Source: Synechococcus sp. UW140 (GTDB lineage Bacteria > Cyanobacteriota > Cyanobacteriia > PCC-6307 > Cyanobiaceae). From it: DNA of 40,386 nucleotides. A program made the position numbers and the translations under genes. The DNA is taken from contig CAMCMT010000024.1 of NCBI GenBank assembly GCA_945875915.1, positions 1 through 40,386 on the forward strand. The letters are read 5' to 3'. The stretch's first letter is position 1. Every line of letters begins with the position of its first letter. Below, in pieces: positions 1 through 40,386 of this stretch. The notes beneath the pieces were generated by a model that worked only from the letters and a program-made list of their open reading frames with translations, did not search any database and had not been told where the DNA came from.

Positions 1-345
1 CCGGCGGCAGGGCAGGTGCTGCCGTTGATCGCCGCTATCGTGCTTGCACGGTTCAACAACCGACCGATCTCTGAGATCTGCGCCATGGGAGGCCTAACCC
101 TCGACGACTTCACCAGCAGCCGCGCCTACCGCGAGATTTTCCGCGAAGGCGAGGCCGCCGGCGAGGCCCGCGGTGAAGCTTCCGTCACCCTGCGGCAATT
201 GAATCGCCGCTGCGGGCCCCTAAGCGCAGCCACCACCACCTCGATCCAAGCCCTGCCGTTGCCCCGGCTGGAGTTGCTGGCGGAAGCCCTGTTGGATTTC
301 ACCGGCCCCACCGATCTGCAGGCGTGGCTTGAGCAGCACGGCTGA
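1..345 (+). CDS. DUF4351 domain protein, C-terminal part (5' end outside window)
   Basis: The reading frame is open from base 1 to the TGA at 343-345, so the gene starts upstream of the window; a GTG at 16 is only an internal candidate start. The last ~60 residues (from the LRQLNRRCG segment to the end) resemble DUF4351, a short helical domain that in cyanobacteria usually caps Rpn-family (PD-(D/E)XK, recombination-promoting nuclease/putative transposase) proteins or DUF2887 proteins. Before it lies an Ala/Glu/Gly-rich linker (REGEAAGEARGEA), also common in those proteins. The nuclease domain itself would be off the left edge, so catalytic competence cannot be judged. Family assignment is by recognition of the C-terminal pattern; function is not established. 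Confidence 0.7.
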   Translation, partial: PAAGQVLPLIAAIVLARFNNRPISEICAMGGLTLDDFTSSRAYREIFREGEAAGEARGEASVTLRQLNRRCGPLSAATTTSIQALPLPRLELLAEALLDFTGPTDLQAWLEQHG

Positions 346-537
346 GGCTCTGCTGCTGCAGCGCAGGGGAAGGCTCCTGCTCTTGACAGCCAAGCTGGTT
401 ATTTCTCCCTTCCATCGTGATGGAGTGAGGGGGAAAGTTTCCCCCCCGGGGCTGCCATGGGCACCAGCCAAGGGATCTCCTGGCGCCGCCAACTCTCCAG
501 CGGGTTCTGACAAGCTGGGGTCACCTGGTCCAGCCCC
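346..537. other. Intergenic region with G/C-rich palindrome
   Basis: No gene is seen between the DUF4351 stop and the GH116 start. A near-perfect palindrome at 429-445 has arms GGGGGAAA and TTTCCCCC around a single G. It has no T-tract on either side, so it is not a clear terminator. A TTGACA at 383-388 looks like a -35 box, but no -10 hexamer lies at 16-18 bp spacing, so I do not call a promoter. Confidence 0.4.
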
Positions 538-3048
538 ATGGCGCCGTTTGGCCTCTCAGCCCTAAGTTCGCGACTGCGGGGCAAGGGTTCCGTAAAAGCC
601 AGCCCCTGGGCCGTGCCCCCTGCTAGCTGGTCGCGCCCCTTTGGCCTGGGCTGGGAGCAGCCCTACACGGTGCGCTACGCCAGCAACCTCGACGATGGCC
701 CCAGCCATGGCATGCCCCTGGGGGGCTTCGGCGCCGGCTGCATCGGCCGGGCGCCCGATGGCAACTTCAACCTCTGGCACCTCGATGGCGGCGAGCACTG
801 GTTTGGGACCTTGCCCGATTGCCAGTTCGCCCTGTTTGAAAGCGGAGCCCAGGGCCGCCGCGCCCATGCCCTGGCGGTGAAGCCGCAGGCCGATGCCTCC
901 CGGCCCGAGGCTGGCGAGCCCCTCCCCGCCTGGGACTGGTACCCCGCTAGCACCCCAGGGTGCAGCACTGGCACCTACGCCGCCCGCTATCCGCTCAGCT
1001 GGACCCAGTACGAAGGGGTGTTCGATGCCCAGGTGGGCGTGCAGGCCTTCAGTCCGATCCTGCCCGGTGATTACCAGCGCAGCAGCTATCCGGTGGCGGT
1101 GTTCGTTTGGACCGTCTCCAACCCCACCGACGCCCCCCTCGACCTCTCCCTGCTGCTGAGCTGGCGCAACACCACCGGCTGGTTCACCAATACGGATCCT
1201 TCGGCGGCGGTGACCTTCCGCGATGACGGCAGCCCGGAGCACAACTACGTGCCGGCCATTGGCCAGGGCGCCGGCCAGCGCAACCGCCAGGTGGATGGCG
1301 ACGGCCTGAGTGGTGTGCTGCTGGAAGGATCCCTCTCCGATCCCATCGACGAGGGCCAGGGCCAGTGGTGCCTCGCCACCAGCCCCCAGGAGGGGGTCGA
1401 GGTCCTGCGCTGCAGCCGCTGGGATCCCAGCGGCACCGGCTCGGAGCTGTGGGAGCCCTTCGCCCGCGACGGCTCGATTCCCCAAAGCGATAACGATCGA
1501 GCCAGCAGCGCCAGCGAGGCCGCCAGTGCGGCGCTGGCCGTGCGCTTCCGCCTGGAGCCCGGCCAAAGCCGCCAGATCCCCCTGGTGATCAGCTGGGACC
1601 TGCCAGTAACCGCCTATGCCACCGGCAGCCGCGCCCTGCGCCGCTACAGCGATTTCTTCTCGGCTACCGGCACCAACGCCGCCGCCATTGCAACTGAGGC
1701 CCTGCGCGATTGGCCCGCTTGGTTGCAGCAGATCGAGGCCTGGCAGCAGCCGGTGCTGGCCCGCACCGACCTGCCCGAGGCCCTGCGCATGGCCCTGTTC
1801 AACGAGCTCTACGACCTGGCCAGTGGCGGCAGCCTCTGGACGGCCGCCAGCAGCGCCGATCCGGTGGGCCAATTTGGCGTGCTCGAGTGCCTTGATTACG
1901 CCTGGTACGAAAGCCTCGATGTGCGGCTCTATGGCTCTTTTGCCCTGCTGCAACTTTGGCCCGAGCTTGATAAGGCGGTGTTGCGCAGTTTTGCCCGGGC
2001 GATTCCGGCCGCCGATGCCACGCTCCGGCCGATCGGTTGGTATTTCACCCAGGGCAAGGGCCGGGTCGAGGCGGCCCGCAAGCTGGCTGGTGCCACCCCC
2101 CACGATTTAGGTGCCCCGAACGAGCGGCCCTTTGAGGCCACCAACTACACCGCCTACCAGGATTGCAACCTCTGGAAAGACCTGGCCAGCGACTATGTGT
2201 TGCAGGTGTGGCGCACCTTCAAGCTGGCCCCCAATGGCGAAGACCTGCGCTTTTTGGCCGCTTGCTGGCCAGCCGCCGTGCAGGCCCTCCACTACCTCAA
2301 GGCCTTCGACACCAACAACGACGGCCTGCCCGATAACGGCGGCGCCCCCGACCAAACCTTCGACGACTGGCCCCTCAAAGGGGTGAGCGCCTACTGCGGT
2401 GCGCTCTGGATTGCCGCCCTGGAGGCGGCCCTGGCCATGGCCCAGCGCCTGCATCTCGATCTCGGCCTTGATACTTCCGAGGATCAACGCACCTTCGGCA
2501 GCTGGCTCGAACAATCCAGGTCCAACTTTGATCGATTGTTGTGGAATGGCGAGTTCTACAAGATTGATGCTGAGAGCGGCACGCCGGTGGTGATGGCGGA
2601 CCAACTCTGCGGCGATTTCTATGCCCGTTTATTGGGCCTGCCCAGCGTGGTGGCCGATGAGCGGGCCCAATCGGCCCTGCGGGCGGTGAAGGAGGCCTGT
2701 TTTGAGGGCTTCCAGGGCGGCAAGCTCGGCGTGGCCAATGGCCTGCGCCGCGACGGCACGCCCCTCGATCCCCATGGCACCCACCCGCTCGAGGTGTGGA
2801 CGGGCATCAACTTCGGCCTGGCCGCCTACTACCGCCTCATGGATCAAGGCGACACGGCCCTAGCGATTTGCGGCGCGGTGGTGGAGCAGGTGTACGGCGG
2901 CGGCCTCCAGTTCCGCACCCCGGAAGCGATCACGGGCGTCAACACCTTCCGGGCCTGCCACTACCTGCGGGCCATGGCGATCTGGGCCCTCTGGGCCACC
3001 CACACCGAGTGGCAAGTCATCCCTGGTGCGCAGCGGGAGGCGGTTTGA
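538..3048 (+). CDS. GH116 family glucosylceramidase / beta-glucosidase-like hydrolase
   Basis: An 836-residue protein of the GH116 (GBA2-type, non-lysosomal glucosylceramidase) family, which hydrolyses beta-glucosides by a retaining mechanism. The N-terminal beta-sandwich domain begins near residue 40 (GMPLGGFGAGCIGR motif) and the C-terminal (alpha/alpha)6 catalytic domain covers roughly residues 400-825. By comparison with characterised GH116 enzymes the nucleophile should be E450 in LECLDYAWYESLDVRLYGS and the acid/base D609 in TFDDWPLKGVSAYCG; both are present, so the enzyme looks intact. No signal peptide or membrane segment is visible, suggesting a cytosolic enzyme. The ATG at 538 gives about 35 residues before homology, so a later start is possible. 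The next gene begins 2 bp after the stop. The natural substrate in cyanobacteria (glucosylglycerol-like compound, glycolipid or other glucoside) is not shown by the sequence. Confidence 0.93.
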   Translation: MAPFGLSALSSRLRGKGSVKASPWAVPPASWSRPFGLGWEQPYTVRYASNLDDGPSHGMPLGGFGAGCIGRAPDGNFNLWHLDGGEHWFGTLPDCQFALFESGAQGRRAHALAVKPQADASRPEAGEPLPAWDWYPASTPGCSTGTYAARYPLSWTQYEGVFDAQVGVQAFSPILPGDYQRSSYPVAVFVWTVSNPTDAPLDLSLLLSWRNTTGWFTNTDPSAAVTFRDDGSPEHNYVPAIGQGAGQRNRQVDGDGLSGVLLEGSLSDPIDEGQGQWCLATSPQEGVEVLRCSRWDPSGTGSELWEPFARDGSIPQSDNDRASSASEAASAALAVRFRLEPGQSRQIPLVISWDLPVTAYATGSRALRRYSDFFSATGTNAAAIATEALRDWPAWLQQIEAWQQPVLARTDLPEALRMALFNELYDLASGGSLWTAASSADPVGQFGVLECLDYAWYESLDVRLYGSFALLQLWPELDKAVLRSFARAIPAADATLRPIGWYFTQGKGRVEAARKLAGATPHDLGAPNERPFEATNYTAYQDCNLWKDLASDYVLQVWRTFKLAPNGEDLRFLAACWPAAVQALHYLKAFDTNNDGLPDNGGAPDQTFDDWPLKGVSAYCGALWIAALEAALAMAQRLHLDLGLDTSEDQRTFGSWLEQSRSNFDRLLWNGEFYKIDAESGTPVVMADQLCGDFYARLLGLPSVVADERAQSALRAVKEACFEGFQGGKLGVANGLRRDGTPLDPHGTHPLEVWTGINFGLAAYYRLMDQGDTALAICGAVVEQVYGGGLQFRTPEAITGVNTFRACHYLRAMAIWALWATHTEWQVIPGAQREAV

Positions 3049-3050
3049 GA

Positions 3051-3620
3051 GTGCTCCGCGTCTCAACAAGCGCAGGGCTGGGTGGGGCCACCAACCCCCT
3101 GGGCCCTGGCCCCTGGAGCCTGCTCATGGGCTTGATCCTCACCCTCGCCATCCAGCTGCTGGCCGGGGCGCCGGCCCAGGCCCAAATCCACGGCCATGGC
3201 GATGAAAACGGCGGGCAGGTCGTGCGCAGCCTCGACAGCCTGCGCGACCTCGACGACCAGAGCTGGCAGCTGGTGGCCTACCGCGAGGGTCCGCCCGGGG
3301 GGCCCTTGCGCCTACGCATCGTTAGTTTTCCGGGGCGGGTGCGGCTCGACCACCCCACGGCCCTGCAGGTGAGCTCCGGCCGCAGCCATTGGGACCTGGC
3401 TGACATCACTACCGCCAACCCCAAGCTGGCCCGCGATGGCCGCGATGCTGCCGCCGAATTTGACCTGGGCCCTCTGCTGGCTGATTTGCAGCAAAACCGG
3501 CCGCTGCGACTGAGGCTGCCTGGGGTGTTTGTAGAGCTGCCGGTTCCCCCCTATGTGGTGGCCGAATGGCGCAGCCTGCCCGCTTGGGCCGAGGCGGCCG
3601 GTGGGGCCGACGCCGCTTGA
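3051..3620 (+). CDS. DUF3122 exported protein
   Basis: GTG at 3051 lies 2 bp after the GH116 stop and gives 189 residues. An N-terminal hydrophobic stretch (about residues 26-43) ends in GAPAQAQ, a plausible signal-peptidase site, so the protein is probably exported to periplasm or thylakoid lumen. ATG 3126 would also give a signal peptide but leaves no positive n-region, so I prefer 3051. The body (VVRSLDSLRDLDDQSWQLVAY, then LRLRIVSFPGRVRLDHP) fits the cyanobacterial DUF3122 family, which has no established function. The 3' end overlaps the proposed ribD start by 4 bp (TTGA). Family call is from pattern recognition. Confidence 0.8.
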   Translation: MLRVSTSAGLGGATNPLGPGPWSLLMGLILTLAIQLLAGAPAQAQIHGHGDENGGQVVRSLDSLRDLDDQSWQLVAYREGPPGGPLRLRIVSFPGRVRLDHPTALQVSSGRSHWDLADITTANPKLARDGRDAAAEFDLGPLLADLQQNRPLRLRLPGVFVELPVPPYVVAEWRSLPAWAEAAGGADAA

Positions 3621-4753
3621 GCCCAGCCGCCCCCTTGCAAGCCACGGCTGAGCAGGCGGCCCGCTGGCGCCCCTGGATGCAGCGGGCCCTGCAGCTGGCG
3701 TCCCTGGGCCAGGGCCGCACCAGCCCCAACCCGATGGTGGGTTGTGTGGTGCTCGCTGCCAGCGGCCAGCTCGTGGGTGAAGGCTTCCATGCCCAAGCCG
3801 GCCTGCCCCACGCCGAAGTGGGAGCCCTGCGCCAGGCGGGCGAGCGGGCCCGGGGCGGCACGGCGATCGTGACCCTGGAGCCCTGCTGCCACCACGGCCG
3901 CACCCCCCCCTGCAGCCAAGCCCTGCTGGCCGCCGGCATCGGCCGGGTGGTGGTGGCGATGGTGGATCCCGATTCCCGCGTGGCCGGCCAGGGCCTGGCC
4001 CAATTACGGGCCGCCGGCGTTGAGGTGATCGCCGGGGTTTGCGGCGCCGAGGCCAGGCAGTTGAACCGGGCCTTCATCCATCGGGTTACCACGGGCCGCC
4101 CCCTGGGGATTTTGAAATGGGCCATGAGCCTCGATGGCCGCACGGCCCTGCCCAATGGCTCCAGCCAGTGGATTAGCGGCCCCGAGGCCCGGGCCTGGGT
4201 CCACCGCCTGCGCGGCCAGGTGGACGCGGTGATCGTGGGCGGCGGCACCCTGCGCGCCGACGACCCCCTGCTCACCAGCCGGGGACTGGGTCCCCGCGAG
4301 CCCCTGCGGGTGGTGCTGTCGCGCAGCCTGGACCTGCCCCCGCAACGCCAGCTCTGGGACCAGGGCCCAGCACCGACCCTGGTGGTGCATGGACCCGAAG
4401 CCAGCGCTCAGGGGCGCCAACAGCTGGACCAATTGGGGGTGGAGCGCCTGGAGCTCGATCCCTGCACTCCCTTGACTGTGTTGGCAGCCTTGGCCCAGCG
4501 GGGCTGTAACCAGGTGCTGTGGGAATGCGGTCCGCCCTTGGCGGCAGAGGCCCTGAGGCAAGGCTGCGTGCAGCAGGTTGCGGCGGTGATCGCACCGAAG
4601 CTGTTGGGGGGTGTGGCGGCGCGGACGCCTTTGGGTGATTTAGGGCTGGAGGATGTGAATGGGGCGCAGGAGTGGGATGGTCAGGGAGTGGAGCGGTTGG
4701 GGGTGGATTGGCTGTGGCACTTGAACAACAGCCCTAGGACGATTCAGTCCTAG
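3617..4753 (+). CDS. ribD: Bifunctional riboflavin deaminase/reductase RibD
   Basis: RibD performs the second and third steps of riboflavin synthesis: deamination of the GTP-derived pyrimidine and reduction of its ribosyl chain. The N-terminal cytidine-deaminase-like domain carries the zinc motif H65-A-E67 and [11 protein letters not shown] with C90 and C99. The reductase domain starts near residue 155 ([14 protein letters not shown]) and includes [18 protein letters not shown]. Both domains appear complete over 378 residues. The start is uncertain: TTG 3617 overlaps the upstream stop as TTGA, while ATG 3677 begins directly at the conserved MQRALQLAS helix; an upstream GTG at 3566 would overlap the DUF3122 gene by 55 bp and is less likely. 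The 3' end overlaps the convergent lipA stop by 4 bp. Confidence 0.93.
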
Positions 4754-5670
4754 TTGTCCTTGTCCCCGGCGTGATAACTACTGCGCACCAAGGGACCACT
4801 GCGCACCTGCTTAAATCCCAACTCTGAGGCTATGGAGCCCAGCTCCTCAAACTCTGCGGGGCTCCAATAGCGGGCCACCGGGATATGGGCCAGGGAAGGC
4901 CGCAGGTATTGCCCGAGGGTGAGGCGTTGACAACCAACCCTGCGCAAATCCGCCAGGGCTTCCACCACGTCCTCCCTGGTTTCGCCCAGCCCCAGCATTA
5001 GGCCTGATTTGGTGGGGATCTGGGGCGCCAGCTCCCGGGCCGCCGCCAGCAGGGCTAACGAACGCTCGTAGGTGGCGCCGCGGCGCACCTCCCCCTGGAG
5101 CCGTTGCACCGTTTCCAGGTTGTGGTTGAAGCAGGCCGGTTTGGCCGCCAGCACGCTGGCTAGGCGTTGGCGTTGGGCCTCGATGGCATCTGCTTCGTTC
5201 CGCTGGCCGCCCCAGAAATCCGGGGTGAGCACCTCGATCGCAACCAGGGGATTGCGGTGGCGGATGGCGGCCATGGTGGCCGTAAACAGGCCGGCGCCAT
5301 GGTCGGGGAGGTCGTCGCGGGCCACGGCCGTGAGCACCACATAGCGCAGGCCCAAAGCGATCACGGCCTCGGCCACCCGCCCGGCTTCGGCGCCATCCAC
5401 GGGGCTGGGTGCCTCGCCCTTCTCCACCTGGCAAAAGGCGCAGCTGCGGGTGCAGATCGGGCCGCCCAGCAGGAAGGTGGCGGTGCCTTTGGCGTAGCAC
5501 TCGCCGCGGTTGGGGCAGCGGCCCTCCTCGCAGATCGTGTGCAGCCGTTGCTGCTTCACCACCGCTTGCACCCGTTCCAGCTCACTGGCGTTGCCGATCG
5601 GCATGCGCAGCCAGGCCGGTAGGCGCTCGGACGGGGCGATGGCGCTAAAGCGGCTGGGGCGGCGGACCAT
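4750..5670 (-). CDS. lipA: Lipoyl synthase
   Basis: A radical SAM enzyme that inserts two sulfurs into protein-bound octanoyl groups to make lipoate, used by pyruvate dehydrogenase and the glycine cleavage H protein. At 306 residues it has the usual length. The auxiliary iron-sulfur cluster Cys are C47, C52 and C58 ([12 protein letters not shown]) and the radical SAM Cys are C73, C77 and C80 (CTRSCAFC). The C-terminal RSSYHAGD motif supplies the conserved Ser ligand. ATG start at 5670. It lies 49 bp downstream of recR on the same strand, probably co-transcribed. Cyanobacteria often have two lipA copies; whether this is the only one cannot be told from the window. Confidence 0.96.
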
Positions 5671-5719
5671 GGTCGGGGGTGGGGAGCGTTGTCCTGATTG
5701 GTGTCGAGGGGGGGTTGGC

Positions 5720-6337
5720 CTACTCCATGGGCCGGCGGCCCTCCAGGGCCCGGGCCAGGGTCACCTCATCGGCGTATTCGAGTTCGCTGCCCACCGGCAG
5801 GCCGTAGGCGATGCGGCTCACCTGGGTGAAGGGCTTGAGCAGCCGGGCCAAATAGAGGCTGGTGGTGTCGCCTTCAACGCTGGGCGTGAGGGCCAGGATC
5901 ACTTCGCTGATCTGGTCGCGATCGACCCTGTTAACGAGGGGCTGGATGTGCAGCAACTCGGGGCCCACCCCATCCATCGGTGAGATCAGTCCGCCCAGCA
6001 CGTGGTATTGCCCCTTGTATTCGCGGGTGCGTTCCAGGGCCAGCAGGTCGCGGGAATCGGCCACCACGCAAAGGATGCCGGTGTGGCGCTCCTGGTTACG
6101 GCAGATCTCACAGAGGGGTTCGGCCGAGAGGTGGAAGCAGCTCTGGCACTGGCCCACCTGGCTGCGGGCGGCCAGCAGGGCATCGGCAAAGCTATGGATC
6201 TGCTCCTCCGGCTGTCGTAGGAGGTGCAAGGCCAGCCGCTGGGCCGTCCGCGGACCAATGCCCGGCAGCCGCTCGAACTGGTCGATCAACCGGGCTAGGG
6301 GGCGCGTGAAGCCGCTCAGAGGGATCTCGCAGGTCAA
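5720..6337 (-). CDS. recR: Recombination mediator protein RecR
   Basis: RecR works with RecO/RecF to load RecA on gapped single-stranded DNA. The 205-residue protein shows the N-terminal helix-hairpin-helix ([20 protein letters not shown]), the four-Cys zinc finger ([16 protein letters not shown]) and the Toprim domain ([16 protein letters not shown], with [16 protein letters not shown]). The start is TTG at 6337: an in-frame TAG lies three codons upstream and no ATG or GTG occurs before the conserved region. It diverges from the psbP gene across only 50 bp, so both promoters must sit in that short gap or overlap the coding regions. lipA follows on the same strand. Confidence 0.96.
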
Positions 6338-6387
6338 CGAAATCTAAGAGTGCCCGGATCGTCCGTTGGGGTAGGCGGGACGGGACA

Positions 6388-6966
6388 ATGGCTGCCATCT
6401 CCCTTCCTTTCCCCATGGCCAGCCTTCGCACCCGGGTGCCGCGTTTGCTGGTCGCCCTGCTGGCCGTGCTGCTGGTGGGCTGCAGTGCCGCCGCCGCCGG
6501 GCTCAATTCCTTCCAGAGCCCCGATGGGCGCTACGCCTTCCTTTACCCCACCGGCTGGACCCGGGTGCAGGTGAGCGAGGGTCCCCAGGTGGTGTTCCAC
6601 GACCTGATCAACAGCGATGAAACCCTCAGCCTGGTGATCTCCGATGTGAATCCCACCAACGACCTCGAAAACCTCGGCAGCGCCGTCGCCGTGGGCGAGC
6701 GGCTGGCCCGGGTCGTGATTGCTCCGGCGGGCAGTGGCCGCGACGCCACCTTGGTGGAAGCCGTGGAGCGCCAGGACGGCAGCCACACCTTCTACGACCT
6801 GGAATACGCGGTGCACCTCAACGACCGCGACCGCCATGAACTGGCCACCGTCGTGATCGATCGGGGCCGGCTTTACACCCTGGCCGCCAGCACCAACGAG
6901 CTGCGCTGGCCCAAAGTCAAGACCCTGTTCCACCAGGTGATTACCTCCTTCACCCTCCAGATTTGA
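6388..6966 (+). CDS. PsbP-family thylakoid lipoprotein (CyanoP type)
   Basis: A 192-residue secreted lipoprotein of the PsbP fold, the cyanobacterial relative of the plant oxygen-evolving-complex protein and a photosystem II assembly/stability factor on the lumenal side. A charged n-region (RTRVPR) and a hydrophobic stretch lead to the lipobox LLVGC with C32 as the lipidated residue. The mature domain shows the PsbP start (FQSPDGRYAFLYPTGW) and runs to the C terminus (TSFTLQI). ATG 6415 would give a shorter, more typical signal peptide (MASLRTRVP) and may be the true start. The gene diverges from recR. Good confidence in family; the paralogue (CyanoP versus another PsbP-like protein) is less certain. 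Confidence 0.9.
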   Translation: MAAISLPFPMASLRTRVPRLLVALLAVLLVGCSAAAAGLNSFQSPDGRYAFLYPTGWTRVQVSEGPQVVFHDLINSDETLSLVISDVNPTNDLENLGSAVAVGERLARVVIAPAGSGRDATLVEAVERQDGSHTFYDLEYAVHLNDRDRHELATVVIDRGRLYTLAASTNELRWPKVKTLFHQVITSFTLQI

Positions 6967-6998
6967 GGGGTGGTCCTGGGATTGGCGTGATCGTGTTT

Positions 6999-7051
6999 GG
7001 CTGATGCTTACGGGTTGATGCTCACAGGCTGATGGTGATGGGCTGATGGTG
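6999..7051. repeat. Degenerate GGCTGATG tandem repeats
   Basis: Four imperfect copies of a 13-15 bp unit centred on GGCTGATG or GGTTGATG occupy the gap just before the DAO-type oxidoreductase start. They could be replication slippage in a leader, or repeated short binding sites; the sequence does not distinguish these. Confidence 0.5.
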
Positions 7052-7059
7052 GACGACCC

Positions 7060-8166
7060 ATGGTGTTGGTGATTGGTGGCGGCCTGGCCGGCAGTCTTGC
7101 GGCCCTAGCCCTGCGGGAGCGGGGCCTGCCGGTGACCCTGCTGAGCCAGGAGCCGGCGCCAGCCACCGCGAGCCAATGCAGCTATGGCGGTGTGCCCTGG
7201 TGGGCGGCGCCGGCCCTGGCCAGGGCACCCGAGCTCTGGCAATCCCTCGAACGCCGCCATGGCCCCCTGGGCTGGCAGAGCTGCACGCTCACCCTCCATG
7301 GCGGCTGCGCCAATCCATCGGCCATTGCTACGGCCGATCCCCAGGCCCTGGCGGCTGCGGGCGCTGGCATGAAGGCCCTCCTGGCGGCGGCGGGAGAGAC
7401 CGGGCTGGATCTCCTGGGCGACCAAGGCCAGCTGCTGGGCCTGGAGCTGCCCTACGGGCGGGTTGATGGCGTAGTCCTGGCGGCTGCCCTGCCAGCGGCC
7501 CTGGAGCGGGCCGGGGTTAGGCGGCATACGGGCTCAGCCCTGGCGCTGGAGTCTCCGGGGGGATCGCCCTGGCGGGTGCGGCTAGCCGGGGGTGACACCC
7601 TTGAGGCGGACACCGTGCTGCTGGCGGCGGGGGCTGCCACAACCCAGCTTTGGCCGCCCTTAGCGCCGGAGCTGGCCACCAGCTGGGCGGGAGTGTTGGC
7701 CCTCAGCGCTAAAGATCTGGCCACCAGCGACCTGCCGCCAGGGGCAACCGCCGGCATTGTCATGCCCCTATTGGGCCAGCGCCAGGCCCTGGAGCAGCAA
7801 ACCCCCAGCCTGGGGGAGGCCCGGGCGGTGGTCGATGCGGGATTGGCCCCCTGGGGAGCCGACTGGTTGCTGGGCCAGATCAGCCTGGTCAATCCCCTCG
7901 GCCAGTTCGATCCCGAGCCCGATCCAGCCTGGATGGAGGCGCGCCTGCGCTCCGGCCTGGCCCGGGTCTGGCCCCAGCTGGCCTGGCTACCGGCCCGTTA
8001 TCACCAGCTGCCGGTGAGTTTCACGGTCAGCGGGGTCCCGCTCCTCGGGCCGGTGGCCCAGGCCCCGGGCCTGTGGGTCTGCGCCGGAGTGGGCGCCCCC
8101 TTTGCCGCCCTGCCGCCCCTGCTCGAGACCCTGGCTGACCAGCTGGCGGCCGGCTCGGGGTCCTAG
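7060..8166 (+). CDS. FAD-dependent oxidoreductase, DAO (D-amino acid/glycine oxidase-like) family
   Basis: A 368-residue flavoprotein. The N terminus is a Rossmann dinucleotide motif (VLVIGGGLAGSLAALALRE) followed by LPVTLLSQE, where the second strand contacts the FAD ribose. Near the C terminus, VSFTVSGVPLLGPVAQAPGLWVCAGVGAPFAALPP matches the second FAD-binding segment of DAO-fold enzymes. The substrate cannot be read from the sequence: glycine oxidase (ThiO), amino acid oxidases and related dehydrogenases share this architecture, and nothing next to it is a thiamine gene. No signal peptide. The ATG at 7060 is preceded by TGATG repeats and lacks an obvious Shine-Dalgarno sequence. Confidence 0.85.
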   Translation: MVLVIGGGLAGSLAALALRERGLPVTLLSQEPAPATASQCSYGGVPWWAAPALARAPELWQSLERRHGPLGWQSCTLTLHGGCANPSAIATADPQALAAAGAGMKALLAAAGETGLDLLGDQGQLLGLELPYGRVDGVVLAAALPAALERAGVRRHTGSALALESPGGSPWRVRLAGGDTLEADTVLLAAGAATTQLWPPLAPELATSWAGVLALSAKDLATSDLPPGATAGIVMPLLGQRQALEQQTPSLGEARAVVDAGLAPWGADWLLGQISLVNPLGQFDPEPDPAWMEARLRSGLARVWPQLAWLPARYHQLPVSFTVSGVPLLGPVAQAPGLWVCAGVGAPFAALPPLLETLADQLAAGSGS

Positions 8167-8246
8167 ATCGGGCTCCTAGGGCGGGCTCGCGTTAGAGGGC
8201 GCTGGGGTTGGCAGCCGGCCCGGCTTTGCCCCACCATGGGGAGATA

Positions 8247-8753
8247 ATGACTATTCAGCTCACCTCGGACCTTGAGGTCCTGATGCGCATGGGCCTGGCC
8301 GTGCTCTGCGGCCTGGCCATGGGCCTCAACCGGTCCCATCCCGCCTCCGGTCCCCAGCCGAACCGCCTGCGGGTGCACGTGCTGGTGGGCTTGAGTGCCT
8401 GCCTGCTGGTACTGGCGGCCGGGCCCGACCTGGATGCCCGCAGCCGGGCGATCCAGGGGGTGGCCACGGGGGTGGGTTTCCTGGGGGCGGGCGAAATCCT
8501 GGTGGAACAGGGCAGTAAGAGAGGAAGCAGCCCCCAGGTCCATGGCCTCACCAGTGCGGCCTCGATCTGGTTCACCGCCTCCTTGGGGGTGACCGTGGCC
8601 GCCTCCACGCCGGTGCTGGCGTCGGTGGCCCTGCTCCTGGCCCTGATCACCCTCTCCCGCCACGAACCCGCCAGTTGGGAGCTCCACAGTGGCGACCCCA
8701 CCGAACCCAGGGAGCTTCCAGCCCCTAGCCAAGACCCCAAAAACCATGGTTGA
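8247..8753 (+). CDS. MgtC/SapB family membrane protein
   Basis: A 168-residue protein matching the MgtC N-terminal membrane domain: MGLAVLCGLAMGLNR, NRLRVHVLVGLSACLLVL, IQGVATGVGFLGAGEIL, then VHGLTSAASIWFTASLGVTVAAS are the family's conserved blocks in order. Four hydrophobic segments are visible. The soluble ACT-like C-terminal domain of pathogen MgtC is absent, as in many environmental members. MgtC proteins are linked to growth at low magnesium and to modulation of the F-ATPase; that role is not demonstrated for this form. ATG 8247 is preceded by GGGGAG at good spacing, better than the in-frame start at 8208. The next gene's start overlaps this stop by 8 bp. Confidence 0.88.
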   Translation: MTIQLTSDLEVLMRMGLAVLCGLAMGLNRSHPASGPQPNRLRVHVLVGLSACLLVLAAGPDLDARSRAIQGVATGVGFLGAGEILVEQGSKRGSSPQVHGLTSAASIWFTASLGVTVAASTPVLASVALLLALITLSRHEPASWELHSGDPTEPRELPAPSQDPKNHG

Positions 8754-9018
8754 ACCCGGTCCAATGGCAGCCAGTGCTCCATCTGTTGGGCAGGAGCTGA
8801 GCCTCTGGGCGCTCAAGCCTTGGTGGTGTCAGCCCTGGTCGATCTTGTTGACGGGGATAGCCGCGATTGTTGGCAGTTGGCTGCTGCTGGGCCGGCTCTG
8901 GATCACCATCCCCGGCGCCGCCCTGGTGCTGCTCTGGTGGTGGCTGTTTCTGGTGATCGTGCCAAGGGCCTATCGGGCGGAGGCCAGGGCCGGGGTCCCG
9001 CCAGAGCGTCCTCAATAG
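8746..9018 (+). CDS. Small two-helix membrane protein (DUF6737-like)
   Basis: ATG 8746 overlaps the MgtC-type stop by 8 bp, giving 90 residues. After a short N-terminal stretch comes LWALKPWWCQPWSILLTGI, then two closely spaced transmembrane helices and a basic C terminus (PRAYRAEARAG). The KPWWCQPWSI signature recalls the small cyanobacterial DUF6737 family; I recognise it by pattern only. The overlap with the MgtC gene suggests translational coupling and possibly a shared membrane role. ATG 8764 is an alternative start. Confidence 0.72.
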   Translation: MVEPGPMAASAPSVGQELSLWALKPWWCQPWSILLTGIAAIVGSWLLLGRLWITIPGAALVLLWWWLFLVIVPRAYRAEARAGVPPERPQ

Positions 9019-9096
9019 CACAGTTGGAAGCTCTTGCTAGCGAGCTCAGCGGAAACGCAACGGATCAGCCTGGCCCTAGCCAACCTTCTAAAAAAT

Positions 9097-9996
9097 TCAG
9101 AATAAAAAGCGATAACGGCTGCGGTCGCTGTCGATGGTCGCTGGATCCGGCCATTTCGCATCCCAGTAGCTGATGCCATTGCGGTAGGTGGGCACCCCAG
9201 GCAGCTGGTCGATCTCGAGTTTGGTGCCGGCCATGGCCGTGATCAGGCCGCCAATTTCCATCGGGCCCAGGTCTGTTTTGAGGTCCTGGCCCGCTAACCC
9301 CATCAGCTGGGGCAAGCGCAAGATGGTTTCAGGTCGGGTCAGTTTGTTGAAGAGGGCCTGCACCGCCAGTTTCTGCCGTTCCAACCGGCCAATGTCGCCC
9401 ATTTCGTCGTGGCGAAAGCGCAGGAAGCCCTCTAAATCTTTGCCCTTGAGGGTTTGGGGGCCGGGTTGGAGATCAATCAACAGCTTTTGGCTGTAGTCGT
9501 TGTAAACCATGCGCTTGGGCACCGTCACCTCCAGGCCGCCGAGGGCATCGCCCAGGTGGCGCACCAGGGCAAGGTCCACCAGGACGTGGTGACTAAGGGG
9601 CCGGCCCAGGTGGCTGGCCAGTTCCGCCTTGAGGGCCTTAGGGCCACCCAAGCTATACAGGGCATTGATCTTGAGCGGCCCATAGTTGGGCGACTCGATG
9701 TAGGTGTCCCTGGGCACCTGGGTGATCTTGGTCACGCCGTCCTTGATTCGCACCGTGGCGATCACATCGGTGTTGCTGCCCCTGTCGGTACCCATCACCA
9801 GCAGGTCCTGGTCGCCAGCCCCGATCCAGGCGCTAAACGGGTTGAGTAGCTCCGTGCCTCGCTTGAAGACATCGCCCTTGAGCAGGTCGCCCAGGGGGCC
9901 GGCCAGAACCAAACCACCGGCCAAGCCGATGCCAATGGCCAGCAGCACGGGCAGGCGTTGGTCCCGGCGGCGGGCCTGGGGCAGGGAATGCTTCAT
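9097..9996 (-). CDS. LytR-CpsA-Psr (LCP) family protein
   Basis: A 299-residue membrane-anchored LCP protein. These enzymes transfer lipid-linked polymers to peptidoglycan or other envelope acceptors. A basic N terminus (QARRRDQR) precedes one transmembrane helix at about residues 15-36, placing the catalytic domain outside the cytoplasmic membrane. Conserved motifs are visible: DLLVMGTDRGSNTDVIATVRI, the TQVPRDTYI block, and FLRFRHDEMGDIGRLERQKL with the paired Arg/Asp residues that bind the pyrophosphate head. ATG start at 9996. It lies downstream, on the same strand, of an uncharacterised protein and an MsbA-like ABC exporter, which is consistent with an envelope-polymer role. It converges with the DUF6737-like gene. 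Confidence 0.92.
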   Translation of the reverse strand: MKHSLPQARRRDQRLPVLLAIGIGLAGGLVLAGPLGDLLKGDVFKRGTELLNPFSAWIGAGDQDLLVMGTDRGSNTDVIATVRIKDGVTKITQVPRDTYIESPNYGPLKINALYSLGGPKALKAELASHLGRPLSHHVLVDLALVRHLGDALGGLEVTVPKRMVYNDYSQKLLIDLQPGPQTLKGKDLEGFLRFRHDEMGDIGRLERQKLAVQALFNKLTRPETILRLPQLMGLAGQDLKTDLGPMEIGGLITAMAGTKLEIDQLPGVPTYRNGISYWDAKWPDPATIDSDRSRYRFLF

Positions 9997-10107
9997 GCGT
10001 CCTGAAAGCCTGCTCGGAAGCTATGGCAATTGCCTGGGCTACCGGTCGCTGTCGCCGGTAAGACAGGTCAGTTTGTAGGTTGACCAGCCTGGCACTAGCG
10101 TGTCGGC

Positions 10108-10590
10108 TTAACGGCGGCTGGCGGCGAGGGCCTGCAGTCCTAGGCGGATATGGGCCCCCAGGGCTCCGAGGGCCATGACTTGCTGGGGATGGCGATGCTG
10201 CTCCAGGGCGCTGCCCTGGCGGGCAAGCTGCTGCAGGAGCTGCTCGCCCACTTGGCCATAGGCCCCTAGCAGCTGTTCCAGTTCCTCGAGATCGTCGCTC
10301 CAGGGCTGGTGCTGCTCAGGCTGGAGCTGACCCTTGGTAGGGCTGGGGCCCTGGAGCAAGCTGGCAACTGGGGAATCGGAGGAGCCTGCCGTGGGGCTGG
10401 AGCTTCGAGCGGCCTCGATCGCGCTTTGCCGCAGGGCTTCGAGCTGGCGGAAGCTGATCGCCTCCGGCACGGCCGCCCCCCCTGGGGCTGGGGCCCCGGG
10501 GGAGTTGGTTGTAGGGGTATCGCCTGTCTGGGGGCGTTGGTTGAGCTCAGGGCTGTAGCCAGGCTCAGGCCGGCCATTGGGGCCATCCAT
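10108..10590 (-). CDS. Uncharacterised Pro/Gln-rich protein
   Basis: I do not recognise this 160-residue protein. The first ~50 residues are rich in Pro, Gly and Thr and probably disordered (GDTPTTNSPGAPAPGG). Residues ~45-60 (ISFRQLEALRQSAIEAA) and ~95-160 (DDLEELEQLLGAYGQVGEQLLQQLARQGSALEQH, then VMALGALGAHIRLGLQALAASRR) look alpha-helical and could form a coiled coil. No signal peptide or membrane segment. It sits between an ABC exporter and an LCP gene on the same strand. Codon use matches its neighbours, supporting a real gene. The 167-bp gap upstream holds nothing else I can support. Confidence 0.7.
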   Translation of the reverse strand: MDGPNGRPEPGYSPELNQRPQTGDTPTTNSPGAPAPGGAAVPEAISFRQLEALRQSAIEAARSSSPTAGSSDSPVASLLQGPSPTKGQLQPEQHQPWSDDLEELEQLLGAYGQVGEQLLQQLARQGSALEQHRHPQQVMALGALGAHIRLGLQALAASRR

Positions 10591-10757
10591 GGGCTGGGGA
10601 AGTGGGAAAGCCCCTCGAGCCTATGGACATCGTCTCAGGGCTCCAAGGGGTGCCCGTGGGGGATTTCCCGTTCCAGTCTGGTTCGGTTCGTGCCCGCTTC
10701 CGGGACGGCCCGAGCCTGGCAACGGGCCCCATGCGTGAACACCAGAACGAGTAGCGC

Positions 10758-12620
10758 CTAGATCCCCAGGGCCTCTCCGGGCCGCAGGCCGGCCTGGACG
10801 CGCCAGAGGTCGGCGTAGGCGCCACCCGCTTGAATCAGCTGCTCATGGTGGCCGGCTTCGACGATGCGGCCCTGGTCCATCACGACGATGCGATCGGCGT
10901 GGCGCACCGTGCTGAGGCGATGGGCGATCACCAAGGTGGTGCGCTCGGCGGTGATCTGGTCGAGGGAGCGCTGGATCGCCGCTTCCGTTTCGTTATCCAC
11001 GGCGGCGGTGGCCTCATCAAGGATCAGCACCGGTGGATTTTTCAGAATTGCCCGGGCCAGGGCGATGCGCTGGCGCTGGCCGCCGGAGAGGCGCTGGCCC
11101 CGTTCGCCCACCACCGTGTCGTAGCCGTGGGGTAGGGCCTCGATGAAGGGGGCCGCTTCTGCCTGTTGGGCGGCGTGCTCAACCGCATCGCGGCTGGCCG
11201 AGAAGCTGCCGTAGGCAATGTTTTCGGCCACGGTGCCGTGGAAGAGGAACACCTCCTGACTGACCAGGCCGATCGCCCGGCGTAGGTCGTCAAGCCGCAG
11301 TTCCCGGATCGGCATGCCATCGAGCAGGATCTCACCGGCCTGGATGCCATAGAGCCGCAGCAGCAGCTTCACGATTGTGCTTTTCCCTGACCCCGTGGCG
11401 CCAACGATGCCCAGGGTGCTGCCGGCGGGGATGTGCAGGTCCAACCCCTGCAGCAAGGGGTCGCGGCCCTGGTAAGCGAAGCTCACCTGGCGGAACTCCA
11501 GCTCGCCCGCCACCTGGGCTAGGGGCAGGGGCCGGTCGCCGCTGGCGATGGCGATCGGGGTTTCGAGCAGGTCCAGCACCCGCTGGGTGGAGGCCATGGC
11601 CCGCTGGTAGTCGTCGAGGGTGCGGCCCAAGGCGGTGAGCGGCCAGAGCAACCGTTGGGTGATGAACACCAGGAAGCTGTAGCTGCCCACGGCGATCTCC
11701 CCCTGCCAGGCCTGGAGGCCGCCGATCACCAGGATCGCCAGGAAGGCAAACAGGATCGCGAAGCGGATCAGGGGGATGAAGGCTGCCGAGAGGCGGATGG
11801 CGCGGCGGTTGCTGGCCCGGTAGGCCTGGCTATCGCGGCTGAGCCGCTGCTTTTCCCAGGCTTCAGCCGCGTAGCTTTTGATCGTGAGCATGCCGCCGAG
11901 GTTGTTGGCCAGGCGGCTGTTGATGTCACCGGCCCGTTCACGCACCTCCCGGTAGCGGGGGCTGAGCCGTTTCTGGAAGGCCAACGAGCCCCAGAGAATC
12001 ACTGGAATTGGTAAAAAGGCGACACCTGCCACATGGGGGGAGAGCCAGGCCATGGCCCCGCCCACCGCCAGCACCGTGGTGATCAGTTGCAGGAGGTCAT
12101 TAGCGCCGCTGTTAAGGAAACGCTCCAGCTGGTTGATGTCGTCATTGAGCACGGCCATCAGCCGGCCGGAACTGCCCGCCTCGAAATAGGCCATCTCCAG
12201 GTGCTGGAGATGGTCGTAGGCCTCGATGCGCAGCTCGTGCTGCACGGTTTGGGCCAGGTTGCGCCAGAGCAGCTCGTAGAGGTACTCGAACAGGGATTCG
12301 GCGCTCCAGATCACAAAGGAGAGCACCGCCAGCACGCCCAGCTGGCTGGGAACCGAGGTGACGCCGAAGGCGGCCAGCCAGGAATGTTTCTGTTGCACCA
12401 CCACATCCACCGCCAGGCCGATCAGCACCGGTGGCGCCAGGTCAAACAGCTTGTTGAGCACCGAGCAGCTCACCGCTAGCTGCACTTGGCGCCGGTGCGG
12501 CTCGAGGGCAGCGATCAAGCGAGCCAGGGGCAGCCGTCGGGTGTCGCCAGGTCGCTGAGGGTGTTGCTCGACTGGACCGAGCCCTTTGGCCGTTTTGGGG
12601 GAGGGGTTGGGGGAGACCAT
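10758..12620 (-). CDS. ABC exporter, fused permease/ATPase (MsbA-like)
   Basis: A 620-residue half-transporter that should act as a homodimer in the cytoplasmic membrane. A type IV exporter membrane domain (about residues 30-345) is followed by a nucleotide-binding domain with Walker [10 protein letters not shown] (K413), Q-loop region [21 protein letters not shown], signature [15 protein letters not shown], Walker [13 protein letters not shown] and the switch His in [15 protein letters not shown]. All ATPase motifs are intact. Substrate is not evident: relatives move lipids, lipid A precursors, polysaccharide intermediates or drugs. The downstream LCP gene favours an envelope substrate, but that is inference. 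ATG start at 12620; upstream is the terminator of the RRM gene. Confidence 0.93.
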
Positions 12621-12746
12621 GGCGGGTAGCGGTTTGCAGGAGGCTGAATGGACCCGGCGACTGCTTAGGGGTCACTCCCCAGCTCTGGTCGCGAGCAGAG
12701 CCCATCAACCTTGGCCCTAAGCCCCTTTAGGCGGAAGCACCGGCTC

Positions 12747-12787
12747 AAACAAAAAGTCCTGGCGGCCTCCAGCAGGGGCACCAGGAC
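12747..12787 (-). terminator. Rho-independent terminator of the RRM gene
   Basis: Arms GTCCTGG and CCAGGAC (12756-12762 and 12781-12787) form a 7-bp GC-rich stem; reading the minus strand, the hairpin is followed by TTTTTGTTT. It lies about 80 bp past the RRM gene's stop and should insulate it from the ABC exporter. Confidence 0.82.
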
Positions 12788-12865
12788 AGGAAAATTTGGA
12801 TTAAGCCAAGGACTGGGGATCCAGGCTGGGATAGAAACGGACCGGGGAGCGCTCCGGCCTTGATA

Positions 12866-13324
12866 TCACCAGCGGTTGCCACCGCCACCGCCGTCGTCAC
12901 CGCCGTAGCCGCCGCCGTAGCCGCCGCCGTCGTCACGACCACCACCACCACCGCCACCACCGCCGCCACGGCCAGCGCCGCCGCCACCACGGCCAGCGCC
13001 GCCGCCACCACGGCCGCCACCACCACCACCGCCGTAGCCGCCGCGGCCACCGCCACCTTCGCGACCACCGCCACCGCCACCTTCACGAGGAGTTGCTTTG
13101 TTGACGCGGATCATGCGACCCATCCACTCCACATCTTGGAGATCGTCGATGGCTTTTTGCTCATCGGCGTCGTTGCTCATCTCGATAAAAGCGAAGCCGC
13201 GCTTACGACCGGTTTCGCGGTCGAGGGGCAAGCTGCATTGCTTGACCTCGCCGTATTGGCCGAAGAGATCGAGCAGATCCTCCTGTTCGGCTTGGAACGA
13301 GAGGTTGCCTACGTAAATGGTCAT
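12866..13324 (-). CDS. Glycine-rich RRM RNA-binding protein (Rbp type)
   Basis: A 152-residue protein with one RNA recognition motif in residues 1-80: RNP2 is IYVGNL (3-8) and RNP1 is RGFAFIEM (42-49), both with the aromatic residues that stack on RNA. The remaining ~70 residues are a Gly/Arg tail of RGGGG and GYGGG blocks, disordered and suited to RNA binding. Cyanobacterial proteins of this class are often cold-induced and some localise photosynthetic mRNAs at membranes; that is family knowledge, not shown here. AAGGA lies directly against the ATG at 13324, unusually close for a Shine-Dalgarno sequence. The gene has its own terminator and a leader hairpin. The tail is encoded by 21-bp repeats and may vary in length between strains. 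Confidence 0.95.
   Translation of the reverse strand: MTIYVGNLSFQAEQEDLLDLFGQYGEVKQCSLPLDRETGRKRGFAFIEMSNDADEQKAIDDLQDVEWMGRMIRVNKATPREGGGGGGREGGGGRGGYGGGGGGGRGGGGAGRGGGGAGRGGGGGGGGGGRDDGGGYGGGYGGDDGGGGGNRW
12968..13009. repeat. Two perfect 21-bp tandem repeats in the glycine-rich tail
   Basis: 12968-12988 and 12989-13009 are identical 21-mers beginning ACGGCCAGCG; a third, partial copy starts at 13010. Each encodes one seven-residue G/A/R block, so slippage would keep the reading frame. Confidence 0.9.
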
Positions 13325-13362
13325 TCCTTTAGCGGAACCTGGAACTGATTCGTGAATGCTGC

Positions 13363-13378
13363 GGTTCCCTTGGGAACC
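13363..13378 (-). promoter_or_regulatory. Leader hairpin upstream of the RRM gene
   Basis: Arms GGTTCCC and GGGAACC are separated by two bases, about 40 bp before the RRM start. There is no U-tract, so it is not a terminator. It would form a stable stem in the mRNA leader and could affect stability or temperature-dependent translation; this is inference. Confidence 0.4.
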
Positions 13379-13550
13379 AGAAAGCGTTGAACCATCCCAA
13401 CTCTACAGCCTGCCCTTGCCCTCGGGATCGGAGGCCGCCGACTCTGATGGCGTTCTGTGAAGCGGATCAGAAGGGAAGTGGAAGAAGGGCCTGCGACCGT
13501 TTGAAATGGATCATTGTCAGGAAATCCTCACCCGTTAGCGGTCCCTGCTG

Positions 13551-13751
13551 ATGACGGCACCCGTTCCCTGGAGTCTCGCCTGGAGTGACAACGGCGACCT
13601 AGCTCCCCAAGATCAACTTGACCTGCTCCAGTGCCTCGTGGCCTGCGAAAGCGCCAGCGTGCAGAACGTTTTAATCATGGCGGTGGAGCAGCTGGTCGTG
13701 GAGAACTACAGCCTGCTGGCCTCCGTTGATCTCACCAGCCTCTGTTCCTGA
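13551..13751 (+). CDS. Small hypothetical protein, 66 residues
   Basis: ATG 13551 to TGA gives an acidic, helical 66-residue protein (QDQLDLLQCLVACESAS, then NVLIMAVEQLVVENYSLLASVDL). No signal peptide and no true membrane helix. Codon choice and Leu/Val-rich amphipathic pattern look like a real protein, and it resembles small conserved picocyanobacterial proteins, but I cannot name a family. It is the only plus-strand gene between two minus-strand RNA-related genes, diverging from the RRM gene. Confidence 0.65.
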   Translation: MTAPVPWSLAWSDNGDLAPQDQLDLLQCLVACESASVQNVLIMAVEQLVVENYSLLASVDLTSLCS

Positions 13752-13843
13752 AGTCCTTCTTCGGCCCCGTGCTGACCAAGGGACTACTGGTTCCAGCGGC
13801 GGCCCCCCAAAGTCCGGGGATTAGGGATGGGGGATTTGATGAC

Positions 13844-13887
13844 AAAAATTCCGGGATCAGCTTCCCTGGGGGATGGGCTGATCCCGG
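13844..13887 (-). terminator. Rho-independent terminator of the DEAD-box helicase gene
   Basis: Perfect 11-bp arms CCGGGATCAGC (13851-13861) and GCTGATCCCGG (13877-13887) with a 15-base loop; reading the minus strand the hairpin is followed by AATTTTTGTC. It lies about 130 bp past the helicase stop. The plus-strand side has no T-tract, so it serves the minus strand. Confidence 0.85.
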
Positions 13888-14018
13888 TAAACGGGGGATT
13901 CCAGCAATATTGATTGTGCCCTTCGGAGCTCTAATTCGCTGGACCTTGGCCGGGGGCGGAACGTTGGTGGGGCTGGGGAGAGGCCCCCAGCCCTTTGGTT
14001 CTCGAGCCCTTCTGGGTC

Positions 14019-16073
14019 TCAATCCTGGTGGCGGCTGATCTGAAGTTCCTTGTTCATTACACGGAGTCTTTTGAGCGAGTTGAACACTTCATCAGGCATG
14101 CCCTTAGGCAGGTCGATGGTGCTGTGGCCATCGAAGATCTGGATCCGGCCGATGCTGCGGCCGCCGAGTCCGGCCTCATTGGCGATGGCGCCCACAATGT
14201 TGCCGGGCTTCACCCGATCCCTCCAGCCCACTTCGATGCGGAAGCGCTCCATGTTCTCTTCCGGCTGGCTGTCCTCGGTGCGGAAACTCCCGCGGGCGGG
14301 GGCTCCGCCAGCCGGGCCTACGCGAGTGCGGGGCTCGCCGCCGCGACCGGGGCGATCACCACCCCGCTCATAGCCCCGCTCCCCCCGGTCGTTGCCGCGG
14401 TCGTTGCGGCCCATGGAGGCTTGCTGGCGCATCCAGTTTTCGTCGCCTTGAACCAGCAGGGGGGCCTCTCCTACGGCCAGGCGCAGGGCCGCCAAGGCGA
14501 GCTGGTCGGGGGTTGCCCCCTGTTCCTGGCTCACCCGTTGCAGTATTTCGGCAAGCAGGGCCAGCTCCTCGCGGCGGCTGTCTTCTGAAGGATTGAGGGC
14601 GGTAGTGAGTTTCTGGCGCAGCAGGTCGAGGCGGTGCTGGTTAATCGTGGCGTTGCTTGGAACCTCCATCGGTTCGATTGGCCGCCCTACGGCCCTCTCC
14701 AGGCCACCAAGGAACCGGCGCTCCCGCGGCGTGAGAAAGAGGATGGCGTCTCCGGTGCGGCCGGCCCGGCCGGTGCGGCCAATTCGGTGGACGTAGGCCT
14801 CGGAGTCGAACGGGATGTCGTAGTTCACCACCAGGGTGATGCGCTCCACATCTAGGCCGCGGGCAGCCACATCGGTGGCCACCAGCACGCTTACATGGCC
14901 ACTTTTAAGACGGTCGATCGTGCGTTCCCGCTGGTTTTGGGCCACGTCACCGTTGAGCACGGCCACGTCGTATCCCTTGGCTTCCAGGGATTCAGCCACC
15001 GCCACGGTGATCGCCTTGGTGCGGGCAAAAATAATCACCCCTTCCTTCGTTTCCGCTTCCAGCACCCGGCTGAGGGCCTCCAGTTTTTGGGGCGCGTTCA
15101 CCGTGATGTAGCGCTGGCGGATGCGGCTGGCATCGTCGCCCTTCTGGCGGATCGTGATCTCGGCGGGATCGTTGAGGTATTGCCGCGAGATGCGGCGGAT
15201 TTCGGGCGGCATGGTGGCCGAGAACAGCACCACCTGGCGCTTCTCGGGGAGCTGGCTAAGCACCCATTCGACATCGTCAATGAAGCCCATGCGCAACATC
15301 TCATCGGCCTCATCGAGCACCAGGGTGCGCAGGCCGGAGAGGTCCAGGGTGCCCTGGCGCATGTGGTCCATCACCCGGCCGGGGGTGCCAACCACCACCT
15401 GGACGCCGCGTTTGAGCCGGGCGATCTGGTCGCGGAAATCGGCACCGCCGTAGACGGGCAGCACCCGCAGGTGGGGCATCTTGGCGGCGAAGGTGTTGAA
15501 GGCTTCGGCCACCTGGATCGCCAGTTCCCGGGTGGGGGCGAGCACCAGCACCTGGGGGGTGCGTTGGTTGGGGTCGATTGCAGTCAGCAAGGGCAAGGCG
15601 AAGGCGGCCGTTTTGCCCGTACCCGTTTGGGCTTGACCAACCAAGTCCCGGCCTAAAAGAAGCTCGGGGATCGCCGCTTTCTGGATCGGCGAGGGCTGCT
15701 GGTAGCCAATGTCAACCAGGGCTTGCAGCAGTTCCGGGGCGAAGCCGAAATTGGCAAAACCATTCTCCGGTTCGGCGACGCTGTCCTCAAGAGCTGTCGC
15801 TTCGCCGGCCGGGGCTTCGCTGGGTGTTGCCTTCAGGGCGCTGGTGGTTTGGGCGGCAGCCGGCAAGGACGGTTCAGAGAAGATCGCCACGGCTACCTCC
15901 TGGCTGCTGGGGGCAGGGGTGGAATCCTGGGCGACCTCAGGGGTTGCGCCTTCGTCGGGGGTGCTGTCCGTCGCATCTATTGATGCGCTCTCGTTGTCAG
16001 CGAAGGTTGTAGGAACTGTGGCGCTGAGATCTATCGAGGAGCTGACGCTCTCGCAAGCAGAAGTCTTGGTCAA
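14019..16073 (-). CDS. deaD: DEAD-box RNA helicase (DeaD/CsdA type)
   Basis: A 684-residue ATP-dependent RNA helicase for ribosome assembly, mRNA turnover and cold adaptation. After a Ser/Thr/Ala/Glu-rich N-terminal ~105 residues come the Q motif (SPIQKAAIPELLLGRDL), motif I AQTGTGKT (K154), Ia PTRELA, Ib TPGR, II DEAD (255-258), III SAT, then VLVATDVAARGLD and VI HRIGRTGRAGR. An RGG-like tract (RNDRGNDRGERGYERGGDR) links to a C-terminal DbpA/CsdA RNA-binding domain (MERFRIEVGWRDRVKPGNIVG). Start is uncertain: I chose TTG 16073 because the sequence from there looks like a normal N terminus; the frame stays open to TTG 16199 and GTG 16193, but those 42 extra residues look untranslated. A long leader would suit cold-regulated helicase genes. 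Confidence 0.94.
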   Translation of the reverse strand: MTKTSACESVSSSIDLSATVPTTFADNESASIDATDSTPDEGATPEVAQDSTPAPSSQEVAVAIFSEPSLPAAAQTTSALKATPSEAPAGEATALEDSVAEPENGFANFGFAPELLQALVDIGYQQPSPIQKAAIPELLLGRDLVGQAQTGTGKTAAFALPLLTAIDPNQRTPQVLVLAPTRELAIQVAEAFNTFAAKMPHLRVLPVYGGADFRDQIARLKRGVQVVVGTPGRVMDHMRQGTLDLSGLRTLVLDEADEMLRMGFIDDVEWVLSQLPEKRQVVLFSATMPPEIRRISRQYLNDPAEITIRQKGDDASRIRQRYITVNAPQKLEALSRVLEAETKEGVIIFARTKAITVAVAESLEAKGYDVAVLNGDVAQNQRERTIDRLKSGHVSVLVATDVAARGLDVERITLVVNYDIPFDSEAYVHRIGRTGRAGRTGDAILFLTPRERRFLGGLERAVGRPIEPMEVPSNATINQHRLDLLRQKLTTALNPSEDSRREELALLAEILQRVSQEQGATPDQLALAALRLAVGEAPLLVQGDENWMRQQASMGRNDRGNDRGERGYERGGDRPGRGGEPRTRVGPAGGAPARGSFRTEDSQPEENMERFRIEVGWRDRVKPGNIVGAIANEAGLGGRSIGRIQIFDGHSTIDLPKGMPDEVFNSLKRLRVMNKELQISRHQD

Positions 16074-16310
16074 GTGATGTGGGCCTGGAAAATCCTCGTC
16101 TCGCAGGCCGGCAGATACCCGTTGAACGTAGATCCGAAGCTGCTCAAACCTCTGGCCGTGGCCTAGGTGGCGATCAGCGCTGGGTCCCAGCACGTTCAAA
16201 AAACTGCCTTGCCCTAAAGCAAAGGGTGAAATGAAAGTTTATCACCTTTCGTGCGCCCCATCGTGACGATTGCTAAAGACGTCTGGCCAGGCTGGCTTGC
16301 CCTGGATGCC

Positions 16311-16724
16311 TCAGCTGGCCGGGGCCTGGGCCTCCACCCGGCCGTAGTCGTCGCTCAGGCGCTCAATGTCGTCCTCGCTGAGCCAGCGGCCGTGTTGCAC
16401 CTCGACGATCAGGAGGTCGTTTGCTGCCGCGCCAGCTCGGTGGATGGCGCCTTGGGGAATGGCCAGGAAGGTGCCCGCCTCGGCTGGGGTGCTGCGTCCA
16501 TCACATTCGAGCCAGCCATCTCCTGACACCACCACCCAGTGTTCGCTGCGGTGCTGGTGACGCTGCAGGCTGATGCGATGTCCGGCTCGCACTAAGAGCC
16601 GTTTCACCTGGTAGCCCTCGCCGGAGCCCAGGCCTTCGAACCAACCCCAGGGTCGCTCGACCCTCCCGTTCTGGAGGGGGCTTGGGGTGGGGTTTTGCCG
16701 GAGCTCTGGACTGGTTTCTGCCAT
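16311..16724 (-). CDS. Mannose-6-phosphate isomerase type II cupin domain protein
   Basis: A 137-residue single-domain cupin matching the C-terminal isomerase domain of bifunctional mannose-1-phosphate guanylyltransferase/phosphomannose isomerase. Visible blocks: RPWGWFEGLGSGEGYQVKRL, the metal-binding cupin motif GHRISLQRHQHRSEHWVVVSG with its three His and Glu, and AIPQGAIHRAGAAANDLLIVEVQ with a further His. Family members interconvert fructose-6-P and mannose-6-P for nucleotide sugars. The fused guanylyltransferase domain is absent, as in many stand-alone forms. ATG start at 16724. It lies upstream of the helicase on the same strand with a ~237-bp gap. Confidence 0.9.
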   Translation of the reverse strand: MAETSPELRQNPTPSPLQNGRVERPWGWFEGLGSGEGYQVKRLLVRAGHRISLQRHQHRSEHWVVVSGDGWLECDGRSTPAEAGTFLAIPQGAIHRAGAAANDLLIVEVQHGRWLSEDDIERLSDDYGRVEAQAPAS

Positions 16725-16865
16725 GGAGTGGGCCCGTCAACCAGTCTGGTCTTGAAGCGTATCAAGATTTTAGAAATGGGTTCTAGGGATTGGCTGCCAA
16801 TCGCCGTTTGCCTAGGGCCTTTCCTTAATCGTTAGCAGGCTGGGATGGGCCCAGGTCCAAGATTT

Positions 16866-16891
16866 AAAAAAAAGCCAATCGAACGATTGGC
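16866..16891 (-). terminator. Strong Rho-independent terminator
   Basis: Arms GCCAATCG and CGATTGGC (16874-16891) fold into a hairpin; reading the minus strand it is followed by eight Ts. It ends minus-strand transcription from the right: about 75 bp beyond the stop of the 38-codon gene and about 500 bp beyond recD, so it may end either unit or both. Confidence 0.86.
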
Positions 16892-16966
16892 ATGGATTGG
16901 ATTTGATCTCGGTTTATCGAAGACTGCAGATCCATCCAGGTTTAGGTGGAATTTAGCTATTTTAGA

Positions 16967-17083
16967 TCAATAATGAGATTGAAAAGAGGGTGTCAGAGCC
17001 GCCTGGGGCCAGGGGATCAAGGGGGTCACTTGCGCACCCTTGGGCACCTCGATCACAAAACCAGGTTGGGCCTGGAATGTCAT
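16967..17083 (-). CDS. Probable small protein, 38 residues
   Basis: ATG 17083 to TGA 16967-16969 encodes 38 residues. The start reads MTFQAQPGFVIEVPKGAQV and the end TPSFQSHY. The composition is protein-like (balanced charged, hydrophobic and Pro/Gly residues, no low complexity), and codons in the middle use the G/C-ending choices of neighbouring genes. The frame stays open upstream to about 17183 with less typical codons and no other start. No membrane helix or signal peptide; no Shine-Dalgarno sequence is obvious. A strong terminator follows on the same strand and an inverted repeat lies upstream. I do not recognise a family. Alternatively it could be the tail of a decayed gene. Confidence 0.45.
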   Translation of the reverse strand: MTFQAQPGFVIEVPKGAQVTPLIPWPQAALTPSFQSHY

Positions 17084-17385
17084 GTCAGCGATGCGGGGGG
17101 TGGATTCTAAGCCGGAATTCCGAGCAGGAATGGGAAATGGCCTTTCGGGGAGACTAGTGGAGCAGGGGCTCTGACAGGTTGTCGTGTTTCACTTCCCTTC
17201 CTGCACGGGCATGAAGGCGGTTAACACACTCTGAGCACGTCATGAATACACCGGTAAAAATGCATCATGACGGCTGCAGATGCGACCTTTGGATTTCTCC
17301 TGGTGCCGCTGAACGCACTATGGGGCAAGGTTGCGATCAAGTCGCCCAGTGTTTACTCTTCGTTGGAAAAGAATTGCCTGAGCGA
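17084..17385. other. Gene-free stretch with an 8-bp inverted repeat
   Basis: Between the recD stop and the 38-codon gene I see no gene. Perfect inverted arms CGTCATGA (17238-17245) and TCATGACG (17265-17272) flank 19 bases. This could be a dimeric regulator site upstream of the small gene or a loose stem in a recD 3' region. Confidence 0.45.
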
Positions 17386-19251
17386 TCAGTCCAGCGCAAG
17401 CCAGCTGGGCGCGTTGGTGGTGATGAGCCAGGCCCGCTGGCGGGCCCGGGTAAGGCCCGTATAGAGCAGGCGCGGATCCCAGTGGCGCGTTTGGGGAACC
17501 AGCAGCACCACCTCCTGGTACTGGCTGCCCTGGGATTTATGGATCGTGAGGGCCAGGGCCGGTTCGGCGGCGCCCAGGCGGGCGGGGTGGAACAGGCGTG
17601 CCCCAGGGCTGCTGGCTCCAGTCGTAGCCCCAATGTGGGCTGGAAAGGGCCCCGGAAATAGCACCAGCCGTTCGTCCGCCCGCTCCACCAGCACGCCGAT
17701 GTCGCCGTTGGCGAGCCCCTCTTCAGCCAGGTTGCGCTGGCAGAGCACGGGCGTGCCCAGGGGCCAGTGCTGGATGGCTTTGCCGGCGGCCTTGCCCAGG
17801 AGCTGGCGCTGCAGCGCTTCCACCCCCCAGGCCCCCTGGCGCACGGGGCTGAGCAGCACGCAGGCCTCCAGTTCGGCCAGCAGGGCAGCGATGGACGCTG
17901 GGGGCCTGGGGCTGCGCTCGCCCTCGGCACCGGCCCCGGCGGCCCAGGGTCCCCAGTCGATCGCTTCGGCCAGGTCCTGGAGCCGGTGCTGGTGGCGTCG
18001 CAATCGCTCCAGGGCTGGGCCGGGCAGGCGGTCCGCCGGGTGACGCTGCCAGACCAGGTTGTCTGCGGGCCCCAGGCTGGCTAACTGAGTGCGCAAGCCA
18101 GCCCCGCTCCCGTGGCGAAGCAGGGCGTCTCCTGGGCCAGGTCGCAGCGCAGCAGCGAAGGCAGCGATGGCGCCGTTGTTGCGATAGGTCGTTTTCAGTT
18201 CGATGGCGGCCTCGCCGAGGGCGAGGAGGCGGCCGGGCTGGCCCAGCTCCTGCAACACCGCGCCCGGGCCCACCGGTGGCAACTGGGCCGGATCGCCCAC
18301 CAGCAGCAGCTGGCAGGAGTCCGGCAGGGCCTCCAGCAGGGCCGCCATCAGGGGTAGGTCCACCATCGACAGCTCATCGACCACCAGCAGGTCGAGGGCG
18401 AGCGGATGGCGGCGGTTGCGGCCGAAGCGCTCACCGCTGCTCTCCAGCAGCCGGTGCAGGGTGGTGCAGGCGGCCTGGCCCAGGCGTTCGGCCAGGGGGC
18501 CCGCCAGCCCTTGGCTGCCCTCCTGCAGGGTGCTGCGCAGCCGGGCCGCCGCCTTGCCCGTGGGGGCGGCCAGGTGCAGCCGCAGCTCGGGCCGCAGGGC
18601 CAGCAGCGCCCCGAGCATCTGCACCACCGTGCTGGTTTTGCCCGTACCGGGGCCGCCGCCCAGGAGCACCAGGCGATGGCGCAACAGGGCCGCCACCGCC
18701 TGCTGTTGCTGGCGGTCCAGGCCCTGGCTTGCGGCGCTAGCCACCGCCTGGTCCACGGCCGTCGGCTCCAGCGGTGGGCTCAAGGGCGCCTGGGCCCGGG
18801 CCGTGAGTTGCCCCAAGCAGCTCTCCAATTGCAGGTGCCAGCGGCGCCAACGCAGGCGCCCCTCGCTCCAAACCAGGGGCGCCTCCGGCAGGCGCTCGAG
18901 CTCGCTGGCTGGCACCGCCAGGGCTGAGGCGGCCAGGGCCAGGCGGTGGCGCTCCGGCCAACCCTCGGGGTCGATCGCTTCGGGCGCCGGGCCGTCCAGG
19001 TCCAGCTCCAGCTCGCCCCGCTCCAGGGCGGCGGCCATGGCCCCAATCAGTTCTGCCAGGGTGGGGTCCGTAGGGCTGTTCGTGGGATTTTCACCGCCGC
19101 ACAGCCTGGGCAGGGCCTCGATCAGGGCCAGGGCCAGGGGGCTGGGGGCTAGCGGGGCACGGGGCAGTGGCGCTGCGTTGTCTGGTTCTGGACTGCCTCG
19201 ATGGGCTGGATTGCCATCGGGTCGGAGCTTGGGCGGTTTGGCTGGGGTCAT
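17386..19251 (-). CDS. recD: Exodeoxyribonuclease V alpha subunit RecD
   Basis: RecD is the 5'-3' helicase motor of RecBCD, which processes double-strand breaks for RecA-dependent repair and degrades foreign linear DNA. The 621-residue protein has Walker A GGGPGTGKTST (K205), the DELSMVDLPLMAALLEAL helicase II block, LLVGDPAQLPPVGPGAVL, and C-terminal TIHKSQGSQYQEVVLLVPQ and LYTGLTRARQRAWLIT. The length is close to that of E. coli RecD (608). ATG 19251 overlaps the recB stop by 4 bp (translational coupling). It is the last gene of a phosphoesterase-recC-recB-recD run. Confidence 0.95.
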   Translation of the reverse strand: MTPAKPPKLRPDGNPAHRGSPEPDNAAPLPRAPLAPSPLALALIEALPRLCGGENPTNSPTDPTLAELIGAMAAALERGELELDLDGPAPEAIDPEGWPERHRLALAASALAVPASELERLPEAPLVWSEGRLRWRRWHLQLESCLGQLTARAQAPLSPPLEPTAVDQAVASAASQGLDRQQQQAVAALLRHRLVLLGGGPGTGKTSTVVQMLGALLALRPELRLHLAAPTGKAAARLRSTLQEGSQGLAGPLAERLGQAACTTLHRLLESSGERFGRNRRHPLALDLLVVDELSMVDLPLMAALLEALPDSCQLLLVGDPAQLPPVGPGAVLQELGQPGRLLALGEAAIELKTTYRNNGAIAAFAAALRPGPGDALLRHGSGAGLRTQLASLGPADNLVWQRHPADRLPGPALERLRRHQHRLQDLAEAIDWGPWAAGAGAEGERSPRPPASIAALLAELEACVLLSPVRQGAWGVEALQRQLLGKAAGKAIQHWPLGTPVLCQRNLAEEGLANGDIGVLVERADERLVLFPGPFPAHIGATTGASSPGARLFHPARLGAAEPALALTIHKSQGSQYQEVVLLVPQTRHWDPRLLYTGLTRARQRAWLITTNAPSWLALD

Positions 19252-22200
19252 GGGGTCCCCTGGCGCAGCAGCGCGTCCAAGGCCAGCACCCGGCTGAGCG
19301 GCGGGCGCTCCACCAGGCAGCCCGGCACGGGGTCGGCCGTGGTGGGGCCGGGCAGGCCCCGCAGGAACAGGTAGGCGTAGCCGCCCAGATGGGTGTTTGG
19401 CTCGTAATCAGGCAAACGCCAACGCAGATAGCGATGTAGAGCCACCAGGTACAGGTGGGCCTGCAGGGGGTAGTGGTGGTGCTCCATCTGGTTCACCATC
19501 GCCGCCTGGTGGTAGTGGAGCGGCCCGCAGGCGCTCGGTTGGCCGGCTGGGTCCCGCTCGCCAATCCAGTTGCTTTTCCAATCGATCACCCACCAGCGCC
19601 CAGCCACCCGGCAGACCAGGTCCATGGAGCCCGTCAGAAAACCGCGGCTGGCGATGTTGAGGCGCCCTAGTCCGCGGTCATAGGTCGCCCCAAAGAGTCC
19701 GCCCGGGTGGCTGGCGAACACCTGGGCCAGGCCCTTTGTGGTGATCAGGGGCTGAACGCTGCCACCAACGGCAAGGCCGCCTGCCCGGGCCACGGCTAGG
19801 GGCAGGTCGAAGCCCATCTCGTTGATGCGCTGGGAGGCGGGTAGCTCGGCCAGGCAAAAGCGGCCAAGGGGGCCGCCCAGGGGGGTGTGGCGCAGCTGGT
19901 CTAGGGCCCGCTGGACGGGGCCCAGTTCCGTGGCGGCCAGGCCGGCCCGGGCCAGTTCCCGGCGGATCACTGCCGTGTTGGCGTCGCTGTTGCCGTCCTG
20001 CTGGAAGTCGACCTGTTCAAGGATGCGGTGGAGGGCATCCCCCGGCCCGGCTCCCCGGGGAAAGTGGCTTAAGGGGCCATGGGCGCTCCAGGCTTCGCCC
20101 CCTGGCTCGCCTGGGCTACCGCCAGAAGCTGGTCGTCCTGATGGTCTGGGGGCAGGGTTGGGACCTGGCTCAAAATCGCCGCCAATCCCAGCGAGGGTTT
20201 CGTTCTCGGATAGCAGCAGGTCTGCTTCTCTGCCCTCCTCGCTCACCTGGGGCGGCAGCGGTTCCTGGCTGCCATGGGTCCAGCCCGAATAACTGCTGCG
20301 GCCCCAGCTGCGGTCAAGCCGGTGCCGGGGCACGGGCCCGCAGCTGAGGGTTTCAGGCGTTGAAGGCGGTATCCAGCGGCTGGGCAGGGCTGGCAGGGGG
20401 GCGGGTTCGAGGCGCTGCAGGGGCAGGTCGCGTTCATGGCCATCGGCATCGAACAACCAGGGGCCGATCGCCCCGGCCTGGCCGGCAGGGTCCTTGGGCA
20501 GGCCCAGCACCAGCAGGTGCCGCGCCCGGGTGGCGGCCACGTAGGCCAGCCGCTCCCGTTCCTGGGCCTGGGCGGCCTGGTCCTGGAGGCTGGCCAGGCG
20601 GCCGATGCCCCAGTGGGGGTCCAGGTGCAGGTCCAGCCGCGGCCGGCTGGCCCCGGCGGGCTGCCAGCGACGACCGAGCTGGGCCAGGCCGGCCTTGATT
20701 GCCGGCTGGCCTTGCCAGAGGTAGGGGCAGATCACCACCGGGTATTCCAGCCCCTTACTGCGATACACCGTCACGACCGCAATCGCCGCCTGGGCCGCAT
20801 CGCTGTTGAGTTGGTGGTTGGCGGGCACGGAGCGATCCTCTGCCAATCGCAGGCTGCGTAACCAGTCCGCCGCCGCCCCGGCCCCCAGTTGCTCGCAGTG
20901 CATGCGTTCCTGCACCAACTCGGCGGTCTGCATCAGGTCGGCCAGGAGTCGCCCACCCAGGGCCAACCGGGCCAGGCCCTCGTGGTCGAGAAGCTGGGCC
21001 AGGCTGGCTAGTACCCCTTGGCGAGGCAGGTCCAGGGCGAGGCGGCTGATGGCTTCTGCCAGTCGATCCCAGCGCTCTGGATCGGGCCCTGCCAGCTCCT
21101 GGGCACTCCAGCCCAGCAGGGGGGAGGCGGCCAGAAGGCGCAGGCGCCTGGTGCTGCCCGGATCGGCCAGGGCATCGAGGAGCCGCTGCAGGCCCGTGGC
21201 GCCGGCGCTAGCAAACACATCGCCAATACTGACTAGCCGGCTTGGGAGGCCGCGCCGTTGCAGGGCTAGCCGCAGGGCTTCCGCCTCCCGGTGTTTGCCG
21301 ACGAGCAGGCAAAGATCGCCGGGGCTAAGGGGCCGCTGCTTGCTGTCGAGGATTGGCCCTGCACCGTCCTCGCTTGCTGGCTCGGTTTTGCCCTCCCGCA
21401 GCTGGAGCTGGCGCTGCAAAAGCTGGAGGCAAAGGGCCGCCACCTGGTCGGCCAGCTGGTCGCTATCGAGGGCCAGCAGCTGCAGGGGTTGCTCGCCGTC
21501 GTCCAGCAGCAGCTCCCCTTTTTCGGCGCAGGACTCCACTTCAGGCACCTCCAGCCTGGAGAGGGTCAGTCCCGGCGCCATCAGGGCGTTGAGGGCCTGC
21601 ACCAGGGGCTTGGAGGAGCGGCGGTTCTGGCGCAAGCCATGGAGGCCATCGGCCCGGGCCCGGGCCCGTTGGTAGGTGGCCAGGTCGCCGCCGCGGAAGC
21701 GGTAGATGGCCTGCTTGGGGTCCCCCACTAACACCACGAGGTGACTGGCATTGGCTCCGGATTCGGCCAGGAAGGCCCGCTCCAGGATCCGCCACTGGAT
21801 CGGATCGGTGTCCTGGAATTCATCGACCAGGGCAACCCGGTAGCGCCGGCGCAGGGCCGTGATCAGGGCGCCGCGTTCCTGGCCGGAGGGGCCCGGGTCG
21901 AGGCCTTCGAGCAACTGGGCAAAGCCCATGCGGCCGCTGCGCTGGCGCCGGCGTAGCAACTCCTGGCGGGCCCAATGGCCGAAGTGCAGCAGGGTTAGCT
22001 CTAGGGGCCCATCCACCAGCTCGGCGATCGCCTCAAGCAGGGGCCGCTGCGGCAGGGAGATCGGCCCGTCCTCGTAGGGGGCCACCATGCGGGTGAACGG
22101 CCCAGGGTGGAAGTATTCCCGCAACAGCTTCTCTTGCACCACCGCCCGGTAGCTGGGCAGGGCCGCTCGCTGCTCCTGGTCAGCGATCCAGCCGTTGAGG

Positions 22201-23060
22201 GCCCCGACCCGGTTGCTGCGCGGTTTGGCTGAGTACTTGCAGGCTGATGGGAACGCCTTGGAGCCGAACCGGCCGCGCAGGTCGGCGGCCGTGAAGCAGA
22301 AGGCCTGCTCCAGGGCAACAGCGCCCTGGTGCCAGAGGCGGACAAACCGCTGCCAGCGCTGGGGCCAGATCGCCTCCAGTTGGGGGGCTAGGGGCTGGTC
22401 GGCGTGGATCTCCGCCGGCAATGGATCGAGCTCCAGGGCGGGATCGCTATCCATCCGGGTGAGCACGCCCACCAGGTGCTCGAAGCGCAGGCCCCGCTCC
22501 TGCAGGCCGCCCAGGAGCTCCGGCGGCAGGGACAGCAGCTGCCCTTGCCAGTAGTCATGCACGATTTCCAGTCGCAATTGGCTGTCGTCGCTCTCGAGCT
22601 CCACGGCCGGGCCCAGGCCCGCCTCTAAGGCCTGCCGTTGCAGGCTGCGGCGGCAGAAGCCATGGATCGTGGTGATGTCGGCCCGATCGAGATCCTCGAG
22701 GGCTTCGAGCAGGCGGGCGCGCAGGGTCCACTGGGCCTGGGGGTCCGGGTTTTGGCCTTGATGCCACTGGGCCAGGGTGTCGTCTGGATAGGTCTGGGAC
22801 TCGCCTGGGGCTTCGAGGGCTTCGAGGCCCTGCTGCAGTCGCCGGGCGATGCGATCGCGCAGTTCGCCTGCGGCTGACTCGGTGAAGGTCACCACCAGCA
22901 GCTCCTGCAGCCGTTGCTGGCGTTCGGCCACCAAACGCAGCACCAGGTGGGCCAGGGCAAAGGTCTTGCCCGTGCCGGCGCTGGCCTCCAGCAGCTGCAG
23001 GCCCGGATCGAGCGGGAACTGGTTGGCGTCGAAATCCTGGAGCGGCGGGCTGGGTCTCAT
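19248..23060 (-). CDS. recB: Exodeoxyribonuclease V beta subunit RecB
   Basis: The 1270-residue RecB subunit: a UvrD-like 3'-5' helicase fused to a RecB-type nuclease. Walker A is ASAGTGKTFAL (K32); further helicase motifs are TIHGFCRRSL, ALVDEFQDTDPIQWRI, VGDPKQAIYRFRGGDLATY, VTVYRSKGLEYPVVICPYL and LAYVAATRARHLL. The C-terminal nuclease retains GSMDLVCRVAGRWWVIDWKSN with D1147, D1160 and K1162 corresponding to the E. coli catalytic residues, so both activities look intact. A Pro/Gly/Ser-rich linker of about 100 residues (around 920-1020) separates the two. ATG start. It overlaps recC by 4 bp upstream and recD by 4 bp downstream. Confidence 0.95.
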   Translation of the reverse strand: MRPSPPLQDFDANQFPLDPGLQLLEASAGTGKTFALAHLVLRLVAERQQRLQELLVVTFTESAAGELRDRIARRLQQGLEALEAPGESQTYPDDTLAQWHQGQNPDPQAQWTLRARLLEALEDLDRADITTIHGFCRRSLQRQALEAGLGPAVELESDDSQLRLEIVHDYWQGQLLSLPPELLGGLQERGLRFEHLVGVLTRMDSDPALELDPLPAEIHADQPLAPQLEAIWPQRWQRFVRLWHQGAVALEQAFCFTAADLRGRFGSKAFPSACKYSAKPRSNRVGALNGWIADQEQRAALPSYRAVVQEKLLREYFHPGPFTRMVAPYEDGPISLPQRPLLEAIAELVDGPLELTLLHFGHWARQELLRRRQRSGRMGFAQLLEGLDPGPSGQERGALITALRRRYRVALVDEFQDTDPIQWRILERAFLAESGANASHLVVLVGDPKQAIYRFRGGDLATYQRARARADGLHGLRQNRRSSKPLVQALNALMAPGLTLSRLEVPEVESCAEKGELLLDDGEQPLQLLALDSDQLADQVAALCLQLLQRQLQLREGKTEPASEDGAGPILDSKQRPLSPGDLCLLVGKHREAEALRLALQRRGLPSRLVSIGDVFASAGATGLQRLLDALADPGSTRRLRLLAASPLLGWSAQELAGPDPERWDRLAEAISRLALDLPRQGVLASLAQLLDHEGLARLALGGRLLADLMQTAELVQERMHCEQLGAGAAADWLRSLRLAEDRSVPANHQLNSDAAQAAIAVVTVYRSKGLEYPVVICPYLWQGQPAIKAGLAQLGRRWQPAGASRPRLDLHLDPHWGIGRLASLQDQAAQAQERERLAYVAATRARHLLVLGLPKDPAGQAGAIGPWLFDADGHERDLPLQRLEPAPLPALPSRWIPPSTPETLSCGPVPRHRLDRSWGRSSYSGWTHGSQEPLPPQVSEEGREADLLLSENETLAGIGGDFEPGPNPAPRPSGRPASGGSPGEPGGEAWSAHGPLSHFPRGAGPGDALHRILEQVDFQQDGNSDANTAVIRRELARAGLAATELGPVQRALDQLRHTPLGGPLGRFCLAELPASQRINEMGFDLPLAVARAGGLAVGGSVQPLITTKGLAQVFASHPGGLFGATYDRGLGRLNIASRGFLTGSMDLVCRVAGRWWVIDWKSNWIGERDPAGQPSACGPLHYHQAAMVNQMEHHHYPLQAHLYLVALHRYLRWRLPDYEPNTHLGGYAYLFLRGLPGPTTADPVPGCLVERPPLSRVLALDALLRQGTP

Positions 23061-26000
23061 GGCTTGAGGGGCTCCAACCGTTGCAATAGGGGGCCATGGA
23101 AGGCGCAGGCCAGCGCGCCGAAGGCTTCATCCACCAGCTCCCGGCCTGGACGGTCGGCGCCAAAGCAGAGGGCCAGGCTGGCCTGCTGGCGTTCGGCGCG
23201 GTGGTTGGGGCCCCCTTCCCAACACTCGCTGGCCTTGGCCCGGCCCGTGCCGGCCTGGCGCCGTTCGGCTTGGGCATAGGCCCAGCCCGTTTCCGGCGGT
23301 AGGGGCCAGCAGTGCTGGCGCCCCTGCTCCCGCCAGGCCACCAGTTGCTCCAGCAGGCTGCCGGCTTCCAGGGGACTGGCGGGCGCGTTGATCTGGGCCA
23401 CGGGCCGGAACTGGTCACCATCGCGGCCGATCAGTAGGCCCCGGCGGGGGGCCGCCCCAGCGGCGGTGGCGAGCAGCAGGGCCAGCCAGAGCTCCTGGTG
23501 GTGGGCGCAGCGCACCTGGGCCGAATGCCAAACCACCAGCGCTTCGCCATGCCAAAGCAACTGCGCCTGCAGACCGGCATGCATCGCCAGGCGCCGCTCC
23601 CCGGGGCCGAGGTCCTGCAGGCTCTTGTGCAAGGAGCCGTAGCGCTTGTTGAGGCGTCCCGACTCCAAAATCCCGGCCGAGCGGGCAGGCAGCAGTCCCT
23701 GGCCGCGGTGCTGGACCAACCAATCCGGCGGGACCAGGGGATCTGGGGAGTCCGGGCCCGGTCCCCCCAGGGTTGGGGCGTCCTCCAGGCTTTGGCGCAG
23801 CAGGCTGGCGCGCAACCGTTCATCCAGCTCCAGGGGATCGAAATCCTCGAGGCCCAAGTCCCACTCCCGCGGCCGCAGGCCCAGCTGCTCCAGCCAGCAG
23901 TCCTGGGGCTGGAGCAGCCAGTGGCGCAGCTCGTTAAACGCCCCAGCCGCTCCCCCCTCCCCCGGGCGCCCGGCCTGGGGGAGATCGCAGGGGGCAGGAC
24001 CATCCGCCAGGGCCAGGGGGGCCAGGACCGTGCTGGCATCAAGGGCCTGGCGGGCCGCCAGCAGGCGCCGGTCGCAGCTGGGGGCAGGCCTGGGGCCGAG
24101 GGGCAGGAAATTGGCCCGCTCCAGGGGGTTCGGGCTGTGCTCGACCAGGAGCTCCCGGACTTGCATCTCGCCGAGTTGCTGCTCCAGCAGGGCCAGCCAT
24201 TGGCGCACCGGCGGGGCTGGTTGACGCGCGTCGCCGTTGCGTTCGTCGCGACTGCACCAGCTCACCAGCAGGTGGTCCCGGGCCGAGAGCAGGCTTTCGA
24301 GCAGCACATAGCGGTCCTGATCGCCGGGGTTGGGGTCGCCTAGAAGCCGCTGCTGCTCCATCAGGTGGAAGCCAGGCCGCTCCCCCTGACGGGGGAAGCT
24401 GCCGCCATCGAGGCCCATCAGCACGATGACCCGGTGGGGAATGGCCCGCATCGGCTCTAGGGCGCTGATCGTGAGCGAGCCACTGCGGTGGCCGAAGCGG
24501 CCGCTGTCGGCATTCAGGCGCTCGGCTAGCACTTCCGCCAGCACCGGCGCCCCTAGCCGCAGGGGGCTACCGGAGGCCACCTCCTGCCAGTCGGCGATGG
24601 CACTGCGCAGCAGTTGCAGTTCCCAGGCCCGTTCACCCCCGTCGCCGAACCAGCTGAGCAGGAGCGTGTCCAGCACCGGCGCCCAGTCGGCCGGGGAGCG
24701 GGCGAGCGCCAGGCGCTTGAGGCTGTGGCGCAGCCGGTTCAGCAGCTGCAGCCAGCGTCCCTGGCGCTCCAGGCTGCCGGCCATGGCCAGGGGAGCGCAA
24801 CCGCCCGGGGCCAGCCCTGGCTGCTCCGGAAGCGCCAGCCCCAACACCAGCCGATCGATCGCCCAGGCCAGGCTGTGGGTCGGGTCGCCGCCGCGATCGC
24901 CCCCATCGAGACCCCAGCGGAAGCCGGCCCGTTGCAACAGTTCGCCGAGGTCCGAAAGCTCGCTGGCCCCCAGGCCCAGGGTCTCCAGCAAGGGGCTGTG
25001 GCTGAGCAGGGCCTCCAGGCCCGAGGCCGTTAGCCGTTCCCCCCCTAGCCGCAGCAAGGCCAGCAGGCTGGTGGCTAGGCCGCCCTGGTCCTGCTGGCTG
25101 CGGTCGGTGAGCCGCCAGGGCAGGGCAATGCCAGTGGCGGCCGTGTCGCCAAACACCGCCGCCACCAGGGGGGCGAATTCCTCCACCTGGGGGGTCATCA
25201 CCAGGATGTCCCGGGGGGTGAGGCTGGCATCGGCGGCGAGAAGTTGCAGCAGCCGATCCCGCAGAATTTGCACCTGACGGAGCCGGCCCGGGCAGGCGTG
25301 AAATTCCAGGGAGCTATCGCCTGGGGGGCGCTCGATTGATCGGACCTGGTCCGGTTCCACCAGGGCCTGTTGCAGCTGCTCCAGCAGGCTGGCCCGCCGC
25401 GGCTCCTGGCTGGGGGTGCCCGCTACGGCGATGGCCGCGGCGGCGGCAAACAGGTCCTGTTGTTGAGATTCGCCCAGCTGGGTCTCGCCGCTGCCCTCAA
25501 GTAATTGCTGGAATTCGGCGCCGAGCCGGCCAAAACGGGCCTCCAGACTGGGCACCCCCAGGCGCCAGTCGTCCCCGAGGGGCTCCAATCCCAAGGGATC
25601 CAGGCCGGCACCATCGAGGTTGGCCAGCCCAGCGGCCCCGGCCCCGGGCCCTCGGCGTTGCCATAGGTCCCGGCAGGGGGTGAGCAGGTAGATCTCCACC
25701 TCTAGCTGGCCGGAGAGGGCCTGGAGCAGGTCCACCTGGATCGGAGCCATGCTGCTCAGCCCGAACAATCGCAGGGGGGACGGCAAGGTGCTGGCGGCCG
25801 CCAGGGTGGCGGGATCGCCGGTTTTCAGGGCTGCGATCGCCTCCAGCACCCGCAGGCCAAAGGGCCTCACCCCGAGGCGACTGGCCAGTTGGCGTAGCAA
25901 CAGCGGTTGCCAGCGCTGCTGCTCTGGCAGGGGCTGGCCCAGGCCGTCCTGGTCCTGGCCTTGCCACCAGGCCGCCACCATGGTCGGCCGGTAGAGGGTG

Positions 26001-26536
26001 TAGTCGTCGAAGGCATCGGCGATGGCCCGGCCCAGTTGCCAAAGGGCCCGGTCCACCACCCCCAGGCCAGAGCCCCGGTCCGCCCCCGCCCCCTGATTGC
26101 TGGCCAGGCTGCCCCTTTCGCGTAGCCATTGGCCCAGCTGGCCGGCCTCGGGCCGCTCCATCAGTTCGGGCAATAGCTCCAGCAGGGGCCAGACCAGCTG
26201 GTTAGCGCGCCAGGGGTCGTTGCCGCTGGCGGCGGGGGTGCCGGCCGGCGGTGTCACCGCCTGGCTGGCCGGCAGGGGCAATCCAGCCACCAGCCGGCGC
26301 AGGTGGCTGCCGGGAAAGGGAAAGCGCAGGTTGGCGCTGATGCCGCCGGCAAAGGCCCCATCGCTCGGATCGCTGCCCAATTCGAGGGCGAGCTGTTCGC
26401 CCAACCAGCGACTGGTCGGCCAGGTATTGACCACCACCTGGGCCTGCTCAAACGGACCTGGGGGTTCGGCTTGCAGTTTGGCGGCGAGCACCTGGGCCAG
26501 CCACTCGATCCGGTTGCTGCGGTAGAGGGTCAGCAA
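23057..26536 (-). CDS. recC: Exodeoxyribonuclease V gamma subunit RecC
   Basis: The 1159-residue RecC scaffold, a catalytically dead helicase/nuclease homologue that holds RecB and RecD and scans for Chi sequences in E. coli. Diagnostic blocks: the N-terminal LYRSNRIEWLAQVLA, QVVVNTWPTSRWLGEQLALELG, GISANLRFPFPGSHLRRL, and PHRVIVLMGLDGGSFPRQGERPGFHLM. The start appears to be TTG 26536; no better start precedes the conserved region. It lies 18 bp downstream of a metallophosphoesterase gene and overlaps recB by 4 bp. The Chi sequence recognised here cannot be inferred from this window. Confidence 0.94.
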   Translation of the reverse strand: MLTLYRSNRIEWLAQVLAAKLQAEPPGPFEQAQVVVNTWPTSRWLGEQLALELGSDPSDGAFAGGISANLRFPFPGSHLRRLVAGLPLPASQAVTPPAGTPAASGNDPWRANQLVWPLLELLPELMERPEAGQLGQWLRERGSLASNQGAGADRGSGLGVVDRALWQLGRAIADAFDDYTLYRPTMVAAWWQGQDQDGLGQPLPEQQRWQPLLLRQLASRLGVRPFGLRVLEAIAALKTGDPATLAAASTLPSPLRLFGLSSMAPIQVDLLQALSGQLEVEIYLLTPCRDLWQRRGPGAGAAGLANLDGAGLDPLGLEPLGDDWRLGVPSLEARFGRLGAEFQQLLEGSGETQLGESQQQDLFAAAAAIAVAGTPSQEPRRASLLEQLQQALVEPDQVRSIERPPGDSSLEFHACPGRLRQVQILRDRLLQLLAADASLTPRDILVMTPQVEEFAPLVAAVFGDTAATGIALPWRLTDRSQQDQGGLATSLLALLRLGGERLTASGLEALLSHSPLLETLGLGASELSDLGELLQRAGFRWGLDGGDRGGDPTHSLAWAIDRLVLGLALPEQPGLAPGGCAPLAMAGSLERQGRWLQLLNRLRHSLKRLALARSPADWAPVLDTLLLSWFGDGGERAWELQLLRSAIADWQEVASGSPLRLGAPVLAEVLAERLNADSGRFGHRSGSLTISALEPMRAIPHRVIVLMGLDGGSFPRQGERPGFHLMEQQRLLGDPNPGDQDRYVLLESLLSARDHLLVSWCSRDERNGDARQPAPPVRQWLALLEQQLGEMQVRELLVEHSPNPLERANFLPLGPRPAPSCDRRLLAARQALDASTVLAPLALADGPAPCDLPQAGRPGEGGAAGAFNELRHWLLQPQDCWLEQLGLRPREWDLGLEDFDPLELDERLRASLLRQSLEDAPTLGGPGPDSPDPLVPPDWLVQHRGQGLLPARSAGILESGRLNKRYGSLHKSLQDLGPGERRLAMHAGLQAQLLWHGEALVVWHSAQVRCAHHQELWLALLLATAAGAAPRRGLLIGRDGDQFRPVAQINAPASPLEAGSLLEQLVAWREQGRQHCWPLPPETGWAYAQAERRQAGTGRAKASECWEGGPNHRAERQQASLALCFGADRPGRELVDEAFGALACAFHGPLLQRLEPLKP

Positions 26537-26554
26537 GGATCGGGCCCGGGGGGG

Positions 26555-27319
26555 TTAGGGGGTGTCGCTTGCCGGGGTCCAGAACGGGGCGCCCTGGGAA
26601 ACGGTGGGACTTTCTGCTGGGGCCGGGATCAGGGAGGGAGCCGTTCCTGCCGCCAGCCTCTCGAGGGCGGCCAGGCTGGGGTGGCCGCCCCGCAGGGGCT
26701 CGGGCAGGGAGCGCAGGCCGGGGCTGGTGGTGACTAGGCCCGTTTCCGGGCAATAGGCCGTGAGGTCGCCGCCGTAGCAGGCGCCCGTGTCGACCATGAC
26801 GATGCCGTTGATTTTGCGCAGCCCGGGGCCGGGGGTGTGGCCGATCACCACTTCGCCGAAGCGGCCGTCGTAGGCCTGCCAAAAGGCCATCCGCACCGAC
26901 AGATCCGGGCGCCAGCTGATCGGATCAAAGCCCGCATGGGTGGCGACCCAGCCGTTGCCCCAATAGGCAACGGGCAGGCTGTCGAGTCGCTCCAGCCAGG
27001 TGCGGCAACGGCGCTCGCCCAGGTGGCGGAAGGTGTCGCAGCCTGCCAGGCCCTGCTGGGAGCGCCAGCTGCCCAGGCGCAGGGCAACTACCAGGTCCTG
27101 TTCGTGGTTGCCCTTGAGCCACACGGCCCGGTCCTGGTCCACCAGATCCCATACGCGGTCCATGGTGGCGCCGATTTGGGGACCCCGATTGATCACATCT
27201 CCGCAGAAGATGAGGCGATCACAGGCCGGAAGTTGGTCAAGCAGGGCCTCCAGGGAGGCAGCGCAGCCATGAACGTCGCCGATCACCCAGTGGCGACGAC
27301 TGCTGCTTGAGGACGCCAT
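26555..27319 (-). CDS. Metallophosphoesterase (PPP-type Ser/Thr phosphatase or Ap4A hydrolase-like)
   Basis: A 254-residue binuclear metallophosphoesterase. The metal-ligand motifs occur in order: GDVHG (about residues 14-18), GDVINRG (about 40-46), GNHE (about 73-76), THAGF in the middle, and VIGHTPG with its His. This set occurs in bacterial PPP-family protein phosphatases and in symmetrical diadenosine tetraphosphatases; the C-terminal Pro-rich tail does not decide between them. ATG 27319 is preferred over TTG 27325. It is the first gene of a run with recC, recB and recD and diverges from the Nif11-like gene across ~190 bp that must hold both promoters. Confidence 0.9.
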   Translation of the reverse strand: MASSSSSRRHWVIGDVHGCAASLEALLDQLPACDRLIFCGDVINRGPQIGATMDRVWDLVDQDRAVWLKGNHEQDLVVALRLGSWRSQQGLAGCDTFRHLGERRCRTWLERLDSLPVAYWGNGWVATHAGFDPISWRPDLSVRMAFWQAYDGRFGEVVIGHTPGPGLRKINGIVMVDTGACYGGDLTAYCPETGLVTTSPGLRSLPEPLRGGHPSLAALERLAAGTAPSLIPAPAESPTVSQGAPFWTPASDTP

Positions 27320-27505
27320 GAACAAGAAGCGTTATCTCAATTTTGGCCCCAGGGGGTGGCATCTGTCATCCCTTTGGTTGCCAATCCCACCCCCGGGCCC
27401 ATCCAAGCCCGTTACAAACGAGGCCAACCAGGGTCCGCCTGTCGGTTCGCTGGCGCACGAAATCCTGTGGCGCTGTTACTTTGCCGGCACTTCGCCGCTG
27501 AACCC

Positions 27506-27874
27506 ATGGACCCCCAGTCCCTGTCCGTGGTCCAGCGGATCGGCCTGTTGCTCAAGGCCCTCGATGGCGCCCAGCGCACCAATGAGGCCCTAGCCCGCTG
27601 CAGCGATGGCGAAGCCATGCTGGACGTGCTGCTCGATGCCTCAAAAAAACTGGGCCTGGGCCTGAGCCGCCAGGATCTCAAGACCACTCCGCCGATCCGG
27701 GACTGGATCTGGTGGAAGAACAAGGAAGCCCTGCTCACGATCGGCGACAACACGCCCCGCTACCACCAGGACGGCAACCAGGGGAAGGCCGCCAGCAAGT
27801 CCAAAGCCGATCCCCAGGTCGAGCTGGCCCAGGGCGGGGCCCAAGGGCGTAAAAAGTTTCTCGGTCTGTTCTGA
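27506..27874 (+). CDS. Conserved hypothetical protein, possibly Nif11-like
   Basis: ATG 27506 gives 122 residues. The N-terminal half is helical (VVQRIGLLLKALDGAQRTNEAL, then SDGEAMLDVLLDASKKLGLG) and its spacing of helices with a LSRQDL segment recalls the Nif11 domain, which is found in cyanobacterial and nitrogen-fixer proteins and as RiPP leader peptides. TPPIRDWIWWKNKEALLTIG follows, then a Lys/Gln/Ala-rich tail ending RKKFLGLF. No double-glycine cleavage site or Cys-rich core is present, so it is unlikely to be a RiPP precursor. No membrane segment. The Nif11 link is tentative. An upstream in-frame extension to 27356 is open but not convincing. Confidence 0.68.
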   Translation: MDPQSLSVVQRIGLLLKALDGAQRTNEALARCSDGEAMLDVLLDASKKLGLGLSRQDLKTTPPIRDWIWWKNKEALLTIGDNTPRYHQDGNQGKAASKSKADPQVELAQGGAQGRKKFLGLF

Positions 27875-27942
27875 GCAGCCGTCAGTGTGACCAGCTCCCA
27901 TTCAGCTAGGTCAACCAGGCCCAAGCCCAGACCCCAGGTCCC

Positions 27943-28278
27943 TCAGCCCAAGCTGGCCAAGGGATCACTGATCGAGCCGCTGGGCGCGTTGAACTGCCCC
28001 GTGGCCACGAACTCCAGCCGAAGTTTGAGGAAGGCGATGAACTGGGCATCGGTGGACACCACCGCCGCCGCAGGCCGGGGCACCCGCGCGGCCACGCTGG
28101 CCAGTTCCGGGGCCTCCAGGAAGGCGGGCCTGGTCACCAGCCAGAAATCGATCGTCTTGCCCTGCTCCTGGTAAAAGCGCACCCGCTCCCGCAGCACTTC
28201 CTCCAGGGGTTCTTCCACGGTGAGGAAGGTTTCGCTGGCTGCCACGAAGTGGTACGTGGTTGCTGTGGTCTCACTCAT
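27943..28278 (-). CDS. ycf54: Mg-protoporphyrin IX monomethyl ester cyclase subunit Ycf54
   Basis: A 111-residue protein closely matching Ycf54 (DUF2488), the accessory subunit needed for formation of the isocyclic ring of chlorophyll together with AcsF/CycI. Diagnostic segments are [41 protein letters not shown] and [20 protein letters not shown], followed by [25 protein letters not shown] 28278 overlaps the pdxJ stop by 4 bp, so translation is probably coupled. I recall that pdxJ and ycf54 are also adjacent in Synechocystis, so the pairing seems conserved. The C terminus runs ~15 residues beyond the conserved domain. Confidence 0.94.
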
Positions 28279-29024
28279 GGGGCGGTGCTGCCGAAAAGGG
28301 GATCGCGGCGCGGATTCTGAACCAGGGCCTTCATTTGACGCACGGCCGTCTCCAAGCCCACCGCCAGCGCCCTTGCCACGATCGTGTGGCCGATGTTGAG
28401 CTCCTCCATCCCCTCGATCGCCGCCACCGGCTCCACGTTTTGATAAGTGAGCCCATGGCCGGCGTTGACCCGCAGGCCCAGGCTGCGGGCCATGAAGGTG
28501 CCTTCGGTGAGGCGTGCCAGTTCCAGGGGTTGGGCTTGAGCGCTGGCTTCGGCGTAGGCGCCCGTGTGCAATTCCACCCAGCGGGCGCCGCTGCGTTGGC
28601 AGGCCTCGAGCTGGCCCCGCTCCGCATCCACGAACAGGCTCACCGGGATGCCGGCGTCCTGAAGCCGGCCCACTAGGCCGGTGAGGGGCTCCAGTTGACC
28701 GGCCACATCGAGGCCCCCTTCGGTGGTCACCTCCTGGCGTTTCTCCGGCACCAGGGTCACCAGGTCGGGCTGGATCTGCAGGGCGATCGCCTCCATCTCG
28801 GCGGTGGCAGCCATCTCCAGGTTGAGGCGGCTGCGCAGGGTGGCCCGCAACATCGCCACATCCCGGTCCTGGATGTGGCGCCGGTCCTCACGCAGGTGCA
28901 CGGTGATGCCGTCGGCGCCGCCCAGTTCGGCGAGCAGGGCATAGGTCACCGGGTCCGGTTCCAGGGCGCGGCGGGCCTGGCGCACGTTGGCGATGTGATC
29001 GATGTTCACGCCGAGGCTGGCCAT
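28275..29024 (-). CDS. pdxJ: Pyridoxine 5'-phosphate synthase PdxJ
   Basis: PdxJ condenses 1-deoxyxylulose-5-phosphate with 3-amino-2-oxopropyl phosphate to make pyridoxine 5'-phosphate in the DXP-dependent vitamin B6 pathway. The 249-residue protein begins [16 protein letters not shown] and has the conserved [54 protein letters not shown] and [20 protein letters not shown] blocks, ending [12 protein letters not shown], a complete TIM barrel. ATG 29024 matches the family N terminus; the frame stays open to 29147 but that extension is unlike any PdxJ. It is followed by ycf54 with a 4-bp overlap. Confidence 0.97.
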
Positions 29025-29352
29025 GGCGATGCCGGGGGTTGGTGGGATAGGGGTGGGGCGTATCCAGATCCTATGGATAGGCCCCGGCACCGCTCCCTTG
29101 CTGGCAACGACCAGCCCAGCAACCGTCTGGCCCTGGCCACAGCCCAAGGGATGCTTTGGCCCTGGTCTTTTTTTCTTATGTAGAGCCGGTTCTTGTGGTG
29201 AATGGGGCTTCGTTGCAACCGTTGTTGAGGTCTCCCTGCAGCCGCAGGGGCAACTGCCCTAGGTGGGCCTGGAGGCCCGATCTTGACCCCTACCTTGAGG
29301 ACCCCCACCCGGAATCCCTTTCCCCGGGCCCTTGACCCCCTTGCCAGGGCGC
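29025..29352. other. Divergent intergenic region between pdxJ and plsC
   Basis: This 328-bp gap should hold the promoters of pdxJ (minus) and plsC (plus). Its most visible element is on the plus strand: GACCAG (29109-29114) can pair with CTGGTC (29162-29167), closing a structured ~60-base segment with a small CCAAGG/CTTTGG hairpin inside (29144-29159), followed directly by seven Ts (29168-29174). It looks like a terminator or the 3' end of a small RNA, yet no annotated gene precedes it on that strand. TATCCA/TGGATA arms are also seen near 29070-29090. No ORF is convincing. Confidence 0.4.
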
Positions 29353-30084
29353 ATGTCGGCGCAGTTCACCCCTCCGATGACCCCCGAGGCCAGTCTCAGC
29401 GCCCGGGCAACGAGTTCGGACGTGGTGGCCATTAACCCGGTCCTGGGTCGCCTGGCGATGGTGGTGACCCAGGATTTAGCCCTGCCCCTGTTCTTCCGGC
29501 AGCTCACCGTTCTCGGCGTCGAGCATCTGCCCCTTGAGGGACCGGTGCTGCTGGCCCCCACCCACCGATCCCGTTGGGATGCCCTGCTGCTGCCCCATGC
29601 GGCTGGCCGGCGCCGCACGGGGCGCGATTGTCGTTTCATGGTTTCGATCGATGAGATGGTGGGCCTGCAGGGCTGGTTCCTGGAACGGTTGGGCTGCTTC
29701 CCGGTCAATCCGCGCCGACCTGGCCCTTCCTCCTTGCGCTTGGCCGTGGAGATGCTCCAGGGCCACCAGCAGCTGGTGGTCTTTCCCGAGGGACGCATCC
29801 AGCAAGACGACGAACCGCTGCGGCTAATGCCGGGCCTGGCCCGGCTGGCCCAGCTGGCCCTCGCCCAGGGGGTGCCGGTGCAGGTGCTTCCGGTCGGGAT
29901 TGGCTATGGCCACAGCCGGCCCCGGCCCTGGGACAAAGCTGCCATCTGCTTCGGTCCAGCCCAGCCCCTTGAGGGGGATGGGCGTCGGGCCTTGGCCAGC
30001 TTTACCCACCAATTGGCGTTGGCGATGCAATCAGCTGAGGAAGCGGCCCGCCGGGCCGTAGGCCGCCCCCTGGGGGCCGCCTAA
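29353..30084 (+). CDS. plsC: 1-acyl-sn-glycerol-3-phosphate acyltransferase (PlsC family)
   Basis: A 243-residue acyltransferase that adds the second acyl chain to lysophosphatidic acid, giving phosphatidic acid for membrane lipids. The catalytic HX4D motif is H71-RSRW-D76, the glycerol-phosphate-binding block is FPEGR around E146, and VQVLPVGIGY is the final strand. A hydrophobic stretch near residues 35-50 may dip into the membrane. ATG 29353 is preferred; TTG 29332 would add seven residues. Cyanobacteria can carry several PlsC-family paralogues, so assignment as the main enzyme is probable, not certain. Confidence 0.88.
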   Translation: MSAQFTPPMTPEASLSARATSSDVVAINPVLGRLAMVVTQDLALPLFFRQLTVLGVEHLPLEGPVLLAPTHRSRWDALLLPHAAGRRRTGRDCRFMVSIDEMVGLQGWFLERLGCFPVNPRRPGPSSLRLAVEMLQGHQQLVVFPEGRIQQDDEPLRLMPGLARLAQLALAQGVPVQVLPVGIGYGHSRPRPWDKAAICFGPAQPLEGDGRRALASFTHQLALAMQSAEEAARRAVGRPLGAA

Positions 30085-30110
30085 AGTCTTGACAAGTTTG
30101 CCCCTTGCCT

Positions 30111-30671
30111 GTGAGCCGGCCCTACGCCGCCCTCCGGACCGCTGCCCTGGCCAGTGGATCAGCCCTTGCCCTAGTGCTTGCGGCGACCCTTCCCCTGGCA
30201 ACGGCCAACCCGGCCGGGGCCCAAGCCCAGCCCGTTAGGGCCCTCGATTCCAGTGTCGGTGGCTTCAACTTGGCTTCGGTGAACGCCCTGCTGGCCAAAG
30301 GTGATGGGGCCGCTGCCGGTGGCAACTACTCCCAGGCCCGCAAGGACTACGACGAGGCGCGCGAGGCCTGCCGCCGTTTGATCGGCTTTTACCGCGACCT
30401 GAGCGGCGCCTTCCGGGGCCTGGATGCCCGAATCCCCAGGGAATTGGATCAAAAGGGCCGCGAAGCCCTCGAAGCCCAGGCCCAAGCCAGCCTGCGTCTC
30501 GCGGCCCTGTTCCGTCGCCAGAACCAGCCCGAGGTGGCCGTCCCCCTATTAGTAGAAGTGGTCAAAATCATGACCCCCGCCCGCGAGGAGGGCCGCAAGG
30601 CCTACCAGAGCCTGGTGGAGCTGGGTTTTGTCACCACGCCCTACACCGCGGCTGGCCCAACGCTCAACTGA
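30111..30671 (+). CDS. Exported helical-repeat protein, conserved hypothetical
   Basis: GTG 30111 (or TTG 30105) gives about 186 residues. The N terminus has [13 protein letters not shown] followed by a long hydrophobic region and ANPAGAQAQ, a good signal-peptidase I site near residue 40, so the protein is likely periplasmic or lumenal. The mature part is strongly helical ([20 protein letters not shown], then [20 protein letters not shown], and [20 protein letters not shown]) with a TPR-like look but no confident TPR match. It follows plsC by 26 bp and precedes bolA by ~70 bp on the same strand. I do not recognise a named family. Confidence 0.75.
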
Positions 30672-30742
30672 GCCCGGTCTTCGCGCTCCCCGAACGCCTA
30701 CCTAGCTTTCCAAAGTCCCCCTGCCTTGCTGGTTCCCCGCCC

Positions 30743-30979
30743 ATGGTTCAACCCGATCAGGTGAAGGACGCCATCCGCTTGGTGATGCCCGATGCCCATG
30801 TGGAGGTCGAAGACCTCACCGGCGGCGGTGACCATCTGCAGGTGAAGGTCGTGTCCACGGCTTTTGCAGGCCTCTCCAAGGTGAAGCAGCACCAGCTCGT
30901 GTACGGGGCCCTGCGCAGCGAGCTCGCCAGTGAGGCCATCCACGCCCTTGCCCTCACCACCACTTCCCCGGCCGGTTGA
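30743..30979 (+). CDS. BolA family protein
   Basis: A 78-residue BolA/IbaG-type protein. Residues 5-70 form the class II KH-like fold: [41 protein letters not shown], then [12 protein letters not shown] with the invariant HQ-containing helix. BolA proteins pair with CGFS monothiol glutaredoxins to bind a shared [2Fe-2S] cluster in iron-sulfur trafficking and redox sensing. The very next gene is such a glutaredoxin, 79 bp downstream, so partnership is strongly supported. ATG start at 30743. Confidence 0.93.
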
Positions 30980-31058
30980 GGCCTAGGGCTTGCCAGCGCG
31001 AGTCCCCTTGGTCGAGTTCCAGACCGTTCCCCATTTTCCCTTTCCTGCCAGCATTCCC

Positions 31059-31379
31059 ATGGATCCCAGCACCCGCCAGCGCATCGAAAGCCTTGTTGCC
31101 AGCAGCCCTGTGGTTGTGTTTATGAAGGGAAACAAGCTGATGCCCCAGTGCGGCTTTTCCAACAACGTCTGCCAGATTCTCAATGCCCTGGCGGTGCCGT
31201 TTGAAACCTTTGATGTGCTCTCCGATCCGGAAGTACGTCAGGGCATCAAGGAATTCTCGGATTGGCCCACCATCCCCCAGGTCTATGTGCAGGGGCAATT
31301 CATGGGCGGATCCGATATTTTGATCGAAATGTATAACTCCGGTGAGCTGCTCGAAAAGATCACGATTGCCCTGGCCTGA
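31059..31379 (+). CDS. grxD: Grx4-type monothiol glutaredoxin
   Basis: A 106-residue class II glutaredoxin with the monothiol active site CGFS (C31) preceded by the conserved [10 protein letters not shown] segment, which binds glutathione. [23 protein letters not shown] is the cis-Pro and glutathione-binding block. These proteins assemble a glutathione-ligated [2Fe-2S] cluster and hand it to iron-sulfur apoproteins; with BolA they form a heterocluster. ATG 31059 matches family N termini; the frame extends upstream to 30990 without homology. It shares strand and direction with bolA. Confidence 0.96.
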
Positions 31380-31446
31380 GTTCCGTAGCCATCCAGTACC
31401 TACATCAGGGTGCTGGATCGGTCAACTTGCCAAACTTGCCCACACC

Positions 31447-31713
31447 TCAGTTGCGTCCGGTTTCGTAGAGGGTGCTGAAGTTTTCTCCAGGGCCCACGAA
31501 GCTGGAGGGGTCCAAGACCCAGCGGTCCACCACCTCCTCGAGGCGCCGTTGCGAGAGCGGATCCAGCACGGCGGTTCGCCGCAGGGCATGGAGGTAGCCA
31601 TCGGCATAAAGGCGCAGATCGGCCGGCCCGTGGTATCGGCTTGCCAGGGATTGGCAGGCGTCACAAAGCGACTGGAAATGGCGGATCGAAACGGGGTTCT
31701 GAAGGGCTGTCAT
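31447..31713 (-). CDS. DUF6761 family protein
   Basis: An 88-residue protein from ATG 31713, resembling the small cyanobacterial DUF6761 family: SIRHFQSLCDACQSLASRYHG, DLRLYADGYLHALRRTAVLDP and RRLEEVVDRWVLDPSSF. It is all helical, acidic/basic mixed, with no membrane segment. Function is unknown. It converges with grxD and diverges from the response regulator across ~84 bp. The frame stays open to 31779 but the extension has no homology pattern. Confidence 0.8.
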   Translation of the reverse strand: MTALQNPVSIRHFQSLCDACQSLASRYHGPADLRLYADGYLHALRRTAVLDPLSQRRLEEVVDRWVLDPSSFVGPGENFSTLYETGRN

Positions 31714-31797
31714 GGTTGGACAGGCAACAGGGGAGGCACGCGGGTAAGGGGTTTGGGGGGGGTGCTGGACAGATTGCAAGGCATCGCCTAAAACCAG

Positions 31798-32652
31798 TTG
31801 GCAGACCCATCTGCCGATAGCCTAGGCAGACACGTCCAAACACGGTTGGAGGGAGCCGCGAACCAGATCACTGCCACGGTCACCGCCACCTCCCCGGGGA
31901 CAGCACTGCCGATTTTCGGTGAAGGGGCCCTGAAGCGGGTTCTCGTGGTGGAGCCCCACCCCACCCTGCGCACCGTGTTGGCCCAGCGCCTCCGCCAGGA
32001 CGGGCACTTGGCAGCGGCGGTGGCCACGGCTGCGGAGGCGATTGATCTGTGCGAGGAGCAAACCCCCGATCTGATCATCAGCGCCGAACTGCTGGACCAG
32101 AGTTCGGCCCTGAGGCTGGCGGCCCAGCTGCGCACTCCGGTGATGGTGCTGACCGCCCGCACCGGAGCCGAGCCAGTGGTGGCACTGCTCGATGCCGGCG
32201 CCGATGACGTGCTGCGCAAACCCTTTGGCCTGGAGGAACTGGCGGCTCGGTGCCGCAGCCTCCTACGCCGCAGTGGTAGCGGCCTGCAGGAACGGGTCTG
32301 CGTTGGGCCCCTCGAGGTGCACCTGTTGCTGCGCCAGGTGACCCTGCGGGACCAGCCCGTGGAATTGAGTCCCCGCGAATTTGCGCTGCTCTGCGCCCTT
32401 TTAATGCCCCCAGGCCTGGTGCGCAGCCGCCAGGAATTGTTGCGCATGGCCTGGCCGCCCTTCAGTGGCGGGCCCCGCTCGGTGGACACCCAGGTGCTGA
32501 CCTTGCGCCGCAAGCTGGAGCAGGCCGGTCTTGGCGAAGGCGGCGGCATCGATACGGTGCGTCAGCAGGGCTATCGCTTCAGCCTCGACACCATTCCCGA
32601 TTCATCGATTGCTGCCCCGGCCGTCGCGACGAGCCCCAGCAACGCTGTTTGA
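31798..32652 (+). CDS. OmpR-family response regulator with degenerate receiver
   Basis: About 284 residues from TTG 31798; TTG 31846 is another possible start, since homology begins only at residue 46 (KRVLVVEPHPTLRTVLAQRL). The receiver lacks the usual acidic pair (E52-P53 replaces DD), and the phosphoacceptor position is A96 in DLIISAELLD. The Thr of VLTAR and the Lys of LRKPF are kept. The C-terminal winged-helix domain (VTLRDQPVELSPREFALLCALL, then GPRSVDTQVLTLRRKLEQAG and TVRQQGYRF) is complete, so DNA binding should be intact. It is probably controlled by something other than His-Asp phosphotransfer (expression level, ligand or partner). No histidine kinase is nearby. Confidence 0.9.
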   Translation: MADPSADSLGRHVQTRLEGAANQITATVTATSPGTALPIFGEGALKRVLVVEPHPTLRTVLAQRLRQDGHLAAAVATAAEAIDLCEEQTPDLIISAELLDQSSALRLAAQLRTPVMVLTARTGAEPVVALLDAGADDVLRKPFGLEELAARCRSLLRRSGSGLQERVCVGPLEVHLLLRQVTLRDQPVELSPREFALLCALLMPPGLVRSRQELLRMAWPPFSGGPRSVDTQVLTLRRKLEQAGLGEGGGIDTVRQQGYRFSLDTIPDSSIAAPAVATSPSNAV

Positions 32653-32687
32653 GCTTCGTAAGGTCCTGGCAATGGCCTGAGCATGGT

Positions 32688-32708
32688 CTGGAAGGCTCGC
32701 CCTTCCAG
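32688..32708. terminator. Hairpin between convergent genes
   Basis: Arms CTGGAAGG and CCTTCCAG around a five-base loop lie between the response regulator stop and the TAA of the minus-strand gene at 32711. GTTTAA follows on the plus strand, a weak T-tract, so this is a possible terminator for the response regulator gene. Confidence 0.4.
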
Positions 32709-32710
32709 GT

Positions 32711-33301
32711 TTAAGGCGCCAAGGTTCTGGCCGACTGAAGCCCTAGGACGACCAGTTCACCCAGCAGCATCAAGGCCGTAAGTACCGCTAGCAACTGGTA
32801 GGTCCAGGGGGGCGAAATCCTGCCGATGGCCTGGGTATTCAGCCCCGTGTGCTGGTGAAGCTGCTCTAGGAAATCGGCGAAATCGGTGACCCTTTGGGGC
32901 ATTAAAAAGCTCCCTTTGGCGCTGCGGAGGTAATAAACCCTTCCCCCCTGGCTGGTGGCCACGGCCGTCAGAGCTGTGATCTCGTTCCATTTCAGGCTCC
33001 AACCGCGGCGTAGCCACCAGCTGCACCAGGGCGGATGGCCTACCACCAGGCCATTGGGGTCCATCGTCACGCTTTCACTGGTGATCGCCAGCACCAGCGC
33101 CAACCCCAGGGGCACGGCGATCAAGAGCAGGGGGCGCAAGCCGCCTCTGGCAAGGAGCGGCAGGGGCAGCACTAAGGCCAGGTAAAGACCCACCAGGGTG
33201 CCGCGGATCAGGGTTGCCATGCCGTAGTGGCGCCGCCCCAGGCCCGCCATCTGACCAGGTCCGGGTTGGCTCGCCTCTCCCCCAGCCTCCGTAGGGCTCA
33301 T
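32711..33301 (-). CDS. Membrane protein with PH-like domain, conserved hypothetical
   Basis: ATG 33301 gives 196 residues and overlaps the upstream gene's stop as ATGA. Two adjacent hydrophobic helices (about residues 37-71) are followed by SVTMDPNGLVVGHPPW, SLKWNEITALTAVATSQGGRVYYLRS and FLMPQRVTDFADFLEQLHQH, a pattern like bacterial PH domains (YcxB/DUF304 type), then a third hydrophobic helix at the C terminus (LLAVLTALMLLGELVVLGL). The PH link is by strand/helix pattern, not strong identity. Function unknown; likely a membrane protein with a cytosolic domain. Confidence 0.75.
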   Translation of the reverse strand: MSPTEAGGEASQPGPGQMAGLGRRHYGMATLIRGTLVGLYLALVLPLPLLARGGLRPLLLIAVPLGLALVLAITSESVTMDPNGLVVGHPPWCSWWLRRGWSLKWNEITALTAVATSQGGRVYYLRSAKGSFLMPQRVTDFADFLEQLHQHTGLNTQAIGRISPPWTYQLLAVLTALMLLGELVVLGLQSARTLAP

Positions 33302-33588
33302 CGGTCTTCGGGGGAGCCGGGCAGGGGCTCCAGCAGGCTTGCTGGGCGGTGGCGGCCGGCAAAGACTTCGTCCTCGCGCCCTTTCCAGAAGCTGCCCAGG
33401 CGCATGAGGTCGGCGTGGGCCTCCTGCAGTTGGTCCAGGTAGGTGTCGGGATCCAGGGAGTCCTTGGCCTCCTTGAGTTTTGACAGGCGCAGCAGGTGCC
33501 ACATCCAGGGTTTGCCCAGTTCGCCGCGCTGCTCCAGGTAGCGGGCGAGGTCGGCCGAGCTGGGGATCGGACTGGGCTGGGAGCTCAT
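33298..33588 (-). CDS. Small conserved hypothetical protein
   Basis: A 96-residue soluble, helical protein from ATG 33588 (MSSQPSPIPSSADLARYLEQ, then GKPWMWHLLRLSKLKEAKDS and YLDQLQEAHADLMRLGSFWKG). Stop overlaps the start of the PH-like membrane protein gene by 4 bp, so the two are co-translated. I do not recognise a named family. Upstream in-frame extension to 34023 would run through the gadB start region and is rejected. Confidence 0.72.
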   Translation of the reverse strand: MSSQPSPIPSSADLARYLEQRGELGKPWMWHLLRLSKLKEAKDSLDPDTYLDQLQEAHADLMRLGSFWKGREDEVFAGRHRPASLLEPLPGSPEDR

Positions 33589-33870
33589 GGAGGAGTTGGG
33601 CCAGGACGACAGCCTATGGAAACTGGCCAGGGCGTTGTGGCTGGCGTCAGGTTTGCTGGAGCTCCGGCTGGCTGGGGTCCAACGCCTTGGGTCCGCACAC
33701 CCTGGGGAATGGCGCTCGGCGTTAGCCACTCGCGGCTTCCTGAGAATTCTCAGCGACGCTTGCTTCCGGCCAGCTCGATCATCAACCGAGGCACAGCTTT
33801 TTTTTGGTTTTAGCACTAGCAATAGCATCGCAATGATGCGTTTTAATAGGGATCTCTTCATTGGATTCCG

Positions 33871-35268
33871 ATGGCTTTCCATCACCGTCCTGAGACCCTC
33901 GGCGTGAATGCCCATTTGAGTGCCCGGCTGGCAGCAGCCAATCTTCCCGATCAAATCCCCCGCAATCGTCTCCCCGAAAAGGGTCTGCGAGCCGATCTGA
34001 GCTACGAGTTGATCCACGATCACCTGATGCTTGATGGCAATGCCAGGCTCAACCTAGCCACGTTTGTTGGAACCTGGATGGAGCCAGAAGCGAGGCAGCT
34101 GATGGAGGAGTGCGCCGAAAAAAATATGATTGATAAGGATGAATACCCCCAGACGGCAGAGATTGAGGACCGCTGCCTGAAGATCATCGCTGACCTTTGG
34201 CATGCTCCCGACCCGGACCAGGCGGTAGGTACCTCCACGACGGGCTCGAGCGAGGCCTGCATGCTGGGTGGCCTGGTGATGCGCTGGCATTGGCGCCAGC
34301 GGCGCCAGGCCGCCGGCCGGCCCTATGACCGGCCCAACCTGGTGATGGGCTCCAACACCCAGATCTGCTGGGATAAGTTCTGCGCCTATTTCGATGTGGA
34401 GCCCAAGCTGGTGCCGATCACGCCGGAGCGCTTGCAATTGGGTGTCGAGGAAGCGATTGCCCTCTGTGATGAGAATACCATCGGTGTCGTTGGGATCCTC
34501 GGCAGCACGTTTGACGGTAGTTACGAACCGATCTCGGAGCTACAGATCGCCCTTGACACCCTGCAGGACCGTACGGGCATTGACATCCCCATCCATGTTG
34601 ATGCGGCCTCTGGTGGCTTTGTAGCCCCCTTTAATTCACCGGATCTGGTTTGGGACTTTCGCCTGCCGCGGGTCATTTCGATTAATTCCAGTGGCCATAA
34701 GTATGGGGGTGTGCTGCCTGGTGTGGGCTGGTGCCTGTGGCGTGATCAGGGCCAGCTGCCGGAGGAGCTCCGTTTCAATGTCAACTACCTAGGCGGTGAG
34801 ATGCCAACCATTGGCATGAATTTCTCCCGCCCCGGCGCCCAGGTTGTTGGCCAGTACTTCAACTTCATCCACCTGGGCTTTGAGGGCTATCAGCATCGGA
34901 TGAAAACCCTCGAGGCGATTGCCTGCTATCTCGCCGATAACATCGCCAAGCTCGGACCCCTGCGCTTAGTTAGCCATCCGCTCGGCCAGCTGCCCGTGTT
35001 TGCGGTGAGCCTCGATCCTGCCATCTCCAACTGGACCGTGTTTCAGTTGGCTGACAAGCTGCGGGAACGGGGCTGGTTGATTCCGGCCTACACCCTGCCG
35101 GCCAACTGCGAGTCCCTTGCCGTGCTGCGCATTGTCATCCGCGCCGGCTTCAGCCGCGATATGGCCGATATGCTGAAGGAAGATATCGAGCGGGCGGTTG
35201 ACTGGTTCCAGAGCTTGGAGGGACCGATGCCGAAGCCCCATGAAGTACGGGCTTCTTTCCATCACTGA
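33871..35268 (+). CDS. gadB: Glutamate decarboxylase
   Basis: PLP enzyme converting glutamate to GABA and CO2, consuming a proton. The 465 residues match E. coli GadB in length (466) and order of motifs: NLATFVGTWMEPEARQLMEE, DEYPQTAEIEDRCLKIIADL, the GTSTTGSSEACMLGGL phosphate-binding block, HVDAASGGFVAPF and SINSSGHKYGG with PLP Lys K277. The C-terminal RASFHH contains the His pair that closes the active site at neutral pH in E. coli GadB. In cyanobacteria GABA can feed the TCA cycle bypass. A hand count of 34 codons from 34441 gives ~62% G/C third positions against ~79% in an equal GH116 sample, hinting at a different history. marC follows after 42 bp. Confidence 0.96.
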   Translation: MAFHHRPETLGVNAHLSARLAAANLPDQIPRNRLPEKGLRADLSYELIHDHLMLDGNARLNLATFVGTWMEPEARQLMEECAEKNMIDKDEYPQTAEIEDRCLKIIADLWHAPDPDQAVGTSTTGSSEACMLGGLVMRWHWRQRRQAAGRPYDRPNLVMGSNTQICWDKFCAYFDVEPKLVPITPERLQLGVEEAIALCDENTIGVVGILGSTFDGSYEPISELQIALDTLQDRTGIDIPIHVDAASGGFVAPFNSPDLVWDFRLPRVISINSSGHKYGGVLPGVGWCLWRDQGQLPEELRFNVNYLGGEMPTIGMNFSRPGAQVVGQYFNFIHLGFEGYQHRMKTLEAIACYLADNIAKLGPLRLVSHPLGQLPVFAVSLDPAISNWTVFQLADKLRERGWLIPAYTLPANCESLAVLRIVIRAGFSRDMADMLKEDIERAVDWFQSLEGPMPKPHEVRASFHH

Positions 35269-35310
35269 AGCCAGGGAATGACCCCGCTCCATTTGTAACG
35301 ACTTGATGGC

Positions 35311-35964
35311 ATGGATAACGGCACTTTCCAGCACTATCTCATTGGACTGCTAGCCATTGGTAACAATGTGTCTTCAATGGGTGCCTATTTGGCCCAGACC
35401 CAGGGGCTTGCTAGGCGACGCATTTGGCAGGTGATTTTCCTCACCACGCTTGTTTGCTTTGTCTTCCTGGTGTTGTTCATGTTGTTCGGTACGGCCGTTC
35501 TGAACTTTTTTGGCATCTCGATCAGCAGCTTTGAGATCGCCGGTGGCTTGCTCCTGGGCGGTGTGGGGATCGAAATGATGGGCGCCGCTATTCATGGGCC
35601 GGCTGCCCACAAGTCGGTGGACATGCCCCAGCAGGATGATTTCCATACGACCCTCTCCAATGCCGTGGTGCCAATCGGCATTCCCCTCACTGTGGGTGCC
35701 GGTACGGCCTCAGCGGTGGTGCTGTTCGCCAATGCTGCCGCCAGTAACGGCAGTGGCGCCAGCCTGCTGGCGGCGATCTTGGCACTGGTCTTGATCAATG
35801 CGGTGGTCTTCCGGTTTGCCACCACGGTGATGCGCCGCGTGGGTCCCCTGGGCCTAACGATCTTCACCAAGATCATGGGGCTGTTTACCCTCGCCATTGG
35901 TGTCGAATTCGTCGTACAAGGAGTGTCGACGATTGCCACCGGCTTGATACATAAGGGAGCGTGA
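35311..35964 (+). CDS. MarC family integral membrane protein
   Basis: A 217-residue polytopic protein of the MarC/YchE (UPF0056) family with about six hydrophobic segments. Typical blocks are LLAIGNNVSSMGAYLAQTQGL, FEIAGGLLLGGVGIEMMGAA, NAVVPIGIPLTVGAGTASAV and GLTIFTKIMGLFTLAIGVEF. Family function is unknown; the name comes from the mar locus but MarC is not part of the multidrug-resistance response. A charged loop (HKSVDMPQQDDFHT) sits in the middle. It is 42 bp downstream of gadB on the same strand and shares its softer codon bias, so a joint function, for example related to glutamate/GABA or pH, is possible but unproven. Converges with crtH. Confidence 0.9.
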   Translation: MDNGTFQHYLIGLLAIGNNVSSMGAYLAQTQGLARRRIWQVIFLTTLVCFVFLVLFMLFGTAVLNFFGISISSFEIAGGLLLGGVGIEMMGAAIHGPAAHKSVDMPQQDDFHTTLSNAVVPIGIPLTVGAGTASAVVLFANAAASNGSGASLLAAILALVLINAVVFRFATTVMRRVGPLGLTIFTKIMGLFTLAIGVEFVVQGVSTIATGLIHKGA

Positions 35965-35987
35965 TGGCGGCGTCCCAGGCCGGCGCG

Positions 35988-37592
35988 TCAATCCGGCAGC
36001 GCCCAGGGGTTGAGGCCCAGGTCGGCGCCCAGGCGATGGGCGCAGGCGAAACCGCTGAAGGCCACGGCATTGAGCCCCTGGCCGGGGAAGCAGGAATCGC
36101 CGACGCAATAGAGCCCGGGAATCGCCGTGCGGTTGAAGGGCATCGGCAGCAGCCCCGGCAAGCGCAGGGCCGGCACCGGGCCATAGCTGCCGCCGCTGCG
36201 GCCAAGGAAACGGCGGTGGCTGCGGGGCGTGCCCACTTCCCGATGCCGGATCGCCGCCGCCAGGCCGGGCAGGATAGCCGCTTCTAGGCGGGCGATCAGG
36301 CGATCGGCATCGGCCTGCTTCTTGGCGGCGTAGGCGGCTGGTTCAAGGCCACTCCAGGCTTCGATCGAGGAGGGGCTGAAGACATGGACGATGTGGCGAT
36401 CGGGCGGGGCCAGGCTGGGATCGAGGAGCGAGGGCATGGACACAAACACCACCCCCTGTTCGTCTTCCATCGCTTGCCAGTCCTCCAGCAGCAGGTGGTG
36501 GCAGTGGGTTCCGGCCGGGATCAGGGAGGCCTCCACCCCCAGATGCAAGGACAGGAACGAGGGCGAGGGCTTATAGCGCCGGCGCCAGGTGCGCTCTTGG
36601 GCGGGGGTGTCCTGGGCCTCGATCAGGCCGCCGAAGGTGTCCCAGCGGGTGGCATTGCTCACCACCCGGCGGGCCCGGATTTCCTCGCCACCAGCCAGGC
36701 GCACGCCAATCGCCTTGCCGTTGTCCAGCAGCACCTTGGTGACCCGGGCTTTGTAGCGAATGGCGCCGCCATGGCGCTCCAGGCCTGCTACCAACTTCTG
36801 GGCGATCACACCCACGCCCCCCTTGGGGTAATTGATGCCACCAGCGTGACGATCCGAAAACACCATGCCGGCATTGATCATCGGCGTCAGGTCGGCGGGC
36901 ATCACCGACCAGCAGAAACACTCCATATCGATGAACTTGAGCAGGGCCGGATCTTGAATGTGTTTGCGGGCCACATCGCCCACATTCACCGGCAACCAGC
37001 GGGCCAGCCCCAGGCAGGCCAGGGGGGCCCGAAAGAACACCTTGGCCAGGTAGGCCGGATCCTCAAGCGAGAGCAGCGGCATCGCATCGAGGCAGTTGAA
37101 CACGCTCCAGCAGGTGTCATAGAAGGCGCGAATCCCCTGGGCTTCGTGGGGGAATCGGGCGCTCAGCCGGGCCACAAAACTCTCGTAATCCCGATCCACG
37201 GCCACATCCAAGCCAGCGGGCAGGTGATACTCGAGTTGGGCGGGATCTGCGATCGTTTCACACACCTCACCCACATCGGCCAGGGCCCTAGTGAGCAGGT
37301 TGGTATGCCCCTTCTGGCCGAAACCAAAGATCATCGAGGCGCCCACATCAAAGGTGTAACCCTCGCGCCTAAAGCTGCCACCGGAACCGCCTGGAATCAG
37401 GTAGCGCTCCAGCACCAACACCTGCGCCCCCTTGACGGCCAGCTGGCTGGCGGTGACCAGTCCGCCGATACCGGAGCCAATCACCACCACGTCCCAGGGG
37501 TCCTTGCCTAGGGCCTGATCGGCGGCGTCTGGAGCGGCGTCCGGAGTGGGGTCGGGCTGGCTGGCGGAAGCGGATAACAGGCTGGCGGACAC
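35988..37592 (-). CDS. crtH: Carotene/prolycopene isomerase CrtH
   Basis: A 534-residue FAD-dependent CRTISO-type enzyme that converts poly-cis-lycopene to all-trans-lycopene in carotenoid synthesis. The dinucleotide motif is VVVIGSGIGGLVTASQLAVKG, followed by ERYLIPGGSGGSFRREGYTF, a family hallmark; GGINYPKGGVGVIAQKLVAG and the C-terminal GLYCVGDSCFPGQGLNAVAFSG fit CrtH/CrtI-type oxidoreductases. I chose GTG 37592; the frame is open to TTG 37673, which would overlap trmFO by 47 bp and has no homology. A ~25-residue Pro/Asp/Ala-rich segment precedes the FAD domain. trmFO lies 34 bp upstream on the same strand. Confidence 0.9.
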   Translation of the reverse strand: MSASLLSASASQPDPTPDAAPDAADQALGKDPWDVVVIGSGIGGLVTASQLAVKGAQVLVLERYLIPGGSGGSFRREGYTFDVGASMIFGFGQKGHTNLLTRALADVGEVCETIADPAQLEYHLPAGLDVAVDRDYESFVARLSARFPHEAQGIRAFYDTCWSVFNCLDAMPLLSLEDPAYLAKVFFRAPLACLGLARWLPVNVGDVARKHIQDPALLKFIDMECFCWSVMPADLTPMINAGMVFSDRHAGGINYPKGGVGVIAQKLVAGLERHGGAIRYKARVTKVLLDNGKAIGVRLAGGEEIRARRVVSNATRWDTFGGLIEAQDTPAQERTWRRRYKPSPSFLSLHLGVEASLIPAGTHCHHLLLEDWQAMEDEQGVVFVSMPSLLDPSLAPPDRHIVHVFSPSSIEAWSGLEPAAYAAKKQADADRLIARLEAAILPGLAAAIRHREVGTPRSHRRFLGRSGGSYGPVPALRLPGLLPMPFNRTAIPGLYCVGDSCFPGQGLNAVAFSGFACAHRLGADLGLNPWALPD

Positions 37593-37626
37593 GACGCTCA
37601 AGCTGGGGTGGGGCAATGGGCCGACC

Positions 37627-39033
37627 CTAAGCAGGGGCCAGCTGGGGTTGCGCCGGAGCTGGATGCCGCGCAAAGGGTGCCAGGTCGGCCAGGGACCGGT
37701 CCCGGTAGGCGCCGTAGCGGCGCCGCTTGTCGCGGATGCGCTCGGGCAGCTCCGGCAGCAGGCCGAAGTTGGGGGGCATGGGCTGGAATTTGCCGCTGGG
37801 TGCTTCGGCGATGAAGTGGGTCAGGGCGCCAATCATGGTCGTGGGCGGCAGGCTGATCGGCTCCTGTCCCAGGGCTAGCCGGGCGGCATTGGTGCCAGCC
37901 AGCCAGCCGCCCGCCACGGCTGCCGCGTAGCCCTCGGTGCCGGTGATCTGGCCTGCTGCCAGCAGGTTGGGCCGGCTGCGGAATTGCAGGGTGGGATCGA
38001 GCAGCTGGGGGGCTTCGAGGAAGGTGTTGCGGTGCATCACGCCAAAGCGCACGAACTCGGCGTTCTCCAGGCCCGGGATCAGCCGTAACACCCGCTGTTG
38101 CTCGCCCCATTTGAGGTTGGTCTGGAAGCCCACCAGGTTCCAGAGCCGGCCGTCCTTGTCTTCCTGGCGCAGCTGCACCACGGCATAGGCCCGTTTGGCC
38201 CGCCGCACCGCTTGGTCCTGAAGGTCGCCCCAGCGGGGATCCCAGAGCCCGATCGGCTTGAGCGGTCCGTAGCGCATCGTGTCTTCGCCGCGGCGGGCCA
38301 GCTCCTCAATGGGCAAGCAGCCCTCAAAGAAGTTGGCGTTGCCCAGCTCAAAATCCTTCAGTTCGGCCTGTTCCGCTGTCAGCAACGCCTCCCGAAAGGC
38401 GAGGAACTGCCGCTTGTCCATCGGACAGTTGATGTAGTCGGCATCGCCCTTGTCGTAACGGCTGGCCCGGAAGGCCAGCGAGAGATCAATGCTGTCCCCT
38501 TCCACGATCGGGCTGGCCGCATCAAAGAAGTGGCAGTCTTCGCGTCCCGTGAAGCTGCGCAGCTGTTCAGCGAGGGCGTCACTGGTGAGGGGTCCGGTTG
38601 CCAGCACGGCGATCTGGCCAGGGCCGGGGAGCTCCAGCTGCTCGCGCCGCTCCACGGTCACAAGCGGATGGTTCTCCAGGGCTGTGGTTAGGGCGGCGCT
38701 GTAGCGACCCCGATCCACAGCCAGGGCGCCACCCGCGGGCACCGCGTGGTGATCGGCTGTGGCGATCACCAGGGAACCCAATTGGCGAAGTTCGGTTTGC
38801 AGCAATCCTGCGGCCCGGTCGCTGCCTAGGGCCCCAAAACTGTTGCTGCAGACCAGTTCGGCAAACTCAGCGCTGTGGTGGGCCGGGGAGCGACGCCCGG
38901 GCCGCATCTCCACTAGCCGAACAGCCAGGCCGGCTGAGGCAATTTGCCAAGCAGCCTCCGTTCCAGCCAAGCCAGCCCCAATCACGAGCAGGGGATCGGT
39001 TGGGCTGCGGTGAGACGGACTCAGGGGTGACAC
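37627..39033 (-). CDS. trmFO: tRNA uracil-54 C5-methyltransferase TrmFO
   Basis: A 468-residue FAD/folate-dependent enzyme that makes 5-methyluridine at position 54 of the tRNA T-loop using methylenetetrahydrofolate. The FAD motif [19 protein letters not shown] starts near residue 17; [41 protein letters not shown] (conserved catalytic Cys), [20 protein letters not shown] and [20 protein letters not shown] are family blocks. The start is GTG 39033 or the adjoining TTG 39036. It replaces the SAM-dependent TrmA of proteobacteria. Lies between psbY and crtH, all on the minus strand. Confidence 0.96.
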
Positions 39034-39075
39034 CAACGAAATCGCGAGGGCCGACTCGAATAGTTCCGCCTGAAC

Positions 39076-39198
39076 TTAGGCGCGGGCGCGCTTGAGCAAG
39101 AGTTGAAGTTGACCTACGGCAGCGCGGCCGATGTTGAAGCCAGCCCAGCCCACGGCGAGTAGCACGGGGGTGGCAACCAGCAGAAGCCGAGCATCCAT
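39076..39198 (-). CDS. psbY: Photosystem II protein Y
   Basis: ATG 39198 to TAA gives 40 residues: one transmembrane helix (LLLVATPVLLAVGWAGFNIG) followed by AAVGQLQLLLKR, matching the PsbY low-molecular-mass subunit at the photosystem II periphery near cytochrome b559. Its length is typical for cyanobacteria. It is embedded at the 3' end of a long open frame that is otherwise non-coding. The 260-bp gap upstream, to the gamma-carbonic-anhydrase gene, should hold its promoter; no clear -10/-35 pair stands out and no gene is seen there. trmFO starts 42 bp downstream. Confidence 0.93.
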   Translation of the reverse strand: MDARLLLVATPVLLAVGWAGFNIGRAAVGQLQLLLKRARA

Positions 39199-39458
39199 GG
39201 GGTGTTGGGGAGCAATCGCGTGGCTTGATCCTACGGAACTGAAGCGTCCAATCGCGGCCAGATCAGCCGACCCGATCGAAATTGCAGCATTTGGTTCGGG
39301 GAACGTGCGAGCGCCGGCGAGGGGCCTGACCTTCAGCCTTAACCAGCAGAACGGCAAGGGTTGATCCGCGGCCGGCCTGAACTTGGGGCCAAGGCACCGA
39401 TGCTGAACCCCTGCCAAGGTGCTGCTCGAACTCTTGTTGTTGGCAGCAAACCTGGCGC

Positions 39459-39980
39459 TCAGGACCCGAAACCTGTGGTTTGGGAATGACCGGCATGGGC
39501 CTGGGCCAACTGTTGGTAGCGGCGCGCATGCTGGCGTTGCTCGGCGACCTCCCCGGCTGAGAGCTCCCTTTTGACCTGGGCAGGGGCCCCCATCACGAGG
39601 GAGCGGGGGGGCACGTCGCGGGTGACGACTGAACCGGCTGCCACTAGGGCCCCTGCGCCCACGGTGACACCATTGAGCACGATCGCGCCGATGCCGATCA
39701 GGCAGCCGTCCTCCAGGGTCGCCCCATGGATCACGGCCCGGTGGCCGATGGTGACATCGGCGCCAATCGTCACCGGTTGATCGGGGTCCCCGTGCAAGAT
39801 CGCCCCGTCCTGCACATTGCTGCCAGGTCCAACCACGATGGGACAAACATCGCCGCGGGCCACGGCCGTGGGCCAAAGGCTGGCCCCTGCGGCTAACTGC
39901 ACATCGCCAATCACCACCGCACTGTTCGCCACCCAGGCATCGGGATGCAAGCGCGGCTCGGGCCAGGGAAACGTAGTCAT
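39459..39980 (-). CDS. Gamma-class carbonic anhydrase-like protein
   Basis: A 173-residue left-handed beta-helix protein with hexapeptide repeats. The three zinc-binding His of gamma-class carbonic anhydrases are present as H63 (ILHG), H80 and H85 (IGHRAVIHG), together with GDVCPIVVGPGSNVQDGAI containing the Arg/Asp interface residues, and GAPAQVKRELSAGEVA as the C-terminal helix. It resembles YrdA/PaaY-type stand-alone proteins, not the carboxysomal CcmM, which carries RbcS-like repeats; activity as a carbonic anhydrase is plausible but many such homologues are inactive. ATG start at 39980. Confidence 0.9.
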   Translation of the reverse strand: MTTFPWPEPRLHPDAWVANSAVVIGDVQLAAGASLWPTAVARGDVCPIVVGPGSNVQDGAILHGDPDQPVTIGADVTIGHRAVIHGATLEDGCLIGIGAIVLNGVTVGAGALVAAGSVVTRDVPPRSLVMGAPAQVKRELSAGEVAEQRQHARRYQQLAQAHAGHSQTTGFGS

Positions 39981-40050
39981 GCCAGGGGTTGCTAAGGGCA
40001 GTTGGGGCCAGTGTGCTCCGTTCCAGCCCCCGCTGGGGGCCTGCTGGCAC

Positions 40051-40080
40051 TTGGAGGAGACCCCGGCTGGGTGATACGTT
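40051..40080 (+). promoter_or_regulatory. Sigma-70-type promoter for tRNA-Lys
   Basis: TTGGAG (40051-40056) and TACGTT (40075-40080) are separated by 18 bp, with an extended -10 TG at 40072-40073. A G/C-rich stretch follows, and the tRNA begins about 45 bp downstream. Confidence 0.55.
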
Positions 40081-40125
40081 CGCTAGGTGCCCGAAAGGGC
40101 TGCCCCGGGGCCAGTCCCACGCGGC

Positions 40126-40197
40126 GGGTCGCTAGCTCAGCGGTAGAGCACTCGGCTTTTAACCGATTAGTCCTGAGTTCGAATCTCAGGCGACCCA
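40126..40197 (+). tRNA. tRNA-Lys (anticodon UUU)
   Basis: A complete 72-base cloverleaf: acceptor GGGTCGC/GCGACCC with discriminator A, D-arm GCTC/GAGC, anticodon loop CTTTTAA giving UUU, and T-arm CTGAG/CTCAG with TTCGAAT. The outermost anticodon-stem pair is C-U, while the other four pairs are good. CCA is not encoded. Closely similar to bacterial tRNA-Lys. Confidence 0.97.
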
Positions 40198-40386
40198 TGA
40201 CCGGGTGAAATTGGGGTAAAAAGTAGCCCCAGATTTCCCCATGGGGGAAATAGGCCTCCCCTGGCTCCCCGTCATCCCCCGCAGTTTCAAGCGCCATCGC
40301 ATGGGACAGCCCGGCCGGTTGCTGGAGTTTCACCGCGACAAGCTGCGCCGGAATTGAGCGGCGGTTGGCGAAGGTGCGGTTTGTGG
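40198..40386. other. tRNA 3' flank with palindromes, no assigned gene
   Basis: TGGGG/CCCCA arms (about 40212-40231) lie just past the tRNA and may act as its terminator with the following ATTT. A perfect inverted repeat ATTTCCCC/GGGGAAAT with spacer ATG occupies 40233-40251. An ATG at 40241 opens a 38-codon frame ending at 40357, but its start lies inside the palindrome and no family is recognisable, so I do not call it a gene. Confidence 0.4.

Follow-up and report, generated by a model that had tools for sequence, protein, structure and literature searches.

A conserved folded RNA between recD and a cupin gene of picocyanobacteria, probably a divergent single-copy paralogue of Yfr103

The window analysed here is a stretch of 40,386 nucleotides of Synechococcus sp. 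UW140 (assembly GCA_945875915.1, contig CAMCMT010000024.1, positions 1 to 40,386), in which a gap of 661 bp separates a cupin ORF (to 16724) from a recD-like gene (from 17386). The original prediction, made from the letters of the window, described this stretch as gene-poor and placed in it an unnamed gene, 38 codons long and equipped with its own terminator, which was read first of all as coding for a small protein. The gap indeed contains no other evident gene; the ORF exists on the minus strand, like the cupin and recD-like genes, with an ATG start (17083..16967), and a perfect 7-bp hairpin followed by eight T lies 75 bp past its stop, at 16891..16866. The features of the locus are the following.

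14019 to 16199, minus strand: DEAD-box RNA helicase gene of the deaD type (DEAD, Helicase_C, DbpA and DeaD_dimer domains; synteny), beyond the cupin gene
16311 to 16724, minus strand: cupin gene of the mannose-6-phosphate-isomerase C-terminal type (PF01050; synteny), downstream of the RNA
16866 to 16891, minus strand: intrinsic-terminator-like hairpin, GCCAATC-GTTC-GATTGGC plus eight T (sequence, terminator scan)
16967 to 17083, minus strand: 38-codon ORF, judged not protein-coding (stops in two of five relatives, no third-position excess)
16983 to 17178, minus strand: probable Yfr103-like structured RNA of the recD-site type (limits as matched by the covariance model, not mapped transcript ends)
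16992 to 17005, minus strand: closing stem P1, 3' strand with one bulged base, pairing with 17175-17163 (same covariation as the 5' strand)
17044 to 17048, minus strand: P5 3' strand GGUGC, pairing with GCAUC 17094-17090
17061 to 17075, minus strand: variable hairpin capping P5 (CCAGG...CCTGG; single-sequence fold, partners by eye)
17090 to 17094, minus strand: P5 5' strand GCAUC, pairing with GGUGC 17048-17044
17150 to 17162, minus strand: conserved motif CUCC(A)(A/C)UAGUCUC, unpaired in the model, within a conserved 28-mer
17163 to 17175, minus strand: closing stem P1, 5' strand, pairing with 17005-16992 (in the 26 copies, both sides change at four pairs)
17386 to 19251, minus strand: recD-like helicase gene (AAA_30/AAA_19 and UvrD_C_2 domains; synteny), upstream of the RNA

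Elsewhere in the window, ARAGORN calls a tRNA-Ala(GGC) at 11507-11591 on which the Rfam tRNA model is silent, and which may be a false call.

Conservation and base-pair covariation far above chance, which had gone unnoticed in the original prediction, extend over 17178-16983 and delimit an RNA of about 195 nt that begins some 95 nt upstream of the ORF and is present in all six genomes of the genus. Conservation is strongest in a 28-mer (17174-17147), upstream of the ORF, and in its complement about 170 nt further on, the presence of which led us to drop a reading of the 28-mer as a promoter element. With at most three mismatches, the 28-mer occurs in 25 of 400 family genomes, once in each, and the reversed control in none; these matches, together with those in named records, provided 26 distinct copies. 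The record of a cultured strain, Synechococcus sp. CS-1328, is among those with a copy (L074). The closing stem P1 was set by eye on the alignment of these copies (A2) and then counted separately: it comprises 13 pairs, four of which show two-sided changes such as U-A/C-G, A-U/G-C and C-G/A-U. The 18-pair structure formed by P1 and P5 yields 27 two-sided cells against 7.3 +- 2.7 after shuffling (0 of 500 as high), and the same structure slid along the alignment yields 0 to 4. P5 is without covariation support because it is nearly invariant, each of its pairs being kept in 25 or 26 of the 26 copies, and the partners in the hairpin that caps it differ in other copies yet match, as judged by eye. 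One P1 pair is G-U in 7 of the 26 copies, and the G-U pairs in P1 designate the minus strand as the sense strand. Compared with shuffled sequences, the fold has a z of -2.5 on the minus strand and of -0.8 on the plus strand. The minimum-energy structure of a 231-nt piece of the window lacks P1 (z -1.3), the g6 copy L054 folds with it (z -3.1), and P1 carries mismatches in G004 and G005. RNAalifold, applied to all copies, returned little besides P5 and local pairs; four g1 copies were wrongly cut in that alignment. Comparison of the copies establishes the closing stem, the synteny described below and a conserved core consisting of CUGCUCCAA(U/C)AGUCU, of UGCA(U/C)CG paired with GGUGCCC, and of GGCCCCAGG.

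An ORF ending at the UAG of the core, open in all the UAG copies, was also considered and was rejected: what looks like a conserved start codon belongs to the stop of recD, and L038, L039 and L057 do not have the CATACTTC block in the same frame.

All 26 distinct copies are preceded by recD, read in the same direction, within about 430 nt in 25 of them and at 1.4 kb in L038; the cupin gene lies downstream in 24, the contigs of the other two (L002 and L003) ending within 262 nt, and deaD comes next in most copies where enough sequence is present. The copies belong to four genera (g1, 6; g6, 16; g23, 2; g74, 2), a weaker copy occupies the same recD-cupin place in g77 (L112/L211), and the named records in the genera that hold the recD-site RNA are mostly freshwater. 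The order recD-cupin-deaD occurs without the RNA in six genomes examined (L203, L204, L206, L207, L209 and L210); the RNA is thus confined to part of the lineages, in which it was gained, or outside which it was lost, at a fixed place. Model R1, which was built from the window RNA among others and gives it 174 bits, scores above 100 bits in 34 of the 400 family genomes. A record titled Bifidobacterium breve (L070, CALPNT020000055.1) contains the picocyanobacterial recD-RNA-cupin locus; its name is probably wrong or its bin mixed. A phage origin was rejected: similar DNA is absent from annotated phages, and 70 viral contigs with a core 16-mer or 17-mer gave five weak matches to a second model, R2, described below (E 0.002-0.007), which were taken as chance.

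Beyond the recD site, R1 revealed a much wider family, with matches at E <=0.05 in 239 of the 400 family genomes and in 50 of 59 genera (161 genomes being without a match). Outside the recD site the scores are lower, and the matches are often several per genome, sometimes in tandem, and dispersed over many loci. Searches against Rfam gave no match for the window stretch, nor for the RNA in nine further loci. Of the R1 matches, 57 were collected in 53 fetched stretches (20, and 33 of 40) with at least one match each, and from 28 of these copies, without any recD-site copy, model R2 was built. A single-contig genome of 2,510,659 bases (G238), which we take to be Synechococcus CC9605, contains exactly seven R2 copies, and R2 also matches genomes that are presumably those of RCC307, KORDI-49, KORDI-100, WH7803, CC9311, WH8109, MIT9313 and SS120. 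The last two, if so assigned, hold one copy each, which makes the multi-copy state a weak criterion of membership. In the accessible part of its published description, Yfr103 is a multi-copy non-coding RNA of marine Synechococcus and some Prochlorococcus, extremely abundant, reported indeed as the most abundant single ncRNA of marine picocyanobacteria, and of enigmatic function, which is represented in CC9605 by seven paralogues of 290-328 nt and which, in one ocean sample, supplied 55.2% of the mdRNA-Seq reads of that strain (PMC5069720). The same part of that source lists RCC307, KORDI-49, KORDI-100, WH7803, CC9311, WH8109, MIT9313 and SS120 as strains with Yfr103 homologues (PMC5069720). 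The multi-copy family is almost certainly Yfr103, since the seven copies of G238 match the seven published paralogues, an identification made on copy number and strain list and not on the Yfr103 sequence.

R2 in turn finds the window RNA (42.5 bits, E 1e-8, 17168-17000, model positions 23-168 of 195) and, of the 11 genomes searched with it that contain a recD-site RNA, recovers that RNA in 10, missing the one of G005. The two models thus match reciprocally, and the window RNA is therefore read as a divergent paralogue of Yfr103 at a fixed locus. Both kinds coexist in the genome of the window, which has one recD-site copy and one canonical Yfr103-type copy (G000:C19:11573-11737), so that the recD-site RNA is not itself multi-copy; a weak R1 match of 50 bases and 27 bits in the same genome (G000:C38:12362-12411) is perhaps a remnant. 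Among 194 genomes drawn from the class, R2 matches 15: 14 members of the family, and G510 with a marginal E of 6e-4; the matches in the g18 genomes G022 and G121 are also marginal (E about 0.002).

Several observations concern the Yfr103-type loci themselves. Near-identical copies lie close together in L106 (three, 450 bp apart), L115 (two, 2.7 kb) and L119 (two, 1.3 kb), as in recent duplication. An imperfect GGCAAT...ATTGC-like palindrome, seen before many marine copies, precedes the RNA in L107, L108, L115, L116, L117, L119, L123 and L124; it is of the same kind as the one reported, in the accessible part of the source, at -29 to -58 of the Yfr103 start site (PMC5069720), and is a possible regulator site. 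Two marine-type genomes have a Glutamine-II riboswitch some 200 nt past a Yfr103-type copy, on its downstream side (L108 1199-1260 and L115 687-750).

The 5' part of the Yfr103-type copies contains a further element. After removal of two of three identical L106 copies, 55 of the 57 matches remained, and 54 without the recD-site copy L112. In 50 of these 54, an SD-like stretch of the GGAGG type and a start codon precede a TPP peptide of 9-21 codons (45 distinct peptides); the SD-led ORF of L138 contains no TPP, as judged by eye, and L129, L141 and L147 have no SD-led ORF. In 52 distinct aligned copies, chosen regardless of TPP, the entropy of the D-T-P-P codons is 0.14-0.37 bits at positions 1 and 2 and 1.05-1.82 bits at position 3, a codon-periodic conservation which is a mark of translation. 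The micro-ORF usually stops 12-16 nt before the core UGCUCC, just past the 5' strand of an outer stem, and in the canonical copy of the window's own genome (L184, about 1461-1515) it reads MEDTPPQHHLGVN. The comparison suggests that Yfr103 carries a hidden tiny gene. No SD-led TPP micro-ORF was found in any of the 26 recD-site copies, four of which (L039, L054, L058 and L060) have another SD-led frame. Neither the Yfr103 micro-ORF nor the recD-site RNA was found reported in the open-access literature searched, the key Yfr103 papers lying outside it.

The two kinds differ by a single change in the core, besides the outer stem and the micro-ORF: the motif reads UAG in 26 of 27 recD-site copies, and CAG in 50 and CAC in 3 of the 54 Yfr103-type copies, one other row of which was cut at a wrong anchor. 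The outer stem covaries in the Yfr103-type copies, whose whole structure shows 15 two-sided cells against 5.4 +- 2.9 (0 of 500 shuffles as high). A tree of 81 rows over 80 core columns, in which some block ends are possibly out of register, neither shows nor rejects a single recD-site clade (p-AU 0.30). From these comparisons of sequence and position, we consider with good confidence that the product of the locus is not a protein but a structured non-coding RNA in its own right, namely a divergent, single-copy, position-fixed paralogue of Yfr103 in which the 5' micro-ORF and the outer stem were lost or had never been present.

In the model that we propose, the recD-site RNA would be transcribed from its own promoter, situated between recD and the RNA. 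Most copies from genera other than that of the window have a CATACT box of the -10 type some 40 nt ahead of P1, and it is conserved as nucleotides and not in frame. The transcript would end at the U-tract that follows P1; in the window it would end at 16866, where the hairpin likely marks the 3' end of a longer transcript form; the terminator scan found 2 sites against 1.2 +- 1.3 in shuffles, and the position is partly kept in the genus, with a T-run in G003 and a stem without T-run in G005. By closing the molecule, P1 would leave two invariant strands, CUCC(A)AUAGUC and GGCCC, exposed as a docking surface, through which the RNA would act in trans with the partner of Yfr103, either a protein or mRNAs, with whose GGAG-type ribosome-binding sites the CUCC strand would pair. 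In this action it would be the peptide-less form of Yfr103. It is possible, and we put it forward tentatively, that Yfr103 is a dual RNA, in which a 5' SD-led micro-ORF with the polyproline-type motif (D/E)TPP is followed by the structured core, and of which the window RNA would be the constitutively folded form devoid of peptide. Ribosomes pausing at TPPx in the micro-ORF would hold the outer stem open, and the RNA would thereby sense translation or EF-P capacity, a speculative idea that has its basis in EF-P and polyproline pausing.

Three other explanations of the locus have to be weighed against a trans-acting paralogue. That the 38-codon ORF is a small protein gene, as first proposed, now appears scarcely credible. 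The frame is open, its letters are protein-like and an IEVPKG stretch is kept in the genus; these conserved letters, however, coincide with the blocks conserved in the RNA (P5 and P1). The stretch is conserved in each of the five other congeneric genomes searched and, over 28 bases, in one more of the 60 genomes, but two of the five relatives have an in-frame stop (TGA in G004, TAG in G005), the homologous start codon is ATG in two and GTG in three, and the substitutions summed over the five are distributed 25/24/21 over the codon positions, without third-position excess. The search for stops and synonymous change among relatives, which had been proposed beforehand as a check, therefore turned out against the gene. 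Outside the genus no counterpart of the frame was found, G027 showing stops and gaps; neither Pfam nor the plasmid search gave a match for the ORF, and its length is unremarkable, 65 ORFs of at least 30 aa overlapping the 6.5 kb examined. The original prediction had left room for the mRNA-like part of a small RNA, and this was right in essence: the stretch does belong to a small RNA, which begins well upstream and is not mRNA-like over the ORF. By comparison of the relatives, the supposed gene is the 3' half of the conserved folded RNA.

The main rival, though weakened, is a cis-acting leader, in which the RNA would share a promoter with cupin and deaD and act as an attenuator or sensor, P1 and the U-tract stopping or passing transcription. 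Genes of deaD-type helicases are often controlled by long leaders, the RNA keeps its place and direction ahead of cupin and deaD, and most copies carry a U-rich tract past P1; a leader nevertheless seems unlikely to us, since the six genomes mentioned above keep recD-cupin-deaD without the RNA, homologous Yfr103-type copies occupy many different loci, some in tandem, and a strong terminator stands between the RNA and the cupin gene in the window. It would be very surprising if the locus were a functionless Yfr103 copy, inserted between recD and cupin and decaying there. The missing micro-ORF (0 of 26) and outer stem, the lower R2 match and the canonical copy in the same genome would agree with decay, but the compensatory changes in P1, the core invariant across four genera and the presence in all six genomes of the genus stand against it, and the changes in P1 and the invariant core imply a continuing selection on the RNA. 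We therefore retain the separate RNA related to Yfr103 as the preferred reading.

The study corrects a small-gene call that was plausible but wrong. For Yfr103, it adds a covariance-supported consensus, a conserved micro-ORF and a wider range, extending to genera whose named records are mostly freshwater. The Yfr103 kind itself is known; what is new, as judged from the genomes compared, is a divergent variant without peptide at a fixed locus. As a natural paralogue lacking the peptide, it makes it possible to separate by experiment what the fold of the RNA does from what the peptide does.

Three known systems invite comparison with the recD-site RNA. It resembles 6S RNA (RF00013) as a single-copy structured RNA of about 185 nt with a long closing stem, but the canonical 6S RNA of this genome sits elsewhere (G000:C78:2996-3178), downstream of what we take to be a purK-like gene, and no 6S model matches in the window, RF00013 being without a match at E <=5 in 16720-17400. 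Yfr6 and the Downstream-peptide (Glutamine-II) RNAs, as far as their available descriptions go, are likewise picocyanobacterial and associated with a short ORF; the Glutamine-II model matches neither the window nor the RNA copies themselves. The closest likeness is to Yfr103, with which the recD-site RNA shares the conserved core and the P1/P5 layout. Its conserved part measures about 196 nt, and about 350 nt to the terminator, as given by the model match and not by mapped ends, against 290-328 nt published for Yfr103. Unlike Yfr103, the recD-site RNA is single-copy at a fixed recD-cupin locus, occurs in genera with mostly freshwater named records, has no outer GAAGC/GCUUC stem, and has in 0 of 26 copies the SD-led TPP micro-ORF that 50 of 54 Yfr103-type copies possess.
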